Origin: an uncultured Nodularia sp.
GTDB taxonomy: Bacteria > Cyanobacteriota > Cyanobacteriia > Cyanobacteriales > Nostocaceae
Direction of reading: 5' to 3'
DNA: 64,000 nt
Assembly: GCA_903911355.1 (NCBI GenBank)
Contig: CAIWDD010000110.1
Coordinates: 1-64,000 of the forward strand
The number at the start of each line of letters is the position of its first letter. Position 1 is the stretch's first letter. Below are positions 1-64,000 of this stretch, piece by piece. A program made the position numbers and the translations under genes. The notes below the pieces were generated by a model, which did no database searches, was not told where the DNA came from, and was given only the letters and a program-made list of their open reading frames with translations.

Positions 1-387
1 ATACTAATTGAATGGAAACTTTACCTAAGTTGGCTGCGATCGCGGCTGACCTGGGCGTGTCCCCACTCGCTGGGGATACTAATTGAATGGAAACTTAGAA
101 CCCAGCGATCGCTATCTGCTGTCCGATTTCTCGTCCCCACTCGCTGGGGATACTAATTGAATGGAAACGTTTCATCACTTAGAAATTCGAGTTCGAGGGG
201 GTCGTCCCCACTCGCTGGGGACACTAATTGAATGGAAACGCTAAATAATCGTTGGGTTTGGCGTTGGGGCGTTGGGGTCCCCACTCGCTGGGGACACTAA
301 TTGAATGGAAACCCAGCCCCATTGTCCCTCTGCCATACTGGTGGCATAAGAGTCCCCACTCCCTGGGGACTCTAATCGAATGGAAAC
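1..387 (+). CRISPR. CRISPR array, trailer end (partial)
   Basis: The window opens inside a 36-nt repeat: its last 19 nt lie at 1-19, and further copies lie at 59-94, 133-168, 204-239, 277-312 and 352-387. Spacers are 35-39 nt (20-58, 95-132, 169-203, 240-276, 313-351). The repeat begins GTCCCCACTCGCTGGGGA, which folds as CCCCA/TGGGG, and ends ATTGAATGGAAAC. The last copy carries several substitutions but keeps the hairpin arms. A degenerate final repeat and the GAAAC 3' end both place the leader to the left, outside the window, with rightward transcription. No cas gene is visible, so the subtype cannot be assigned. Confidence 0.97.
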
Positions 388-462
388 TTGTGATTGTGGT
401 GGTAACTTGAATGCAAATAAGAGATTCAGGTTAACTGAATTAAATAACACTCTCTCTGATTG

Positions 463-501
463 ATCAAAGCGCTCTTCCCAACGGAAGGGCGCTTTGATTT
501 T
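463..501 (+). terminator. Strong hairpin after the CRISPR array
   Basis: ATCAAAGCGC pairs perfectly with GCGCTTTGAT. The stem continues through a T-G wobble into CTTCC/GGAAG around a CAAC loop, giving about 16 pairs, and ATTTT follows. The position, 76 nt past the last repeat, fits a Rho-independent-like terminator for the array transcript that insulates the urt promoter. Confidence 0.7.
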
Positions 502-547
502 GGGCTGAATTTCCTGAGTCAGTTGCAATCTAAATTTATAAAACTTT

Positions 548-590
548 GTATATTAGCTAACTTTTTAATAGTAAACTATCAAACTAACAT
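548..590 (+). promoter_or_regulatory. Candidate NtcA-activated promoter of urtA
   Basis: GTA-N8-AAC lies at 548-561 (GT-N10-AC fits the relaxed NtcA site GTA-N8-TAC). A TAACAT -10 element follows at 585-590, 23 nt further on. NtcA class II promoters have this spacing to a TANNNT -10. Urea transport genes are known NtcA targets in cyanobacteria; binding here is inferred. Confidence 0.5.
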
Positions 591-630
591 CAAATACTGT
601 AGATAAGCAGTGTAATCAATTCATCCGAAT

Positions 631-1917
631 ATGACTCAACAATTTAACCGAAGGAAGTTTTTACTTTATAGTTCTGCAACTATCGGTACTAGCCTTTTGC
701 TCAAGGCTTGCGGGAATGAATCACCCAATGAATCACCCACTGCTACTAATAGCAGTGACACCATCAAGGTAGGGATTTTACACTCCCTCAGCGGGACAAT
801 GGCGATTAGTGAAAGAAGCGTTGTTGATGCTGAAAGATTAGCAATTAAAGAAATTAATGCTGCTGGTGGTATCTTAGGTAAACAAATTGAAGCGATTACT
901 GAAGATGGCGCTTCTAACTGGGATACCTTTAGAGAAAAGGCTACCAAACTAATTGATCAAGATCAAACTGTTGTAATTTTTGGTTGTTGGACCTCTGCTA
1001 GTCGCAAGAATGTTAAGCCGGTATTTGAGAGTAAAGACCATATGCTCTGGTACCCGGTACAGTATGAAGGTCAAGAATGTTCTAAAAACATTTTCTATAC
1101 TGGTGCGGCTCCCAATCAACAAATTGAACCATCTGTTGATTGGATGTTAAAAAATAAAGGCAAAGAATTCTTTTTAGTTGGTTCTGACTACGTTTTTCCC
1201 CGGACTGCAAACACCATCATTAAGGCTCAATTGGAGGCTTTAGGTGGAAAAACTGTTGGTGAAGATTATTTACCACTAGGTAACGTAGAAGTTACACCTA
1301 TCATCTCTAAAATTAGGCAAGCTTTACCCAATGGTGGCGTAATTTATAACACCCTCAATGGTGACAGCAATGTGGCATTTTTCAAACAATTAAAAGGGGC
1401 TGGATTAACAGCAGATAAATATCCCTCTATGTCTGTAAGTATTGCAGAAGAGGAAGTTAAAGCCATTGGTGTTGAATATCTCCAAGGTCACTATGCAGCT
1501 TGGAATTACTTTCAAACAGTAGACACACCTGCAAATAAAAAGTTTGTAGAAGCTTTTAAAAAAGAGTATGGTGCAGACCGGGTAATTAACGACCCCATGG
1601 AAGCAGCATACGTCGCCGTTTATTTATGGAAACAAGCGGTAGAAAAAGCTGGGACAACTGACTTAGATAAGGTTCGTGCCGCGGCCTATGGTCAAACTTT
1701 AGATGCACCAGAAGGTAAAGTGACTATGAACGCCAATCATCACTTGTCTAAAATTGTCCGCATTGGTGAAGTGAGACAAGATGGTTTATTCGATATTGTC
1801 TATGCTACCCCTGCACCAGTAGAACCAATTCCCTGGAATCAATTTGTTCAAGAAACTCAAGGATTTGGCTGTGATTGGTCAGACCCGGCTAAAGGTGGTA
1901 AGTACAAGCAAGTTTAA
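631..1917 (+). CDS. urtA: Urea ABC transporter substrate-binding protein UrtA
   Basis: This is the periplasmic receptor of the high-affinity urea ABC transporter, 428 aa, a normal length for the family. The N-terminus has a twin-arginine-like motif (RRKFLL) followed by a lipobox (LLKAC), so it is probably an exported lipoprotein with Cys27 as the acylated residue. The body is a type I periplasmic-binding fold ([17 protein letters not shown] near residue 45), as in the AmiC/LivK group. It heads a five-gene urt set in the canonical order A-B-C-D-E behind an NtcA-like promoter, which separates it from generic branched-chain amino acid receptors. Confidence 0.95.
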
Positions 1918-1932
1918 GTTAATAGTTAATAG

Positions 1933-1968
1933 TCAATAGTCAATGACCATTGACTATTGATATTTTTT
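1933..1968 (+). terminator. Intercistronic hairpin between urtA and urtB
   Basis: TCAATAGTCAATG and CATTGACTATTGA (1933-1960) form a perfect 13-bp stem around AC, followed by T6 at 1963-1968. The hairpin is built within a short tandem AATAGT/TCAATAGT repeat. It could act as a partial terminator or 3' stabiliser that lets urtA be made in excess over the membrane genes; that role is inferred. Confidence 0.6.
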
Positions 1969-1980
1969 GAGGATAAATAG

Positions 1981-3135
1981 GTGTTAATAGGTGTCTTAGA
2001 AGCTTTATTTAATGGTATTAGTATTGGGGCAGTATTATTAATTGCTGCTTTGGGACTAGCCATTATATTTGGTTTGATGGGCGTGATTAATATGGCCCAT
2101 GGTGAATTGATGATGTTGGGAGCTTATACCACTTTTGTTGTACAAAATGGCTGCAAACAGTTAGGCGGAGTGTGGTTTGATTTTTATATATTTTTGGCTT
2201 TGATGATTGCTTTTCTATTCACTGCTTTTGTGGGGTTAGTCTTAGAACGGGGCGTGATTCGTTATCTGTATGGACGACCTTTAGAAACTCTCCTAGCAAC
2301 TTGGGGGGTGAGTTTAATTTTTCAACAGTTTGTTCGCAGTGTGAATTGGTTATTAGTAATTGGCATATTCCTATTTTGTGTGTTGTTTTTTGGAGGTTTA
2401 CGGATTTTAAATGCTCGGACTAATGGGGGGAAAGTACGTAACTGGTTTGTAGGATTGTTGTTGTTACTATCTCTGGGTATAACAATAACAATGGGAAATT
2501 TATTGAGTGAGCAACAGGTATTTACTCAACCTTGGTTTGGCGCTCAAAATGTAGATGTGACGGCTCCTGGTTGGTTGCAAGGGGGAATGTCTGTAGGTGG
2601 TCTCCAATTACCATTTGCTCGCTTGTTTATTATGGCTTTGACAATAATTTGTGTAGGAGGAATTTATTTATTTTTACAGCGTTCTAACTGGGGATTAAGG
2701 ATTCGTGCTGTCACCCAAAATCGCAGTATGAGTGCTTGCTTGGGTATCCCTACTCAAAAAGTTGATGCTATCACTTTCGCTTTGGGGTCGGGTTTGGCTG
2801 GTGTGGCTGGTTGTGCTATTAGTTTACTGGGTTCTGTAGGACCAAACACCGGACAAAATTATATTATTGATACCTTTATGGTGGTAGTGGTCGGTGGTGT
2901 GGGGAATTTAGCAGGAACTATTGTGGCTGCTTTGGGAATTGGTACGGCTAATTTTTTAATTGGTTCTGGGACTCTAGCTTTGGTGTTATCTCCTATTCAA
3001 CCTTTAGCTGATGTGTTGAATTTCTTTGCGACTACAAGTATGGCCAAGGTGTTAGTGTTTGCACTAATTATCGCGTTTTTACAGTGGAAGCCTGGGGGAA
3101 TTTTTCCTCAGAAGGGTCGTACTGTTGATGTTTAA
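1981..3135 (+). CDS. urtB: Urea ABC transporter permease UrtB
   Basis: This 384-aa LivH-type inner-membrane permease has many hydrophobic helices and the family sequence NMAHGELMMLGAY near residue 40. It starts at GTG with GAGG 9 nt upstream. It is longer than LivH because of an insertion around residues 120-200, as in UrtB proteins. With UrtC it should form the urea channel. The gene lies 63 nt after urtA across a hairpin, and its end overlaps the region of possible urtC starts, so translation may be coupled. Confidence 0.93.
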   Translation: MLIGVLEALFNGISIGAVLLIAALGLAIIFGLMGVINMAHGELMMLGAYTTFVVQNGCKQLGGVWFDFYIFLALMIAFLFTAFVGLVLERGVIRYLYGRPLETLLATWGVSLIFQQFVRSVNWLLVIGIFLFCVLFFGGLRILNARTNGGKVRNWFVGLLLLLSLGITITMGNLLSEQQVFTQPWFGAQNVDVTAPGWLQGGMSVGGLQLPFARLFIMALTIICVGGIYLFLQRSNWGLRIRAVTQNRSMSACLGIPTQKVDAITFALGSGLAGVAGCAISLLGSVGPNTGQNYIIDTFMVVVVGGVGNLAGTIVAALGIGTANFLIGSGTLALVLSPIQPLADVLNFFATTSMAKVLVFALIIAFLQWKPGGIFPQKGRTVDV

Positions 3136-3154
3136 ACCACAAAGGACGCAGAGC

Positions 3155-4276
3155 ATGAGTCAGAAGGGGCGACGGTTAATTTTAATTGAGATTGGGGTGG
3201 TGGTGGCGATCGCACTGATCCTGATTTTAATTATACCAACAATGCTTTCGGGGTTTCGGTTAAATCTACTGGGGCGGTTTTTGTCCCTGGCCATTGTCGC
3301 TTTGGGTCTGGATTTAATCTGGGGTTATACCGGGTTACTGAGTTTGGGACATGGGATTTTCTTCGGTTTGGGGGGATATGCGATCGCTATGTACCTAAAA
3401 CTGCAAGTTCCCCCCGATGAATTACCTGATTTTATGGGGTTGTATGGCGTGAAAGAACTTCCTTGGTTTTGGTATCCTTTCTACTCTTTTCCCGTCGCTA
3501 CCGTGGCGGTGGTGTTGATTCCCAGCCTACTAGCGGGATTATTAGGATACTTAGTATTTCGGAATCGCCTCAAGGGGGTTTATTTTTCCATATTAACCCA
3601 AGCCGCAGTGATTATATTTTTCAACTTCTTTAATGGTCAACAAAAACTGTTTAACGGTACTAACGGACTCACAGGTTTTAGAACCTTGTTTGGGGTGAAT
3701 GTCAGTGACTCCCAAACCCAATTCATTTTCTATACCCTGACGGTAATTGTTCTCGCCTTCACCTATGGGATTTGTCGCTGGTTGACAAGTGGACGCTTTG
3801 GGCGATTATTAATCGCTATTCGAGATGATGAAAGTCGGGTGCGATTTTCTGGCTATAACCCCACAGAATTTAAAGTTTTAGTGTTTGCGGTCTCCGGTGC
3901 GATCGCCGGGATAGCAGGAGCGTTTTATACACTTCAAAGTGGGTCAGTATCACCGCGAACCATGGATATTGGGTTTTCTATTGAAATGGTGATTTGGGTG
4001 GCGGTGGGGGGACGCGCTACCTTAACCGGGGCGATAGTCGGTACTTTATTAGTCAATTATGCGCGCACTTTTTTAAGTGAACAATTTGCGGAAATTTGGC
4101 TATTTTTTCAAGGCGCACTATTTTTAATAGTCGTCACAGTCTTACCTGACGGTCTCATGGGATGGTTAAAAAAGCAACAGATTTCTTTTTTCCACCGCCC
4201 TCGCCCCATCGCCACATATCCCACCTTAGAAGCAGACCCAGAAGTGCAACATGAACGCGAAAATCTTGGAAACTGA
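3155..4276 (+). CDS. urtC: Urea ABC transporter permease UrtC
   Basis: This is a LivM-type permease and partner of UrtB, with about nine to ten hydrophobic segments; LIWGYTGLLSLGHGIFFGLGGY is characteristic of the family (broken here by no frameshift). I chose ATG at 3155 (MSQKGRR), 19 nt after the urtB stop. In-frame TTG 3125 and ATG 3128 would overlap urtB, and their extra residues come from a CACAAAGGACGCAGAG-type intergenic repeat. The 3' end overlaps urtD by 26 nt, which suggests translational coupling. Confidence 0.92.
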   Translation: MSQKGRRLILIEIGVVVAIALILILIIPTMLSGFRLNLLGRFLSLAIVALGLDLIWGYTGLLSLGHGIFFGLGGYAIAMYLKLQVPPDELPDFMGLYGVKELPWFWYPFYSFPVATVAVVLIPSLLAGLLGYLVFRNRLKGVYFSILTQAAVIIFFNFFNGQQKLFNGTNGLTGFRTLFGVNVSDSQTQFIFYTLTVIVLAFTYGICRWLTSGRFGRLLIAIRDDESRVRFSGYNPTEFKVLVFAVSGAIAGIAGAFYTLQSGSVSPRTMDIGFSIEMVIWVAVGGRATLTGAIVGTLLVNYARTFLSEQFAEIWLFFQGALFLIVVTVLPDGLMGWLKKQQISFFHRPRPIATYPTLEADPEVQHERENLGN

Positions 4277-4997
4277 AAACGTCACCGTCAGTTTTGACGG
4301 TTTTAAAGCTATCAATCAACTCAACTTTAGTATGGATGCGGGAGAGTTGCGGGTAGTAATTGGTCCCAACGGTGCGGGAAAAACCACCTTTCTGGATGTA
4401 ATTACCGGGAAAGTACAACCAACCATTGGGAGAGTTTTATTCAAAGGTAAAAATCTGCGTTCTTTACCTGAACATAAAATCGCCCGCTTAGGAATTGGGC
4501 GGAAATTCCAAACACCGCGAATTTACCTCAACTTAACCCCCCGTGACAACCTAGAAATTACTATTAACCGCCACAAAAATGTATTTTCCACCCTATTTCG
4601 TCCCTCTCATCCTACGGAAAATAATAGTATTAAAGGCTTATTAGAAACAGTTGGTTTAACCCCTAAAGCAGACATTCCCGCCGGGTTACTGTCCCACGGA
4701 GAAAAGCAACGTTTAGAAATTGGGATGTTAGTAGCACAGTCCCCCGACTTATTACTAGTTGATGAACCAGTTGCAGGGTTAACAGATGAAGAAACCTACA
4801 ACATCGGACAACTACTATTAACACTCGCCCAAAGCCATTCAATTCTAGTCATTGAACACGATATGGAATTTGTCCGCCAAATTGCCAAGACCGTAACAGT
4901 ATTACATGAAGGTTCCGTACTATGTCAGGGGAGTTTTGCACAAGTCCAAAATGACCCCCGTGTAATCGAAGTATATCTAGGAGAACAGCCAGAATAA
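4251..4997 (+). CDS. urtD: Urea ABC transporter ATPase UrtD
   Basis: This is a 248-aa ABC ATPase of the LivG group. Walker A is GPNGAGKTT near residue 39, and Walker B is LLLVDEPVAGL. The signature is LLSHGEKQRLEIG, the LSHGE variant typical of UrtD, instead of LSGGQ. The H-loop is EHDMEFV. It powers UrtBC together with UrtE on the cytoplasmic face. The start lies inside the end of urtC. Confidence 0.95.
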   Translation: MNAKILETENVTVSFDGFKAINQLNFSMDAGELRVVIGPNGAGKTTFLDVITGKVQPTIGRVLFKGKNLRSLPEHKIARLGIGRKFQTPRIYLNLTPRDNLEITINRHKNVFSTLFRPSHPTENNSIKGLLETVGLTPKADIPAGLLSHGEKQRLEIGMLVAQSPDLLLVDEPVAGLTDEETYNIGQLLLTLAQSHSILVIEHDMEFVRQIAKTVTVLHEGSVLCQGSFAQVQNDPRVIEVYLGEQPE

Positions 4998-5050
4998 ATA
5001 GGGTCTGGAGCTTAGATAAATCATAACCGCCATTGAGAATCAAAAAACTG

Positions 5051-5749
5051 ATGCTAAAAATTTCTCAACTTAACGTTTACTACGGTGAAAGCCATATTTT
5101 ACGCAATGTAGATTTAAGCGTACCACCAGGGCAAATGATCTGCTTAATTGGACGTAATGGCGTAGGTAAAACCACTCTACTTAAAACAATTATGGGGTTA
5201 CTCTCACCCCGCAGTGGCACAATTAACTTAAATGGAGAATTAATCAACTCCAAATCTCCAGACCAAAGGGCAAAACTGGGAATTGGTTATGTTCCTCAAG
5301 GACGAGAGATCATCCCCCGGTTGACCGTCAGAGAAAATTTGCTTCTAGGGTTAGAAGCTAGACCAAAAAACCGAAAAAAAGCCGAAATTTCCGAAGAAGT
5401 TTTTAGCTTATTTCCGGTGTTGAAAACCATGTTATCCCGCATGGGTGGTGACCTGAGCGGTGGACAACAACAACAGTTAGCGATCGCCCGTGCTTTAATG
5501 GGAGAACCTCAGTTACTCGTCTTAGATGAACCCACCGAAGGTATACAACCCTCAATCATCCTGGAAATTGAAGCCGCAGTACGTCGCATCGTAGAAACCA
5601 AAGGGATTTCTGTGTTATTAGTAGAACAACACTTACACTTTGTCCGTCAAGCTGATTACTATTACGCCATGCAAAAAGGTGGGATTGTCGCCTCTGGTTC
5701 CACCACAGAACTGAGTCAGGATGTGATCCAAAAGTTTTTGGCTGTTTAA
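5051..5749 (+). CDS. urtE: Urea ABC transporter ATPase UrtE
   Basis: This is a LivF-type ATPase of 232 aa from ATG 5051. An in-frame TTG at 5033 would add six residues and is less likely. Walker A is GRNGVGKTT, the signature LSGGQQQQLAIAR, and Walker B LLVLDEPTEGI, all intact. It is the last gene of the urt operon, 53 nt after urtD. No clear terminator hairpin follows before the convergent ACR3 gene, whose stop lies 22 nt away. Confidence 0.94.
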   Translation: MLKISQLNVYYGESHILRNVDLSVPPGQMICLIGRNGVGKTTLLKTIMGLLSPRSGTINLNGELINSKSPDQRAKLGIGYVPQGREIIPRLTVRENLLLGLEARPKNRKKAEISEEVFSLFPVLKTMLSRMGGDLSGGQQQQLAIARALMGEPQLLVLDEPTEGIQPSIILEIEAAVRRIVETKGISVLLVEQHLHFVRQADYYYAMQKGGIVASGSTTELSQDVIQKFLAV

Positions 5750-5770
5750 GTTGAATTTTGATTGGGTATT

Positions 5771-6937
5771 TTACCGTAAAGTCAAATCCTCACTACTAAC
5801 ACAGCGTGGATCTGGTAATGTAGCTTTTTCTGGCTCCCTGGGGAACCAAACCGCTGTGCGCTGACAAATTTTAACCAACATCAACATCACTGGAACCTCG
5901 ATTAACACACCTACCACAGTGGCCAATGCAGCACCGGAATTTAAGCCAAACAACATCACAGCTGTAGCAATAGCAACTTCAAAGTGATTACTAGCTCCAA
6001 TTAATGCAGCTGGTGCGGCATCTTCATAAGATATATTCAGTTTTAATGCTGCCACATAACTAATCAAGAAAATGAAATTAGTTTGAATAAATAGGGGTAC
6101 AGCAATTAACAAAATGTGCAAGGGATTCTCAACAATCACTTCACCCTTAAAGGCAAATAGCAAGACTAAAGTAATTAACAAAGCAGTAATAGCAACCGGA
6201 GTGAGATACTTTAAAAACCGCCTTTCAAACCACTGTCTACCTTTGTGTTTAAAAATCCAATAACGGCTGTACATTCCTACCACTAAAGGTAAACCAACAT
6301 AAATGATTACTGATAAAACTATGGTTTGCCAAGGTACTATTAAATCATTGGCTGCTAGTAACCACCTGCCCAAGGGTGCATACAAAAATAGCATTAATAG
6401 TGAATTTACCGCCACCATGACTAAGGTATGTCCCTGGTTACCGTAGGATAGATATCCCCACATCAACACCATGGCGGTACAGGGAGCGATTCCTAATAAA
6501 ATTGTCCCGGCGATGTAGGAATTAACTATTTCTGCTTCCCTCCCACGCAGTAATTCTGTACCTGTAATTAATGGACGAAATAACCAACCCAAGAAAAACT
6601 GCGCAAATACCACCATTGTGAATGGTTTAATTAACCAGTTGACTATTAAGGTGAGAATTACAGGTTTAGGGGCGCGGACTGCATTCACAGCTTGGGTAAA
6701 GTCAATTTTTACCATGATGGGGTACATCATGAAGAATAGACACACTGCAATGGGTAGGGAAACTTGATAAATACTCATTGCATCCAGTGCGATCGCCACC
6801 CCAGGAAATAACCTCCCTAGTGCAATTCCGGCTAAGATGCACAAAAATACCCAAACAGTCAAGTATTTCTCAAAAACACTCAGGTTACCCCCAGCTTTTA
6901 GCGGGGTTGTGTTTGTGTTGGTATTCATTGATATCAC
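5771..6937 (-). CDS. arsB: ACR3-family arsenite efflux permease
   Basis: This 388-aa membrane protein has about ten helices. It carries the ACR3 hallmark [21 protein letters not shown] in the middle, with the conserved Cys thought to handle As(III), and [11 protein letters not shown] near the end. It exports arsenite and is unrelated to the ArsB antiporter despite the shared gene name often used. Start options are 6937 or the Met four codons on (6928). It lies 32 nt downstream of arsI on the same strand, so the two are probably co-transcribed from the operator at 7406-7443. Confidence 0.93.
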
Positions 6938-6969
6938 CTAAAATGAGGAATTATGGAAGAGTAGGTTAT

Positions 6970-7386
6970 TTAACCACAACAGGAGTGTTTCCAGTTCTCA
7001 CTTGGTGTTGTATCAGCAACTTTCACTACAAAAATTTCCCAACGGTTGCCATCTGGGTCTGTTACCCAAACTTTATCTTGTACAGCATAACAACAGTCTA
7101 TATCTTCTTCAGTAAACAATGCCAGTCCTGCCTCTGTAAACCTTTGGATGGCAGAATGCACTGCTTGTGTACTTTCAACTTGTACCCCTAAATGAGACAA
7201 GGCACCACCAGACTGGATATGATTGGCTAGGTTGAGAGTTAGGTTTAAAGCCGGATGGGAAATATCAAATTTAGCGTAGTCAGCTTTATATTTGACGGGT
7301 TCCACACCAAACATTGCCTGATAAAATTCTACTGACTTTACCAGATTAGTCACGTTCAAAGCCACATGAGTTTTCAATACTGCCAT
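6970..7386 (-). CDS. arsI: ArsI-type C-As lyase (glyoxalase fold)
   Basis: This 138-aa vicinal-oxygen-chelate protein has the features of ArsI, which cleaves the C-As bond of trivalent methyl- and aryl-arsenicals. A vicinal Cys pair (C98-C99, DCCYAVQDKVW) could bind MAs(III). H7, H65 and E117 (RWEIF) are the likely Fe(II) ligands. A second CC pair sits at the C-terminus (HSCCG). ArsI has been characterised in Nostoc. CadI-like annotation is an alternative name for the family, but the pairing with ACR3 and ArsR argues for arsenic. Confidence 0.9.
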   Translation of the reverse strand: MAVLKTHVALNVTNLVKSVEFYQAMFGVEPVKYKADYAKFDISHPALNLTLNLANHIQSGGALSHLGVQVESTQAVHSAIQRFTEAGLALFTEEDIDCCYAVQDKVWVTDPDGNRWEIFVVKVADTTPSENWKHSCCG

Positions 7387-7405
7387 AATTTATCTCCTTA
7401 CAGGA

Positions 7406-7443
7406 TTGATAAACATCTATATATCTATATAGATGTTTATCAA
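7406..7443. promoter_or_regulatory. Perfect 18+2+18 palindrome, ArsR operator
   Basis: The arm TTGATAAACATCTATATA is followed by TC and then its exact reverse complement, giving 36 paired bases out of 38. It sits between the divergent arsI (start 20 bp away) and arsR (start 35 bp away). ArsR/SmtB repressors bind AT-rich inverted repeats at such positions, so this is very likely the shared operator. Binding is inferred. Confidence 0.85.
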
Positions 7444-7477
7444 TATATTGCCATAGCATATCGATAAGTGTCAATAT

Positions 7478-7861
7478 ATGAATATGAACTCGCCTATAGA
7501 CCTGAAAAACTGTTGTAAACCAGTGCTATCCAGCTTCCTTAAGGCTGATGAAGTAGCAGAGATAGCAGCTATTTTCCGAGTATTGGGAGAACCAGCGAGA
7601 CTACAACTTCTCAGTTTCATTGCTAACCGACCACAAGCCGAGGCCTGTGTTTGTGAGTTAATAGAACCTTTGGGACTATCACAACCAACTGTGAGTCATC
7701 ATCTCAAGGTTTTATATGAAGCTGGTTTACTCAAGAAAGAACGACGCGGCACATGGATTTACTATCAATTTGTGCCTGAACGTATTGAATTGTTGCAAAA
7801 AGTCTTAGCACTACCGAGCGTTGATGAACCTAATCTCCACCTTCGGATTTCCAAGCTATAG
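7478..7861 (+). CDS. arsR: ArsR-family arsenic-responsive repressor (1)
   Basis: This 127-aa winged-helix repressor has the recognition helix LSQPTVSHHLKVLYEAGLL and wing KKERRGTWIYY. Candidate As(III) thiols are C57 and C59 (ACVCEL) and an N-terminal pair C12-C13. The CVC spacing lacks the third Cys of the classical ELCVCDLC site, so the N-terminal pair may complete it. It is transcribed divergently from arsI-ACR3 across the palindrome. Its last 32 nt overlap the antisense 3' end of arsJ. ATG 7478 or ATG 7484 could start it. Confidence 0.92.
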   Translation: MNMNSPIDLKNCCKPVLSSFLKADEVAEIAAIFRVLGEPARLQLLSFIANRPQAEACVCELIEPLGLSQPTVSHHLKVLYEAGLLKKERRGTWIYYQFVPERIELLQKVLALPSVDEPNLHLRISKL

Positions 7862-9098
7862 CTTGACTCGGTTGTGGGTCAGGTAACTTCATCGTCACCA
7901 GTCCGGCTGCTAAGACTAATAACATGGATGTCCACAGACAACCTACTAAGTTAAAATATTGAAATACCAACCCTGATAACACTGTACCAGCTAATCGACC
8001 CCCGGAGTTAGCCATATAGTAGAAGCCAACGTTGAGGGCGACTTTATCGTCGTCGGTGAACGCTAACACTAGGTAGGAGTGGACTGCTGAGTTAAAAGCA
8101 AAAACTACACCAAATACAAGCAGTCCCCCAATAATTGCTATGTTACCAGGTACGCCCAATTGTAAAGCCAAGGCGATCGCCGCGGGAACTGCGGTGAGGG
8201 TAAATGTCCAAAACTGGATAGTCTGAGATTTCGGTGGTTGACCAGAACCAAAGCGCTGGATAAGGGTGGGCGCTAAAAACTGAATCACACCATAACCAAT
8301 CACCCAACAAGCCAAGAATCCACCCACTTGATAGAACGACCAGCCTAAATTTCCCCGTAAAAACACTGGTAAACCCACAACAAACCACACATCCCGGGAA
8401 CCAAACAGAAAAAATCTCGCAGCTGAGAGAATATTAATTTCTTTGCTCTTAGAAAACAGTTGGCTAAACTTAACTTTAGCCTTGATTTTACCCATACCCC
8501 TAGGCAACATCAACCCGGTGAACATAATTAAGAACAGTCCCCCAGCCATAATTAACAGGGAAGAGGTAAAGCCAAAAGAAGACAACAGCACACTACCAAC
8601 AAAAAAGCCTACCCCTTTAAGTGCATTCTTGGAACCTGTTAATACCGCCACCCACTTAAATAAAGATGACTGAGCCTCCTGGGGTACCACCAAGCGAATA
8701 GCACTCTTAGAACTCATTTTAGTTAAATCTTTGGCAATCCCGGAAAAGGCCTGGGCTACCATCACATAACCCACCGCCATCCACTGCGCCCAATTGGGAT
8801 TCAGCCATGATAGCATGACTAAAGAAAAAACCTGTAAGCCAATACCCGTATAAAGAGTTACCTTTAAACCCAATTGGGAACCAATCCACCCCCCCAGAAA
8901 GTTGGTAATAACCCCAAAGACTTCATAGAATAGAAATAAAAAGGCGATTTGTAAGGGAGTATAGCCGATACTATTAAAATAGAGTAGTACCAGCATTCGC
9001 AAAGCACCATCAGTAATAGTAAAACCCCAATAGGCTAGGGTAACAAGAATATAATTCTTGAGATTAGCGCCAGAAGCTGTAGAAGATGTCATACACAA
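7830..9098 (-). CDS. arsJ: ArsJ organoarsenical efflux MFS transporter
   Basis: This 422-aa protein has about 12 transmembrane segments of the major facilitator type. N-terminal NYILVTLAYWGFTITDGALR and the run AFSGIAKDLTKMSSKS match ArsJ. ArsJ exports 1-arseno-3-phosphoglycerate, made by a partner GAPDH from arsenate and glyceraldehyde-3-phosphate. The partner gene lies immediately upstream on the same strand, 194 nt away across a dispersed repeat. The 3' end overlaps arsR by 32 nt in convergent orientation. Confidence 0.92.
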   Translation of the reverse strand: MCMTSSTASGANLKNYILVTLAYWGFTITDGALRMLVLLYFNSIGYTPLQIAFLFLFYEVFGVITNFLGGWIGSQLGLKVTLYTGIGLQVFSLVMLSWLNPNWAQWMAVGYVMVAQAFSGIAKDLTKMSSKSAIRLVVPQEAQSSLFKWVAVLTGSKNALKGVGFFVGSVLLSSFGFTSSLLIMAGGLFLIMFTGLMLPRGMGKIKAKVKFSQLFSKSKEINILSAARFFLFGSRDVWFVVGLPVFLRGNLGWSFYQVGGFLACWVIGYGVIQFLAPTLIQRFGSGQPPKSQTIQFWTFTLTAVPAAIALALQLGVPGNIAIIGGLLVFGVVFAFNSAVHSYLVLAFTDDDKVALNVGFYYMANSGGRLAGTVLSGLVFQYFNLVGCLWTSMLLVLAAGLVTMKLPDPQPSQAIAWKSEGGD

Positions 9099-9182
9099 TT
9101 GCGGAGTAGGGAGAAAGATTGTTACAGCAGATTTCCTTTGACTCAGGTAAACTACTAGTAGCTACTTACATGCAAAATCCTA

Positions 9183-9281
9183 TATAGCATTTCCCATGCT
9201 CGTGAGGTACAAATTTTTTTAGTTTGAGGGAATAGGGAATAGGGAATAGGTGTGTACTTCATGAGCCTGAAAAAGGCTTTA
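9183..9281 (+). repeat. Dispersed repeat, copy A (99 bp, 7-bp core x3)
   Basis: This runs from TATAGCATTTCCCATGCTCG to GCCTGAAAAAGGCTTTA. It shares almost all of its sequence with copies at 23222-23334 (inverted) and 50489-50601. The core is a run of GGGAATA/GGGAACA units, about three here and five in the other copies, which accounts for the 14-bp length difference. It lies between gap and arsJ. Confidence 0.93.
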
Positions 9282-9292
9282 TTTCCCAATGA

Positions 9293-10303
9293 CTAATAAC
9301 TCAATGCAACCTTACGCGCCAGTTCAACCATCCGATTCGCGTAACCCCATTCATTGTCATACCAAGCCAGGATTTTGACTTGAGTTTCATCCACCACCAT
9401 TGTAGAAAGAGCATCAATAATAGAAGAACGAGGATCATCTTTGTAATCAATGGATACTAAAGGACGCTCTTCGTAGCCTAAAATACCTTGAAGGGGTTCT
9501 CGTTCTGACGCTGCTTTCAATAAGCTATTAATTTCATCTACTGTGGTAGGTCTTGCAACTTCAAACACACAATCTGTTAACGAAGCATTCAGTAATGGGA
9601 CTCGCACCGCCACACCGTTGAGCTTACCGTTCAGTTCGGGATAAATTAACCCAATGGCTGTTGCTGAACCGGTTGTAGTGGGAATTAGAGATAAACTCGT
9701 AGCCCGCGCCCGGCGTAAATCTTTATGGGGAGCATCAACTATGGTTTGAGTATTAGTATTGTCATGGATGGTAGTAATTACTCCATGTTTAATACCTAAA
9801 CCTTGATGAATTACCTTGACTACTGGAGCTAAACAGTTAGTAGTACAAGAAGCAGCAGTGAGAAGATGATGCTTTTGAGGCTCATAGAGATGGTCATTTA
9901 CCCCCATGACTATATTTAAGGCTTCTTCCTTTACCGGAGCAGCGACAATTACTTTTTGTACTCCCCTTTTAAAATAAGGGTCGAGGGTTTGAGGAGTGCG
10001 AAATTTACCGGAGCATTCCAAGACCAAATCAACACCCAAGTCATCCCAGGGAACTGCGCCTGGTTCAGCATAATCACTGAAGCTTATAGTTTGGTTGTTA
10101 ATTAAAACACTGTCAGAATCCGCTTCTACTTCTAGTGGCCAACGTCCATGGACAGAATCAAACTTTAATAAGTGTGCTGCGGTTACTGCACCGCCTTTAA
10201 TTTCGTTGATATGCACAAAATCTAATTCTGGCCAACCCCATCCAGCCCGTAGAGCCAACCTGCCAATTCTACCAAATCCGTTGATTCCTACACGCACTCT
10301 CAT
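9293..10303 (-). CDS. ArsJ-associated glyceraldehyde-3-phosphate dehydrogenase
   Basis: This is a 336-aa GAPDH with a Rossmann start ([16 protein letters not shown]), catalytic Cys in [12 protein letters not shown], and a C-terminal [16 protein letters not shown]. In ars loci such enzymes use arsenate in place of phosphate and make 1-arseno-3-phosphoglycerate, the substrate of ArsJ. Its place between arsR2 and arsJ on one strand supports this role over central glycolysis. Operator-like TTGATA palindromes lie upstream at 10346-10410. Substrate preference cannot be read from sequence. Confidence 0.92.
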
Positions 10304-10345
10304 ATTTAATGAAGAAAGCTTTACTTTTATATCATTTCAAAAAAA

Positions 10346-10410
10346 ATTGATATGTCAATGACTAAGAGGTTAGTGGATACAAAAATTCATCAATAAAACT
10401 TGATATATCA
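10346..10410. promoter_or_regulatory. Operator-like palindromes upstream of gap-arsJ
   Basis: ATTGATATGTCAAT (10346-10359) is a near-perfect palindrome 43 bp before the gap start. TGATATATCA (10401-10410) is a perfect one overlapping the arsR2 stop codon. Both carry the TTGATA half-site seen in the arms of the 7406-7443 operator. They are candidate ArsR sites, by inference. Confidence 0.45.
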
Positions 10411-10737
10411 GGAAAAATTATCGCAAGACTGAGCAGGAGATATTTCTCCTAACCGGCTATATTCTCCTAAATATGCTTCTAAAACAGCGAATTGGCTCAA
10501 ATTCAAACTGTAATAAATCCAGCGTCCTTCTTGACGGGCGTTGACTAAGCCTGCTTCTTTGAGGGTTTTCAGGTGAAAAGATAGTTTTGACTGACTTACC
10601 CCCAAGGTATCACACAAGTCGCATACACACTGTTCCCGCTTTCGCAGCAATTCTACCGCATTAATCCTGATGGGGTCAGAAAGAGCATGAAAACCGGCAA
10701 CAATTAAATGAGAATTGGTAGCACAGGGGGTAGACAT
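10408..10737 (-). CDS. arsR: ArsR-family arsenic-responsive repressor (2)
   Basis: This 109-aa winged-helix regulator has the classical arsenite site with C37, C39 and C42 (QCVCDLC) in the helix before the recognition helix LGVSQSKLSFHLKTLKEAGLV. It differs clearly from ArsR1 in sequence and thiol arrangement. It is 105 nt upstream of gap-arsJ on the same strand and 12 nt downstream of an aminotransferase gene, so it may lack its own promoter or share one inside that gene. It probably controls gap-arsJ. Confidence 0.93.
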   Translation of the reverse strand: MSTPCATNSHLIVAGFHALSDPIRINAVELLRKREQCVCDLCDTLGVSQSKLSFHLKTLKEAGLVNARQEGRWIYYSLNLSQFAVLEAYLGEYSRLGEISPAQSCDNFS

Positions 10738-10749
10738 CAGTGATTTTCT

Positions 10750-11961
10750 CTATTGTGAACCAGAGACTACGGTTTCGGGTTGATAACGGATACCAGCTTG
10801 TTTAAATCTGTGCAAAGCTTCACCCAAGCGATCGCACTCGGCAATTAAGCTGATCCTAACATAGCCTTCACCTGCAGTCCCAAAGGCATTACCAGGAGTA
10901 ACAACAACGCCAGTTTGTTGCAAGACATCCAAGGCAAAATCCGTAGAACCCATACCCACGGGACACTTTACCCATAGATACATAGTAGCTTTAGTTTTGG
11001 GGATATCCCAGCCCAAGTTTCCTAAACCGGTGATGAGAAAATCTCGGCGGGTGCGGTAGCGTTGCTGTACTTGATGTAAGTACACATCTGGTAGTTCCAA
11101 AGCCGTTTGGGCTGCGGTTTGCAAAGCGGCGAAAATACCATAATCCAAGTTAGTTTTGAGGGTGCGCAAACCTTGAATTACATGACGATTCCCCACCACA
11201 AAACCCACACGCCAACCAGCCATATTGTAGGTTTTAGATAAAGTGTGAAACTCAACGCCAATTTCTTTTGCGCCGGGAATTTCTAACAAACTAGTGGGTT
11301 GATAACCATCAAAAGCTAACTCGGCGTAGCATAAGTCATGCACCAGCAGAATTTCATATTTCCGCGCAAAAGCCACGATGTCCTCAAAAAATTCCCGGGG
11401 AGCGGTGGCTGCAGTGGGATTACTGGGATAGTTAAAATAGAGGATTTTGGCTTGTTGTGCAACTGCATCGGGAATAGCAGCTAAATCAATTAACCAGTTA
11501 TTCTCTGGTTTGAGAATCAAACTATGAATTTTCCCCCCAGCAATTAATGGACCGCGAAAATGGGCGGGATAGGCGGGAGAAGGAACCAGAACTAAATCAC
11601 CAGGATTAATATAAGCGATCGCTAGATGGGCTAATCCTTCCTTAGAACCCAGTAAAGGTAAAGCCTCACTATCCGGATCTAGAACCACATTATAGCGGCG
11701 ATTGTACCAATTAGTGATAGCACTGCGGAAACTAGCAGTACCTTCAAACGGCGGATAACCGTGATTGGCGGGATTTTGTAACGCCGCCATTGCTGCTTCC
11801 ACCACTGGCTGTGGTGTGGGACCATCTGGGTTTCCCATACCCAAATCAATTAAATCAAGTCCTTGTTCGCGTGCTTTAGCCTTCAATTCGTCTAAACGGG
11901 CAAATACGTAAGGCGGTAGCTGTTGTATGCGTTCTGCTGGGGTAATCCAATTCAAGCTCAT
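10750..11961 (-). CDS. Class I/II PLP-dependent aminotransferase
   Basis: This 403-aa fold-type I aminotransferase has the PLP-lysine region FHTLSKTYNMAGWRVGF, YFNYPSNPTAA and the C-terminal Arg segment EGYVRISLI. It resembles the aspartate / LL-diaminopimelate / AlaC-like group, and the substrate cannot be settled from sequence. Its start overlaps the stop of the upstream dehydrogenase by 4 nt (11958-11961), so the two are co-translated. arsR2 follows 12 nt later. Confidence 0.85.
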   Translation of the reverse strand: MSLNWITPAERIQQLPPYVFARLDELKAKAREQGLDLIDLGMGNPDGPTPQPVVEAAMAALQNPANHGYPPFEGTASFRSAITNWYNRRYNVVLDPDSEALPLLGSKEGLAHLAIAYINPGDLVLVPSPAYPAHFRGPLIAGGKIHSLILKPENNWLIDLAAIPDAVAQQAKILYFNYPSNPTAATAPREFFEDIVAFARKYEILLVHDLCYAELAFDGYQPTSLLEIPGAKEIGVEFHTLSKTYNMAGWRVGFVVGNRHVIQGLRTLKTNLDYGIFAALQTAAQTALELPDVYLHQVQQRYRTRRDFLITGLGNLGWDIPKTKATMYLWVKCPVGMGSTDFALDVLQQTGVVVTPGNAFGTAGEGYVRISLIAECDRLGEALHRFKQAGIRYQPETVVSGSQ

Positions 11962-13148
11962 TGTAAAACCTCTTCATTCATTCCCCTGGTGGAGACACGA
12001 TTAATCACCTCTCTACTGTCCGTTGGTGCGGTGGTAGAAACCATTGCAGCCATCAACTCTTCTGTCACAACTTTAAACGGTAGTCGATGGATGTCAGACT
12101 GGGGAGCTAAACTAATTTCCGCAGCTGTTTGTAATTCTTTTAATGTAATGTTGCCTAAACCTAAATTGTCCAAATTTCGCGGCAGTCCAATGTCTGCATA
12201 GAACTTTAACAACTGTTGCCGCGCCGATGCTGCTAGTTGATTGTTTTGTAACATTTCTTCTAAACGCAGTTGCACCAAAATACCGTAGGCAACTTTTTCA
12301 CCATGTATACTACCGTGTCCATGGATGTGAGTTAACCCATTATGTACCGCATGAGCCGCCACCGTGCGACACTGCGCCCCTCCTAGCCCTCCAATTACCC
12401 CAGCCAGTAAAACTGTAGCATCTACGACTTCTTGCCAAACCTCACCACCTGGTTCTTTGAGGGCGGTAGCTGACTTTTGCAACAGTATATCTCGTAAAAC
12501 TCGCGCTTGTTGCACTGCGGCAATAATTAAAGTTTGTTGAGAATTGCCACTGCTGACTGATGCTTCATACCATTTAGCGATCGCATCCCCAATTCCTGCC
12601 ACTAATGTATGTTGTGGTGCTGTTTGAATTAAATTATAGTCAAGTATTAATAAATCAGGACAGCCAGACAGAGCCACATCATAGAGGAAAGCCCCGGTTT
12701 CCGAATAGACATTAGAAAGAGCAGTCCAAGCGGCGCAAGTAGCCGCAGATGTAGGAATTGTCACTACTGGTAACCGCAACTGATAGGCGACTAACTTAGC
12801 TGCATCCAAAGCTTTACCGCCCCCAAAACCAATAATCACATCAGCTTGGTGTTCCTGGGCTGCTGTCCTTAAAGCTTGTAAACTAGCTTCACAGCAATCT
12901 ACACCATAACTCTTTACGGCTGTGACTAAATTTTCCTGGGCTAAAATTGGTTGTAGACTCTTTTGAGCCATAGTCACAGTAGAATTACCCGTCACTAATA
13001 AGGGACGAGTTCCCAGGCGGTAAATTTCTGCTGGTGTTGATTGTAAAACCCCACAACCACGCATTACCTTTCCGGGAGCAACTGTCAATGTCAATAATGA
13101 GTTAGAAGTTTGAGTAGACAAGTTTTTTGTAAAAGATTGACTGGGCAT
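11958..13148 (-). CDS. Iron-containing alcohol dehydrogenase family (GldA-like)
   Basis: This 396-aa protein has the group III/GldA fold. The NAD-binding part contains GFGGGKALDAAKLVA and TIPTSAATCAAWTALSNVY. Likely metal ligands lie in GIGDAIAKWYE and the histidines of HAVHNGL and GSIHGEKVAYG. Homologues are glycerol dehydrogenases and related enzymes; the true substrate is unknown. It overlaps the following aminotransferase gene by 4 nt and is the first gene of that pair. Confidence 0.85.
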   Translation of the reverse strand: MPSQSFTKNLSTQTSNSLLTLTVAPGKVMRGCGVLQSTPAEIYRLGTRPLLVTGNSTVTMAQKSLQPILAQENLVTAVKSYGVDCCEASLQALRTAAQEHQADVIIGFGGGKALDAAKLVAYQLRLPVVTIPTSAATCAAWTALSNVYSETGAFLYDVALSGCPDLLILDYNLIQTAPQHTLVAGIGDAIAKWYEASVSSGNSQQTLIIAAVQQARVLRDILLQKSATALKEPGGEVWQEVVDATVLLAGVIGGLGGAQCRTVAAHAVHNGLTHIHGHGSIHGEKVAYGILVQLRLEEMLQNNQLAASARQQLLKFYADIGLPRNLDNLGLGNITLKELQTAAEISLAPQSDIHRLPFKVVTEELMAAMVSTTAPTDSREVINRVSTRGMNEEVLQ

Positions 13149-13483
13149 ATAAATCTAGTGTGCCAAAACGTTGATAATTCTTAATCAAATTTTAGACTTA
13201 TGTCCAGAAATTTTCGTTTCCATTGGCTCTAATCACGCCCATGCGGCTCCAACTCTGAACTACCAAATTTTTAAAGACCCAGAATTAACAAATATATATC
13301 CTAATCTAAAAAGCATTAATAATGTATAGTATAATACAAAAAAACTATGTTATTTTGTTGACAAAGAATTTTACCCGGGAGAACAAAAAATCAACGGGGA
13401 GAGCGCCGAGTAAAGATGAAACTTCACCAGAATCAACCATTTTCTACCCCGTGACCCTAGAAAAAGTTGGAACTAATTCAATA
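13149..13483. other. Intergenic region, 335 nt
   Basis: This AT-rich spacer lies between the start of the GldA-like gene and the stop of the Ycf51-like gene. A 60-codon open frame on the plus strand (13322-13504) has no recognisable features and I do not call it. I see no RNA gene or clear hairpin. Confidence 0.6.
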
Positions 13484-14005
13484 CTAAGAAGTAGCATCGG
13501 GTAATTGAGCGAATTTTTCCCAATAAATTTGTAGCTCCATATTCCCATCTTCGCGACTAGCTAATGTCCGCTTGATCTGACCTAAGTAGAGAGGTACAGA
13601 AACCCCTGGTTCAGGATGAATCACAGTACGAGCGCGAATAGTCAGTTGATTATCTCCCCTTGTCCCCAGACGACCATAGGAATACAGATTACTAGCAGCT
13701 TGCAACAAAGTTGCTTCTAATTGGTCTGGTGAAATTTGAGGTGATGTAGCAATCACCGTTTCTGTAGAAGCATTATCATAAACTAAAGTATATTTTACCG
13801 CCCCTGGAATCACAGTGCGACTCAAAGGCACCAAAGACAGAGAAAATAAACCCGCAGTCAGCACCAACATAAAGCCAGTTGTACCCACCAGTCGAAAGCG
13901 GATACCCCACTTAACAATAAAAGCCAGCAATGTCAGGGCGGCGAATGCTATGGTGGCAATACCCGACCATTGGGCGTACTGAAGAAAGTCAGAAGTTGTC
14001 AGCAT
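13484..14005 (-). CDS. Ycf51-like DUF2518 family protein
   Basis: This 173-aa protein has two N-terminal membrane helices (about residues 17-32 and 40-58) and then a soluble domain. It matches the cyanobacterial and algal-plastid Ycf51 (DUF2518) family in architecture and in segments such as NLYSYGRLG. Its function is unknown. It stands alone, with nothing co-oriented nearby. Confidence 0.75.
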   Translation of the reverse strand: MLTTSDFLQYAQWSGIATIAFAALTLLAFIVKWGIRFRLVGTTGFMLVLTAGLFSLSLVPLSRTVIPGAVKYTLVYDNASTETVIATSPQISPDQLEATLLQAASNLYSYGRLGTRGDNQLTIRARTVIHPEPGVSVPLYLGQIKRTLASREDGNMELQIYWEKFAQLPDATS

Positions 14006-14229
14006 ACAGATCAGCTACTTAGGTGTATTTTCTTGAATGGGCAACACACCCATTTTACCGATTAGTTGCACTCAGGAATTATGACTTAGCACCATATCAT
14101 GTCTACTATGCATTTTCCCACAAGTGTTGAATGTTAAGATTTTCAGGATCTTGTCCAATACGCGATCGCCAGGGTAGATTAATTCAGATTTGGGTTGGTT
14201 GAGGGTATCGCGGCAAGGATTTTAGCCCC

Positions 14230-14444
14230 TGGGTAATTGATGTTTATCGCTGGGTTTGGAGCGTTGTTACACGTCATCAAGAACAAAAGGGCTTTGTCGT
14301 ATTGCCCAAACGCTTGTGGAAAGGACTTTTGGCTGGTTCAACTGGTGCCGAAGGTTAAGTAAAGATTATGAAATTTTACCTGAAACCACAGAGGCTTTTA
14401 TTTATGTCGCTATGATTCGTTTAATGCTCAAGCAACTTGCGTGA
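14230..14444 (+). pseudogene. IS5-family transposase remnant, frameshifted
   Basis: In one frame, 14230-14322 reads [17 protein letters not shown]. After a small deletion near 14320 the next frame continues as [19 protein letters not shown] and [13 protein letters not shown] to the stop at 14444. Together they form the C-terminal third of an IS5-type DDE transposase, including the ERTFGW block around the catalytic Glu. The N-terminal part is missing and no terminal inverted repeats are evident, so it is a dead fragment. Confidence 0.85.
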
Positions 14445-14681
14445 CTAAAATCACATATCAAGAACTTTTCAGACATCCTCTAAGTCCGCCCCAATTTCAT
14501 CCTTTAATAGTTTATGCTGTTTCAGCTAATAGCTGGCAAATGGTTTGATGGGCGTTGGAGGAACCAAACAGCACCCCATCGGGGATAAAATTCCCCGTGC
14601 TAGAATAACCTTAATCAAGTATCCCTCCCTTCATAGCAAGTAATTATTTAAGTAAAACCTTGATTTTTCCAGGAGAACCTG

Positions 14682-16151
14682 ATGGTTATAGCCACAGTAC
14701 CAGAGCAACAGGTAAAAATCGGACCCACCCAACTGCTGATTAATAACCAGTGGGTAGAAAGTATCAACGGTCGCCGCTTTCCTACCATCAACCCCAGTAC
14801 AGGGGAGGTGATCTGTGAGGTAGCAGAAGCAGACAAAGCAGACGTAGACCGCGCCGTACAAGCAGCCCGCAATGCTTTTAATAGTCGGGAATGGCGGGGG
14901 ATGTCCCCTAGCCGCCGCAGTGAATTGCTGTATAAATTAGCAGATTTGATTGAGGAAAATACAGAGGAATTAGCGCGGCTAGAAACCTTAGACAATGGTA
15001 AGCCCTTACATGATTCCCAAGGGGACATAGAGTTAGTCATCGCCTGTTACCGCTATTATGGGGGCTGGGCTGACAAAGTGCAAGGTAAAACCATCCCCAT
15101 TAATGGCCCTTATTTCTGTTACACACGCCATGAACCGGTAGGGGTAGTAGGTCAAATTATTCCCTGGAACTTTCCCCTATTAATGCAAGCTTGGAAATTA
15201 GCCCCAGCTTTAGCTATGGGTAACACCGTAGTCATGAAAAGCGCGGAACAAACACCCTTATCTGCATTGCGGGTGGGTGAGTTAATTATAGCTGCGGGGT
15301 TTCCCCCTGGGGTGGTGAATCTATTATCAGGATACGGTCACACAGCGGGAGCGGCGATCGCCAGACATATGGATATTGACAAAGTAGCCTTTACCGGTTC
15401 TACAGAAGTAGGACATTTAATTATGGCCGCTGCGGCACAAAGCAACCTGAAGCGAGTAACCTTAGAATTGGGGGGTAAAAGTCCTAATATAGTGTTTGCT
15501 GATGCAGACTTAGAAGCAGCGATCGCCGGTTCCCATGAAGGTATATTTTTTAATCAAGGTCAGTGTTGCTGCGCCGGTTCCCGGTTATTTGTAGAAGAGA
15601 AATGTTACGACGAGTTTGTTACCAAAAGTGTAGAAGCAGCCAAAAGGCGGGTAGTGGGTAACCCCTTTGACCCCCACACCCAACAAGGGCCCCAAGTAGA
15701 CAAAGAGCAATTTGATAGAGTCATGGGTTACATCAATGCAGGGAACCGGGAAGGGGCCAAGCTGCTGTGTGGAGGGACTCAAATCGGCGAAAAAGGATTC
15801 TTTATTACACCCACAGTTTTTGCTGATGTCCGGGATGATATGCAGATAGCTCAAGAAGAAATCTTTGGCCCAGTGATGAGCATCATCAAATTTAGAGACA
15901 TCGAGGAAGTAATTAACCGGGCGAATAATACCATCTACGGACTAGCTGCAGCAGTCTGGACACAGGATATTACCAAAGCCCATGCGATCGCCAACAATGT
16001 GCGAGCGGGTACGGTCTGGGTAAATTGTTACGATGTATTTGACCCAGCAGCACCCTTTGGCGGGTTCAAACAGTCAGGGATGGGTAGAGAACTCGGAGAA
16101 TATGGACTGCAACAATACACCGAGGTGAAGACAGTCACCATCAAATTATAA
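14682..16151 (+). CDS. Aldehyde dehydrogenase (NAD(P)+)
   Basis: This 489-aa ALDH-superfamily enzyme has the general-base Glu in [12 protein letters not shown], the catalytic Cys in [12 protein letters not shown], and the cofactor loop [15 protein letters not shown]. Length and motifs fit the betaine/retinal-type ALDH group that oxidises aldehydes to acids. The substrate is not defined. AGGAGA precedes the ATG by 7 nt. The stop overlaps the convergent mazG stop by 6 nt. Confidence 0.92.
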
Positions 16152-16955
16152 ACCTTGCTCCCGAGCAATTTGGGCCTTAGCCTGCTGCCATAAAGATTCT
16201 AACTCATCTAAAGAGTAATCAGACAGGGGGCGATCAAGCACCGCCTCCATTTTTTGTAACCTGTGTACAAAACGTTGATTAGTTCCTTGTAAAGCAGAGC
16301 TAGGGTCAAGATTGTACCACCGAGCCAACTGGATAACTGCAAACAGTAAATCACCCAATTCTGCTTCTTGACGTGCTGGAGTTTCCCCCGCCAAAGCCTC
16401 TTGAAACTCCCCCAACTCCTCATAAAACTTCGACCAAACCCCGTCAATACTTTCCCACTCAAAACCCACCTGGGCCGCCTTGTGGGAAATTTTCATCGCC
16501 CCCATTAAGGGCGGAAGAGTCCGACCATAACGACCCAGCTGGTCACTCAACTGATGCTTAACAGAAACCTCCCCCTTTTCCTTCGCCTTAATCGCCTCCC
16601 AATTTTCCCTCACCTCTTCCACACCCGCAACGGACACATCACCAAACACATGGGGATGACGACGGATCAACTTTTGCGAAATACCCCGAGCAACCCCCTC
16701 CAAATCAAACCTTCCCGACTCCCCAGCAATTTGGGCTTGAAGAACCACCTGTAATAATAAATCCCCCAACTCCTCCGCCATAGCTGCATCATCACCCCCT
16801 TGAATTGCATCAACCACCTCATAAGCCTCCTCAATCACATAAGGAATCAGACTTTGGGGAGTTTGCGCCAAATCCCAAGGACAACCCCCATCAGGCGATC
16901 GCAACCGAGCAACCACCGAAATCAACTCTTGTAAAGCCGCCAAACACCCATCCAT
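16146..16955 (-). CDS. mazG: Nucleoside triphosphate pyrophosphohydrolase MazG
   Basis: This all-alpha NTP pyrophosphatase has two MazG units. The N-terminal one carries [22 protein letters not shown] and [10 protein letters not shown]; the C-terminal one has [12 protein letters not shown] and [17 protein letters not shown]. It hydrolyses (d)NTPs to monophosphates as a house-cleaning enzyme. I start it at ATG 16955 ([11 protein letters not shown]), giving 269 aa. An upstream extension to 17060 overlaps the neighbouring gene and adds a non-conserved segment. Confidence 0.93.
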
Positions 16956-16986
16956 AAAAACCTCTGCGTACCTTTGCGTTAAAAAA

Positions 16987-17532
16987 TCACCTTCTTCTCC
17001 TCCTAGGAGAGAGTAAACCCCGCACCCCCTGCTTTTGCAAACGCTTATAAGCCGAACCACCCCAATCGCTCAGAGAATGACTCATAGCGCCCAACTCCAA
17101 CCCCAAAAATAAAGCCAAATATTCCGTAGTGTAAACCATGAGCGATCGCCCCACAGTTACACTTAAATCCCGCCAAGTCAGAGTGACAATTCCCAGGATT
17201 TCCCCCATCACCAGAATTACCACAGCAACAAACCACAGCAAACAGCCCAGATAAATTACCCTCAGGGTTGTACCAATAATTGGCCCGTGAGATAACATAG
17301 AGCGGTGACGCAGGTTTTTTTGATAAGGTAGCCAAATACAGCGTAAAAAGCCCCAGCGTTGAAACTGACGCGAGTAAATATCTAAATCCGGGCCAAACAT
17401 CAGACCGCTAAACATAAACCCACTCGCAACCAACAGGGTTAAATTACTGCTGCGGGTTTGCCATAGAGTGGCACCGGCGATCAACGGTAGACTATATAAG
17501 GTGATGCGATCATGGGTTCTAGCAGAGGGCAT
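16987..17532 (-). CDS. DUF2227 family membrane protein
   Basis: From ATG 17532 (MPSARTHDRITL) this is 181 aa. It has an N-terminal THDRIT, a PDLDIYSRQFQRWG motif, RHRSMLSHGPIIG and three to four membrane helices, and a C-terminal Arg run. The conserved His and Asp residues led Pfam to call the family putative metal-binding; no activity is established. An extension to 17619 is open but not conserved. It lies 31 nt upstream of mazG on the same strand and may share its transcript. Confidence 0.8.
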   Translation of the reverse strand: MPSARTHDRITLYSLPLIAGATLWQTRSSNLTLLVASGFMFSGLMFGPDLDIYSRQFQRWGFLRCIWLPYQKNLRHRSMLSHGPIIGTTLRVIYLGCLLWFVAVVILVMGEILGIVTLTWRDLSVTVGRSLMVYTTEYLALFLGLELGAMSHSLSDWGGSAYKRLQKQGVRGLLSPRRRRR

Positions 17533-17656
17533 ATTGCAATTGATCGCCTTTCTACACAGGATTACCGAGTTATTATTGTACGTCAAAAAAAATATTTTCC
17601 CAAGGGGTTGCGCAATCAAAATTCTTTTGCTATATTGTTTAATTGTGAGAGCAAAC

Positions 17657-17729
<73 letters not shown>

Positions 17730-17749
17730 TTTTTATAGTAAGTGTATCT

Positions 17750-17773
17750 AAAGGCGTGAAATTTCACGCCTTT
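17750..17773. terminator. Perfect palindromic hairpin after tRNA-Val
   Basis: The arm AAAGGCGTGAAA is followed directly by its exact reverse complement (24 bp). It lies between tRNA-Val and the convergent response-regulator gene and could terminate both transcripts. No long T run follows. Confidence 0.6.
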
Positions 17774-17872
17774 ACTATCTTAGATCGGAATGCGATCGCC
17801 TAGGAAGTAACCCTCAACAGGTAAAATTCTCTCTTGAGAGAAAAAACGCCGCCAAAACGCCAGCCAAAATAA

Positions 17873-18589
17873 TTATGAATCCAGCAAATTAAACTGTTGG
17901 AGTAACTTAGTATTTTCCGCCGTCAGTAACTCTCGCAGGTCATCAACTTCATTCAATATTTTCACCTCCCGCGCATATTCTTCTTGGATGATTCCCAAAT
18001 ATTGCTGACGCTTTTCCTCAGTCTGAGAATGGCCAAGCATATGTAGGGCGATGTTGATATTAGACAGAGGATCGCGTAATTCCTGGGATAATTTTTCTAA
18101 CAAATTACCCCTAATATCCGATAGTTGTCGAGAAACTTGTAAATTTGTATCATTTTCTTTAATTTCCTGTTGCAGTTGTTCGATTTTGTGGTGATTATCC
18201 AGATGCTGCTGTGTAGATAATGCTTGTCTTTTTAACCGTGCTTTAACTGCTTGTAATATTTCCCCTGGTTCAAAAGGTTTAGTAATGTAGTCGTCTGCGC
18301 CTAAATTCATCCCTTGGCGCAAATCCTCACGCTCGGCTTTAGCAGTGAGAAAAATTAAGGGAATATTAGCTGTATTAGGATAGTTCCGCAGTTTTTTTAA
18401 CACCTGAAAACCGTCCATACCAGGGAGCATAATATCACAAAGAATTAAATCAGGAGATTTAACCCTCGCCAAATGCAAGCCTTCTGAACCATCAGCAGCA
18501 CTGACAACGGAGAAATCTGCTAATAGCAGAATTTCTGAGATATTTAAACGGATTTGCTCCTCATCTTCAATAACTAAAATCAAACTCAT
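17873..18589 (-). CDS. Response regulator with degenerate HisKA-like domain
   Basis: From ATG 18589 this is 238 aa. Residues 1-120 form a receiver domain with acidic pocket EDE, phospho-acceptor D52 (LCDIMLPGMDGF), T82 and K104 (ITKPFEP). A coiled-coil linker follows. Residues about 160-225 resemble the HisKA dimerisation domain, but the phospho-accepting His is Gln169 (LSQELRDPL for SHELRTPL), and no ATPase domain follows. It is therefore a receiver with a pseudo-HisKA output, perhaps binding another kinase. No cognate kinase is adjacent. Confidence 0.85.
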   Translation of the reverse strand: MSLILVIEDEEQIRLNISEILLLADFSVVSAADGSEGLHLARVKSPDLILCDIMLPGMDGFQVLKKLRNYPNTANIPLIFLTAKAEREDLRQGMNLGADDYITKPFEPGEILQAVKARLKRQALSTQQHLDNHHKIEQLQQEIKENDTNLQVSRQLSDIRGNLLEKLSQELRDPLSNINIALHMLGHSQTEEKRQQYLGIIQEEYAREVKILNEVDDLRELLTAENTKLLQQFNLLDS

Positions 18590-18873
18590 AAGTTGCAACC
18601 CCAGGAATTAACCATTTATTTATAATAGTAACCATTTGTTTTCATAACTAACAGATTGAAATTTTATAACTGGGTTTTAGCCCTGATAAAATCGCTAAAT
18701 TCCTCAAATATTGCCAGAATATTCTTCTTGATTCCGAACAGGAAAATCTAGTTAAGTAAGTAGGAAAAATTGAGTGTAATTAATAACATATGCTTTTACT
18801 GAGAAAGCCAAATGTCACAGGGGGACAGTTTTTTGATACTATAGTAAATCTGACTGGTTCAATAACGATTTTT

Positions 18874-20277
18874 ATGAGCAAAGGCACCCTGTTTGATAAA
18901 GTTTGGAACTTACACACCGTTGGAACACTTCCCTCAGGGCTGACACAATTATTTATCGGGCTTCACTTAATTCATGAGGTCACTAGTCCCCAAGCCTTTG
19001 CTATGTTGCGGGAGAGGGGACTAAAGGTATTGTTTCCACAAAGAACCATAGCCACAGTAGACCACATCGTACCTACCGATAACCAGTCCCGGCCATTTAT
19101 CGATGGCTTGGCAGAAGATATGATTCAGGCTTTAGAACAAAATTGCCAAGAAAATAATATCACCTTTCATAACATTGGTTCTGGTAATCAAGGTATAGTT
19201 CACGTCATCGCCCCAGAACAAGGACTGACCCAACCAGGAATGACTATCGCTTGTGGGGATAGTCACACATCTAGCCATGGGGCCTTTGGTGCGATCGCCT
19301 TTGGTATTGGTACTAGCCAAGTTCGGGATGTTTTAGCTTCCCAAACCCTGGCTTTATCAAAATTGAAAGTGCGGAAAATTGAAGTTAATGGCACTTTAAA
19401 CCCCGGTGTTTACGCCAAAGATGTCATCCTGCACATTATTCGCCAACTGGGTGTAAAAGGTGGTGTAGGTTACGCCTATGAATATGCGGGTACCACCTTT
19501 GCACAAATGAACATGGAGGAACGGATGACCGTTTGTAACATGGCCATTGAAGGCGGTGCGAGATGCGGTTATGTCAATCCCGACCAAGTAACCTATGATT
19601 ACTTAAAGGGTAGAGACTTCGCCCCCACAGGTGCGCAATGGGAGGAAGCTGTGGCTTGGTGGGAGTCTATCAAGAGTGATGCTGATGCAGAATATGATGA
19701 TGTAGTAGTTTTCAACGCCGCGGATATTGCTCCCACAGTCACATGGGGAATTACCCCCGGTCAAGGTATCGGGGTCAATGAACTGATACCCAAAGCAGAA
19801 GAACTACCAGAAGAAGACCGCTTTGTAGCCGAAGAAGCTTACAAATACATGGATTTGTTCCCCGGTCAACCCATCAAAGGGACTAAAATTGATGTCTGTT
19901 TTATTGGTAGTTGCACCAACGGCAGAATTAGTGACCTGCGCGAAGCTGCTAAAATTGCCCAAGGTCGCCACGTTGCACAGGGAGTTAAGGCCTTTGTGGT
20001 TCCCGGTTCAGAACGGGTGAAACAACAAGCGGAAGCCGAAGGACTGCATCACATCTTTGCACAAGCTGGATTTGAATGGCGTGAACCCGGATGTTCTATG
20101 TGCCTAGCGATGAACCCTGATAAACTCCAAGGTAGACAAATCAGCGCCTCCTCTTCCAACCGCAATTTTAAAGGTAGACAAGGTTCATCCTCTGGTCGCA
20201 CATTACTTATGAGTCCCGCCATGGTAGCTACAGCTGCTATTCAAGGGGAAGTTGCAGACGTGCGCGAATTGCTATAA
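18874..20277 (+). CDS. leuC: 3-isopropylmalate dehydratase large subunit
   Basis: LeuC is the aconitase-family [4Fe-4S] large subunit that isomerises 2- to 3-isopropylmalate in leucine synthesis. Visible motifs are [37 protein letters not shown], and the cluster cysteines in IGSCTNGRI and [16 protein letters not shown] start at ATG 18874 ([11 protein letters not shown]), giving 467 aa, the family norm. An in-frame extension to 18790 looks non-coding. leuD follows 44 nt downstream. Confidence 0.96.
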
Positions 20278-20321
20278 CACCCCAACCTAACCCCCTGCTC
20301 TAGTGACAAAAACTCAAAATT

Positions 20322-20915
20322 ATGGTCAGTGAAGTTAAAAAAATCTCAGGTCGCGCTATAATCCTTATAGGGGATGATATAGATACAGACAGAATTATCC
20401 CCGCCCGTTATTTAAAAGCCATTACCTTTGATGGCTTGGGGGAAGGCGTATTCATCGATGACCGCACCGCATTAAAGGGCGAACACCCCTTTGACCAACC
20501 CCAATATCAAGGGGCAAATGTGTTAATCGTTAACCGCAACTTTGGCTGTGGTTCATCACGGGAACACGCCCCCCAAGCGATCGCTAAATGGGGGATTCAA
20601 GCTTTAATAGGGGAAAGTTTCGCCGAAATCTTTTTTGGTAACTGTGTAGCTATGGGCATACCTTGCGTTACTGCCGATGCTCCTACAGTCAAAAAACTGC
20701 AAGAGTTAGTCATGAAGCATCCCCAAGCTGCTGTAACAGTCAACTTGGAAACCTTAGAAGTATCATTAGGTGATTATACCACTAAAGTTACCATGAGTCA
20801 AGGCACTCGCAGCACCTTTATTGCTGGTACATGGGATGCCTGCGGTCAGTTAGTGGCTCAGTCTGAGGCAATCCAGGCTACAGCCGCTAAACTACCTTAT
20901 CTAACCTGGGTTTAG
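20322..20915 (+). CDS. leuD: 3-isopropylmalate dehydratase small subunit
   Basis: This 197-aa swivelling domain of isopropylmalate isomerase carries [15 protein letters not shown] and [14 protein letters not shown]. It pairs with LeuC from the gene just upstream. leuA (isopropylmalate synthase) is 26 kb away on the other strand, so the pathway is dispersed, as usual in cyanobacteria. tRNA-Ser follows convergently 19 nt after the stop. Confidence 0.95.
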
Positions 20916-20934
20916 GCACAACAGGGAAATTAAA

Positions 20935-21019
20935 CGGAGAGGGGGGGATTCGAACCCCCGTTGAGTTGCCCCAAAACGCATTTCGAGTGCGTCACCATCA
21001 ACCACTCGGACACCTCTCC
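20935..21019 (-). tRNA. tRNA-Ser (anticodon CGA)
   Basis: This is an 85-nt class II tRNA. The acceptor is GGAGAGG/CCTCTCC with discriminator G, the anticodon arm ACGCA-CTCGAAA-TGCGT with CGA, followed by a long variable arm and the T arm GGGGG-TTCGAAT-CCCCC. No CCA is encoded. Confidence 0.96.
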
Positions 21020-21156
21020 CGGTAATATATTATGCAGTTTTGGTGAATCTGTCAGACTTGGCGCAGTTATAGACGGTGAATTATTGCCCGCCGGGATTTC
21101 GCTCATAAGCTCAGATACCACATCCTATTATAGCACCTACAGCCATTTGTGCACCC

Positions 21157-22266
21157 CTAAGTTAAAACTAAATTATCCCGATGAATCACAGTTTCAGCAC
21201 CTACATAGCCCAAAATTGTGCAAATTTCCCGGGAATGACAGCCGCGAATCTTTTCTAGCTCATCGCTGCTGTAGTTGACAACACCTCTGGCGATTTCCGT
21301 TCCCTGGTGGTCGCATAACTGCACCGCCGCTTGAGCTTCAAAGTTTCCTTCTACTGTTTTAATCCCTGCGGCTAATAAGGATTTCCCACCCTGGGCGATC
21401 GCCGCGATCGCCCCTGTATCCAAGTATAATTTTCCCGCCGGAACTAGACCGTAAGCTATCCAACGTTTACGAGCCGAAGTTGGTTCAGGTTGTGGTTCAA
21501 AGTGAGTTCCCAGGGGTTCCCCAGCCAGAATCTTCTCGATATTATGGGGAAATCTTCCTTGAGTGATTACCGTTCGCACTCCCGCCGCGATCGCAATTCT
21601 AGCAGCGGAAATTTTAGTTAACATCCCCCCGGTACCCCATTGGGACCCTTGAGATCCGGTTTCTATTTGTAATGCTGCTAGTTCTTTGAGGTTATTCACC
21701 AAAGATATGGGCTGCGCATCTGGTACTGAACGCGGGTCGGCTGAATATAGCCTGTCTACATCAGTGAGAATAAATAACCAATCTGCTTCTATTAAACTAG
21801 CAACCAATGCCGAAAGGGTGTCATTATCGCCAAATTTCAACTCCTCTACTGCCACTGTATCATTTTCATTGACTACAGGAATTACACCCAGTCCCAAGAG
21901 TTCCTGAAAGGTATTATAGACATTCAGATAGCGGCTACGCTGTACCAAATCGCTACGAGTCAGCAACACTTGAGCAATGGGCTGGGATAGTGTAGTAAAT
22001 AAATCATCATATATCCGCATTAACCGCCCCTGTCCCACTGCTGCTACTGCTTGTTTGAGAGCCATGGCTTTAGGACGTTCAGTTAAACCCAATCTGGCAC
22101 AACCCACTCCCACCGCCCCAGAGGAAACTAAAACCACTCTATGCCCTTCCTGTCTCAAATGACATAGTGTTTCTGCTAAGGTGGCAATGGTGGACAGCGC
22201 TAGCTGTCCGGTTTCTGGTTGAGTGAGGCTAGAAGTACCGATTTTGATAACAATCGTCTTGGTCAT
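21157..22266 (-). CDS. proB: Glutamate 5-kinase
   Basis: ProB phosphorylates glutamate in the first step of proline synthesis. This 369-aa protein has an N-terminal amino-acid-kinase domain ([46 protein letters not shown] read in pieces) and a C-terminal PUA domain (about residues 275-360, [16 protein letters not shown]). Length and domain order match E. coli ProB. It is a monocistronic-looking gene on the minus strand. Confidence 0.95.
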
Positions 22267-22464
22267 TGATAATTTTCGTTAAAATTTGTAAAGCGCCGAG
22301 CCTTCTATAGATAAAGGCCGACGCTCTACGGGTTAATTGTTATTTATTATGGGCTAGGGTCTTTATTTTGCTGACCCCATATTATCAATTATTATCATCA
22401 CCGATTTCCCAATTTTCCCTAGATTTCTTAAGTATTTCTTTATATTTACTTTAGCGACGACTTC

Positions 22465-23010
22465 TCAAGTTTTGTGAACTTTTCTTTCTTTAGGGGTAAT
22501 GGTAGCTCCCAAGATTTCCGATAACCAAACTTCAAAATTCCGCACAGGATGAGATCGCAGAGCTACATCGGCATGAATAATCGGGTCTACTAAAATGGTG
22601 AACATTCCCAAACGATTACCTGCTAAGACATCGGTAAACAGGCGATCGCCCACCATTCCTACTTGTTCCACAGGGAGATTCATCCCCATAAGTGCGGCTC
22701 TAATTTTCCGTCGTGACGGCTTGGCTGCACCTAAGTAATAGGGCAAATTGAGCGATCGGGCGATCCCACCGATCCGCGATTCACTCAGATTATTACTCAC
22801 CAAGCACAACTGTGTAGAACTACGCACTTGCTCTACCCAGTCTTGTAGTTCTGGCGAAGCTAGTCCCACTCTCAAAGGTACTAGGGTTTCATCCACATCC
22901 AATACCAGCCCCTGCAGCCCATATTGTTGAATAATTGCGGGTGTCAGGTTCAAGACAGAACCGGATATAATTAAATTAGGCTGTAAGAGATCATTCCAGG
23001 TCATAGTCAA
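22465..23010 (-). CDS. YqeG-family HAD phosphatase (subfamily IIIA)
   Basis: This 181-aa protein has HAD motif I in LVLDVDETLVPL, motif II in LCLVSNN, motif III Lys in AAKPSRRKI, and motif IV in GMVGDRLFTDVLAGNRLGM. That matches the YqeG/GEP4-like HAD-IIIA group. The physiological substrate is not established; eukaryotic relatives are phosphatidylglycerophosphate phosphatases, a plausible but unproven role here. ATG 23010 or 23004 may start it. Confidence 0.87.
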   Translation of the reverse strand: MTMTWNDLLQPNLIISGSVLNLTPAIIQQYGLQGLVLDVDETLVPLRVGLASPELQDWVEQVRSSTQLCLVSNNLSESRIGGIARSLNLPYYLGAAKPSRRKIRAALMGMNLPVEQVGMVGDRLFTDVLAGNRLGMFTILVDPIIHADVALRSHPVRNFEVWLSEILGATITPKERKVHKT

Positions 23011-23221
23011 ATTTAACTACTTCAAACACAAATATGTTATTTATCCTCTCACCACTACAGACTCACTGGTAGTGGGAGATTCTTCCGATCCAAAAAAGCT
23101 AACTAATGCTAACAAAAGTCTGCTTTTACTTCTGTGTTTCACCCTAGAAGTGTCGGCACTATCTAGTCCACAGGCTAAAACGGTCAATCTGACCCTCATT
23201 CCCACTTAACTAGAGTAGTAT

Positions 23222-23334
23222 TAAAGCCTTTTTCAGGCTCATGAAGTACACACCAATTCCCTGTTCCCTATTCCCTGTTCCCTGTTCCCTCAAACTAAAA
23301 AAAATTGTACCTCACGAGCATGGGAAATGCTATA
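23222..23334 (-). repeat. Dispersed repeat, copy C (113 bp, inverted)
   Basis: This is the reverse complement of the elements at 9183-9281 and 50489-50601. Its variable core holds about five TTCCCTG/TTCCCTA units. It occupies much of the 358-nt gap between yqeG and the DUF3727 gene; the rest of that gap (23011-23221) shows nothing recognisable. Confidence 0.93.
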
Positions 23335-23368
23335 CTACCAACCCCCATCAGCATCAATCTACTTTAGC

Positions 23369-23941
23369 TTATTCGACCTCGTTAAAAAGTTCTTCTTCTA
23401 ACAGTGGTTGTATTTTTTTAAATTCCTCTGGGGAAAGTAATTGAGGTTCTCCAGTGCTAGAAATGCGAGCGAAAAACAGCAGCGGGTCTACAGGGGTATA
23501 AATTGCGTATTCTTGACCTTGATCATAGAAACTAGCAAGTAGCTGCAATTGTTCAGGTTCCAACTCCTCATCTTCATCTTCAATTTCCAAGGTGAAAATC
23601 TCCGACTCTTCCACTGCTGGTAAATCACCAGACACTGTCAGAGCATAAGCAGTATGCTTGACGATCAAATTTTGTTCAGCCAAAACAGCCTGAGCAGTAC
23701 CTAAAATTCGGTCAATGACAGCATCATCATCTACCAAAACCGCCTGTTCATCATCATCATCACCTTGCCAAGCAAAAATTTCTATAGGCGAGTCCACAGG
23801 GAGGAGCAAAACATATTCTTGTCCCTCAACCACCAGGGAATGTTCAACATAACATTCTAGGGTTCGCCCGGTCTCATCGGTGAGGGTGATAGAACCTGCA
23901 TGAGCATGATCATTTTCTTCAGGAAATGGAGAGGAAAACAT
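23369..23941 (-). CDS. DUF3727 family protein
   Basis: This 190-aa strongly acidic protein contains two related halves. The first is about residues 16-110, with ITLTDETGRTLECYVEHSL and EYVLLLPVDSPIEIF. The second is about residues 120-190, with QEYAIYTPVDPLLFFAR. It belongs to the cyanobacterial/plastid DUF3727 group, whose function is unknown; plant relatives carry the same repeated module. Acidic runs (DDDDEQ, EIEDEDEELEPE) dominate the linker. Confidence 0.85.
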   Translation of the reverse strand: MFSSPFPEENDHAHAGSITLTDETGRTLECYVEHSLVVEGQEYVLLLPVDSPIEIFAWQGDDDDEQAVLVDDDAVIDRILGTAQAVLAEQNLIVKHTAYALTVSGDLPAVEESEIFTLEIEDEDEELEPEQLQLLASFYDQGQEYAIYTPVDPLLFFARISSTGEPQLLSPEEFKKIQPLLEEELFNEVE

Positions 23942-24089
23942 AGCCGAAGTGTAAAACTTTATAAATAGCAGTAGATATACAAATGTCTTTACTATTTATT
24001 GACTAATTCAGTCAAGAAAAGAGCTTCAGAAATTGATATCAGTCTTAGTGACCCAATTCAGAATATCACGTAAAAAGGTATCAATACTC

Positions 24090-24557
24090 TCAGGCTAGCA
24101 CGGCTTCCTGGAAGTTGCCCCGTCTAGTGTCAAGCCATTGTTGTAAAATTAAAGCTGCCGCCTTACGGTCAATTAAACCTTTATGGCGTGATGGCGAGAT
24201 ATTTTCAGCTATTAACAGTTGCTCCGCTTGGAAAGAAGTTAATCGCTCATCTACATATTCCAGTGGTAACTCCATAGCCCTCGCCAATTTTTTGCCAAAT
24301 TTCAACACATGACGAGCTTGGAATCCTAAAGTCCCATCCATAGAGTAAGGTAAACCCATGACCAGCACTTGTACCTGACGCTCATTCACCATGTGGCGGA
24401 TTTGCTGGACATCCCTTTCAAAGGATGTCCGTTCAATGGTGGTGAGTCCCATAGCAATCAAACCAGTACCATCGCACCCTGCTACACCAATCCGCTTGCG
24501 ACCAAAATCTAATCCCAATGCTGAAATAAACGGTTGTGGTTGCTCTTGGGGTGTCAA
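24090..24557 (-). CDS. ruvX: Putative Holliday junction resolvase RuvX/YqgF
   Basis: This 155-aa RNase-H-fold protein has ALGLDFGRKRIGVAG with the first catalytic Asp, LVMGLPYSMDGTLG, VDERLTS with the Glu, and a final IDRKAAALILQQWLD. YqgF acts in 16S rRNA 5'-end processing in some bacteria and as a junction resolvase in others. It starts 2 nt after the GNAT gene ends, so the two are translationally linked. Confidence 0.92.
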   Translation of the reverse strand: MTPQEQPQPFISALGLDFGRKRIGVAGCDGTGLIAMGLTTIERTSFERDVQQIRHMVNERQVQVLVMGLPYSMDGTLGFQARHVLKFGKKLARAMELPLEYVDERLTSFQAEQLLIAENISPSRHKGLIDRKAAALILQQWLDTRRGNFQEAVLA

Positions 24558-24558
24558 A

Positions 24559-25818
24559 CTAGTTCTCCTGTTTGGGCTGCTCTGTGGATTCAGGAATCGG
24601 CAATACTTCCATACTCAAATTATCGCACTTAAAGGTTATAGGTTCTGATTTGCCTGGCGCTGGACTGTCTGATGGTGATTGGTTTGTTGGTCTTACCCAT
24701 GACATCCCACCTGGTATGGGTTTACGCGCCGGTTGTAAACCTTGTAGTACCCCACTCCACTGAATTCCTTCCAAGGAAACAAATTTCGACTCCCGTAACT
24801 TATGCCAAACTGAGCGAGACATCACCAGGGTATGTTCTATGCGCTTGGCCCCAATGCGTTCTAAATACTCTTCTCGTTCTGCTTGGTAGTCTGAGGATGC
24901 TAATTGTAAACCTTGCTGCGGGAAATCTTGGACAATTCGCGCTAATTGGGAAAGCATCTCTGGATATAGCCAGGTATAAGCGGGGTGAACTGTCAGGGTC
25001 GCCACATGAGGAGTTTCGCCCTTGCGGTTCAGTTGTACTTGGAAATAGCCAATGGCTGCTTTGCGTTGGGGTTCAAACACGTAGCCACTCACCACTTCTG
25101 TTTTTGTGATCCACTGCTTCACAGCATCAGCTAGAGCACCCAACAAACTGGTTTTAAAGTCCCGTGTATTGCGGTCAAACACCTGACGCACCAAAGGAGG
25201 CATTGATGCTGTATCTAACTGATAGAGTAATTGAGCATCAGCATTACTTACAGGCAAAAGATTAGGTAAGTCCGGCTCCGCTTGCGCTAATACAGCCAGT
25301 AATTGCGGTTCAATTTCCCAGTAGGTCATTTCTGCCAGGCGCTGAAATCCATTTTGCCGATATAGTGCTAGAGCGTCTTTATCATTAACATTAACTTCTA
25401 ATAACCAAGTCCGAGCTTCTAAAATCGACTCAAAGCAATGGCGCAACAGTTGTGAGCCTACTCCTTGTTTCTCCAGCGATTTCGCCAGCATTACCCGATC
25501 AATCCGCCATGTACTGCGTGTACGGTTGAAAGGTGACACTTGAATCATTCCTAACAATACTCGCCCCTGTTCTGCTACGTAGGCACAGAAACGATACTTG
25601 AGAGGGTTAGGAAACCAACTCAAAAATTTTAGTAATCCATACCAACGGCGTAACCATTGCATCTGGTTGATGGCAATTTCAGCCTCTTTGGGAGTTAAGT
25701 CAGATAATGAGTCTTGAGTTATTTGCTCAATTCCGTCCAAATCCCGGTATTGGGCCGGCCGGATGACAACGCCGAGATTTCGAGGTAGTAATGAAGTCAT
25801 CTTAATTTTATCTGCCAT
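24559..25818 (-). CDS. GNAT-family N-acetyltransferase with C-terminal extension
   Basis: In this 419-aa protein residues about 15-170 form a GNAT domain, with the acetyl-CoA loop in LEKQGVGSQLLRHC and the end motif NDKDALALYRQNGFQRL. Residues 180-370 look like a second, diverged acetyltransferase-like half (KAAIGYFQVQLN, LQLASSDYQAEREEYLERIGAKR split across a strand and helix). The C-terminus is Pro/Ser-rich. The substrate is unknown. It is directly upstream of ruvX in a compact pair. Confidence 0.8.
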   Translation of the reverse strand: MADKIKMTSLLPRNLGVVIRPAQYRDLDGIEQITQDSLSDLTPKEAEIAINQMQWLRRWYGLLKFLSWFPNPLKYRFCAYVAEQGRVLLGMIQVSPFNRTRSTWRIDRVMLAKSLEKQGVGSQLLRHCFESILEARTWLLEVNVNDKDALALYRQNGFQRLAEMTYWEIEPQLLAVLAQAEPDLPNLLPVSNADAQLLYQLDTASMPPLVRQVFDRNTRDFKTSLLGALADAVKQWITKTEVVSGYVFEPQRKAAIGYFQVQLNRKGETPHVATLTVHPAYTWLYPEMLSQLARIVQDFPQQGLQLASSDYQAEREEYLERIGAKRIEHTLVMSRSVWHKLRESKFVSLEGIQWSGVLQGLQPARKPIPGGMSWVRPTNQSPSDSPAPGKSEPITFKCDNLSMEVLPIPESTEQPKQEN

Positions 25819-26128
25819 TTAGCCTTAAATTACTGGTTCAGAGGAAGTGCTACAATAATCTTAACCCCTTTTTACTCCTGCCTCTTGCTCCCCAAGAGTG
25901 ATTTTTTTGACACTTGCCGCACTAAGGTGATCGATGTTATTGCTTCATCCTTGGTTGCAGTTATCCACTTAACCTACTACCTGCGGTTATGGCTACCCCA
26001 CTCAAGGTATCATACAGCAAGAGTCCTAACTAAATACCAAAAAAGCAGACCTGATGAGCGCAACTTTCGTATTGACCCAACATATCTGCTTTTGTTTTAT
26101 AACAAAAATGCCGAAAATTTCTCTTTTT
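25819..26128. other. Intergenic region with a terminator-like hairpin
   Basis: AAAAGCAGA (26041-26049) and TCTGCTTTT (26085-26093) form a 9-bp stem. Read on the minus strand, downstream of the 70-aa gene, the stem is followed by TTTTTT. It is a candidate terminator for that gene. A 112-codon plus-strand frame across the region lacks a credible start. Confidence 0.45.
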
Positions 26129-26341
26129 TTACCACCCTTTTCGGGAAATTAGCTTCTCAAAGTTGGCTTGAGTTTGGTGCAGCAGTTGCTCTCGGCTATT
26201 TTCAAGTGAAAGTGTCTCCTTGAGGGGGGGAACCAGATTGCGCGCTTGTAGAGTCATATGAAGTTGCAAATGGGCAACATATTCGCTGAAGTCTTCATTT
26301 TGGACAACTGCGCCCCTTGAGACATTTGATTCCACTGTCAC
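26129..26341 (-). CDS. Small protein of unknown function (70 aa)
   Basis: I do not recognise this protein. It starts at GTG 26341 with a good AGGAG six nt upstream, which is the main reason to believe it. It is predicted soluble, with a Leu/Gln-rich helical second half (LQLHMTLQARN, SREQLLHQTQANFEKL). There is no Cys, signal peptide or membrane segment. Terminator-like DNA follows at 26041-26093. Confidence 0.5.
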   Translation of the reverse strand: MTVESNVSRGAVVQNEDFSEYVAHLQLHMTLQARNLVPPLKETLSLENSREQLLHQTQANFEKLISRKGW

Positions 26342-26467
26342 TTGGTTCTCCTTCTCTTAGTTGGTGTGGCTGTGCCTTTATATCATCAGAACTTATCACA
26401 TTGTTTTGCTTAACTTCTTAATCTGTAATGAAGTTTAATGTTTTTGCCAAGTTTACACTCAGCAATG

Positions 26468-27433
26468 TTAAAACTGGTATGATATGCCCAGGGAAACCAC
26501 CGGGTATATCTTTAACCAATCTAGATCATTTTCTAAATCGCTTTTTTCTTTCTGTATACTGTTGTTGATTTGATTCCTTATCTCTGGAGTAGCATCAGCA
26601 CCGAAGTTAGGTGTAACATCTACTTTTGGTGAGCCGGTGAACATCACACCCAAATTAAAAGAAAACCCCAAGCCTTTACCCCGTTGAACGGCATTTCCCC
26701 AGCCAATACCTAAATAAGGTGCGACACTATTGGGAAAGCCAACTTTAGCATCAACTGATTCTAAAACCTTAGCTTCGTAAGGAGTTCCACCAACTGTAAT
26801 GGTGTTAATGTTATTAGTGCCAGCTGTTGGTCTACCTTTTCCCTTGAGGTTATTATCTTGAAAGACTAAACCCCCAGTCAAACGAAAACCAGAATTTTTT
26901 GCCGGGTGGTAGTCAACTAGAGTGGAAATATTCGACAAGTCAAGATCAGCTTTATAGGTGACATCAGTTTCTGTGATATCCCGAGCCAGACTGAAAGCAT
27001 TTATCCCCACCCTGGCATTAAAATTAGGAGTTATTGACCTAGTGACAGATGCTCCTAAACCTAAAGTACCAATTTCTGGAGTAATTGCCCAACCACTCTT
27101 GTTACCTCCAGGATCTTGGCTTGTTTGTTCTGTGGGTCTAACTTCTATGGGAGCGCTACTAGGTGTTGAGGAAGGGGGAGTAATTTGACTACAGCGAGAG
27201 TTGAGGGGATAATCCTTACAGAATTGATTTAAATCAATAGGTGTTTGCGCTATGGGTTGTAAGTCAGTAGCGCTGTGAGAAAAGGTTCCGCCTACGGAAT
27301 TTATTTCACCCGGTTGAGATGTAGCAATTACTTCTTGGGATAATACTGGTTGACTTGTGGATACCCCCAATCCCAAAGCAGATGCTAATGTCAAAATTGC
27401 TACAGATTTTAATTTAAGTCCACTCATGATCAT
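26468..27433 (-). CDS. Outer-membrane beta-barrel protein, putative
   Basis: This 321-aa protein has a signal peptide (SVAILTLASALGLGVSTSQPVLSQ, cut near residue 33), a Pro/Ser/Thr-rich linker (about 60-110) and a region of alternating beta strands. It ends in SLGISYQF, with the terminal Phe typical of barrels recognised by BamA. Residues 115-321 look like an opacity/OmpA-type 8-stranded barrel, here glycine- and asparagine-rich. GAGGAG precedes the start. Function is unknown; a small porin or surface adhesion role is possible. Confidence 0.65.
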   Translation of the reverse strand: MIMSGLKLKSVAILTLASALGLGVSTSQPVLSQEVIATSQPGEINSVGGTFSHSATDLQPIAQTPIDLNQFCKDYPLNSRCSQITPPSSTPSSAPIEVRPTEQTSQDPGGNKSGWAITPEIGTLGLGASVTRSITPNFNARVGINAFSLARDITETDVTYKADLDLSNISTLVDYHPAKNSGFRLTGGLVFQDNNLKGKGRPTAGTNNINTITVGGTPYEAKVLESVDAKVGFPNSVAPYLGIGWGNAVQRGKGLGFSFNLGVMFTGSPKVDVTPNFGADATPEIRNQINNSIQKEKSDLENDLDWLKIYPVVSLGISYQF

Positions 27434-27729
27434 TACTCCTCACCTAATAACTAACCTTGCGGTTTCTGCTCACCACAGACAATTTCACCGTTTAATTATG
27501 CAGCAACTCAAGACAATTCTTACCCGTGAGTTATTTTCTGGGTAGGTCAAAACCTCAAATTTCCTGATTGATGCAGTTTTAGGGTTGTATCTTCCCCATG
27601 GACAGCCGCCTTCTATAAGCAGAAGTGTATAATCAAACAGTTTACCAAGTCAATGTGGCAAACTGTAGATGTATAAAAAATTAATATTGTAGGAGGAGTG
27701 ATATTTCTCCGAGACCCACAAGAATAGTC

Positions 27730-28617
27730 TTAGCTCAACAGAGAACCAGCAATCATTCCCCCAAGTAAAATCAAACCAATCCAGACATTTTGACTGAACA
27801 TCCTACCATATACAGAATTGGGTACGCTATCCTGGATTAAACAGAAATATTGCCAAATCCAGCCAATAGCAGCAATAACTAGACTCATCCAAAAGGGAAA
27901 ACCCAATTGTGTTAATACAGCTAGATATACCAGTAATATAACTGTCAGAGCAAAGAAAATACCAATAGCTAAAGGGGCATAATTACCGAAGAATAAAGCG
28001 CTAGAATTTACCCCAATACGTTGATCATCTTCGCGATCGCTCATAGCGTAAATGGTATCAAACCCCAAAGTCCAGAATATAGTAGCGCCCCAGAGTAGCC
28101 AAGTGGGTAAAGAAATATCTGTAGTTACAGCACTCCAACTGATCAAAACCGCAAAACCCCAAGCAATGGAGAGAACTAATTGGGGGATGGGGAATACCCG
28201 CTTTGCACCTGGATAAAGCAGAATTACAGGTACAGCAGCTACAGACAACCAGAAACTTAAGGGGTTAAGATAAGAAGCGAGTACTGCGGCACATCCTAAA
28301 GCAACCACAGCCACTACAATCCCGACTTTAACAGACAAAGCCCGGGAAGCCAAGGGGCGATCGCGTGTTCTGTGCACCTGTGGGTCAATATTCCTATCCC
28401 ACAAATCGTTAACCACACAACCAGCTGCACTAGTAGCTAGACTACCCAAAATAATTACCCCGACCAAGGGTAAAGGCGGTTTTCCTGATGCGGCTAAAAA
28501 TACAGACCACAAAGCCGGAATCATTAAAATTAATCGTCCTTCTGGTTTATCCCACCGCAAAAGGCGGATAATAGTCAGCCATACAGGTTCCTGTTTGCGT
28601 TCGTAAGGATTCAGCAT
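27730..28617 (-). CDS. 4-hydroxybenzoate prenyltransferase (UbiA family)
   Basis: Starting at ATG 28617 (MLNPYERKQ), this 295-aa membrane protein has the two Asp-rich prenyl-diphosphate motifs of UbiA enzymes, NDLWDRNID and YAMSDREDD, and about eight helices. In cyanobacteria the close family is 4-hydroxybenzoate solanesyltransferase, which makes the plastoquinone precursor. Homogentisate and chlorophyll-synthase relatives are possible but less similar in motif spacing. An upstream in-frame extension to 28653 is unlikely. Monocistronic on the minus strand. Confidence 0.85.
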   Translation of the reverse strand: MLNPYERKQEPVWLTIIRLLRWDKPEGRLILMIPALWSVFLAASGKPPLPLVGVIILGSLATSAAGCVVNDLWDRNIDPQVHRTRDRPLASRALSVKVGIVVAVVALGCAAVLASYLNPLSFWLSVAAVPVILLYPGAKRVFPIPQLVLSIAWGFAVLISWSAVTTDISLPTWLLWGATIFWTLGFDTIYAMSDREDDQRIGVNSSALFFGNYAPLAIGIFFALTVILLVYLAVLTQLGFPFWMSLVIAAIGWIWQYFCLIQDSVPNSVYGRMFSQNVWIGLILLGGMIAGSLLS

Positions 28618-28824
28618 ATAAATCAAGTCATAACTTGAGATGGATGAGTTCACACATCTTTACATCTATAGAATAACGTTATTTGGTATTTATAGAAGTA
28701 GAACCTGTGACTGACAACGGTAAACATTCTTAGCTCAGACAGGCTTTGCACATAGTTCAGAGTAAGAAGAGATTGATTTCGTTGTAACGCACCATTTTTT
28801 AGTCCTTCAACGAGAGAAAACTAG

Positions 28825-30474
28825 ATGCTGAATTTAGTTTCAGCTAGCTGGGAAAGTTTTAGCACTGAACCAGTTAAGCAAAACCGGATTATTGCTGCTA
28901 TTGACATGGGAACAAATTCTCTGCACATGGTAGTAGTAAAGATTGACCCGACCTTACCAGCTTTCAGCATTATTGCCAAAGAAAAAGAAACTGTCAGGCT
29001 GGGTAATCGTGACCTGACCACTGGAGAACTCAAACCAGAAAACATTCATAAGGCTATTACCGCCCTCAGACGCTTTCAAGAAGTCGCTAAAACCGCCAAT
29101 GCTGAAACAATCATAGCTGTAGCCACAAGCGCTGTGAGGGAGGCCCCCAATGGTAGAGATTTTTTACACCAGGTAAAAGAAGAATTAGGCCTAAGCGTTG
29201 ACTTGATTTCTGGTCAAGAAGAAGCCCGTCGCATCTACTTGGGTGTACTTTCGGGGCTGGAATTTGATCAGCAACCCCACATAATCATTGATATTGGTGG
29301 CGGTTCTACAGAGTTGATTTTAGCAGATAGCCAAGAAGCCCGCACTCTGAGCAGTACAAAAGTTGGCGCAGTGCGACTCACCAGTGAGTTAATCACCACC
29401 CAACCCATCAGCGATGTCCAGTTTCAATATCTCCAAACCTATACAAGGGGAATTTTAGAACGTTCTGTTGAGGATGTATTAGCAAATATCCATCCTGGGG
29501 AATCTCCCCGTTTAGTGGGAACCTCCGGGACGATTGAAACCCTGGCGATGATTCATGCGCGAGAAAATTTAGGTATTCTTCCCTCTACCCTCAATGGCTA
29601 CCAATTCACCCTCAAGGATTTGCGGGTTTGGGTAAATCGGTTACGAAAAATGACCAACTCAGAAATATCTATTATCCCCGGTATGCCAGATAAGCGGTCA
29701 GAAGTGATATTGGCTGGTGCTGTCATCTTACAGGAAGCTATGACTTTGTTAGGTGTAGATTCAGTCACCTTGTGCGGACGCGCCCTCAGAGAGGGGGTAA
29801 TTGTAGATTGGATGCTATCCCACGGTTTGATTGAAGATAAACTGCGCTATCAAAGTTCCGTACGCCAGCGGAGTGTTCTCAAACAGGCTGACAAGTATGA
29901 TATCAATTTGCAACACAGCGATCGCGTGGCCTTATTCGCATTAAGTTTATTTGACCAGACCCAAGGAAAGTTACACCAATGGGGAGCCGCGGAGCGACAA
30001 CTGTTATGGGCGGCGGCTTTATTGCATAATTGTGGGCATTATATCAGCCATTCCTCTCATCACAAACATTCTTACTATCTGATTCGCAATGGTGAATTAC
30101 TCGGCTACACTGAAACCGAAATTGAAATTATTGCCAATTTAGCCCGTTACCACCGCAAATCACCCCCCAAGAAAAAACATGATTATTACCGTAACTTGGT
30201 TAGTAAACAGGATCGACAAATCGTCAACCAACTCAGCGCCCTGTTGAGAATAGCCGTTGCACTAGATCGGCGACAAATTGGTGCGATCGCTCGCGTCCAA
30301 TGTCTGTATAATCCCGGTAAAGGAGAGTTACAGATGTTACTATTTGCCTCTGAACCTGATGATGACTGTGCTTTAGAACTTTGGAGTATAGATTATAAAA
30401 AACCAGTTTTTGAAGATGAGTTCAATCTAAAATTGGTACCTCTTTTACAATCGTCTCATTTTTCCCGAATATAG
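28825..30474 (+). CDS. ppx: Exopolyphosphatase / pppGpp phosphohydrolase (Ppx/GppA)
   Basis: This 549-aa protein has an ASKHA-fold N-terminal ATPase-like half (IAAIDMGTNSLHMVV, VIAVATSAVREAPNG, IIDIGGGSTELIL, LVGTSGTIETL). The C-terminal half is an HD-type domain (ALLHNCGHYISHSSHHKHSYYLI). It hydrolyses polyphosphate and/or pppGpp, and sequence alone does not decide. Divergent from the prenyltransferase gene across about 200 bp that must hold both promoters. Confidence 0.92.
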   Translation: MLNLVSASWESFSTEPVKQNRIIAAIDMGTNSLHMVVVKIDPTLPAFSIIAKEKETVRLGNRDLTTGELKPENIHKAITALRRFQEVAKTANAETIIAVATSAVREAPNGRDFLHQVKEELGLSVDLISGQEEARRIYLGVLSGLEFDQQPHIIIDIGGGSTELILADSQEARTLSSTKVGAVRLTSELITTQPISDVQFQYLQTYTRGILERSVEDVLANIHPGESPRLVGTSGTIETLAMIHARENLGILPSTLNGYQFTLKDLRVWVNRLRKMTNSEISIIPGMPDKRSEVILAGAVILQEAMTLLGVDSVTLCGRALREGVIVDWMLSHGLIEDKLRYQSSVRQRSVLKQADKYDINLQHSDRVALFALSLFDQTQGKLHQWGAAERQLLWAAALLHNCGHYISHSSHHKHSYYLIRNGELLGYTETEIEIIANLARYHRKSPPKKKHDYYRNLVSKQDRQIVNQLSALLRIAVALDRRQIGAIARVQCLYNPGKGELQMLLFASEPDDDCALELWSIDYKKPVFEDEFNLKLVPLLQSSHFSRI

Positions 30475-30801
30475 TTTACAGAAGATATTTTTGTGCGTTA
30501 GACTGATTTAGCGCACCTACCAATCCATCTCAGGGAACACCAGAAAATCAATGTTTCATCTGGTGTAAGTTTATCATTCAACCTTGGGCATTGCAATCAG
30601 ATATCAGTCTAAATCCCTCCCCCTCATGTGTGAGGAACGGGTAAAACCAGCAGGGCATCACCAGAAATTATTGAATATTTTTAATCTGAAAGTCAATCCC
30701 TCAAGACAATCACTTTGTCATAGAGGTGAATATGAACTGCGTCCACTGAGTTTGGATACATCAAAAATACTTAGTAAACTGACCCTTCTGAACACCCTTC
30801 A
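30475..30801. other. Intergenic region, 327 nt
   Basis: The region between ppx and the small ORF at 30802 has an open frame on the plus strand (30584-30805) with no conserved features and a TTG start, which I do not call. No RNA gene or strong hairpin is evident. Confidence 0.5.
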
Positions 30802-31020
30802 ATGAGACTTGTGGTTATGGATAGAAGTAGACCAAACTTAGAAGAAGTCGTCGCTTATCTAGAAGCTGAAATGGATGAATATAATCAACAGTTCTATACA
30901 GAACCAGATAGGAATAATCAAGTGGTATCTAGTATGAATCGAGATTTGGTAGAACGTTATGAACTGGGTACAAATGAAGAATATTCTCAAGAACTTGATG
31001 CAGAACTTGAGCTAAAATAA
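30802..31020 (+). CDS. Small acidic protein of unknown function
   Basis: This is a possible 72-aa protein, or 67 aa from ATG 30817. It is acidic and predicted helical (NLEEVVAYLEAEMDEYNQQF, QELDAELELK). No family is recognised and no good ribosome-binding site precedes either start. The balanced composition and length favour a real gene over a chance frame, but only modestly. Confidence 0.4.
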   Translation: MRLVVMDRSRPNLEEVVAYLEAEMDEYNQQFYTEPDRNNQVVSSMNRDLVERYELGTNEEYSQELDAELELK

Positions 31021-31430
31021 CCGAAATCGAATAAATAGGTTAAACCCATCATATTCTGCTAATCATCGGCAGTATTTATGCAATTTCTAATTAGGGCTGC
31101 TCTACTACTTCTAATTTAATTTCTTTGGGAATAATTTTTAGGAATAAATTAAATTTTGCCTCAGCTATTTAAGGATAAGATATACAATCCCAGTTATTCA
31201 TGTGAATCACCCAATTAGCTATTTACAGCACTTTTCAATTAAATAAAGTACACACCTTAATATCATATTAATATCATAAATCTTGTGGGGTGGGCATCCT
31301 GCCCGCCCTTCTGTTCATCACTCAGATAAAATGCGCTGTATTTACTAAAGATAAATAATTCAGCCTTTATTAATATATTTATTATTGAGTAGAGTTTAAT
31401 AGTAGTTAAACCCTACTCAATAACTGTTTC
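31021..31430. other. Intergenic region containing dispersed repeat 2
   Basis: This is a 410-nt AT-rich gap. Positions 31226-31310 match 34831-34904 (see the repeat entries). The remainder holds nothing I can identify. Confidence 0.6.
31226..31310 (+). repeat. Dispersed repeat 2, first copy
   Basis: It begins CAGCACTTTTCAATTAAAT and ends GGGTGGGCATCCTGCCCGCCCTT, which contains a GGGC-GCCC hairpin. The copy at 34831-34904 is nearly identical but shorter by an ATATTAATATC-type expansion. It is unrelated to the 9183/23222/50489 family. Confidence 0.88.
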
Positions 31431-31805
31431 TTAGAGAGAAAAATTCTTTGGTGTCTTTACATTAACAGGAACAACTATGCTATTTTTAATAGTTGGACCA
31501 TTTACAGCAGTACTATTACCTGCATTACCCCTGATTTCGTGGAGTACCTCTTGATGCTGTCTAACATTCCCATTATTACCAGTATTCACTTGTACTGCTG
31601 TTGAAGAACTAGTATTTCCTGTACAAGCTGCTGGACTGTACATTTGCACATTAGAAGTTTGTCTGGCGGGAGTTGGAGACATATTAAGTTGAACCCCCAC
31701 ATGAGATATAACGCACTGTGCGAATGCGGCGCTGGTACTAAAACTAGCAACTGTTAAACAAACACCAAAAGATAGGACACCAAGATATAAATCTTGATAT
31801 TTCAT
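31431..31805 (-). CDS. Secreted small protein, third of a three-gene cluster
   Basis: I do not recognise this 124-aa protein. It has a clear Sec signal peptide (LGVLSFGVCLTVASFSTSAAFA, cut near residue 29) and a Ser/Thr/Asn/Val-rich mature part with STAVQVNTGNNGNVRQ and RGNAGNSTAVNGPTI, and two or three Cys. The alternating small/polar pattern suggests beta structure. It starts 25 nt after the preceding cluster gene ends. Confidence 0.65.
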   Translation of the reverse strand: MKYQDLYLGVLSFGVCLTVASFSTSAAFAQCVISHVGVQLNMSPTPARQTSNVQMYSPAACTGNTSSSTAVQVNTGNNGNVRQHQEVLHEIRGNAGNSTAVNGPTIKNSIVVPVNVKTPKNFSL

Positions 31806-31829
31806 CTAAGTTCTCCCGGATTTTTTACA

Positions 31830-32171
31830 TTAATTACAAAAGACTGATACTTTACTACTGTGATGTCTGTATCTACCATTCCTGGTGACTTGTCTGCTTT
31901 CTTGGGTAAGAATACTACCTGATTTTTGACAGGTGTTTCTGAATAAAGTGTTGACATCGTTAATATGAAAATTTCCATTCATATAGATTTCAGTCTCAGG
32001 AGCATGGAGCTTTGCACTTCCCGGGAAATCTGGAAATATTTCCAGATTTCCCCGTAAATCTTGACGAATTCTCATTCTCCCTATGTGCATATCTATTTCA
32101 CCTATTTGAGTAACAACAGGGAGAAATAAGCTGACAGAAATTAGCAGTGAGGAAAATTTGTAAATCTGCAT
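31830..32171 (-). CDS. Secreted small protein, second of a three-gene cluster
   Basis: This 113-aa protein is unknown. The hydrophobic N-terminus (FSSLLISVSLFLPVVTQIG) is likely an uncut or late-cut signal. The mature part is basic, with two Cys (NTCQKSG and the C-terminal VFCN) that could form one disulfide. It lies 159 nt after the first cluster gene and 25 nt before the third. Confidence 0.55.
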   Translation of the reverse strand: MQIYKFSSLLISVSLFLPVVTQIGEIDMHIGRMRIRQDLRGNLEIFPDFPGSAKLHAPETEIYMNGNFHINDVNTLFRNTCQKSGSILTQESRQVTRNGRYRHHSSKVSVFCN

Positions 32172-32330
32172 AGGATATCCCCATCAAGTATGGCTGAAGC
32201 AAGCGGTAGCTATCAGCAAAAGTCTAGGGTAAAGTATAGTGTGGCTATCACCTTTACCCTATTAATTTTAGAAGCTGCCACCGAATTTAACTTAAATAAT
32301 TTGGGGATTGTTGCTAGTTATTCATAATCA

Positions 32331-32672
32331 TCAATGGCCTCTTTTCTGGTGATAAATAGGTCGGGGTATCCCTTGGTTAATTTTTCGGTTCTGTTGAGAA
32401 GCGCTATTAATACAAACATTACCGATACCGTGGGTCTCACACATCTGATGGATGACTTGACCGCTAGCATTGCTACCATAACTACCAGCATCACCCGCGA
32501 AGTGTTGATTAATTTGATTAGCCTTATTTACGCTAAGGTTGTGATTCCCAGTGGTAATATTAGTCTGATTAATTATTTGAGCGTTATTACTTTCTCCAGT
32601 TTGAGCATTAGCACCAGTAGAAGCAAATGCGATCGCACTTACAGTGAACAAACCGATAATAAATTTATTCAT
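32331..32672 (-). CDS. Secreted Asn/Gln-rich protein, first of a three-gene cluster
   Basis: From ATG 32672 (MNKFIIGLF) this is 113 aa with a signal peptide ending near GANA-Q. The mature part is Asn/Gln-rich and has two imperfect repeats, around QIINQTNITTGNHN and QVIHQMCETHGIGNVCINS. Their Q-x3-Q and G-x-x-N spacing recalls curlin-type amyloid repeats. That resemblance is only by pattern. An upstream start at 32693 would add seven residues. No known family is recognised. Confidence 0.65.
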   Translation of the reverse strand: MNKFIIGLFTVSAIAFASTGANAQTGESNNAQIINQTNITTGNHNLSVNKANQINQHFAGDAGSYGSNASGQVIHQMCETHGIGNVCINSASQQNRKINQGIPRPIYHQKRGH

Positions 32673-32693
32673 GAACAACTCTACAAATTTCAA

Positions 32694-33165
32694 TGTTTCA
32701 TTGATCCATTAGCTCTGATTAGCTGGCAATATCTGGCTGTGGTAGCCTGATTATCAGCTATTAAAAATTAATAATAATAACAATTTGAGTAGTAGTCAAG
32801 CCAAATTAATACAAATTATAAACCACATTGTTGCATAGATATTATTAATATATTTAGGTTAATTCATTCTTGATAATAGCGTTAAGAATTAGATATTAAA
32901 GATCAATCTATGAGATCAATTATTAGAAATACAATCATAAATAATGTGCATTAAATATTATCTATCTAAAGAAATAATTTTCTAATTTATGTGAATAAAA
33001 TCCAGATGATTGAGTATTAATTAATCACAGAAATCAGGATTTGCTGAAAATTTATGCAACAGAAAATCAAATCCCCTGGATACTCAGGGAACACAAAACT
33101 ACATAATTATGTAAAATTGTGTAAAGCAATTGTAGTATTTATAAAACGAAGGCATCAACAAACCC
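32694..33165. other. AT-rich intergenic region, 472 nt
   Basis: The gap lies between two divergent transcripts, the secreted-protein cluster (minus) and the DMT exporter (plus), so it must carry both promoters. It is very AT-rich and I see no gene, RNA or strong hairpin. No specific operator can be named. Confidence 0.55.
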
Positions 33166-34185
33166 ATGCAACTGAAACTCAGTGCATCTAAATTTCCCCC
33201 GGCTCCCCTAGTCTTAATCGCCCCGTTTTTCCTGTGGGGAACAGCAATGGTAGCCATGAAAGGAGTCATAGCCGACACTACACCCCTATTTATGGCAGCT
33301 GTGCGATTGTTACCAGCAGGGGTGTTAATTTTAATTACAGCAACAATCATGGGTAAACCCCAGCCCAAAGGTTGGTTAGCATGGCTGTGGATTATTTTAT
33401 TTGCCTTGGTAGATGGGGTATTATTTCAAGGCTTTTTGGCAGAGGGACTAGTTAGAACTAGTGCGGGGTTAGGGTCTGTAATGATTGACTCCCAACCTTT
33501 AGCGGTGGCTTTGTTGTCCTTGTGGCTATTCCAAGAACACATTGGTTTGTGGGGATGGCTGGGGTTAGGACTGGGAGTGATCGGTATTAGTTTAATTGGT
33601 TTACCCCATGAGTTGATTTTTCAGTTTTTTGATCCCAATGTCAATGCAAGCATTGGGAATTGGCAAGATGTATTGAGTAGTGGTGAATGGTTAATGCTGT
33701 TAGCCGCCCTCTCCATGGCTGTGGGAACGGTGATGATTCGGTTTGTCTGTAGATATGCTGACCCGGTAATGGCCACGGGATGGCACATGATTTTGGCGGG
33801 ATTACCGTTGTGGGGTATTTCATCCGTAGTAGAATCTCACCAGTGGCAGAATCTCACTATCTCTGAATGGATGGCTTTAGGCTATGCTACAGTTTTTGGT
33901 AGTGCGATCGCCTATGGATTATTTTTCTACTTTGCTTCTAGTGGTAGTTTAACTAGTCTGAGTTCTCTAACCTTTCTCACTCCAGTTTTTGCTCTCTTAT
34001 TTGGTAATCTCATCCTCTCAGAAGTTCTCACCCCGTTACAGTGGGTGGGAGTAGGACTAACTTTAATCAGCATTTATCTAATTAACCAAAGGGATAACTG
34101 GCGCGGTGAAAATCGCAAGGTAACCGTGTCAGAAGAAGCTACACAGCAATCACCAGTTTTAGAAACATCTATTCATGGAAGGTGA
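33166..34185 (+). CDS. EamA/DMT-family transporter
   Basis: This 339-aa protein has ten membrane helices in two EamA repeats. The first begins APFFLWGTAMVAMKG; the second spans about residues 165-310 and ends FLTPVFALLFGNLILSE. The family exports metabolites such as amino acids or drugs; the substrate is unknown. The hydrophilic tail after residue 315 is short. Isolated on the plus strand. Confidence 0.9.
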   Translation: MQLKLSASKFPPAPLVLIAPFFLWGTAMVAMKGVIADTTPLFMAAVRLLPAGVLILITATIMGKPQPKGWLAWLWIILFALVDGVLFQGFLAEGLVRTSAGLGSVMIDSQPLAVALLSLWLFQEHIGLWGWLGLGLGVIGISLIGLPHELIFQFFDPNVNASIGNWQDVLSSGEWLMLLAALSMAVGTVMIRFVCRYADPVMATGWHMILAGLPLWGISSVVESHQWQNLTISEWMALGYATVFGSAIAYGLFFYFASSGSLTSLSSLTFLTPVFALLFGNLILSEVLTPLQWVGVGLTLISIYLINQRDNWRGENRKVTVSEEATQQSPVLETSIHGR

Positions 34186-34327
34186 ATAACAGCCACAAAC
34201 AATTAACAATTAACATTTTGTAGTGGAGACTTAGGGTGAGTTACAAGTAGAATTACAACATAGAATATTTTCCACCGCGCCGTAACTAACTGCTAACCCA
34301 CCCGACATTTCCACTTAAAAACAAAAC

Positions 34328-34783
34328 TCAAAAATATTTCATCTGAACTTGGATAACTGTATTTGGCCCTGCTAACAAAAAAGCAGCGTCTTTAAATTTA
34401 GGAGCACTGGTACGAACTTCTGGGTTTCTGGAAAACCCAAAACCTTCCGTGGGGATACCCAGGTAATTAAGATTGAGGATTTGATCTTGATTCTGATCAT
34501 GGATAACAGCCACAGCATAAGTACCAGGTTGTAAGTTATCAAAGGTAATTTTTGAGGATGTCTCGGAAATCTTAGTACACTTACTTTTAACTACACCATC
34601 ATTATTATTGGGAAATCCTTTACTATTAGCAAATATGGTTACACACACCAGTCCCTGTGTGTTTCGCAATCCATCAACTCCTACAGTGAGTTTACCCGGT
34701 AAAACTGCACTGGCGGTAGATGTCCAGGCCGGATTTCCGATGAATGCAAGTAGCAACAGACTCAGCCCCAATTTATTTATCAT
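34328..34783 (-). CDS. Secreted DUF2141 family protein
   Basis: This 151-aa protein has a signal peptide (LGLSLLLLAFIGNPAWTSTASA) followed by a small beta domain with GLVCVTIFANSKGFP, LQPGTYAVAVIHDQNQDQILN and a GIPTEGFGFSRNP motif. This is the DUF2141 pattern. Such proteins are periplasmic or outer-membrane-associated and of unknown function. Two cysteines could form a disulfide. Confidence 0.88.
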   Translation of the reverse strand: MINKLGLSLLLLAFIGNPAWTSTASAVLPGKLTVGVDGLRNTQGLVCVTIFANSKGFPNNNDGVVKSKCTKISETSSKITFDNLQPGTYAVAVIHDQNQDQILNLNYLGIPTEGFGFSRNPEVRTSAPKFKDAAFLLAGPNTVIQVQMKYF

Positions 34784-34830
34784 AGGTATTCATCATAGGT
34801 TGTGTTGAAAGTACGTACAGTTTGGCATTA

Positions 34831-34904
34831 CAGCACTTTTCAAGTAAATCAAGTACACATCTTAACATCATAAATCTTCTGGGGTGGGCATTCTCCCCGC
34901 CCTT
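34831..34904 (+). repeat. Dispersed repeat 2, second copy
   Basis: It matches 31226-31310 closely: CAGCACTTTTCAAGTAAAT at the start and GGGGTGGGCATTCTCCCCGC near the end, with a GGGC-type hairpin. It lies between the DUF2141 gene and the LD-carboxypeptidase start. Confidence 0.88.
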
Positions 34905-34955
34905 GTTTAAACCAAATCAGAACACAAAGCACACAAAAAAATTACAGTTTCAATT

Positions 34956-35852
34956 ATGCAGTCTCACATATTACCGCCTCCCCTGGAACCTGGTGACTTA
35001 TTAAAGGTAATTGCTCCTAGTGGTGCGTTGCGAGAATTACCAGCATTGTCAAGGGGTGTAGAAATTTGGCGATCGCGTGGTTATCAAGTGGAAATTATCG
35101 CTAATCTAGCTGATAAGTGGGGATATTTAGCACAAACAGACGAAATTCGTCGCCAACAACTAACCCAAGCCTGGGAAGATCCAGCTTGTCGTGGTATCCT
35201 CTGCACTAGGGGGGGATTTGGTAGCACCCGGATTTTGGAAAATTGGACTTGGAACCTCAACGGTAGACCACCCAAATGGCTGATAGGATTTTCTGATATT
35301 ACAGCTTTGCTATGGAGTCTTTACACAGCAGGTATTTCTAGTCTTCATGCTCCCGTACTGACGACTTTAGGGAATGAACCAGATTGGTCAATTGGGCGAT
35401 TATTCGATGTTGTCGAAGGTCGTCCTATTCCTCCCCTCAAAGGTTGTCCTTGGGGTGGTGGAATGGCCACTGGTCTGTTACTACCAGGTAATATTACCGT
35501 TGCTACTCATCTTTTAGCTACATCAATATTACCGGAGTTGGATGGTGTGATTTTAGCATGGGAGGATGTGACAGAAGCACCCTACCGCATTGACCGCATG
35601 CTCACCCAGTGGCGTTTAAGTGGTCTGTTATCAAAGGTTCGTGGTCTTGCTTTGGGGGGCTTTACTCAATGCGAAGCATCGCCTGGTATACCTAGCTTCA
35701 GTGTTGAAGAAGTTCTCCGCGATCGCCTGGGTGATTTGGGTATTCCTATTGTATCTGATTTACCCTTCGGCCATGACAGTCCCAATGCGGCTTTACCTGT
35801 GGGCGTATTAGCAACTTTAGACGCAGACCAGGGGATTTTGACTTTCAACTAA
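34956..35852 (+). CDS. LD-carboxypeptidase (S66 family)
   Basis: This 298-aa S66 serine peptidase carries the nucleophile region LCTRGGFGSTRI, GFSDITALLWSLY, SLHAPV, and a late WEDVTEAPYRIDRML and LPFGHDSPNAALPVG, covering the Ser-Glu-His triad. It cleaves the L,D bond of muropeptides in recycling, or MccF-like substrates. No lipobox or signal peptide is seen, so it is probably cytoplasmic. Its stop interlocks with that of the convergent Hsp70-like gene. Confidence 0.92.
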   Translation: MQSHILPPPLEPGDLLKVIAPSGALRELPALSRGVEIWRSRGYQVEIIANLADKWGYLAQTDEIRRQQLTQAWEDPACRGILCTRGGFGSTRILENWTWNLNGRPPKWLIGFSDITALLWSLYTAGISSLHAPVLTTLGNEPDWSIGRLFDVVEGRPIPPLKGCPWGGGMATGLLLPGNITVATHLLATSILPELDGVILAWEDVTEAPYRIDRMLTQWRLSGLLSKVRGLALGGFTQCEASPGIPSFSVEEVLRDRLGDLGIPIVSDLPFGHDSPNAALPVGVLATLDADQGILTFN

Positions 35853-37444
35853 CTGAGTTGGGCGACTAGTTGATTTTCTAACAGAGTGTCATTAGTTAAC
35901 AAGTCCTCCACTGTAATGCGCAAAAAACGTTGTTCATCAACTTGAAACAAAACCTTAATGCGATCGCTTCCCGGATATCCTGGTGGTAGGAGTTGGGCGA
36001 TGGTTCTCGCACCAGCTTGATCATTGAGGGGTTTCACACTGGTGACACCCGCTTCTAAACGGCGAGTAATTAGGCGATCGCCGTCAAAATAAACTTCCGT
36101 ACTACCTGTGTGAGAACCCAATTCCCCAATAATTAATTCAATGCTGGGTTGATTTTCCACAGACGCGCCTAAAACTAATTCTACCGCCTCACTCATGGGG
36201 TAAGCCTGCCCCGATTTAATCATCGAATGCCAATTATGACGGTTTTGGCGACGATCCCAATAGCGGACACCATAACTATGATAGAGAAAGTCTTTGATTT
36301 CCATCCCCTGGGCTAACTGTAACGCACCTTGAGCGATCGCTTCAAAGGGACGGTCACAGCGGATTTTTTCCCCAGGAAAGTACTGTTTTACCCATGTCTG
36401 CACTCCTGGTAATTGTACAGTCCCACCCACTAACAACACGGCGTTAATATCTGTAGCTTCTATGCCCTGTCGTCGCGCTTGTTGTAATAAACTGGTCATC
36501 GACTCATCTAATTGGGCAAAAAATCCCTTTTCTTCTAGTATGTTGTCAAATATTTCCCGGTTTAATGACAATTCATAGCTCTCTAACTTCTCGTCGTCAA
36601 AATAAACTTCACTAGCTTGGTTTTGAGTTGATAGCTGGATTTTTACCCGTTCGGCTAATCTTGTGGTTAAGGGAGTTACCGCTAGTCCTTGAGTTTTAGC
36701 AAAGTAATCTACTAACCAATCATCTATATCAGTACCCCCCAGATTTTGCCCCGCTTTGGCTAGTACACGGGCTGTTTTAGGTTTTTGGCGGGAATTGTCA
36801 CCCAGGGATTTATTACCCCATTTCAGGAGGAATCCTACAGGTTTTTTAGTTGGCAAACTTGGATCTAAGCGCACTAGAGACAAGTCTAATGTACCACCGC
36901 CAAAGTCAACCACTAAGAGAATTTCTCGGTCTGCTAAATCGTAACCCAAAGCGGCAGCTGTTGGTTCGTCTAACATCTGCACCTTTTCCACCGGGAGGGC
37001 TTGACAAACTTGGCTTAACCAGTGACGATAGGCCTCAAAGCTGTCTACCGGTACTGTTAAGACCAGAGAATCTAACCCTCCTTCCATCGGTGCTAATTGT
37101 GCAATTAATTTATTTAGGAATAATTGCCCTACTTGCTCAAAGGTGACATTCTCCCCATCTATTTCTGGGAGGAAACCTTGAACATCCGCACCAATTCCCC
37201 GCTTGAAGCTGCGGAAGAATCTTGTTTCGTTCTTGAGGTCAAAACCGCCGTCGCGTACTTCTTGCCCCACTAATACTTTACCCTGTTGTATTTGTTCTAT
37301 GTATACTAGGCTGGGAATAACTGGGGGGTTGAGGCTGTGCTGAGTTGATAAACCGGGTATGGTCAGGGTTTCTGGCCGCTGGGTGACCGGGTTCCAGCGG
37401 GCTATAACTGTGTTACTTGTACCAAAATCGATCGCGATCGCCAT
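35849..37444 (-). CDS. Hsp70-family protein (DnaK-like)
   Basis: From ATG 37444 this 531-aa protein has the actin/Hsp70 ATPase phosphate-1 motif AIDFGTSNTVIARW, connect motifs DEPTAAALGYD and VVDFGGGTLDLSLV, and AVLLVGGTVQLPG. The C-terminal part is shorter than DnaK and lacks the EEVD-like tail and a J-partner nearby. It is one of the divergent Hsp70 paralogues of cyanobacteria, with role unknown. Upstream residues to 37474 come from a CGCAAAG repeat. Confidence 0.88.
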   Translation of the reverse strand: MAIAIDFGTSNTVIARWNPVTQRPETLTIPGLSTQHSLNPPVIPSLVYIEQIQQGKVLVGQEVRDGGFDLKNETRFFRSFKRGIGADVQGFLPEIDGENVTFEQVGQLFLNKLIAQLAPMEGGLDSLVLTVPVDSFEAYRHWLSQVCQALPVEKVQMLDEPTAAALGYDLADREILLVVDFGGGTLDLSLVRLDPSLPTKKPVGFLLKWGNKSLGDNSRQKPKTARVLAKAGQNLGGTDIDDWLVDYFAKTQGLAVTPLTTRLAERVKIQLSTQNQASEVYFDDEKLESYELSLNREIFDNILEEKGFFAQLDESMTSLLQQARRQGIEATDINAVLLVGGTVQLPGVQTWVKQYFPGEKIRCDRPFEAIAQGALQLAQGMEIKDFLYHSYGVRYWDRRQNRHNWHSMIKSGQAYPMSEAVELVLGASVENQPSIELIIGELGSHTGSTEVYFDGDRLITRRLEAGVTSVKPLNDQAGARTIAQLLPPGYPGSDRIKVLFQVDEQRFLRITVEDLLTNDTLLENQLVAQLS

Positions 37445-37866
37445 ATTTGATAATTGTTTCGCGCAAAAGCGCAAAGGCGCAAAGTATTGTTTTCAGTAAA
37501 ATGATTTTCGCATATCTTTACAGTGCGATTGTCGTCTGCTTATATGCCTAGTTAAAAAAAGCCTCACTGGCATCATATCCTCTAAAAGATAATGTTATAT
37601 ATTTTACCTTGATTACCTTAATTGGTTGCTAGTCTTCACCCTTGAGATAGAAGAGTAAACAAAACCAAAAAGTTAAATTCTTGAGCTATGTACTATTTTA
37701 TTGTGCATTTTTCCAGTTAGATATTATGTAAGTGTCGGGTGCTTTACTTGATTGACGCAATTTATGCACTTTAACGCACCATACCCATAAGCCATTGACG
37801 TAATTCCAGAAAATGCACATTTTTAGTTCATGAGTCCATTGAAAATTGTCAAATATCAAATAGGCG
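37445..37866. other. Intergenic region with CGCAAAG repeat
   Basis: A short repeat GCGCAAAAGCGCAAAGGCGC lies at 37460-37479, related to the one at 53232-53255. The rest of this gap between divergent genes is AT-rich and shows no gene. Confidence 0.6.
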
Positions 37867-38715
37867 TTGTGGAGATTGGTAAAAGTGAAATCTTATTTAG
37901 CAGGATTTTTAGCTCAACCACAGGTACAAGCCCATATTTATGATCAGAATATTATGAAAGTTGCAATTGTTATTGAGGCTCATTATAATTTAAGTTCTCT
38001 GTCTTCTGTGCTGGAAGATGTTCGCAAGCAGAAATTATATCAGACAAAAATTGATATTTACGTTGTAGATAATGCTTTAGATGAATTTACTCAAGCTTAT
38101 TTACAAAAATTTGACTTTACTCAAATTACATTTTTGCAACCAGAACAAAAATTAGCTGATCATGAGGGCTTATATTATGGTTTACAATTTGTCAGTAACC
38201 TGAAATACGATTACATCTGGCTACTTGACAGTGATGTACGTCTAGATCCTTTGGCTCTCACCACGCTAATTACAACTTTACAAGAGCATAATGAAGTTGG
38301 TTTAGTGTGTTCTCAGGTTTATGAGCGCAAAGAACCTAAAACTATTCAAGAATTTGGTAACTTTATTAATAGTAATTGCCCACAATCAACAACCAATTTT
38401 GCCAAGCAAGATAATATCTTAAGCGAAGAGTTATTACACAATAAAGCTTATATTCAGGTAGAATATTGTGCTGCTAAATCTCTCCTGTTGCCATATCAAG
38501 TTGTGCAGCATCTTAGAGTATGTAAAGATTTTGCTGTTAACTTTAAGAGCACAGATTTGTGTATACGAGTGCAAAAAGCAGGTTGGATTATTGCTGTTAA
38601 TCCTAGTTCAATTATTTGGCATAATTCACCTGATTTAGAACTATGGAGTTGGATTAATTATGATCATAAATACAGTTTCTACTATTGGCAAAAGTACAGA
38701 CCAGACCTTTTTTAG
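37867..38715 (+). CDS. Family 2 glycosyltransferase
   Basis: This is a 282-aa GT-A fold enzyme. It has the nucleotide-binding DNALDEFTQ region, the DSD metal motif (YIWLLDSDVRLD), and ICVR... FKSTDLCIRVQKAGWIIAVNP with IIWHNS near the end. It is similar to rhamnosyltransferase-type GT2s that build polysaccharides. The likely start may be the internal ATG 37954 (MKVAIVIEAHYN). Downstream, in frame after the stop, is an acsF fragment, so the C-terminus could have been altered. Acceptor unknown. Confidence 0.8.
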   Translation: MWRLVKVKSYLAGFLAQPQVQAHIYDQNIMKVAIVIEAHYNLSSLSSVLEDVRKQKLYQTKIDIYVVDNALDEFTQAYLQKFDFTQITFLQPEQKLADHEGLYYGLQFVSNLKYDYIWLLDSDVRLDPLALTTLITTLQEHNEVGLVCSQVYERKEPKTIQEFGNFINSNCPQSTTNFAKQDNILSEELLHNKAYIQVEYCAAKSLLLPYQVVQHLRVCKDFAVNFKSTDLCIRVQKAGWIIAVNPSSIIWHNSPDLELWSWINYDHKYSFYYWQKYRPDLF

Positions 38716-38901
38716 TCACAGGCAGTAGAATTTGATGTGCAAGTTGTCCGTAATACGAATGAAACCGCGGGAAGGGATTTTACTGTGATGTTAAATACAG
38801 AACATCCCCAGTTTTTTCCCTGTTGGCAACGCTGTGCAGGTTAAAACTTCAAACTTGCAGAGATTGGGCGCATTTCTCAGCCAAAAATTGTTATAATTTA
38901 G
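38716..38901 (+). pseudogene. acsF C-terminal fragment, degenerate
   Basis: In the frame following the glycosyltransferase stop the translation reads QAVEFDVQVVRNTNETAGRD, FTVMLNTEHPQFF and, after an internal TAA at 38842, NFKLAEIGRISQPKIV, then a stop. This matches the C-terminal part of magnesium-protoporphyrin IX monomethyl ester cyclase (AcsF), with a Tyr-like codon turned to stop. About 60 of roughly 350 codons remain. It is a dead relic; an intact acsF is presumably elsewhere. Confidence 0.75.
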
Positions 38902-38975
38902 TAGAATTGCTGATTTAGTCACTAAATCATCTTATCATTCTAGTAAAACCAATTACACGTTCATCCATCCGACCC

Positions 38976-39006
38976 AAAAAAAAGACGCAGAAAAACATCT
39001 CTGCGC
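38976..39006 (-). terminator. Rho-independent terminator of secA
   Basis: On the minus strand CGCAGA...TCTGCG forms a stem 28 nt after the secA stop and is followed by an unbroken T8 (plus-strand A run 38976-38983). Good fit to an intrinsic terminator. Confidence 0.8.
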
Positions 39007-39033
39007 CTCTGGGACTTTACCTGCCAAAAAAAC

Positions 39034-41823
39034 TTACACCATCTCAGAAGCCTGCACCCTAGGTTGAGCCTGAGGCTGGAACATAAACAGCGAGTAAACC
39101 ACATCACGGCGGATGTTAACCATCATGTCCAAAAAGAGTTCATAACCCTCACTCTTATACTCAATCAACGGATCCTTCTGCCCATAACCGCGCAAACCCA
39201 CAGACTCCCGCAAAGCATCCATTTGTTGCAAATGTTCCCGCCACAGGGTATCAATACGCTGCAAGATAAAGAACCTTTCCGCTTGTCGCATTAGTCCCGG
39301 TTGAATCTGGTCAATTTGGGCTTCTTTGAGGTCGTAAGCAATTCGCACTTGTTCATGGAGGAATGCCTTCATCTCGGTTAAGGTCATATCCTCTAATTGA
39401 TTGGCTTCCATATCCGCTAGCAGATAGACGAATTCCTTGACCTTATCCACCAACTTTTCTAATTCCCACTCTTCGGAGGGTAGGTCTGGGTTGATGTAGA
39501 AATCAACGATTTCATCCATAGTTTTTTCAGCATACTTGACCACCTGTTCTTTCAAATCCTGACCTTCTAAAACCCGGCGGCGTTCCGCATAGATAGCGCG
39601 ACGTTGGTTATTCATCACCTCGTCGTACTCAAACACCTGTTTACGGATGTCGTAGTAATAGGTTTCGACTTTTTTCTGTGCGCCTTCCAAACTGCGGGTG
39701 AGCATCCCAGATTCAATGGGCATATCTTCTTCTACTTGGAAAGCATTCATTAACCCAGCGACGCGATCGCCCCCAAAAATCCGCAGTAAGTTATCTTCCA
39801 AACTGAGGAAGAACCTGGTGGAACCGGGGTCACCTTGTCGTCCGGCCCTTCCCCGCAATTGGTTATCAATGCGGCGTGACTCATGGCGTTCTGTACCAAT
39901 GACGTGCAAACCGCCTAATGAAATCACTTCATCATGTTCGCGGTCAGTGAATTCTTCGTATTCCTGCTTCACCCGGTTGTAAGCTTCCCGTAACTTTTGA
40001 ATTACAGGGTCATTGGTGGGAGCCTTTTCTGCTGCTATGGCTACCTTGTCTTCTGCTGCCAGTTCTGGTAAGCTGCGTTCACCATATTCGGCCACAGCCA
40101 CCTCCACAGCCTCTTTTAATAACTGTTCGGTGTCTTTTGTCAATTGAGTCGGAAAAATTTCCGGTGAAGCTCTCCAAGTTTTGACTTTTTTACCCGGAAC
40201 AAAACCTTGACCACCACCATGTCCAGAGGGTAACCCAGCTGCCCTTTGCACACCAAAGACATCTTCATTTTCCGGCATGACAATTCGCGGCATAAAATAT
40301 TCCCGCAGCTTCAACCGTGCCATATACTCGGAGTTACCACCTAGGATAATATCTGTACCCCGCCCCGCCATGTTGGTGGCAATAGTTACAGCCCCTCTGC
40401 GTCCCGCCTGAGCGACTATTTCTGCTTCCCGTTCTACGTTTTCTGGGCGCGCGTTGAGCAGTTCGTGGGGAATCCCCTTCTGTTTCAGTAGCTGGCTGAG
40501 ATATTCTGATTTCTCTACACTAGTAGTTCCTACTAGAACAGGCCTACCCAATTGGTGCATTTCGGCACATTCACCGGCGATCGCTCGCCATTTACCAGGC
40601 TCAGTTTTAAACACCATATCCGCCAAATCTTGACGTTTCCTGGTGCGATTAGTGGGAATTACCGCCACTTCTAACTTATAGATTTTTTCAAATTCCGGCT
40701 CTTCGGTCTTAGCAGTTCCTGTCATCCCGCCGAGTTTAGGATACAGCAAGAACAGATTTTGATAAGTAATTGTTGCCAGGGTTTGAGTTTCCGGCTGAAT
40801 ATCTACGTGTTCTTTAGCTTCAATTGCTTGGTGTAGACCATCACTCCAACGTCTTCCCGGTAAGACGCGCCCGGTAAATTCATCCACAATTACCACTTCG
40901 CCGTTACGGACGATGTAGTTTACATCCTTGAGGAACAGTTCCTTAGCTTTAATAGCATTGAACATGAAATGCGCCCAGGGGTCTTCCGGGTCAAATAAAT
41001 CTGTAACTCCCAAAAGATTTTCTGATTCTGCAAACCCTTCATCAGTTAACAGTACGTTTCGAGCCTTTTCATCTACCTCATAATGCTCATCTTTTTTCAG
41101 ACTGAAGGCAATTTCAGCAGCGCGGAGGTATTTTTCCGTAGGTCTTTCTACCTGTCCAGAAATAATCAGGGGTGTTCGCGCCTCATCAATTAAAATCGAG
41201 TCTACCTCGTCAATTACACAATAGTTGAACGGGCGTTGTACAACATCCGCCATGGATGTGGCCATATTGTCCCGTAGGTAGTCAAAGCCCACCTCACTAT
41301 TAGTCACATAGGTGATGTCACACTCATAGTTTTTCTTGCGTTCACTGGGAATCATGCTGGACTGAATTAGCCCTACACTTAGACCCAGAAAGCGATGCAC
41401 CTGCCCCATCCATTCAGCATCCCGACGAGCCAGGTAATCGTTTACGGTAACCACGTGTACACCCTTACCAGTTAGAGCATTTAAATAACTCGGTAAAGTA
41501 GCAACTAGAGTTTTACCCTCCCCGGTTTTCATTTCGGCAATTTGTCCAGAGTGCAGGATAACACCGCCCAACAGCTGGACATCAAAATGTCGCAACCCCA
41601 AGACTCGCCGTCCGGCTTCCCTGACCACAGCAAAGGCTTCTGGCAGAATATCATCCAGTGTTTCGCCCTTACCAAGACGCTGTTGAAATTCTGCTGTTTT
41701 GCCTTTTAAATCTTCGTCGCAAAGAGCTTGAATCTCTTCGTCTAACAGGTTAATTTCACTAATGTAAGGTTGGTATTTTTTCAGCTTACGAGCGTTGGGG
41801 TCGCCCAACAAGAGTTTTAGCAT
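39034..41823 (-). CDS. secA: Preprotein translocase ATPase SecA
   Basis: SecA drives post-translational export through SecYEG and, in cyanobacteria, across thylakoid and plasma membranes. This 929-aa protein has Walker [10 protein letters not shown], the DEAD-like [21 protein letters not shown], the motif [14 protein letters not shown] and [10 protein letters not shown]. The C-terminus ([10 protein letters not shown]) lacks the zinc-binding CxCx tail of E. coli SecA, which is normal for cyanobacteria. A T8 terminator follows. Confidence 0.97.
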
Positions 41824-42249
41824 GGCAGATTAGGGAACTAAATCAAGGGGTACGGAAAATAAAGTTTTTGTATTGATTATAAGAATTTAACCCAGTCCAG
41901 CCATTCAGGTTGTAGATGGGCATAAAATCAGAGTTAACTCAAAAACAACAAAAAAGTAGATCCAATAAGTAATGGATTGGGTTGATTTTACATAGTGCTA
42001 AACCTCGATTCCAAGCCTGTATAGCTGCTCTGTGCGTCTTCAGCCAGTGGCAGCCTTTGTTGCTTGTTGACTGTGAGTTGAGTCTTGAATCTTAGCAGCA
42101 TGATTGTATTTTACACTTAAATGCCAAGATGGTCTTGATTTGATGACTCCAGAGGAGGCGCTTCACACCTATATCTTAGTTATGAGATTACATAGGTGTG
42201 GAGGGCGGTAATTATTTGCGGAATAGGAATAGAGATAATTCCCATTGAA
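41824..42249. other. Intergenic region between ribF and secA
   Basis: In this 426-nt gap CTTCACACCTAT (42161-42172) and ATAGGTGTGGAG (42192-42203) pair over 11 of 12 positions, just past the ribF stop, and could stop its transcript. The secA promoter should lie nearer 41824-41950; no clear motif. Confidence 0.5.
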
Positions 42250-43272
42250 TTAGGTCAAATCAGCATTCACCCTGAAAACTTCCCTAGCAATATTACAGTC
42301 AAGTTGAATTTGTGTTTTCAGGTCTTCCAGAGAAGGAAATTTCTGTTCTGGGCGCAAAAAATCGACGAGCCGTACAGTCAGTTTTTTGCCATATAAATCA
42401 CCAGACCAATCGAATAGATGCACTTCCACAGACAAGTTACTACCATTGACTGTCGGGCGCTTACCGATATTCATCACACCCAATTTATCATGTATCGTCT
42501 TTGGGTCTGGTGTATCACCCATAATAGTAGCGCGGACGGCATATACACCGTGGCGGGGGACAAACTTGTCTGGTGGTAATTCCAGGTTGGCGGTGGGAAA
42601 ACCGATAGTTCTGCCCATTTTTGCCCCTGCAATCACAGTACCAATGAGGGTATAAGGTCGTCCCAGTAGAAAGTTAGCGTTTTTAATCTCCCCACTTTCT
42701 AAATAGTGACGGATGAGTGAAGTGCTAATGGGAGTCTGTTGGGTGGGAGTATTGTCTGTATAAGTTTGCAAGGAAACAATAGTCACGGGGATATGGTGCT
42801 TCGCGGCTAGTAATTGCAAATCTTGAGCAGTACCACGACGCTGTTTACCAAAACAAAAATCTTCCCCAACACTAATTCGGCGACATTGGAGTTGTTGCAC
42901 TAAAATTTTATCTACAAAATCTGTGGGAGATAAAGCAGATAATTCTTTGTCAAAGGGTAGCAGTACAAGTTGTTCTACTCCTAGAGAGCGCAATTGTTGG
43001 ACTTTTTCATCCAGTGGTGTGAGCAAAGGTCTGGGTTGACCTGTAAAAAACTCCAGGGGATGGGGGTCAAAGGTGACAACTGTCGAGTATGTTTGTTCTT
43101 GTGGCTGGGTGTTCTCCCCATCCAATGCTGCGGGCAAAATTGGTTGAATAACTCTGTGATGTCCAAGATGTACACCGTCAAATTTGCCAAGAGCGACAGC
43201 AGTTGGTTTGAGCAGCTCTTCCGGTGAGGAAGCAACCCACAAAGAACACCCATTTTTAGACAAATTTAGCAC
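42250..43272 (-). CDS. ribF: Bifunctional riboflavin kinase/FAD synthetase RibF
   Basis: This 340-aa enzyme makes FMN and FAD. The N-terminal nucleotidyltransferase has GKFDGVHLGHHRVIQ, VTFDPHPLEFFTG, and ISVGEDFCFGKQRRG. The C-terminal kinase has GRTIGFPTANLELPP and the end segment GKKLTVRLVDFLRPEQKFPSLEDLKTQI. Length fits the family. A hairpin-forming element follows at 42161-42203. Confidence 0.95.
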   Translation of the reverse strand: MLNLSKNGCSLWVASSPEELLKPTAVALGKFDGVHLGHHRVIQPILPAALDGENTQPQEQTYSTVVTFDPHPLEFFTGQPRPLLTPLDEKVQQLRSLGVEQLVLLPFDKELSALSPTDFVDKILVQQLQCRRISVGEDFCFGKQRRGTAQDLQLLAAKHHIPVTIVSLQTYTDNTPTQQTPISTSLIRHYLESGEIKNANFLLGRPYTLIGTVIAGAKMGRTIGFPTANLELPPDKFVPRHGVYAVRATIMGDTPDPKTIHDKLGVMNIGKRPTVNGSNLSVEVHLFDWSGDLYGKKLTVRLVDFLRPEQKFPSLEDLKTQIQLDCNIAREVFRVNADLT

Positions 43273-43446
43273 GTGGATTCTGAGAATTTAGGTTGATTTA
43301 GCCATCAGTCACAAGCTACTTTACGGTCAGGGGTCTACAAAGTTGAGTCAGGTAGGCGATGGCGCTAATAGCTCTTGATCTCCAATCTAATCTAAAATCT
43401 ACAATTGCTTAGAGTACAAACTTGATTCCAGACTGCTCATCATCAC

Positions 43447-44244
43447 TCAAGTCAGAGGAAATTCCCAACTAGATAACTTGTCCAATCCTGTGGGATAGGT
43501 AAGATTATATTGTAATGGCGTAATGCTGATGTAGTTGTTGCGGATCACATGGACATCAATCGGCACATGATCAGATATATTTAAACCTTTGGGTGGTTCC
43601 ACTTCTTCTAAAACTTCCCCAGTTAACCAATAGTAGACCTTACCACGGGGATCCACACGCTTGTCAAAAACGTCCACATAGCGCCGTACTCCCTGACGAG
43701 TAAAAGTCACCCCGGCGATTTTTTCCCAAGGTACAGGGGGAACGTTGACATTGAGCAACATCAATTCTGGTAAAGGATTTACCGCTAGTTTCTCTACCAG
43801 CATTTCGGCAAACCTAGCAGCAGGTTGAAAGTCTTTGGATGTATGGCTGGTAAGACTTAAAGCTATACTGGGAATACCTTCAATTACACCTTCCATAGCG
43901 GCGGAAACCGTACCAGAATAAAGAATTTCTGTGCCCAAATTTGCACCTTGATTAATGCCAGACAGAACTAAATCAGGGGGAGAATCTAACAAAGCCCACA
44001 GTGCCAATTTCACGCAATCTGAGGGAGTACCATCACAAGCCCAAGCATTGATGGCCGGATGAAAAACTGATTCGATCACTTCAGCGCGAATGGGTTGGTG
44101 CATGGTTAATCCATGTCCGGTTGCTGAACGCTCCCGATCTGGGCAAACTACACTTACATCATGTCCTGCTTCTGCCAAGCGGTCAGCTAGGGTACGAATA
44201 CCTAAAGCAGAAACTCCGTCATCATTACTAATGAGTAATTTCAT
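43447..44244 (-). CDS. surE: 5'/3'-nucleotidase SurE
   Basis: This 265-aa protein has the SurE metal-site start [46 protein letters not shown] and [27 protein letters not shown]. It hydrolyses nucleoside monophosphates and short polyphosphates. It lies 174 nt upstream of ribF on the same strand, so an operon is possible but not compelling. Confidence 0.95.
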
Positions 44245-44397
44245 GGATCTTTTTATCAGTCATTTCTCAATATTCTATCCCTGTAGTATGAGGTAAAAAA
44301 ACTCTCACACAGCCAATCACCTCTAAACTAGTAACCGGATGTTGGGTTTTGACTTGGCCTGTTTTGTACAGTGATTGGGTAGCAGTCCAAAGTCGTA

Positions 44398-44444
44398 GAC
44401 TAATAATCAATGACTCATGACCAATGACTAATAACTAATGACTA
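44398..44444 (+). repeat. Short tandem repeat (ATGACTAAT/ATGACCA units)
   Basis: Several copies of AATGACT/ATGACCA-like units in tandem directly precede the pheS ATG. Comparable units precede the inositol phosphatase gene (53814-53832) and the NatE-like gene (56575-56605). This is the short-tandem-repeat (STRR) type of cyanobacterial genomes. Confidence 0.7.
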
Positions 44445-45430
44445 CGAATTTAGAGGCTCAACTTTTAGCACTGCGGGAAGAAGCAGAACAAGCGATCGCC
44501 GCCGCCCATACCCTAGAACGTCTAGAGGAACTCAGAATTACCTATCTGGGGAAAAAAGGGCAGCTGGGGGCGTTATTGCGAAGTATGGGACAAATGAGTG
44601 GGGAGGAACGACCAAAAATTGGGGCGATCGCCAATACAGTCAAAGAATCCCTACAAAACAGTCTAGACCAGCAACGCGCCGCTTTAGAATCCGCCAAAAT
44701 TCAGGCACAGCTAGATGCGGAAACTCTCGATGTGACTATGCCAGGAATTTACCGCCCTCAAGGTCGAATTCACCCACTTAATGGTATTATTGACCGGGCG
44801 CTGGATATTTTTGTGGGTATGGGCTATACCGTAGCTGAAGGACCTGAGATGGAAACAGATTATTATAATTTTGAGGCTCTGAATACCCCACCGGATCACC
44901 CAGCCCGTGATATGCAGGATACCTTCTACCTACCAGACGGTAATCTCCTCCGTACTCATACTTCATCAGTACAAATTCGCTACATGGAAAGAGAAGAACC
45001 ACCCATCCGGGTTGTGGCTCCAGGGCGAGTTTATCGGCGTGATCATGTAGATGCTACTCACTCGGCGGTTTTCCATCAAATAGAACTATTAGCCATCGAC
45101 CAGGGGCTAACATTTACAGACCTCAAAGGTACTATTAAGGAATTTTTACAAGCAATATTTGGTGATTTACCCATTCGTTTCCGTGCTAGTTATTTCCCAT
45201 TTACAGAACCTTCTGCTGAGGTAGATTTGCAGTGGAATGGTCGCTGGTTAGAGGTAATGGGCTGCGGTATGGTAGACCCTAATGTGATGAAAGCTGTAGG
45301 TTATGATCCAGAAATTTATACTGGGTTTGCGGCTGGTTTTGGTGTAGAACGTTTTGCTATGGTGTTACACCAAATCGATGATATCCGCCGTTTATATGGT
45401 AGCGATTTACGATTTTTACAGCAGTTTTAA
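44438..45430 (+). CDS. pheS: Phenylalanyl-tRNA synthetase alpha subunit
   Basis: PheS is the catalytic alpha chain. This 330-aa protein has an N-terminal coiled-coil tRNA-binding domain ([17 protein letters not shown]) and a class II core with motif 2 [24 protein letters not shown], motif 3 [22 protein letters not shown], and [10 protein letters not shown]. pheT is not in the window. A tandem-repeat run sits at the start. Confidence 0.96.
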
Positions 45431-45502
45431 TGTTTTCCGGGCAAATTAGACTTTTTTGATCAGTAGATAATTCTCCCGAAACTATTAACCTAAGAATATA
45501 CA

Positions 45503-45524
45503 TAAGCCTGCATATGCAGGCTTA
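45503..45524. terminator. Perfect 22-bp palindrome between pheS and recQ
   Basis: The arm TAAGCCTGCAT is followed by its exact reverse complement. It lies between the convergent stops of pheS and recQ and could form a hairpin in either transcript. AT-rich flanks, no long T run. Confidence 0.6.
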
Positions 45525-45581
45525 CAATATCTTATTTAACGCTGATTCATCATGCTAAATTAAAATTACTCAAACAAAAAC

Positions 45582-47030
45582 CTAATGTCGGCAATGATCA
45601 CAATGTCCACAACGCCAGTTGCTAGCTTCTTTTTCAAATCCAAAAGCATTTAATAAAAATTGCCAACGACATTTTTTAGTATGCAAATATTCATACATTT
45701 GTTGAGCATCTGGTAATTGGTTCAGTGGCTGCATTTTTTTTACCCCTGAGTCAATGGTATAATGAAAAGGGTCAAGCCAATTTAATTGACCACTGCTGTG
45801 GAGTAAGGCCAAGGCTGTATCAGCATCACGAAACTCGCGGGTGACTGCGTTGACCTCTCCGTGTGGGGGTAATTGTCTGACTAATTGCTGGGCGTTGCGT
45901 TGCTGCGATCGCATTTTTTGCTCAAAAAACTGCTGTCTTTGTTTATCTTCTGGGTCTAACCACCCTGTGGGTTCACTCACCAAAACCAGCGCATCTGCTG
46001 GGTTCCCATCTCGTCCCGCGCGGCCAATTTCCTGTACATATTCCGATATGAGGTGAGGTGCGTGAAAATGAACCACCCAACGCACATCTGATTTATTAAT
46101 CCCCATACCAAAAGCACAGGTACAGATAACAAAGGGGATTTTACCAGTTAACCATTTACTTTCTATATTCCGGCGTTCTACTGGATCCAGTCCGCCATGA
46201 TAACTAGCTGTAGTGTAACCCTTCTCGGCTAACCATACAGCTAAATTTTCGCTATCTTTTCTAGTCCTAACATAAATTAATCCCGATTCTTGGGGGCGAT
46301 TTTTAATAAATTCTAATAGTTGCTGTTTGCGACTCCTGGGTGTCCAAGCAATGCGGACAGTGAGATGCAAATTCGGCCGATAGGGATTTAATTTAAAAAT
46401 TTCTGGTTGCTGTAATTGTAAAACCCTTTGAATAGTCTTTTGGGCTGTGGGGTCAGCAGTAGCGGTAAAAGCAGCAATACTAATTTTTGTCCCCGGTGGT
46501 TTGGTTTTGAGTAATGCGGGTCTGACTGCGCCTAACCTGCGATAATCTGGGCGGAATGTATCCCCCCACTGTACTAAACAATGGGCTTCATCTAATATCA
46601 AAGCGTTAATTTGTAATTGGGGATGAGATAATTTTTCCCAGACTAGGGGACTTAATAAGGTTTCTGGGGATAAATACAGTAATCTGAGTTGTTGGTTTTC
46701 TAAAGCTTGTAGTGTCCTGCGGCGTTGATGGGTGGGTAATTGACTATGCAATAGTGCTGCTTTTTGTTGGCGCTCTAGTAGTTCTTGTACTTGGTTTTCC
46801 ATGAGTGCTACCAAGGGGGAAATTACTAGAGTTAGTCCTGTTTGTAGTAGTGCGGGAAGTTGAAAACAAATTGACTTCCCCCCACCTGTGGGCATAATAA
46901 TTAAGGCATCTTTTTTGCCTAGCAAAGTCCTGACTATTTCGCCTTGGGGGGGTCTGAAATCTTCGTAACCCCAAATTCGTTGAAATGTGGCTCTGACTGT
47001 GTGCCAATGGTTTTTTAGAGGTGGATTCAT
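45582..47030 (-). CDS. recQ: RecQ-family ATP-dependent DNA helicase
   Basis: This 482-aa superfamily 2 helicase has Walker A IMPTGGGKSICFQLP, DEAH box ILDEAHCLVQWG, motif III FTATADPTAQ, motif V-VI FGMGINKSDVRWVVHF and QEIGRAGRDG. The C-terminus has a Zn-cluster like CGHCDHCRH but no HRDC domain, hence shorter than E. coli RecQ. It unwinds recombination or fork intermediates 3'-5'. Confidence 0.93.
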   Translation of the reverse strand: MNPPLKNHWHTVRATFQRIWGYEDFRPPQGEIVRTLLGKKDALIIMPTGGGKSICFQLPALLQTGLTLVISPLVALMENQVQELLERQQKAALLHSQLPTHQRRRTLQALENQQLRLLYLSPETLLSPLVWEKLSHPQLQINALILDEAHCLVQWGDTFRPDYRRLGAVRPALLKTKPPGTKISIAAFTATADPTAQKTIQRVLQLQQPEIFKLNPYRPNLHLTVRIAWTPRSRKQQLLEFIKNRPQESGLIYVRTRKDSENLAVWLAEKGYTTASYHGGLDPVERRNIESKWLTGKIPFVICTCAFGMGINKSDVRWVVHFHAPHLISEYVQEIGRAGRDGNPADALVLVSEPTGWLDPEDKQRQQFFEQKMRSQQRNAQQLVRQLPPHGEVNAVTREFRDADTALALLHSSGQLNWLDPFHYTIDSGVKKMQPLNQLPDAQQMYEYLHTKKCRWQFLLNAFGFEKEASNWRCGHCDHCRH

Positions 47031-47122
47031 CTATTAATTCATCCTTAGTAAGGTGAGGATTGATGGATGAGGTTAGACAAAAAATAGGGCGGGAAAAACC
47101 CACCCTGAAACCACATATGTCT

Positions 47123-48727
47123 CTAAATTTTCTGTGCAGTTACTTGTTCTTGTTTCTCTTTGGTTTGCAGAGCTGCATAAAGCCGATTTAGGGCATTTAC
47201 ATAAGCTTGGGCGGAGGCGACAATAATATCGGTGTTAGCCGCATGACCGGAAAATACTCTTGAGTCATGTCTCAGACGGATAGTCACTTCACCTATAGCA
47301 TCAATTCCGGCTGTGACCGATTGTACAGAAAATTCTATCAATTCGTTCGGCACATTTACTACCCGGTTAATTGCTTTGTAAACCGCGTCTACGGGTCCTG
47401 TACCAATGGCTGCATCAGTTAATTCTTTACCTTCTGGGGTGCGCAGGGTGACTGTAGCTGTTGGTTTAGCGTTACTACCGCAAGCAATTTGCACTAGTTC
47501 GACTCGGAACAAGTCCGGCGCTTGTTGAATTTCATCGTTGACGATCGCTTCTAAGTCCCAGTCGGAAATTTCTTTCTTTTTGTCAGCTACTTCTTTAAAT
47601 CTGACGAATGCTTTGTTTAATTCTGTTTCTGAGAGTTCAAAGCCTAATTCTCCCAACCGGGTACGGAAGGCGTTTCTACCGGAATGTTTACCCAATACTA
47701 TTTGATTGTCTGTTAAGCCAATCAATTGAGCATCCATAATTTCGTAGGTGAGCTTGTTTTTCAGTACCCCGTCTTGGTGAATACCAGATTCATGGGCGAA
47801 GGCGTTAGCTCCGACTATGGCTTTATTTGGTTGTACTAGCATTCCCGTTAAGTTGGAAACTAGGCGAGAGGTTTTATAAATTTGGCGGGTGTCAATATTG
47901 GTTAGTGGTTCTTCTGAGTCTACTGGTCTTCCTAAGAAGGGGTTAAAATATTGTCGCCGCACGTGTAAAGCCATCACCAATTCCTCTAGGGAGGCGTTCC
48001 CGGCTCGCTCGCCAATGCCGTTAATGGTACATTCTAATTGGGTTGCACCATTTTTTATAGCTTCTAGGAAGTTGGCAACGGCCAAACCTAAGTCGTTATG
48101 TCCGTGTACGGAAATAATGGCTTGATCTATATTGGGGACATGATCTTTAATTCCTTTAATCATTGCCCCAAATTCACTAGGTGTCAAGTAACCAACCGTG
48201 TCAGGTATGTTAATTGTTGTTGCACCAACTGCGATCGCTCGCTCTAATACTTGGTAAAGAAATTCTGGATCAGAGCGTGCCGCATCCATGGGGGAAAATT
48301 CTACATCTGTCATAAATGACTTAGCATAAGCTACCATTTCCTCGGCGATCGCTAATACTTCCGCCCGTGATTTGCGCAGCTGATATTCTAAGTGAATATC
48401 GGATGTAGAAATAAAGGTGTGAATCCTACCGTGAACTGCTGGTTTTAGGGCTGCTGCTGCGGCTTCAATATCTGCTTTAATGGCTCTAGCCAAACTACAA
48501 ATTACTGGACCGTCTTCTGTCCCCACAATTTGGGCAATTTTGTTCACAGCTTCAAAGTCCCCCGGACTCGCAAAAGCAAATCCCGCCTCAATTACATCTA
48601 CCCCTAACTTCGACAGTTGCTTGGCGATCGCTAGCTTTTCATCTATATTTAGAGTTGCTCCGGGACATTGTTCTCCGTCTCTGAGTGTCGTATCAAAAAT
48701 GATAATTTGATCGCCTTTGCTGCTCAT
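47123..48727 (-). CDS. leuA: 2-isopropylmalate synthase
   Basis: LeuA condenses acetyl-CoA with 2-oxoisovalerate, the committed step of leucine synthesis. This 534-aa protein has a TIM-barrel with [57 protein letters not shown], and a C-terminal allosteric domain (about residues 390-520) that senses leucine. It is distant from leuCD in this window. Confidence 0.96.
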
Positions 48728-48817
48728 GTTTCCTCCTTGTGGATTTTTTACTGTTTGCTTTAAATATCTTAAAACCTTAGTTTTTTTACTCTCAAGATTT
48801 GTAAATATTTGCTAAGA

Positions 48818-49339
48818 TTACTGACCGTCTACTTTTTCTATAGTATCTCTGATATCGTTTAAATCAATATATCTGTCAGTAGCATTGCGCAACTCCCTGG
48901 CAATCATCCCTTCTGTTGATACCACTGTAATATGCGTATTTTTTGAGCGTAACAATTCGATAGCCCTTTCAAAATCACCATCTCCGCTGAATAAAACCAC
49001 TCGATCATATTGATCTACTGTATTAAACATATCTACGACAATTTCAATATCTAAATTAGCTTTTTGGGAGTAGCGACCCGATGAGTCGTCATAATATTCT
49101 TTGAGAATTTTAGTGCGGACTGTATACCCTAAGCTGATGAGAGCATCTCTGAAACCCCTCTGATCCTGTGGATCTTTTAAACCAGTGTACCAGAAAGCAT
49201 TGATTAGTGTTGTGTCTGATTGCTCGTGTTTGAAATAGTCTAAGACTCGTCTTGGGTCAAAAAACCAGCCATTTTTCTGTTGAGCATAGAACATATTATT
49301 TCCATCTACAAAAATAGATAGACGATTCATTGGGGAACC
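48818..49339 (-). CDS. LabA-like NYN domain protein
   Basis: Start at ATG 49339 (MGSPMNRL), an alternative 49354 or 49330. The NYN/PIN-like fold has LSIFVDGNNMFYAQ, KANLDIEIVVDMF, and VVLFSGDGDFERAIELLRSKN, providing the acidic residues of a putative nuclease. The family (DUF88) includes cyanobacterial LabA, which affects circadian output, and Maelstrom-type RNases. Which of these it is cannot be told. Confidence 0.85.
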   Translation of the reverse strand, partial: GSPMNRLSIFVDGNNMFYAQQKNGWFFDPRRVLDYFKHEQSDTTLINAFWYTGLKDPQDQRGFRDALISLGYTVRTKILKEYYDDSSGRYSQKANLDIEIVVDMFNTVDQYDRVVLFSGDGDFERAIELLRSKNTHITVVSTEGMIARELRNATDRYIDLNDIRDTIEKVDGQ

Positions 49340-49354
49340 CATAGAAAAATACAC

Positions 49355-50488
49355 CTAACAAATAAAAAAATTAACTAGATTGGACAATAGATTATAGCAA
49401 TTCGGAAATGATAAATTTCCTCAAATACCTAGAATCAGTTTTTATGGATAGCTTTTATCTTACCTCTTGCACTGGATAAAATCAGTTAAAATCTGAAACT
49501 TAATATACTGGGACTTAAACATTTTCATTTTTGACACTTTTAAAGACACCTCCTAGGCAAAATCTATAAATAAAAGTTATTGATTAATAGTAAACTTGAC
49601 TATATGGCTGCCAAGTTTAGTTCTCATCTCAGGTATAGGTCTTGGGGTAGGATATAGGCTAATGACCATCTACTTTTCGAGTTAGTAACATTATCCACTG
49701 GATGGTAAATTCTCGATCTTGTCAAAGACTTAACATTGGTATCACAAGCAGATACCCCTGAGCTTGAGAAAATAAAATCTTCCCATAAGTAATTCCTGAA
49801 GCAGTGTATTTACCACTCCATTGCGTGTAACAACCACAGCCTTGATCTTAATCAAGGAACAAGTTGGGTAGGATTGCGGTTAAGTCCCTACCTGGTGAAT
49901 ATCTATTAACCCAACTTGGGGCAAAAATAGAAAATACATTACAAAAGTATATGATTCTCATTTAACTATGATTTCAATGTATTTGTAGTAAACCTAGCCC
50001 TGAATAAATAAGTAAACTAGTAGAACATAAATCAACTATTAACACGATATAGCAAAATAACCTATATCTAGCTTAACTAAAAATATGCCCGTCCTGCCAA
50101 GATGAAGTCAGGTAACCTACCAAAAGAGACTCCGGTCATGGGGGGTTAGTTGTATGGGTTCATACTACCTCCAGAAAACATCTGAATTTTGGCAACTGCT
50201 CCCCAATTGAATCAATGCCTGAAGAATACTATAAAACAGATTGACAAGAATGTGGGTAATTAAAACCAGTACAGTCCTTTCGATGTTATCCCTGTAAATA
50301 GACTCAATCCTACATAAATATACTAAATATTGAGTTAAATATAATACTTATTACATTAATCCCCTGACACACTTACACAAAAATTTAGTAAAAAATCGCA
50401 CTGCAAAAGTAGCTATCCGATATTTTCACTTAATCCAAGGATAAAAATATCTTCCTAACTGCTTGAAAAGCAGAGCTATGGCATTTCT
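49355..50488. other. 1.1 kb gene-free region with RNA-like folding
   Basis: No coding frame is convincing. CAAGTTGGGT (49860-49869) pairs exactly with ACCCAACTTG (49909-49918). ATACATT/AATGTAT enclose about 35 nt at 49931-49981. At 50098-50200 TGCCAA/TTGGCA enclose GTATG-GGTT-CATAC with GGGGG/CCTCC arms. GAAGTCAGG-TAACCTACC (50105-50122) resembles the 3' end of cobalamin riboswitches, though no full riboswitch was found. No gene follows on the plus strand until 52854. Confidence 0.5.
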
Positions 50489-50601
50489 TATAGAATTTCC
50501 CATGCTCGTGAGGTACAAATTTTTTTAGTTTGAGGGAACAGGGAACAGGGAATAGGGAATAGGGAATTGGTGTGTACTTCATGAGCCTGAAAAAGGCTTT
50601 A
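50489..50601 (+). repeat. Dispersed repeat, copy B (113 bp, 7-bp core x5)
   Basis: Same family as 9183-9281 and 23222-23334 (inverted). Starts TATAGAATTTCCCATGCTCG and has about five GGGAACA/GGGAATA units. It lies in the gene-free stretch before the sugar permease. Confidence 0.93.
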
Positions 50602-50797
50602 TAATTATTTATTGACTATTTTATCTAGTGGCTTTGGGTAGATAAAACTGTGATAATTTACCTTTGTACCGAATGAGGATTTATTCATCTTGTGCGAAAA
50701 TCTCCCGTAACACAAAAAACCATGATTATTTATCAATAAAAGAAGATTTATTCCTACTACCGACTGCAAAGAGGATTAAAGTCCCAGTGACAAAATA

Positions 50798-51721
50798 TTA
50801 AAGTGTCACATCTTCTTGTTGATTAATAGCTAACCGCAAAACTGATAAACCCAAAATAATCAAAAATAAGACTAATCCAATTGTACAGGCATAGCTAATT
50901 TCTAAGTGGCTAAAGGCTTCTTCATATAAATAGTAAACAATGGTTTTAGAGCTATTTAGTGGACCACCCTGGGTCATAATAAATACCTCTTCAAATACTT
51001 TAGTAGCGGAAATAGCTGAAATCACTGCTACCAGGGCTAAATACGGACTCATTAAGGGTAAGGTAATATCCCAGTGTTTGCTGATCCCATCGGAACCATC
51101 AATGGCTGCGGCTTCGTAAACATCCGCCGGAATTGATTGCAACCCGGCTAAATAAATTACCATGTAATAGCCGAGTCCCTTCCAGATGGTAACAGCCATG
51201 ACACTGGCTAAGGAAATGGGTACAATGCCTAATAGTTTCTCTGGACTGGTTAACCAGGGAATTCCTGCGGGAAAAATATTCACGGTTTTAAGTAACTGAT
51301 TAAGTAAGCCGTTTTCTGCATATAGCCATTTCCAAGCTATACCAGCAACTACCATTGATATTACTACCGGCGTGTAGTAAGCGGCTCTAAACCAATTCAT
51401 CCCTCGCAGCTTCTGATTTACCAAAATTGCCAGTCCTAAGGGAGCTATGACTAAAATTGGCACGACACCTATAAGGTAGAGAAAGGTGTTTTCTAAGGTT
51501 TGCCAAAAAACTGCATCTTTCCACAAACGCCGGAAGTTGTCAAAACCTATCCATTGCGGTGGTTGGTAAAGGTCTTCGTAGCTGGTAAAGCTCAGGTAAA
51601 ATGCTTGTATTGCTGGCCAGAACACTGTTGCAAATAACAGAATTAGTGCTGGGAGTAGAAATATGTAGGGTGTTAGTTTCTGTTTGATAAATTGCCAGTT
51701 TTGCAGCTTGGGTTGATTCAT
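50798..51721 (-). CDS. Carbohydrate ABC transporter permease (MalF/UgpA type)
   Basis: This 307-aa protein has six membrane helices and the cytoplasmic EAA loop DVYEAAAIDGSDGISKHWDITLPLMSP, typical of the first permease (MalF/UgpA) of sugar importers. A second permease, binding protein and ATPase are absent nearby, so it is an orphan here; a partner elsewhere is likely. The substrate is unknown. It lies 85 nt downstream of the iron-type ATPase on the same strand, but that ATPase belongs to another ABC class. Confidence 0.9.
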   Translation of the reverse strand: MNQPKLQNWQFIKQKLTPYIFLLPALILLFATVFWPAIQAFYLSFTSYEDLYQPPQWIGFDNFRRLWKDAVFWQTLENTFLYLIGVVPILVIAPLGLAILVNQKLRGMNWFRAAYYTPVVISMVVAGIAWKWLYAENGLLNQLLKTVNIFPAGIPWLTSPEKLLGIVPISLASVMAVTIWKGLGYYMVIYLAGLQSIPADVYEAAAIDGSDGISKHWDITLPLMSPYLALVAVISAISATKVFEEVFIMTQGGPLNSSKTIVYYLYEEAFSHLEISYACTIGLVLFLIILGLSVLRLAINQQEDVTL

Positions 51722-51806
51722 GGCGGGATTTTATTGATAATTGACCACAGATAAACACAGATAGGTCTGTATTTAGTTATTGGAGAAATGGTTTTTTAGG
51801 TAGCTT

Positions 51807-52583
51807 TTACATGGCGGATATGGCACAAACTTGTAAGCCAACCGGTGTATTGATAATTACAGAGTCTACACCAAAGACTTGGGCGATCGCATGGGGTGTG
51901 AGGACTGCTTCCGGTGTACCCACCTCCCACAGATGACCTTGTTTTAATAAGGCGATGCGGGAACTATAGCGAGCTGCTAAATTGAGTTCGTGTAGAACGG
52001 TGAGAATAGTTAAATTCTGCTGTTGATTGAGTTTTTCCAGTAGTTCTAACAGTTGTAATTGATACTTGACATCTAAATAAGTTGTGGGCTCGTCTAATAA
52101 TAATACTTTCGGTTCTTGGGCCAGTGCTAAGGCTAAAAATGCCCGTTGTCTTTCACCACCGGAAAGTTGTTCCACTAGGCGATCGCTCAATTGATCTAGT
52201 TGCGTTTCTGCAATAGCTGCTGTAACTTTTTCCCGATCTTCACTGCTTAGTTCCCATTGCCACCAAGGTTGATGGGGGGTGCGTCCTAAACTGACTAGTT
52301 GGCGCACTGTTAACCCCGCGGGAATTGTTTGTTGTTGCGGTAATAATGCTAACTTCTGCGCCACTAAATGGGGAGGCTGAGAATGAATCGCTTTGCCATC
52401 CAGTAGGACTGTGCCTTGCTGTGGGGAGAGAATGCGACTGAGTAATTTTAGGATGGTAGATTTACCAGAACCATTTGCACCCACTAAACTTAACCATTCT
52501 CCTGTTTGTAGAGATAGGTTAATATCTTGGATAATGGGTAATGCTGTGTAACCACCAGTGAGGTTTTGCAGTTCTAAGGGCAT
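51807..52583 (-). CDS. Iron-siderophore-type ABC ATPase (FecE-like)
   Basis: From ATG 52583 (MPLELQNLTGGY) this is 258 aa. Walker A is GANGSGKST, signature LSGGERQRAFLALA, and Walker B VLLLDEPTTYLD. It matches the FecE/BtuD group that imports ferric siderophores, heme or B12. No binding protein or permease of that class is in the window, so it is an orphan component. An in-frame upstream ATG-like start at 52598 is possible. Confidence 0.88.
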   Translation of the reverse strand: MPLELQNLTGGYTALPIIQDINLSLQTGEWLSLVGANGSGKSTILKLLSRILSPQQGTVLLDGKAIHSQPPHLVAQKLALLPQQQTIPAGLTVRQLVSLGRTPHQPWWQWELSSEDREKVTAAIAETQLDQLSDRLVEQLSGGERQRAFLALALAQEPKVLLLDEPTTYLDVKYQLQLLELLEKLNQQQNLTILTVLHELNLAARYSSRIALLKQGHLWEVGTPEAVLTPHAIAQVFGVDSVIINTPVGLQVCAISAM

Positions 52584-52661
52584 TATTTGGGTGATCAAAA
52601 ATTACTCCTGACAGTCTACTCCATCGCCAAAGTTTTTTGATGATATTTGCATTTTTTTTAA

Positions 52662-52748
52662 CGGAGAGGGAGGGATTCGAACCCTCGTATACGTTTCCGC
52701 ATAACAGACTTTCCAGGTCTGCGCCTTCAACCACTCGGCCACCTCTCC
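52662..52748 (-). tRNA. tRNA-Ser (anticodon GGA)
   Basis: This is an 87-nt class II tRNA. The acceptor is GGAGAGG/CCTCTCC with discriminator G, the anticodon arm CAGAC-CTGGAAA-GTCTG with GGA, followed by a long variable arm and the T arm GAGGG-TTCGAAT-CCCTC. No CCA is encoded. Confidence 0.96.
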
Positions 52749-52853
52749 AGGGTCAACGATTTATAAGCATACTATGAAATTTGAGAAAATGCAACCATAA
52801 AAGCAGATAAATTAAATTAAAGCTCAAGTCTACTTTGGAAATCCGAAATCACC

Positions 52854-53222
52854 ATGTCCCACACATATACGATTAAAGTTCGCGATCGCGCCGCTGGCAA
52901 GGAATACAGTCTACAAGTTCCCGCAGACCGCTACATCCTCCACAGTATTGAACAACAAGGGGAGGAACTACCCTTTTCCTGTCGCAATGGGGCTTGCACA
53001 ACTTGCGCTGTGCGGGTGGTGTCTGGAGAAATTTACCAACCCGAGGCTATTGGATTATCCCCAGCTTTGCGCCAGAAAGGGTATGCTTTGTTATGCGTTA
53101 GTTATGCTCATTCTGATTTAGAAGTGGAAACTCAAGACGAGGATGAGGTTTATGAACTCCAGTTTGGTCGGTATTTTGCCAGAGGTAAGGTTAAAGCGGG
53201 TTTACCCTTAGATGAGGATTAA
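52854..53222 (+). CDS. 2Fe-2S ferredoxin with C-terminal extension
   Basis: This 122-aa plant-type ferredoxin has ligands in CRNGACTTC and LLC about 30 residues on. It is about 25 residues longer than photosynthetic ferredoxins, and the tail YELQFGRYFARGKVKAG resembles the C-terminally extended FdC2-type group of cyanobacteria and plants. An electron-transfer role other than plain PetF is implied. It overlaps the nuclease gene downstream by 11 nt. Confidence 0.85.
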   Translation: MSHTYTIKVRDRAAGKEYSLQVPADRYILHSIEQQGEELPFSCRNGACTTCAVRVVSGEIYQPEAIGLSPALRQKGYALLCVSYAHSDLEVETQDEDEVYELQFGRYFARGKVKAGLPLDED

Positions 53223-53781
53223 GATTTGTTTCGCGCCCAGGCGCAAAGACGCAAAGGTTTTTCTTGGGATCATTTTGGGTTCCTTGCTGTTTTTCGTGGG
53301 TTGTCAGGGCTATCATGACCAAACTGCAAGCAATCGCACTCAGGTGAGAGTGTCCCGGGTAGTCAGTGGTCAAACTTTGGAGGTTCTAGGTATGGCTGAA
53401 CAACCAAATTTGATTTCTTCGGTGCGATTAATTGGTCTTGATGCACCAGATTTGCGACAAAGTCCCTGGGGAGATGACTCTAAAGCAGTTTTAGCGCAGT
53501 TGATTGGTGAGCAAGAAAAATCCGTGATCTTGGAGTTTGATGTCCAAGCCAAGGATAATTTTGGTCGGATTTTGGCCTATGTGTGGAAAGACCAGCAGTT
53601 ATTAAATGAAGAATTGCTTAAACAAGGGTATGCTTTGTTTGTGTCGCGATCGCCTAATCATAAATATGACCAGCGTTTGGAACGGGCCCAACAATGGGCT
53701 AGACTCATGGAAAAAGGCATTTGGAACCCAGAAAAACCTCTGCGTGTCCCTCCTGCTGAGTTTCGCCGCCGAAATTTTTAG
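53212..53781 (+). CDS. Thermonuclease (SNase) family lipoprotein
   Basis: This 189-aa SNase domain protein has residues about 42-170 as the nuclease fold (VRLIGLDAPDLRQSPWGDDSK, and FGRILAYVWKDQQLLNEELLKQGYA). A lipobox (FFVGC, Cys31) suggests membrane anchoring outside. The first codons CFAPRRKDAK are encoded by a CGCAAAG-type repeat, so the native start may have been replaced. It overlaps the ferredoxin end by 11 nt. Confidence 0.85.
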   Translation: MRIKICFAPRRKDAKVFLGIILGSLLFFVGCQGYHDQTASNRTQVRVSRVVSGQTLEVLGMAEQPNLISSVRLIGLDAPDLRQSPWGDDSKAVLAQLIGEQEKSVILEFDVQAKDNFGRILAYVWKDQQLLNEELLKQGYALFVSRSPNHKYDQRLERAQQWARLMEKGIWNPEKPLRVPPAEFRRRNF

Positions 53782-53824
53782 GGACTGAGGGAAAGATGAT
53801 AACTTCCCATTGATTTAATGACTA

Positions 53825-54637
53825 ATGACTAATTTACAAATTTTTCTAGACATTGCAACGGAAGCGGCCTTGGCTGCGGGTGCAGTTTTGCAGGGGTATT
53901 TGGGTAAGTTAGAAGGTGCTATTACCGAAAAAGGCCGCCCTGGTGATTTAGTCACCGTCGCGGATAAAGCCTCGGAAGCTGAGATTTTGTCAATTTTGCG
54001 TCGCCACTTTCCCCAACATTCCATCCTGGCGGAGGAATCAGGGAAATTGGGTAATCAAGATCATCAGTACCTCTGGGCAATTGACCCCTTAGATGGTACA
54101 ACTAATTACGCCCACCAATACCCGGCTTTTGCTGTTTCTATTGGTTTATTAGTTGATGGTGTGCCGCAAGTAGGTGTAATTTATAACCCTTTCCATGATG
54201 AACTATTTCGGGCAGCCACTGGCTTAGGGGCCACGCGCAACCGCCATTCTATCAAGGTTTCAGAAATATCTGACTTGAGTAAAAGCCTTTTGGTAACCGG
54301 ATTTGCCTATGATCGCCGCGAAACATCCGATAATAATTATGCAGAATTTTGCCACCTGACTCATCTTACCCAAGGTGTGAGGCGTAGTGGTTCGGCCGCC
54401 CTGGATTTGGCTTATGTTGCTTGCGGCCGTGTAGATGGTTACTGGGAAAGGGGGATTTCTCCCTGGGACGTGGTGGCCGGTGTAGTATTATTGCGGGAAG
54501 CTGGGGGTAAAGTTACTGCCTATGACGGCACTCCTTTCAACATAGTATCGGGTAGAATTTTGGCTACTAATGGCAAGATTCACCACAAGCTTAGTCATGA
54601 GTTGGTGGAAGTCCCGCCTTTGTCGTTGTGGAAATAA
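53825..54637 (+). CDS. Inositol monophosphatase family protein
   Basis: This 270-aa enzyme has the FIG superfamily motifs: a Glu of ILAEESGK, WAIDPLDGTTNYAH, and GISPWDVVAGVVLLREAGG. It is a Mg2+-dependent sugar phosphatase; candidates are myo-inositol-1-phosphatase, histidinol-phosphatase or SuhB. It precedes hisZ on the same strand by 186 nt, making a histidinol-phosphate role worth testing. An ATGACTAATGACT repeat abuts the start. Confidence 0.88.
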   Translation: MTNLQIFLDIATEAALAAGAVLQGYLGKLEGAITEKGRPGDLVTVADKASEAEILSILRRHFPQHSILAEESGKLGNQDHQYLWAIDPLDGTTNYAHQYPAFAVSIGLLVDGVPQVGVIYNPFHDELFRAATGLGATRNRHSIKVSEISDLSKSLLVTGFAYDRRETSDNNYAEFCHLTHLTQGVRRSGSAALDLAYVACGRVDGYWERGISPWDVVAGVVLLREAGGKVTAYDGTPFNIVSGRILATNGKIHHKLSHELVEVPPLSLWK

Positions 54638-54823
54638 TAGTTGAAAATTAAATCCCACTGACGAAATAGGGTTGACAACCAAACCTAAAATAGAAAAGGC
54701 TTGAAGGCAATTATCTAGTTAGTCGCCCGACAGCAACTTCACCTCCTGATGATGGCTGTAAGCAAGCAGGTAAATCTGGAGGTGGGGTTTGTTTGGTGGT
54801 TTGTTTGGTGGGAAGAAAAAATA

Positions 54824-56035
54824 ATGGTGTATCAACCAGCAGCGGGAGCCAGGGATTTATTACCTTTAGATGTGGCACAAAAACGCTGGATTGAAGATAG
54901 ATTACAGCAGGTGTTTCATCGTTGGGGATATCACAGGATTATCACTTCAACTTTGGAACGCATGGATACTCTGATGGCGGGAGAAGCAATTCAGCGCCAG
55001 ATGGTGATTCAACTACAAAATGGTGAAGATGAAGAATTAGGACTGCGTCCAGAATTGACCGCTTCTATTGCTCGTGCAGTGGCTACGCGGATGGCGGATG
55101 TTACCTATCCCCAACGCCTCTACTATAATGCCAATGTCTTTCGCCGTACCTGGGAAAACAGGCACAATCGCCAGCAAGAGTTTTATCAAGCTGGGGTGGA
55201 GTTGTTAGGTGTGGGGGGATTATTAGCTAATGCAGAAGTGCTGCTGTTGGCAAGCAATTGTCTGGCGGTACTGGGTTTGCCGAATTGGCATTTAATTTTG
55301 GGGGAAGCGGGAATTACTCGATCGCTCCTGGATGCTTTTCCCCGAAATCTCCAAGCTCAAGTTCGCACTGCGATCGCCCATCTTGACCGCATCGCCATAG
55401 ATACTTTACCCATGAGCGATGAATTACGCGATCGCGCCAGAATTATGATGGACCTGCGCGGTGATAGTGGGGATGTCTTACAAAAAGTTAGTGCTCTTGG
55501 TTTAGCTCCAGAGCAGCAAGAGATGGTTAATCATCTCAAATCTGTGGTAGAGTTATTACAATCAGAAGGGAATTTTCCTTTAATTCTTGACCTCAGCTTA
55601 ATCCAAACTATAGACTACTATACTGGCATAGTCTTTGAAATTGTTAGCGATACTGGTTCACAAGCCCGAGTTTTAGGGCGGGGTGGTCGCTACGACAAGC
55701 TTTTAGGTTTATATCATCCCCAAGGTGAAGATATTCCTGGGATTGGTTTTGTCTTAAACATCGAAGATTTATACCAAGTTATTTTATCTACTCAGCAATT
55801 ACCACAATCAACCCCAGTCAGTCACTGGTTAGTAGTAGCCCAGACACCAAATGCTACAGCTGCAGCCTTTGCCCACGCCCAAAAACTGCGTGATTGTCCT
55901 GATTTGGTGAGAGTAGAAATGGATTTAGGCAGCACAGATGAACCAGCTATTAGACAATACGCCAGCGATCGCGGTATTGCCCAAATTGCTTGGGTCAAAT
56001 CAGATGGTTCTATTATCAATGAACCATTGCTCTAG
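54824..56035 (+). CDS. hisZ: ATP phosphoribosyltransferase regulatory subunit HisZ
   Basis: This is a 403-aa paralogue of histidyl-tRNA synthetase. It has a class II core (YQPAAGARDLLPLDVAQKRW, and RPELTASIARAVATRM, FRRTWENRHNRQQEFYQAG). It lacks a convincing anticodon-binding domain but keeps the GGRYDKLLGLY strand. HisZ regulates the short HisG in histidine synthesis. Start at ATG 54824; an upstream in-frame extension is Trp-rich and non-conserved. Confidence 0.9.
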   Translation: MVYQPAAGARDLLPLDVAQKRWIEDRLQQVFHRWGYHRIITSTLERMDTLMAGEAIQRQMVIQLQNGEDEELGLRPELTASIARAVATRMADVTYPQRLYYNANVFRRTWENRHNRQQEFYQAGVELLGVGGLLANAEVLLLASNCLAVLGLPNWHLILGEAGITRSLLDAFPRNLQAQVRTAIAHLDRIAIDTLPMSDELRDRARIMMDLRGDSGDVLQKVSALGLAPEQQEMVNHLKSVVELLQSEGNFPLILDLSLIQTIDYYTGIVFEIVSDTGSQARVLGRGGRYDKLLGLYHPQGEDIPGIGFVLNIEDLYQVILSTQQLPQSTPVSHWLVVAQTPNATAAAFAHAQKLRDCPDLVRVEMDLGSTDEPAIRQYASDRGIAQIAWVKSDGSIINEPLL

Positions 56036-56173
56036 TTCATTCTAGCACAAAACCTCCCCCTATCTTTAACTCAACTCTCCTTGGTCAGAAGATGGGTTGG
56101 GGGTGAGGTGGAGGTTGGTCAATAATCCTGCTAGGCTAGATATAGCTGATCCGAAAGAAAGGGAATTGAAAAA

Positions 56174-56398
56174 ATGCCGCACACCATTGTTACTGATGTT
56201 TGTGAAGGTGTTGCTGACTGCGTAGATGCTTGTCCAGTAGCTTGTATTCATGAAGGCCCAGGTAAAAATGTCAAGGGAACCGATTGGTATTGGATTGATT
56301 TTGCCACCTGTATCGATTGTGGTATATGTATCCAAGTTTGCCCAGTAGCAGATGCCATCCTTCCCGAAGAAAGACCAGATTTACAAAAAACACCTTAA
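56174..56398 (+). CDS. Bacterial-type ferredoxin (2 x 4Fe-4S)
   Basis: This 74-aa protein has a CxxxxxC/CxxC-type cluster motif (DVCEGVADCVDACPVACIH) and a classical CxxCxxCxxxCP (CIDCGICIQVCP). It carries one or two 4Fe-4S clusters, with the first site variant. It resembles the small ferredoxins annotated near indolepyruvate oxidoreductase. Electron donor role likely; the partner is unknown. Confidence 0.9.
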   Translation: MPHTIVTDVCEGVADCVDACPVACIHEGPGKNVKGTDWYWIDFATCIDCGICIQVCPVADAILPEERPDLQKTP

Positions 56399-56425
56399 AA
56401 TTTTTCGGTCAACGTTTTATATTTA

Positions 56426-56578
56426 TCGAATAAGAACATAGAAATGGTCGGCATGGGGCATCGGCACGACCTAAAATGGACAGGGAGTGACTGTAAGACT
56501 GTTTCGGCCGCAAGTTACTGTGAACTGTCAAGAATCACCGACCTTGAAGGTCGGTGAGTATGTCAAAAGACCGTTGAC
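56426..56578 (+). mobile_element. Candidate IS200/IS605-type end remnant
   Basis: CAAGAATCACCGACCTTGAAGG continues to GTCGGTGAGTATGTCAA, with an 11-bp hairpin TCACCGACCTT/AAGGTCGGTGA (around 56537-56559). The pattern agrees with the right end of IS605-group elements. Short upstream frames could be a TnpB tail but are broken. No left end or transposase is seen. Confidence 0.4.
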
Positions 56579-56594
56579 CAATTACCAATGACCA

Positions 56595-57323
56595 ATGAGT
56601 AATGACTATTTATTAGAAGTTAAAAATGTCCACGCTGGATACATTAAAGATATAGATATCCTCCAGGGAGTCAATTTTTGTCTCAAACCCGGTGAACTGG
56701 TCGCAGTGATTGGCCCCAACGGTGCGGGTAAATCCACCTTAGCCAAAACCATCTTTGGGCTGTTAACTCCTCACACGGGTACTATTACCTTTAAAGGTGA
56801 AAATATTGCTGGGCTAAAGTCCAATCAAATTGTCACTAGGGGAATGTGTTATGTACCACAAATCTCTAATGTTTTTCCTTCCCTGAGTGTAGAGGAAAAC
56901 TTAGAAATGGGGGCTTTTGTGCGGGATGTCCCCCTCAAACCCTTAAAAGACAAAATATTTACTATGTTTCCTAGACTGAGCGATCGCCGTCGCCAACGTG
57001 CTGGTACACTCTCAGGAGGAGAACGCCAAATGCTGGCCATGGGGAAAGCATTGATGTTGGAACCGAGTTTATTGTTATTAGATGAACCTTCTGCGGCCTT
57101 ATCCCCCATTCTCGTTACCCAAGTATTTGAGCAGATTAAACAAATTAATCACACAGGTACAGCAATTGTCTTAGTGGAACAAAACGCCCGTAAGGCCTTA
57201 GAAATGTCTGACCGTGGCTATGTCCTAGAGTCGGGACGTGATGCTATTTCTGGATCTGGTCAAGAATTACTACATGATCCTAAAGTAGCTGAATTATATT
57301 TGGGTGCTGGTAAAGCCCATTAA
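56595..57323 (+). CDS. ABC ATPase, LivF/NatE-like
   Basis: This 242-aa ATPase has Walker A GPNGAGKST, signature LSGGERQMLAMGKALM, Walker B LLLLDEPSAALSP, and H-loop VEQNARKAL. It belongs to the LivF branch, like NatE of the N-III branched-chain amino acid uptake system in Anabaena. Its permeases and binding protein are not adjacent, which is usual for NatE. A tandem ATGACCA/ATGAGTA repeat precedes the start. Confidence 0.88.
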   Translation: MSNDYLLEVKNVHAGYIKDIDILQGVNFCLKPGELVAVIGPNGAGKSTLAKTIFGLLTPHTGTITFKGENIAGLKSNQIVTRGMCYVPQISNVFPSLSVEENLEMGAFVRDVPLKPLKDKIFTMFPRLSDRRRQRAGTLSGGERQMLAMGKALMLEPSLLLLDEPSAALSPILVTQVFEQIKQINHTGTAIVLVEQNARKALEMSDRGYVLESGRDAISGSGQELLHDPKVAELYLGAGKAH

Positions 57324-57594
57324 TTCTGAATGGGGATGGGAGTCTCTAAGTGTAAAGTAAATATCATACTAATACTATAGTCAGTAGAAATATCTTACTA
57401 TATTTTCTGGTAATTGCTTAAAAAAAGCTTAATTATCTTCATTTCCCATTGCATCAGCTTTATTCTTTCATTACAATCTAGTGTATTTTAATGCCTGAAT
57501 TAATGACTGACTCAGGGCATTTTCTGTTTAGCTTCGATTAACTGGACACAATTAATATAATTACTAACTCAAAAATTACTGGAGACACCAATTA

Positions 57595-58449
57595 ATGACT
57601 ACACCAGACTTAATGATTAATAGTTTAACACCAAATAGTCAGGCTGAAACTCTACCTATTTTATCTAGTTCGCCTGAAGAGAAAAAATTTTTAACCCTGA
57701 AGATCATTGATAAATTATTGATAGCACTCTTACTATTGATTAGTATTCTTGCTATTAGTTTTTCCGACAATCAAAAATTGGTTCTCTATGGTGTCATATC
57801 ACTCTGTTTTGTCCTCATACTATTCATAATCAATAGACAACTTTTTCAGGAATCGCAACAAGCAGTTAGTCAATATGAAGCCAAGAAAAAAGCAGAAATA
57901 TATACCTACTTATTGAATGATAGCTCTTGGCAGCTGAAAAATTTCACTCCCGTGAAAGCTAAAGCCCTAGAATATTGCCAAAATTTGATCAACGACTATA
58001 AACGGGTTCGGGATTTATCGAGAACGATTTACTATGTTCTGCAAATTACGACTGTGGTTTTTTCAGGTATTACACCTATTTTAGTTCTAGTAGATAAAAT
58101 AGAAGCAGGCCAAACTTGGTTAAAATGGTTACCAGTTATTTGTCCTGCTATTGCGTCTATACTGGCCAGTATAGTTACATCGTTTCCTTTTCAAAAGAAT
58201 TGGGTAGCGGCTAACACAGTAGTTGAACGGTTAGAAGCTGAAGAAGAAAAATTTGTGTTGGGTGTGACACAACCTTATCGCCTGTGTGATATTTCTGACG
58301 AAGTGCAACAGCAAAAAAATGTCAGCCAAGCATTAGAATACTTTATTCAACAGGTGAATAACATTCATTTCGAGCAAGTGCAGCAAAATAATGCTCCTCA
58401 GTCAGAAAAGCAAGAATCAACCCCACCGAATGATGACAATCAATCTTAA
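57595..58449 (+). CDS. DUF4231 / SLATT-like membrane protein
   Basis: This 284-aa protein has two hydrophobic helical pairs, about residues 37-60 and 62-82, and about 148-165 and 178-200, with cytoplasmic coiled segments between. This matches DUF4231, a member of the SLATT group. SLATT proteins are proposed pore-forming effectors of nucleotide-signalling conflict systems. Here no sensor or synthase gene is adjacent, so a defence role is unproven. A C-terminal tail is Gln/Pro/Asp-rich. Confidence 0.7.
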   Translation: MTTPDLMINSLTPNSQAETLPILSSSPEEKKFLTLKIIDKLLIALLLLISILAISFSDNQKLVLYGVISLCFVLILFIINRQLFQESQQAVSQYEAKKKAEIYTYLLNDSSWQLKNFTPVKAKALEYCQNLINDYKRVRDLSRTIYYVLQITTVVFSGITPILVLVDKIEAGQTWLKWLPVICPAIASILASIVTSFPFQKNWVAANTVVERLEAEEEKFVLGVTQPYRLCDISDEVQQQKNVSQALEYFIQQVNNIHFEQVQQNNAPQSEKQESTPPNDDNQS

Positions 58450-58481
58450 CCCACTACCTAATTAACACTAGGGCGCAGCAG

Positions 58482-58508
58482 ACGCAGAGAATCTTGAAAT
58501 CTCTGCGT
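58482..58508. terminator. Convergent-gene hairpin
   Basis: ACGCAGAGA/TCTCTGCGT (9 bp, loop ATCTTGAAA) lies between the DUF4231 gene and convergent moeB, with TTATTTT following on the plus strand. Probable bidirectional terminator. Confidence 0.7.
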
Positions 58509-58526
58509 TATTTTGCCTAAAACATT

Positions 58527-59699
58527 TTAATACTCTGGAACCGAAGGATCAATTTCCTTACTCCAAGCATTAATTCCACCTTTAACATTAGTCCCCTCAA
58601 TTCCGGCTTCCTTGAGGATAGCCAAAGCTTTGGCAGAACGTCCCCCCAGTTTACAATGAGCAATTAAGCGATGACCATTCAGTATTTCCTTCACCTTGGT
58701 TACACCGTCGCCATTTTCAATATCCGGTAAGGGTATCAATACAGAACCAGGAATTTTAGCGATTTCGTACTCATGAGGGTTACGGACATCTAACAGGACA
58801 AAATCCTTTGCACCGCTATCTATTAATTCCTGCAATTCTTTGACAGTCATTTCTGACATTTCCATCTGCTGTTTAGCCTCCTGCGCCTTAGCTTGGGGAA
58901 TTCCGCAGAACTGTTCATAGTCTATCAGCTTTTCAATTACGGGGCGAATGGGATTAGGACGCAGTTTCAACTCCCGGAATTTCATATCTAAGGCGTTGTA
59001 CAAGAGTAATCTTCCACTGAGGGTGTTACCTTGTCCGGTGATGATTTTTACCGTCTCTGTGGCTTGGATAATCCCAATCATTCCCGGTAAAATACCCAGT
59101 ACGCCACCTTCTGCACAAGAAGGAACCATTCCTGGTGGTGGTGGTTCTGGGTACAAATCACGATAGTTAGGGCCACCTTCGTAGTTAAATACTGTAGCTT
59201 GTCCTTCAAAGCGGAAAATAGAACCGTAGACGTTGGGCTTGTTTAATAACACGCAAGCGTCATTAACCAGGTATCTGGTGGGGAAGTTATCAGTACCATC
59301 AACCACAATATCATAGGGCTGCATGATATCTAGGGCGTTCTGCGAACTCAGACGAGTTTCGTACAAATCAACCTGACAATAGGGGTTAATTTCGTGAATG
59401 CGATTTTTTGCCGATTCAATTTTGGGTTTACCTACCCAGGATGTACCGTGAATAACTTGGCGTTGCAGATTGGAAGTATCGACAACATCGAAATCAACAA
59501 TACCAATGCGGCCAATACCTGCTGCAGCAAGATATAACAGTAATGGCGAACCTAGTCCACCAGTACCAATACACAACACACTAGCCACTTTTAAACGCTT
59601 CTGCCCTTCCAGCCCAATTTCTGGCAAAATCAGATGGCGGGAATAGCGTTCATAATCGTCTTTGGTCAACTGGATTTCATCCAGATTGGGATTGAGCAT
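58527..59699 (-). CDS. moeB: MoeB/ThiF-type adenylyltransferase with rhodanese domain
   Basis: This 390-aa E1-like enzyme has the nucleotide motif VLCIGTGGLGSPLLLYLAAAG, catalytic Cys region YLVNDACVLLNKPNVYGS, and a C-terminal rhodanese (about residues 285-385, with IAHCKLGGRSAKAL). It adenylates and sulfurates small sulfur-carrier proteins (MoaD, ThiS or similar). It is last in a three-gene minus-strand set with a JAMM peptidase and a four-helix-bundle gene. Confidence 0.92.
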   Translation of the reverse strand: MLNPNLDEIQLTKDDYERYSRHLILPEIGLEGQKRLKVASVLCIGTGGLGSPLLLYLAAAGIGRIGIVDFDVVDTSNLQRQVIHGTSWVGKPKIESAKNRIHEINPYCQVDLYETRLSSQNALDIMQPYDIVVDGTDNFPTRYLVNDACVLLNKPNVYGSIFRFEGQATVFNYEGGPNYRDLYPEPPPPGMVPSCAEGGVLGILPGMIGIIQATETVKIITGQGNTLSGRLLLYNALDMKFRELKLRPNPIRPVIEKLIDYEQFCGIPQAKAQEAKQQMEMSEMTVKELQELIDSGAKDFVLLDVRNPHEYEIAKIPGSVLIPLPDIENGDGVTKVKEILNGHRLIAHCKLGGRSAKALAILKEAGIEGTNVKGGINAWSKEIDPSVPEY

Positions 59700-59752
59700 A
59701 GAAATTAAGTAGATCAGCGAGGAATACTTATGCTATCGAAAAAACGGTATGT

Positions 59753-60223
59753 TTAAATTATCCTGTTAATGAACTCTGGTTGAAACTGATTATGTTCATC
59801 CAGACTCCAGCTTTTCACTGTACCAGCTTTGCCATTGTTAACGGAAACTATTATATACGAGTATTCCGCCCAAGCATATAGGCGATCGCATTCTGAAGGT
59901 ATAGCAGAATGATCAGGGTGTGAGTGGTAAATACCGATAATATTCAGACCGCGATCGCGTGCTGTTTTTTGTGCTTGTAACATCACTTGGGGGGCGATCG
60001 CATATCGTCTGCGGGTACTCTCTACTATCTGTTCACCGGTAAAATCATGGCCTTGGCTATTCCAGGTGTTTTCTGTGGGTATGATGTCTATGACAGTTTT
60101 ACCCCCCCTCCCCAGATCACCAATAACTAGTCCACAGCATTCTTCAGGGTAGGTGCTTTCACCATGGTTACAAATCATTTGCTGGTGGTGGGGAAGGAGT
60201 TTGAGCACCCGACTATTCATCAA
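59753..60223 (-). CDS. JAMM/MPN metallopeptidase (M67)
   Basis: This 156-aa protein has the JAMM signature HSHPDHSAIPSECD (H-x-H, S, D) and a Glu from EECCG near residue 28. It likely removes C-terminal residues or cleaves isopeptide-like bonds from ubiquitin-fold sulfur carriers, as in Mec/CysO-type pathways. Placement directly before moeB supports a link to E1-like chemistry. No carrier gene is adjacent. Confidence 0.9.
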   Translation of the reverse strand: MMNSRVLKLLPHHQQMICNHGESTYPEECCGLVIGDLGRGGKTVIDIIPTENTWNSQGHDFTGEQIVESTRRRYAIAPQVMLQAQKTARDRGLNIIGIYHSHPDHSAIPSECDRLYAWAEYSYIIVSVNNGKAGTVKSWSLDEHNQFQPEFINRII

Positions 60224-60579
60224 AAATTGCGACTTTGCTGATCAATGTAAGATGCTAGCAGTTCCTTAACTTCCACTACATCACTGATCAGTCGATCATA
60301 ATCAGAAGTTTTCAGTATATGCAAGTCATGGCAAAGCAGCAGGTAATATTCCACCTCAATTACTCCATCCCTGGCCATTTCCAGACAATCCAGTTGGATT
60401 TCATAGTCATCGCGATCGCATCCCTGAGCGATCTTAATGGCTATGGAAGCACAAGCTAAACGGATTTGTTGTGTTAGTCCCAGTAATTCCTCCTCTGGAA
60501 AGGTTTTAGTAATTTCATAAACTGCAATTGTCAGTTCATGCGCTTTTTCCCATTCTTGCAGTTCTCTAAAATCTGTCAT
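60220..60579 (-). CDS. Four-helix-bundle protein (S23/IVP type)
   Basis: This 119-aa all-helical protein has FRELQEWEKAHELTIAVYEI at its start and LTQQIRLACASIAIKIAQG, marking the family found in 23S rRNA intervening sequences and linked to diversity-generating retroelements (Avd-like). Here it is chromosomal, its stop overlapping the JAMM gene start by 4 nt, so the two are translationally coupled. Function unknown. Confidence 0.88.
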   Translation of the reverse strand: MTDFRELQEWEKAHELTIAVYEITKTFPEEELLGLTQQIRLACASIAIKIAQGCDRDDYEIQLDCLEMARDGVIEVEYYLLLCHDLHILKTSDYDRLISDVVEVKELLASYIDQQSRNF

Positions 60580-60760
60580 TGTATTGGTATCCTTGAGGAT
60601 TTATGGGGTGACCAATGCCTACCTCATTATCATCATATGCCACTATTGAGCTACTAGCACTATGCAACCCAATTAAATATCATCCAATTCCTGGAAAAAA
60701 CCGACTATCGTTAACTGTAATTTTTAGTATAAAATAGTCATAGCAAAAATCAACTTGATA

Positions 60761-61516
60761 ATGCAACCCAATCAACCTACTATAGTCGAATTCCGCGATG
60801 TTACCCTTAGACGCAACCATCGCCCTTTGATATCTCATCTCAATTTCTCTATTATTCAGGGAGAAGCCCTAGTATTACTTGGACGTAGTGGGAGCGGCAA
60901 AACTACCACTATGAAGTTAATCAATGGCCTCTTGATGCCTACACAAGGTGAAGTATTATTTAATGGCATTCCCACCACTGAATGGGATGAAATTAAATTA
61001 CGGCGCAATATTGGTTATGTCATTCAAGAAACTGGGTTATTTCCCCATTTCACCGTAGAACGTAATGTAGCTTTAGTGCCGACTTTACTGGGTTGGCAAT
61101 CTAAACAAATTAAAATCCGGGTGTATGAATTGTTGCAAATGGTAGGGTTAGATCCTCAACAATTTGCCGGGCGTTATCCTCATGAACTTTCGGGGGGACA
61201 AAAGCAACGGGTAGGTGTAGCTAGGGCATTAGCTGCCGACCCGCCAGTATTATTGATGGATGAACCGTTTGGCGCCCTTGATCCCATGACGCGCTTAGAA
61301 CTACAACAAGAATTTCACCAGTTACAACAAGAATTAAACAAGACTGTGGTGTTTATTACCCATGATATTCAAGAAGCCTTTGTTTTGGCTTCCCGAGTTG
61401 GGTTAATGTCTGAGGGAGAACTAGTACTATTAGGGACAAGGGATGAATTTAAGGGATCTGTACATCCTGAAAGTCTAGCTTTTCTCAAATGTCTGCAATC
61501 TCTGGAAAATTTATGA
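60761..61516 (+). CDS. Glycine betaine/choline-type ABC ATPase
   Basis: From ATG 60761 (MQPNQPTIVEF) this is 251 aa. Walker A is GRSGSGKTT, signature LSGGQKQRVGVARAL, Walker B VLLMDEPFGALDP. This is the quaternary-amine importer group (OpuCA/OsmV). It heads a three-gene transporter set with permease and binding protein. The short length suggests it lacks the CBS domains of OpuA. Its end overlaps the permease start (ATGA). Confidence 0.9.
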   Translation: MQPNQPTIVEFRDVTLRRNHRPLISHLNFSIIQGEALVLLGRSGSGKTTTMKLINGLLMPTQGEVLFNGIPTTEWDEIKLRRNIGYVIQETGLFPHFTVERNVALVPTLLGWQSKQIKIRVYELLQMVGLDPQQFAGRYPHELSGGQKQRVGVARALAADPPVLLMDEPFGALDPMTRLELQQEFHQLQQELNKTVVFITHDIQEAFVLASRVGLMSEGELVLLGTRDEFKGSVHPESLAFLKCLQSLENL

Positions 61517-62145
61517 ATGACTTTTTCTTGCTTAAGTATGCTCCGGAAATCCTCCAACATACCCTAGAACACTTATTTATGGTCAGCATTGCCATGGCCA
61601 CGGCGACAGTCATTGGTATCCCCTTAGGTATTCTCATCACCCGCAAAACTCACCTGCGCCAAGGGGTTCTCGGTATTGCCAATATCTTGCAAACCGTCCC
61701 CAGCCTAGCATTATTTGGGTTACTGATTCCAGTGCCGATTATTGGGGGTATTGGTATGATTCCCGCCATAGTTGCCCTAACTTTATACTCCTTTTTGCCC
61801 ATTATCCGTAATACTTACACTGGTATCACTGGAGTAGATCCCGCAATTCGGGAAGCTGGTAGAGGTATGGGAATGACAGATAGACAATTATTGTCACAGG
61901 TGGAAATTCCTTTGGCTATGGGGGTGATTTTGGCAGGTGTGCGGGTAGCAACAGTAATTTCTATCGGTATTGCGACGATCGCCGCCGCTATTGGTGCTGG
62001 TGGTTTAGGGGTGTTTATTTTTCGCGGAATTGCAGTGGTAAATAATCAATTAATTTTAGCTGGGGCTGTCCCGGCGGCAATTCTTGCTCTGCTGGCTGAT
62101 GGGGGTATTGGTTGGTTAGAAAGAAAATTAACAGTTAAAACTTAA
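61513..62145 (+). CDS. Glycine betaine/choline-type ABC permease
   Basis: This 210-aa protein (start ATG 61513, ATGA overlap with the ATPase stop; the 61489 frame start is less likely) has about five helices with the EAA-like loop GVDPAIREAGRGMGMTDRQLLSQVEIPLA. It is the OpuCB/OsmW-type permease domain. It pairs with the upstream ATPase and downstream binding protein as a complete transporter. Confidence 0.92.
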   Translation: MNDFFLLKYAPEILQHTLEHLFMVSIAMATATVIGIPLGILITRKTHLRQGVLGIANILQTVPSLALFGLLIPVPIIGGIGMIPAIVALTLYSFLPIIRNTYTGITGVDPAIREAGRGMGMTDRQLLSQVEIPLAMGVILAGVRVATVISIGIATIAAAIGAGGLGVFIFRGIAVVNNQLILAGAVPAAILALLADGGIGWLERKLTVKT

Positions 62146-62184
62146 ATTTTTGATGGTTTATGGTGGTTATGGTATTGGGAACAA

Positions 62185-63084
62185 ATGAAAAGATTTTTGT
62201 TGTTGTCTGTTTTAACTTGTCTGATGTTGGTAGCGATCGCTGGTTGTAATTTCAATTCTACTTCTAGCGATACTGGTGATATTGTTGTTGCTTCTAAGAA
62301 TTTTACTGAACAAGATATTTTGGGTGAACTTTTAGCCCAGCAAATTGAGGAGCATACTGATTTAACAGTTACTCGCCGCCCTCGTTTAGGTGGGACCTTT
62401 GTCTGTCATAATGCGCTTCTGGCTGGACAAATTGATGCTTATATTGAGTATACAGGTACAGCGTTTAATGCTATTTTAAAAGAGAAAGTAGTACATGACC
62501 CCAAGCTAGTTAGCGAAAAGTTAACACAGGCCTATGCAGAAAAGTTTAACTTAGAAGTAATGCCCAGTTTAGGTTTTGAAAATAATTATGCCATAATTGT
62601 GCGTGGTGAAGATGCTCAACGGTACAATCTTCAAACCATCTCAGATGCAGTTAAATATACACCTAAATGGCGCGGTGGCTTCGGTTACGAATTTTTAGAA
62701 CGGGAAGATGGTTTCCCCGGATTCGCTAAAACCTATGGTATGGAGTTTGCTAGACCTCCCCAAATTATGGACTTAGGTTTAATCTATCGAGCCTTGACTC
62801 AAAAACAAGTGGATATGGTGGCGGGTAATTCTACAGATGGGCAAATATCCCGACTAGGTTTGGTAGTCCTTAAAGATGATAAACAGTATTTTCCACATTA
62901 TGAAGCAGTGCCCATTGTCCGTAAAGAAACCTTACAGAAATATCCACAATTAAGAGCAGCTATCAATCAACTGACCGGGAAAATCACGGAGAAAGAAATA
63001 CGACAATTAAATAACCTCGTGGAAGGGGAATTACAAGATATTAAAACTGTGGTGAGCGAGTTTCGCAAATCAAAACAACTCTAG
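62185..63084 (+). CDS. Glycine betaine/choline-binding lipoprotein
   Basis: This 299-aa OpuAC/OsmX-type receptor has a signal ending in a lipobox (VAIAGC, Cys21) and then DIVVASKNFTEQDILGELLAQ and DAYIEYTGTAFNAI. It binds quaternary amines for osmoprotection. It starts 39 nt after the permease. A tract duplicated from the ggt start follows at 63091. Confidence 0.92.
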   Translation: MKRFLLLSVLTCLMLVAIAGCNFNSTSSDTGDIVVASKNFTEQDILGELLAQQIEEHTDLTVTRRPRLGGTFVCHNALLAGQIDAYIEYTGTAFNAILKEKVVHDPKLVSEKLTQAYAEKFNLEVMPSLGFENNYAIIVRGEDAQRYNLQTISDAVKYTPKWRGGFGYEFLEREDGFPGFAKTYGMEFARPPQIMDLGLIYRALTQKQVDMVAGNSTDGQISRLGLVVLKDDKQYFPHYEAVPIVRKETLQKYPQLRAAINQLTGKITEKEIRQLNNLVEGELQDIKTVVSEFRKSKQL

Positions 63085-63090
63085 ATATAA

Positions 63091-63152
63091 CTAATTAATG
63101 ACTCATCCAATGAGTATTTTTACTGGATACAAACCTATTGCGATCGCACCTG
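63091..63152 (+). repeat. Partial duplicate of the ggt 5' end
   Basis: This 62-bp tract matches 63241-63301 (the ggt start region, including its ATG and first codons) with about 10 differences, 150 bp upstream. It reads MSIFTGYKPIAIAPA and stops. A palindromic element lies between the copies. Confidence 0.85.
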
Positions 63153-63160
63153 CATGAGTA

Positions 63161-63223
63161 AGATCCCCGACTTCTTGCATAATTGGCATAATCTCATATA
63201 ATTTGTCCAGAAGTCGGGGATCT
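63161..63223. mobile_element. MITE-like element, 63 bp with 15-bp terminal inverted repeats
   Basis: AGATCCCCGACTTCT at the left end is exactly complementary to the right end, around a 33-bp AT-rich centre. It encodes nothing. It lies between the two copies of the ggt 5' end. This type of CCCCGACTTCT palindrome is common in cyanobacterial intergenic DNA. Confidence 0.75.
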
Positions 63224-63259
63224 GTGTGACACCGAAGATACTGGTTAATAATTCATCCC

Positions 63260-64000
63260 ATGGGTATTTTTACTGCATACAAACCTATTGCGATCGCCCT
63301 GTTCTCCTGTACCCTGATCATCCACAGCCAAGCTGCGATCGCCACCATTGCATCAACCCTACGGAGTAAACAAGGAATGGTAGTTTCTAGCCATCCCTTA
63401 GCCAGTGACGCGGGAATTACCATGTTACGCCAAGGTGGTAACGCCATTGATGCAGCGGTAGCCACAACCTTGGCAATTTCTGTAGTTGAACCTTATTCAG
63501 CAGGAATTGGGGGCGGCGGATTTTTATTAATGCACTCCGGAGAAACTGGCCAAATCAAAGCCTTAGATTTTCGGGAACGCGCCCCCATGAAAGCCACACA
63601 AGATATGTACTTGGACGCAGAAGGTAAAGTACGTCCCTCTGCAAGTGTGGCTGGGTACTTAGCCGTGGCCACACCTGGAACTGTAGCAGGGATGTATGAG
63701 GTACATAGTCGTTATGGTAAATTACCCTGGGCGCAGGTAGTCAAACCCGCCATCGCCCTAGCCCGAGATGGCTTTATCATCAGACGTAGCCTATCCCCTA
63801 GTTATCTCCTAGTTAATGACAGACCCAGACACCGGATTTTTGATCATCCAGCAGCGCGGGCAATTTTCACCCGTGATGGTGATTTCTATCAACCAGGAGA
63901 AAGGCTGGTACAGGGAGATTTGGCAAAAACTTTAACAGATATTGCCCGTAATCCCCACAGTTTTTACACCGGAAATATTGCCCGGGCGATCGCCTCCGAC
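63260..64000 (+). CDS. ggt: Gamma-glutamyltransferase, N-terminal part (cut by window end)
   Basis: 247 codons run open to the last base. The start MGIFTAYKPIAIALFSCT gives a signal peptide (cut near AIA). The body has SSHPLASDAGITMLRQGGNAIDAAVA, EPYSAGIGGGGFLLMHSGE, DFRERAP and AVATPGTVAGMYEVHSRYG. This is the large-subunit part of the Ntn hydrolase that hydrolyses glutathione. The autoprocessing Thr region lies beyond the window. Its upstream region is disturbed by a duplication and palindrome. Confidence 0.94.
   Translation, partial: MGIFTAYKPIAIALFSCTLIIHSQAAIATIASTLRSKQGMVVSSHPLASDAGITMLRQGGNAIDAAVATTLAISVVEPYSAGIGGGGFLLMHSGETGQIKALDFRERAPMKATQDMYLDAEGKVRPSASVAGYLAVATPGTVAGMYEVHSRYGKLPWAQVVKPAIALARDGFIIRRSLSPSYLLVNDRPRHRIFDHPAARAIFTRDGDFYQPGERLVQGDLAKTLTDIARNPHSFYTGNIARAIASD

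Follow-up and report, generated by a model that had tools for sequence, protein, structure and literature searches.

A perfect palindrome between divergent cyanobacterial arsI and arsR genes probably comprises two sites of a three-site ArsR operator array

Background

The closest described systems are the operators of the SmtB/ArsR repressors, for which the available part of one report gives a 12-2-12 consensus, TAxAxTCAAATA-xx-TATTTGAxTxTA (PMC6555750). Operators of this type, including those of SmtB, ZiaR, AztR and AzuR in cyanobacteria, are palindromic and overlap promoter elements, and some operons carry two such sites, as far as the accessible sections of two papers describe them (PMC8790569, PMC6555750). 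At the Pseudomonas putida promoters Pars1 and Pars2, ArsR footprints exceed 50 bp and cover the -10 element and the start site; these sites follow an SmtB/ArsR-type consensus, and no overlapping pair is described in the portion of the article that was available (PMC7994332). Among cyanobacteria, arsI of Nostoc is reported in the accessible text to be a member of an ars operon and to be induced by As(III) and MAs(III) (PMC5258700), and ars genes are accompanied by genes for a putative glyoxalase, a GAPDH and an MFS transporter, according to the available part of PMC4284471.

A second body of work concerns mutation at imperfect inverted repeats. In bacteria, template switching is an established process at quasi-palindromes (PMC7202029, as available in part) and has been proposed for RNA stems (PMC8794818, likewise in part); in both partial accounts, imperfect inverted repeats become perfect or more perfect. 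Inversion of the spacer of a repeat also counts among the traces of template switching, according to the available part of PMC8604942. The process is thus known from reporter genes and RNA stems, and we propose it here for an overlapping pair of operators.

The locus examined here lies in a 64-kb stretch of cyanobacterial DNA, which we call the window. As an ArsR operator region it is ordinary in kind, and its anatomy is unusual. Like the 12-2-12 operators, its predicted sites are palindromic and overlap promoter elements. Unlike them, the conserved array in related loci consists of 20-bp units of 8-4-8 form (ATATTGATnnnnATCAATAT), two of which overlap by 4 bp (16-bp offset) while a third follows 30-31 bp further on. 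We name these sites A (on the arsI side), M and B (on the arsR side). No title or abstract describing an 8-4-8 pair was found in the literature searched, which left most subscription journals outside, and the A-M-B array does not appear in the available parts of PMC8790569, PMC6555750, PMC5658604, PMC7994332, PMC7965956, PMC4010505, PMC4284471, PMC5258700 or PMC6514093.

Methods

Related loci were collected at three taxonomic levels. At the family level 217 genomes were searched, of which 34 had a match; at the order level 388 were searched, with 24 matching; and a second query at the class level gave 75 matches in 388 genomes, four places being left out. The order and class searches were sampled evenly from larger groups. 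A further 80 loci were kept from at least 436 relatives in the genome_contigs collection. One other genome of the window's own genus was searched and gave no ArsR1 match. In total, 161 cyanobacterial arsR loci were analyzed, comprising 102 distinct loci with the A/M pair, 38 duplicates that were dropped, and 21 loci without the pair; the last group includes the window, some mutual duplicates and nine loci without any site. Set aside were 40 loci from Actinobacteria, Chloroflexi or unassigned sources and eight loci fetched for other reasons, and four re-fetched stretches were unused.

Sites were scored with a position weight matrix (PWM) built only from the A and M sites of 50 relatives, the window being excluded. 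Promoter elements were counted in the 51 loci whose three sites stand at the usual offsets. The independence of the arms was assessed by permutation, in which the A site of one locus was paired with the M site of another and compared with its own M. Structure-pair covariation was scored in 19 of the 23 Pseudanabaena-like loci; the four omitted repeat the 36-mers of others. In the earlier counts, locus L019 stood among the 16-bp loci, on account of a weak site made by its repeat, and was scored as lacking B.

Results and discussion

The palindrome occupies positions 7405-7444 of the window. Its two 19-bp arms (7405-7423 and 7426-7444) are 100% complementary and flank a TC centre at 7424-7425, so that 38 of the 40 bp are symmetric. 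A sequence-only reading of this DNA had claimed 36 of 38 bp with 18-bp arms; the repeat is real and slightly longer, and it does lie between divergent genes, arsI (6970-7386, minus strand) and arsR1 (7478-7861, plus strand). The runner-up among perfect inverted repeats in the 64-kb window has 15-bp arms (loops of up to 10), and the longest arms in six first-order Markov sequences as long as the window were 11 bp. The palindrome is therefore far outside chance expectation. Its pattern, with 8 of 38 positions free and up to three mismatches, occurs at a single place in its own 3.97-Mb genome, both strands having been searched. No exact copy of the 38-mer was found in genome_contigs, a collection that may omit the window's own genome, and plasmid records gave eight partial matches, none of which reached 80% query coverage. 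Hairpin artefacts can generate perfect palindromes, which is the one point in favor of an assembly artefact. This explanation is very improbable here, however, as the genes on the two flanks are not the same and relatives with the same spacing can be aligned gap-free to the segment that runs from M to B.

The genes on both sides are arsenic-resistance genes. The product of arsI scores as an ArsI/CadI family equivalog (NF041414, 178.1 bits against a cut-off of 116), and the arsenite efflux gene acr3 lies downstream of it (5771-6937, minus strand; TIGR00832). ArsR1 is an ArsR/SmtB repressor whose winged-helix domain exceeds the curated cut-offs (PF01022, 62 versus 22 bits; NF033788, 92.8 versus 55), and it falls below the equivalog cut-off of the Rv2640c-type ArsR (NF041413, 81.8 versus 155 bits). 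The alignment suggests that translation starts at the in-frame ATG at 7484, which is conserved in relatives; the first ATG of the frame, at 7478, abuts site B and is absent from the aligned relatives. In the gene model, arsR1 is followed on the minus strand by arsJ (7830-9098) and the gene for an ArsJ-associated GAPDH (9293-10303), with a tail-to-tail overlap of 32 bp between arsR1 and arsJ (7830-7861). A second ArsR-type gene (10408-10737, minus strand) is the neighbor of arsJ and the GAPDH gene. The array motif is missing around it (locus L002), so this second regulator probably reads other sites.

Across 17 aligned homologues the recognition segment of ArsR1 is conserved, Cys12, Cys13 and Cys59 are invariant, and Cys57 is nearly so. 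The protein thus combines, within window positions 7511-7654, an N-terminal Cys-Cys pair (12, 13) with a Cys-x-Cys pair (57, 59). The nearest solved relative by sequence is PDB 6j0e (E 8e-17), which we take to be CgArsR, the arsenic-responsive ArsR of Corynebacterium glutamicum. Its N-terminal Cys-Cys pair aligns with that of ArsR1, but the cysteine of its Gly-Gly-Cys aligns with Gln53 of ArsR1, which has Cys57 and Cys59 instead. The third ligand position differs between the two proteins.

The gaps between arsI and arsR in relatives contain repeated 20-bp elements, and these supply the frame in which the palindrome is best understood. In 60 distinct regions, 48 site pairs at a 16-bp offset were found, as compared with none in 20 rounds of shuffling. 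Sixty-six of 76 distinct cyanobacterial upstream regions place A and M 16 bp apart, and all 66 share ATAT between the two sites, although this count is partly built into the site score. The distance from M to B in these 66 regions is 31 bp in 37, 30 bp in 14 and 47 bp in one, and 14 were scored as lacking B. In the enlarged set, 102 distinct loci carry the A/M pair with the 16-bp offset and the common ATAT. Site B was scored as present in 42 of 43 loci with a divergent arsI versus 10 of 23 others (Fisher P 6e-7 for these scores). The locus that stood out was L019, in which a B site is in fact present 31 bp after a shifted M, and this brings the count to 43 of 43.

In the window, the three best PWM scores fall on the three expected sites, which are given without strand. 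Site M (ATATAGATGTTTATCAATAT, 7427-7446) scores 24.4, the best value, and agrees with 15 of 16 consensus positions. Site B (ATATCGATAAGTGTCAATAT, 7458-7477), 31 bp after M, is second with 23.2 and 14 of 16 positions. Site A (GGATTGATAAACATCTATAT, 7403-7422) is third with 11.8; it is weak, having lost its outer AT, and its inner half is ATCTATAT. The next-best score in the window is 7.2. The sites from which the PWM was built have a minimum of 11.6, a 5th percentile of 14.0 and a median of 21.8, which puts A near the bottom of their range. The window thus has all three sites, the 31-bp distance from M to B, TTGACA in B and TATATT at the end of M; it departs from the usual array in its A/M offset, which is 24 bp instead of 16 bp. 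Its closest relative found, L113, has an ordinary array and 80% ArsR identity, and none of the loci compared is a closer carrier. We consider it likely from these comparisons that the palindrome represents the left-hand two of three sites in an ArsR1 operator array, A and M being neighbors. The identification of this DNA as an ArsR operator in the sequence-only reading is very probably right, and the suggestion made there that it may bind two dimers fits, since the palindrome is predicted to be composed of two of the three array sites.

The same reading regarded the palindrome as an unusually long example of the 12-2-12 SmtB/ArsR site, which the comparison does not bear out. At the centre of the palindrome, 12 of 20 positions agree with the published consensus, a value equalled or exceeded at 183 of 63,975 places in the window; the best score is 13 within 7380-7480 and 14 in the whole window, and the unit that is conserved has the 8-4-8 form. 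A related proposal is that ArsR1 reads the whole 40-bp palindrome, centred at 7424/7425, as one long symmetric operator, perhaps as a dimer of dimers that depends on the symmetry. The symmetry over 38 of 40 bp would suit such an operator, as would the near-perfect cases that recur in L057, L136 and L187. Against it, the 24-bp offset is confined to the window and L019 while other loci with the pair have 16 bp, and complementary pairs number at most 13 of 16 in 92 of 102 loci even though the recognition segment of the repressor is conserved (17 homologues). Moreover, 182 other places in the window match the 12-2-12 consensus at least as well as the dyad does, and B stands alone with its own 8-4-8 dyad. 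We regard a single long operator as quite unlikely.

Both promoters are predicted to lie to the right of the palindrome. The putative arsR1 -10 element is TATATT (7444-7449, plus strand), for which TATnnT occurs in 49 of 51 relatives and the last T in 50 of 51. The putative arsI -35 element, TTGACA (7469-7474, minus strand), lies within site B and is exact in 50 of 51. The site score itself favors TTGA and TAT to some extent in these counts, and it has no bearing on the C and A that complete TTGACA or on the T that closes TATnnT. For the arsI -10 element we propose CAATAT (7445-7450, minus strand), a weak match to consensus with TGG just upstream (7451-7453). This hexamer is variable in the 51 relatives (CAATAT in 13, CATAAT in 7, CAAAAT in 7, others in the rest; TGn in 30) and is the weakest point of the promoter map. 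No -35 element was found for arsR1, and a generic sigma-70 promoter scan of the intergenic region was negative. Transcription would start near 7438 for arsI (minus strand) and near 7455-7457 for arsR1 (plus strand), so that the palindrome would occupy the arsI leader and start region and would lie upstream of the arsR1 -10 element. A symmetric bidirectional promoter within the palindrome, with TTGATA in one arm and TATAGA in the other, was considered and rejected on the grounds that the conserved promoter-like elements lie to the right. For the same reason the palindrome probably does not serve both directions equally, as the sequence-only reading had suggested it might, and on this map it would not mark the axis of symmetry between the two promoters.

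The array, its spacing, the promoter-like elements and the covariation of the arms described below come from comparison between loci; binding by ArsR1 and the start sites are deduced from them. If each 20-bp site is the docking place of one ArsR1 dimer, M would span the arsI start region and extend into the arsR1 -10 element, B would span the arsI -35 element and the arsR1 start, and A would lie within the arsI leader. As long as arsenite is absent, both promoters would be closed by ArsR1 dimers that occupy M and B and, less strongly, A. Binding of As(III) by the conserved Cys12, Cys13 and Cys57/Cys59 would, by analogy with the family, lift this block. Repression by such an array would not need exact mirror symmetry.

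The sequence-only reading had recommended comparing the arms across cyanobacteria for conservation. The sites proved to be conserved and the perfect mirror symmetry did not, and to judge by the loci compared, symmetry is not generally required. Since A and M are palindromic, lie 16 bp apart and share ATAT, every such pair is inherently a quasi-palindrome, and the permutation test asks for agreement beyond this. Its P values are rough, on account of the relatedness of loci, thresholds picked after looking and clades picked by hand; with that reservation, matched complementarity was borderline in 50 loci (P 0.05 and 0.12), and in 66 loci the two values were 0.02 and 0.08. In 102 loci, pairs with at least 14 of 16 complementary positions occur in 10 versus 2.1 expected, pairs with at least 15 of 16 in three versus 0.3, and pairs with all four spacer letters complementary in five versus 0.9 (permutation P <0.005 for each). 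Shuffling within three hand-made groups left 10 versus 3.1 for the first class and five versus 0.9 for the spacers, and the mean complementarity became borderline (P 0.046).

The signal is located in 23 Pseudanabaena-like and 32 Nostocaceae loci. In the other 47, neither mean complementarity nor the number of near-perfect pairs exceeds expectation, and full spacer complementarity occurs in two of them versus 0.5 expected (P 0.08). In the two clades, agreement in the inverted register is 7.78 versus 7.21 of 12 positions, a value reached by none of 4000 shuffles, whereas the direct register has no excess (6.60 versus 6.67). Drift of repressor specificity was considered as the cause of this covariation, and the absence of a direct-register excess is evidence against it. 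Over all 102 loci the inverted register is borderline (6.87 versus 6.69 of 12, P 0.04), and of the A/B and M/B pairs only A/B has a weak excess, again inverted (P 0.03).

These figures bear on the simplest account, in which the symmetry is a chance match of two independent operators. Operators from different loci already average about 10 of 16 complementary pairs, and close sister pairs overall lack an excess of paired spacer changes, both of which are compatible with chance. Yet complementarity at all 18 of positions 3-20, as in the window, is found in only one of 2450 different-locus pairs, and near-perfect pairs are in excess across loci, with the two clades showing that excess in the inverted register only. 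Chance agreement is accordingly an unlikely source of the symmetry.

Individual lineages illustrate the covariation. L187 is a perfect 36-bp palindrome, and its sister L057 is nearly perfect with nearly the same flanks; the two differ by paired changes in the non-consensus spacers that keep pairing (AGAC/GTCT versus GGAT/ATCC). The sisters L142, L141 and L136, of one genus of the family, have 12, 14 and 15 of 16 complementary pairs. Between L141 and L136 there are 5 substitutions in 36 positions of A/M and none in 74 just downstream; they include a T-A to A-T swap that departs from the consensus. On the arsI side the flank has changed too. Random substitutions would yield such end states with P 7e-4 and 3e-4, in a case chosen after the fact. 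Among 180 close sister pairs, which are not independent, 22 of 225 double-changed spacer positions keep pairing versus 18 in shuffles (P 0.2); when only the 19 closest pairs are taken, three of 11 such positions do so versus 0.8 (P 0.03).

Covariation of this kind might also reflect selection on a structure, with the symmetry kept as a 5' hairpin of the arsI mRNA, or as a DNA cruciform, that tunes arsI stability or translation. The predicted arsI leader through the start codon (7384-7438, minus strand, from the putative start site) opens with an 11-bp hairpin made by the palindrome and folds at -14.4 kcal/mol (z -3.5), and the covariation of the arms in two clades would agree with a stem. The structure-pair covariation score is 0.220 versus 0.150 in 19 Pseudanabaena-like loci (0 of 500 shuffles) and 0.118 versus 0.086 in 32 Nostocaceae (1 of 500), one slid control in the latter coming close at 0.104. 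On the other side, the corresponding 59-nt region of L113 folds no better than shuffles (z -0.9), covariation is absent in 47 of 102 loci, and the paired change at 5/32 between L141 and L136 would fall outside the predicted transcript, given the putative start. No Rfam family matches at gathering score. A match to an Rfam microRNA family on both strands was far below that score and was taken as chance similarity to a perfect hairpin. A conserved hairpin is, on balance, an improbable reason for the symmetry.

The anatomy of the window itself adds a second feature. Its A and M sites are exact mirror images that stand 24 bp apart versus the usual 16, and an 8-bp tandem duplication of ATCTATAT (7415-7422 and 7423-7430, plus strand) occupies their junction (7415-7430). 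When one copy is removed, a 32-bp perfect palindrome remains and A and M return to a 16-bp offset. Perfect 8+8 tandem duplications occur at six places in the window, so such an event is not rare. The 24-bp offset is found only in the window and L019, other loci with the pair having 16 bp. In L019, A and an altered M lie 24 bp apart, B follows 31 bp further on, and the A/M junction again holds an 8-bp tandem repeat. The sister locus L015, from the same genus, has an ordinary 16-bp pair without the 8-bp gain. The right half of M in L019 is in the opposite sense, TATTGATAT versus TATCAATAT in L015. The gain equals one half-site in length and would rotate one dimer about the DNA axis by roughly three quarters of a helical turn.

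We tentatively propose that the exact symmetry arose by a template-switch step. Two overlapping palindromic operators form a quasi-palindrome that is open to arm copying, and template switching would copy the arms onto each other; a central 8-bp tandem duplication would have shifted A from 16 to 24 bp off M. The imperfect inverted repeat in relatives and the homogenized arms in some lineages are what template switching leads one to expect. The action of template switching on operators is our own suggestion, as are the mutational mechanism and the order of events. No close relative shows a state before the symmetry or before the duplication, so the window's own history is inferred. The lack of a clear excess in the 180 close pairs indicates that the process, if real, is episodic. 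Put generally, and more tentatively still, overlapping operators may copy themselves, so that the two sites evolve in a concerted way and from time to time return to near-perfect symmetry, including spacers that are probably not read by the repressor and changes away from the consensus, with the junction also gaining 8 bp independently in the window and in L019. This idea of how overlapping operators become perfect palindromes is moderately supported and can be tested.

A long perfect operator need not imply a special protein and may be a by-product of mutation at overlapping sites. If the template-switch reading is true, operator pairs possess a built-in route to concerted evolution. The array also provides a testable map of predicted arsenic-repressor positions in many cyanobacteria, with three 20-bp sites at near-fixed offsets and two promoters.

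In the window's own genome, 86 places match the site motif with up to three mismatches versus 75 for the reversed pattern; only M has a single mismatch, and B is among the nine places listed with one or two. With counts close to those of the reversed pattern and few near matches, no regulon beyond the locus is indicated. The motif is absent from the loci of the other three ArsR-like genes found in the genome, where the best scores are 2.6, 0.05 and 1.0.

Sites of the same type occur outside cyanobacteria. In 40 Actinobacterial and other non-cyanobacterial loci (L065, L069-L075 and L077-L108), a degenerate motif found 72 sites versus 0.2 in shuffled sequence. Their spacings are mixed, 35-37 bp being commonest (15 pairs) and 16 bp occurring in four of the 40 loci.

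Other perfect inverted repeats were also observed in the window. A loopless 30-bp palindrome, GGGAAATCTGGAAATATTTCCAGATTTCCC, at 32023-32052 falls inside a 113-aa open reading frame on the minus strand (31830-32171), and two more repeats with 13-bp arms lie at 17749-17774 and 1933-1960.
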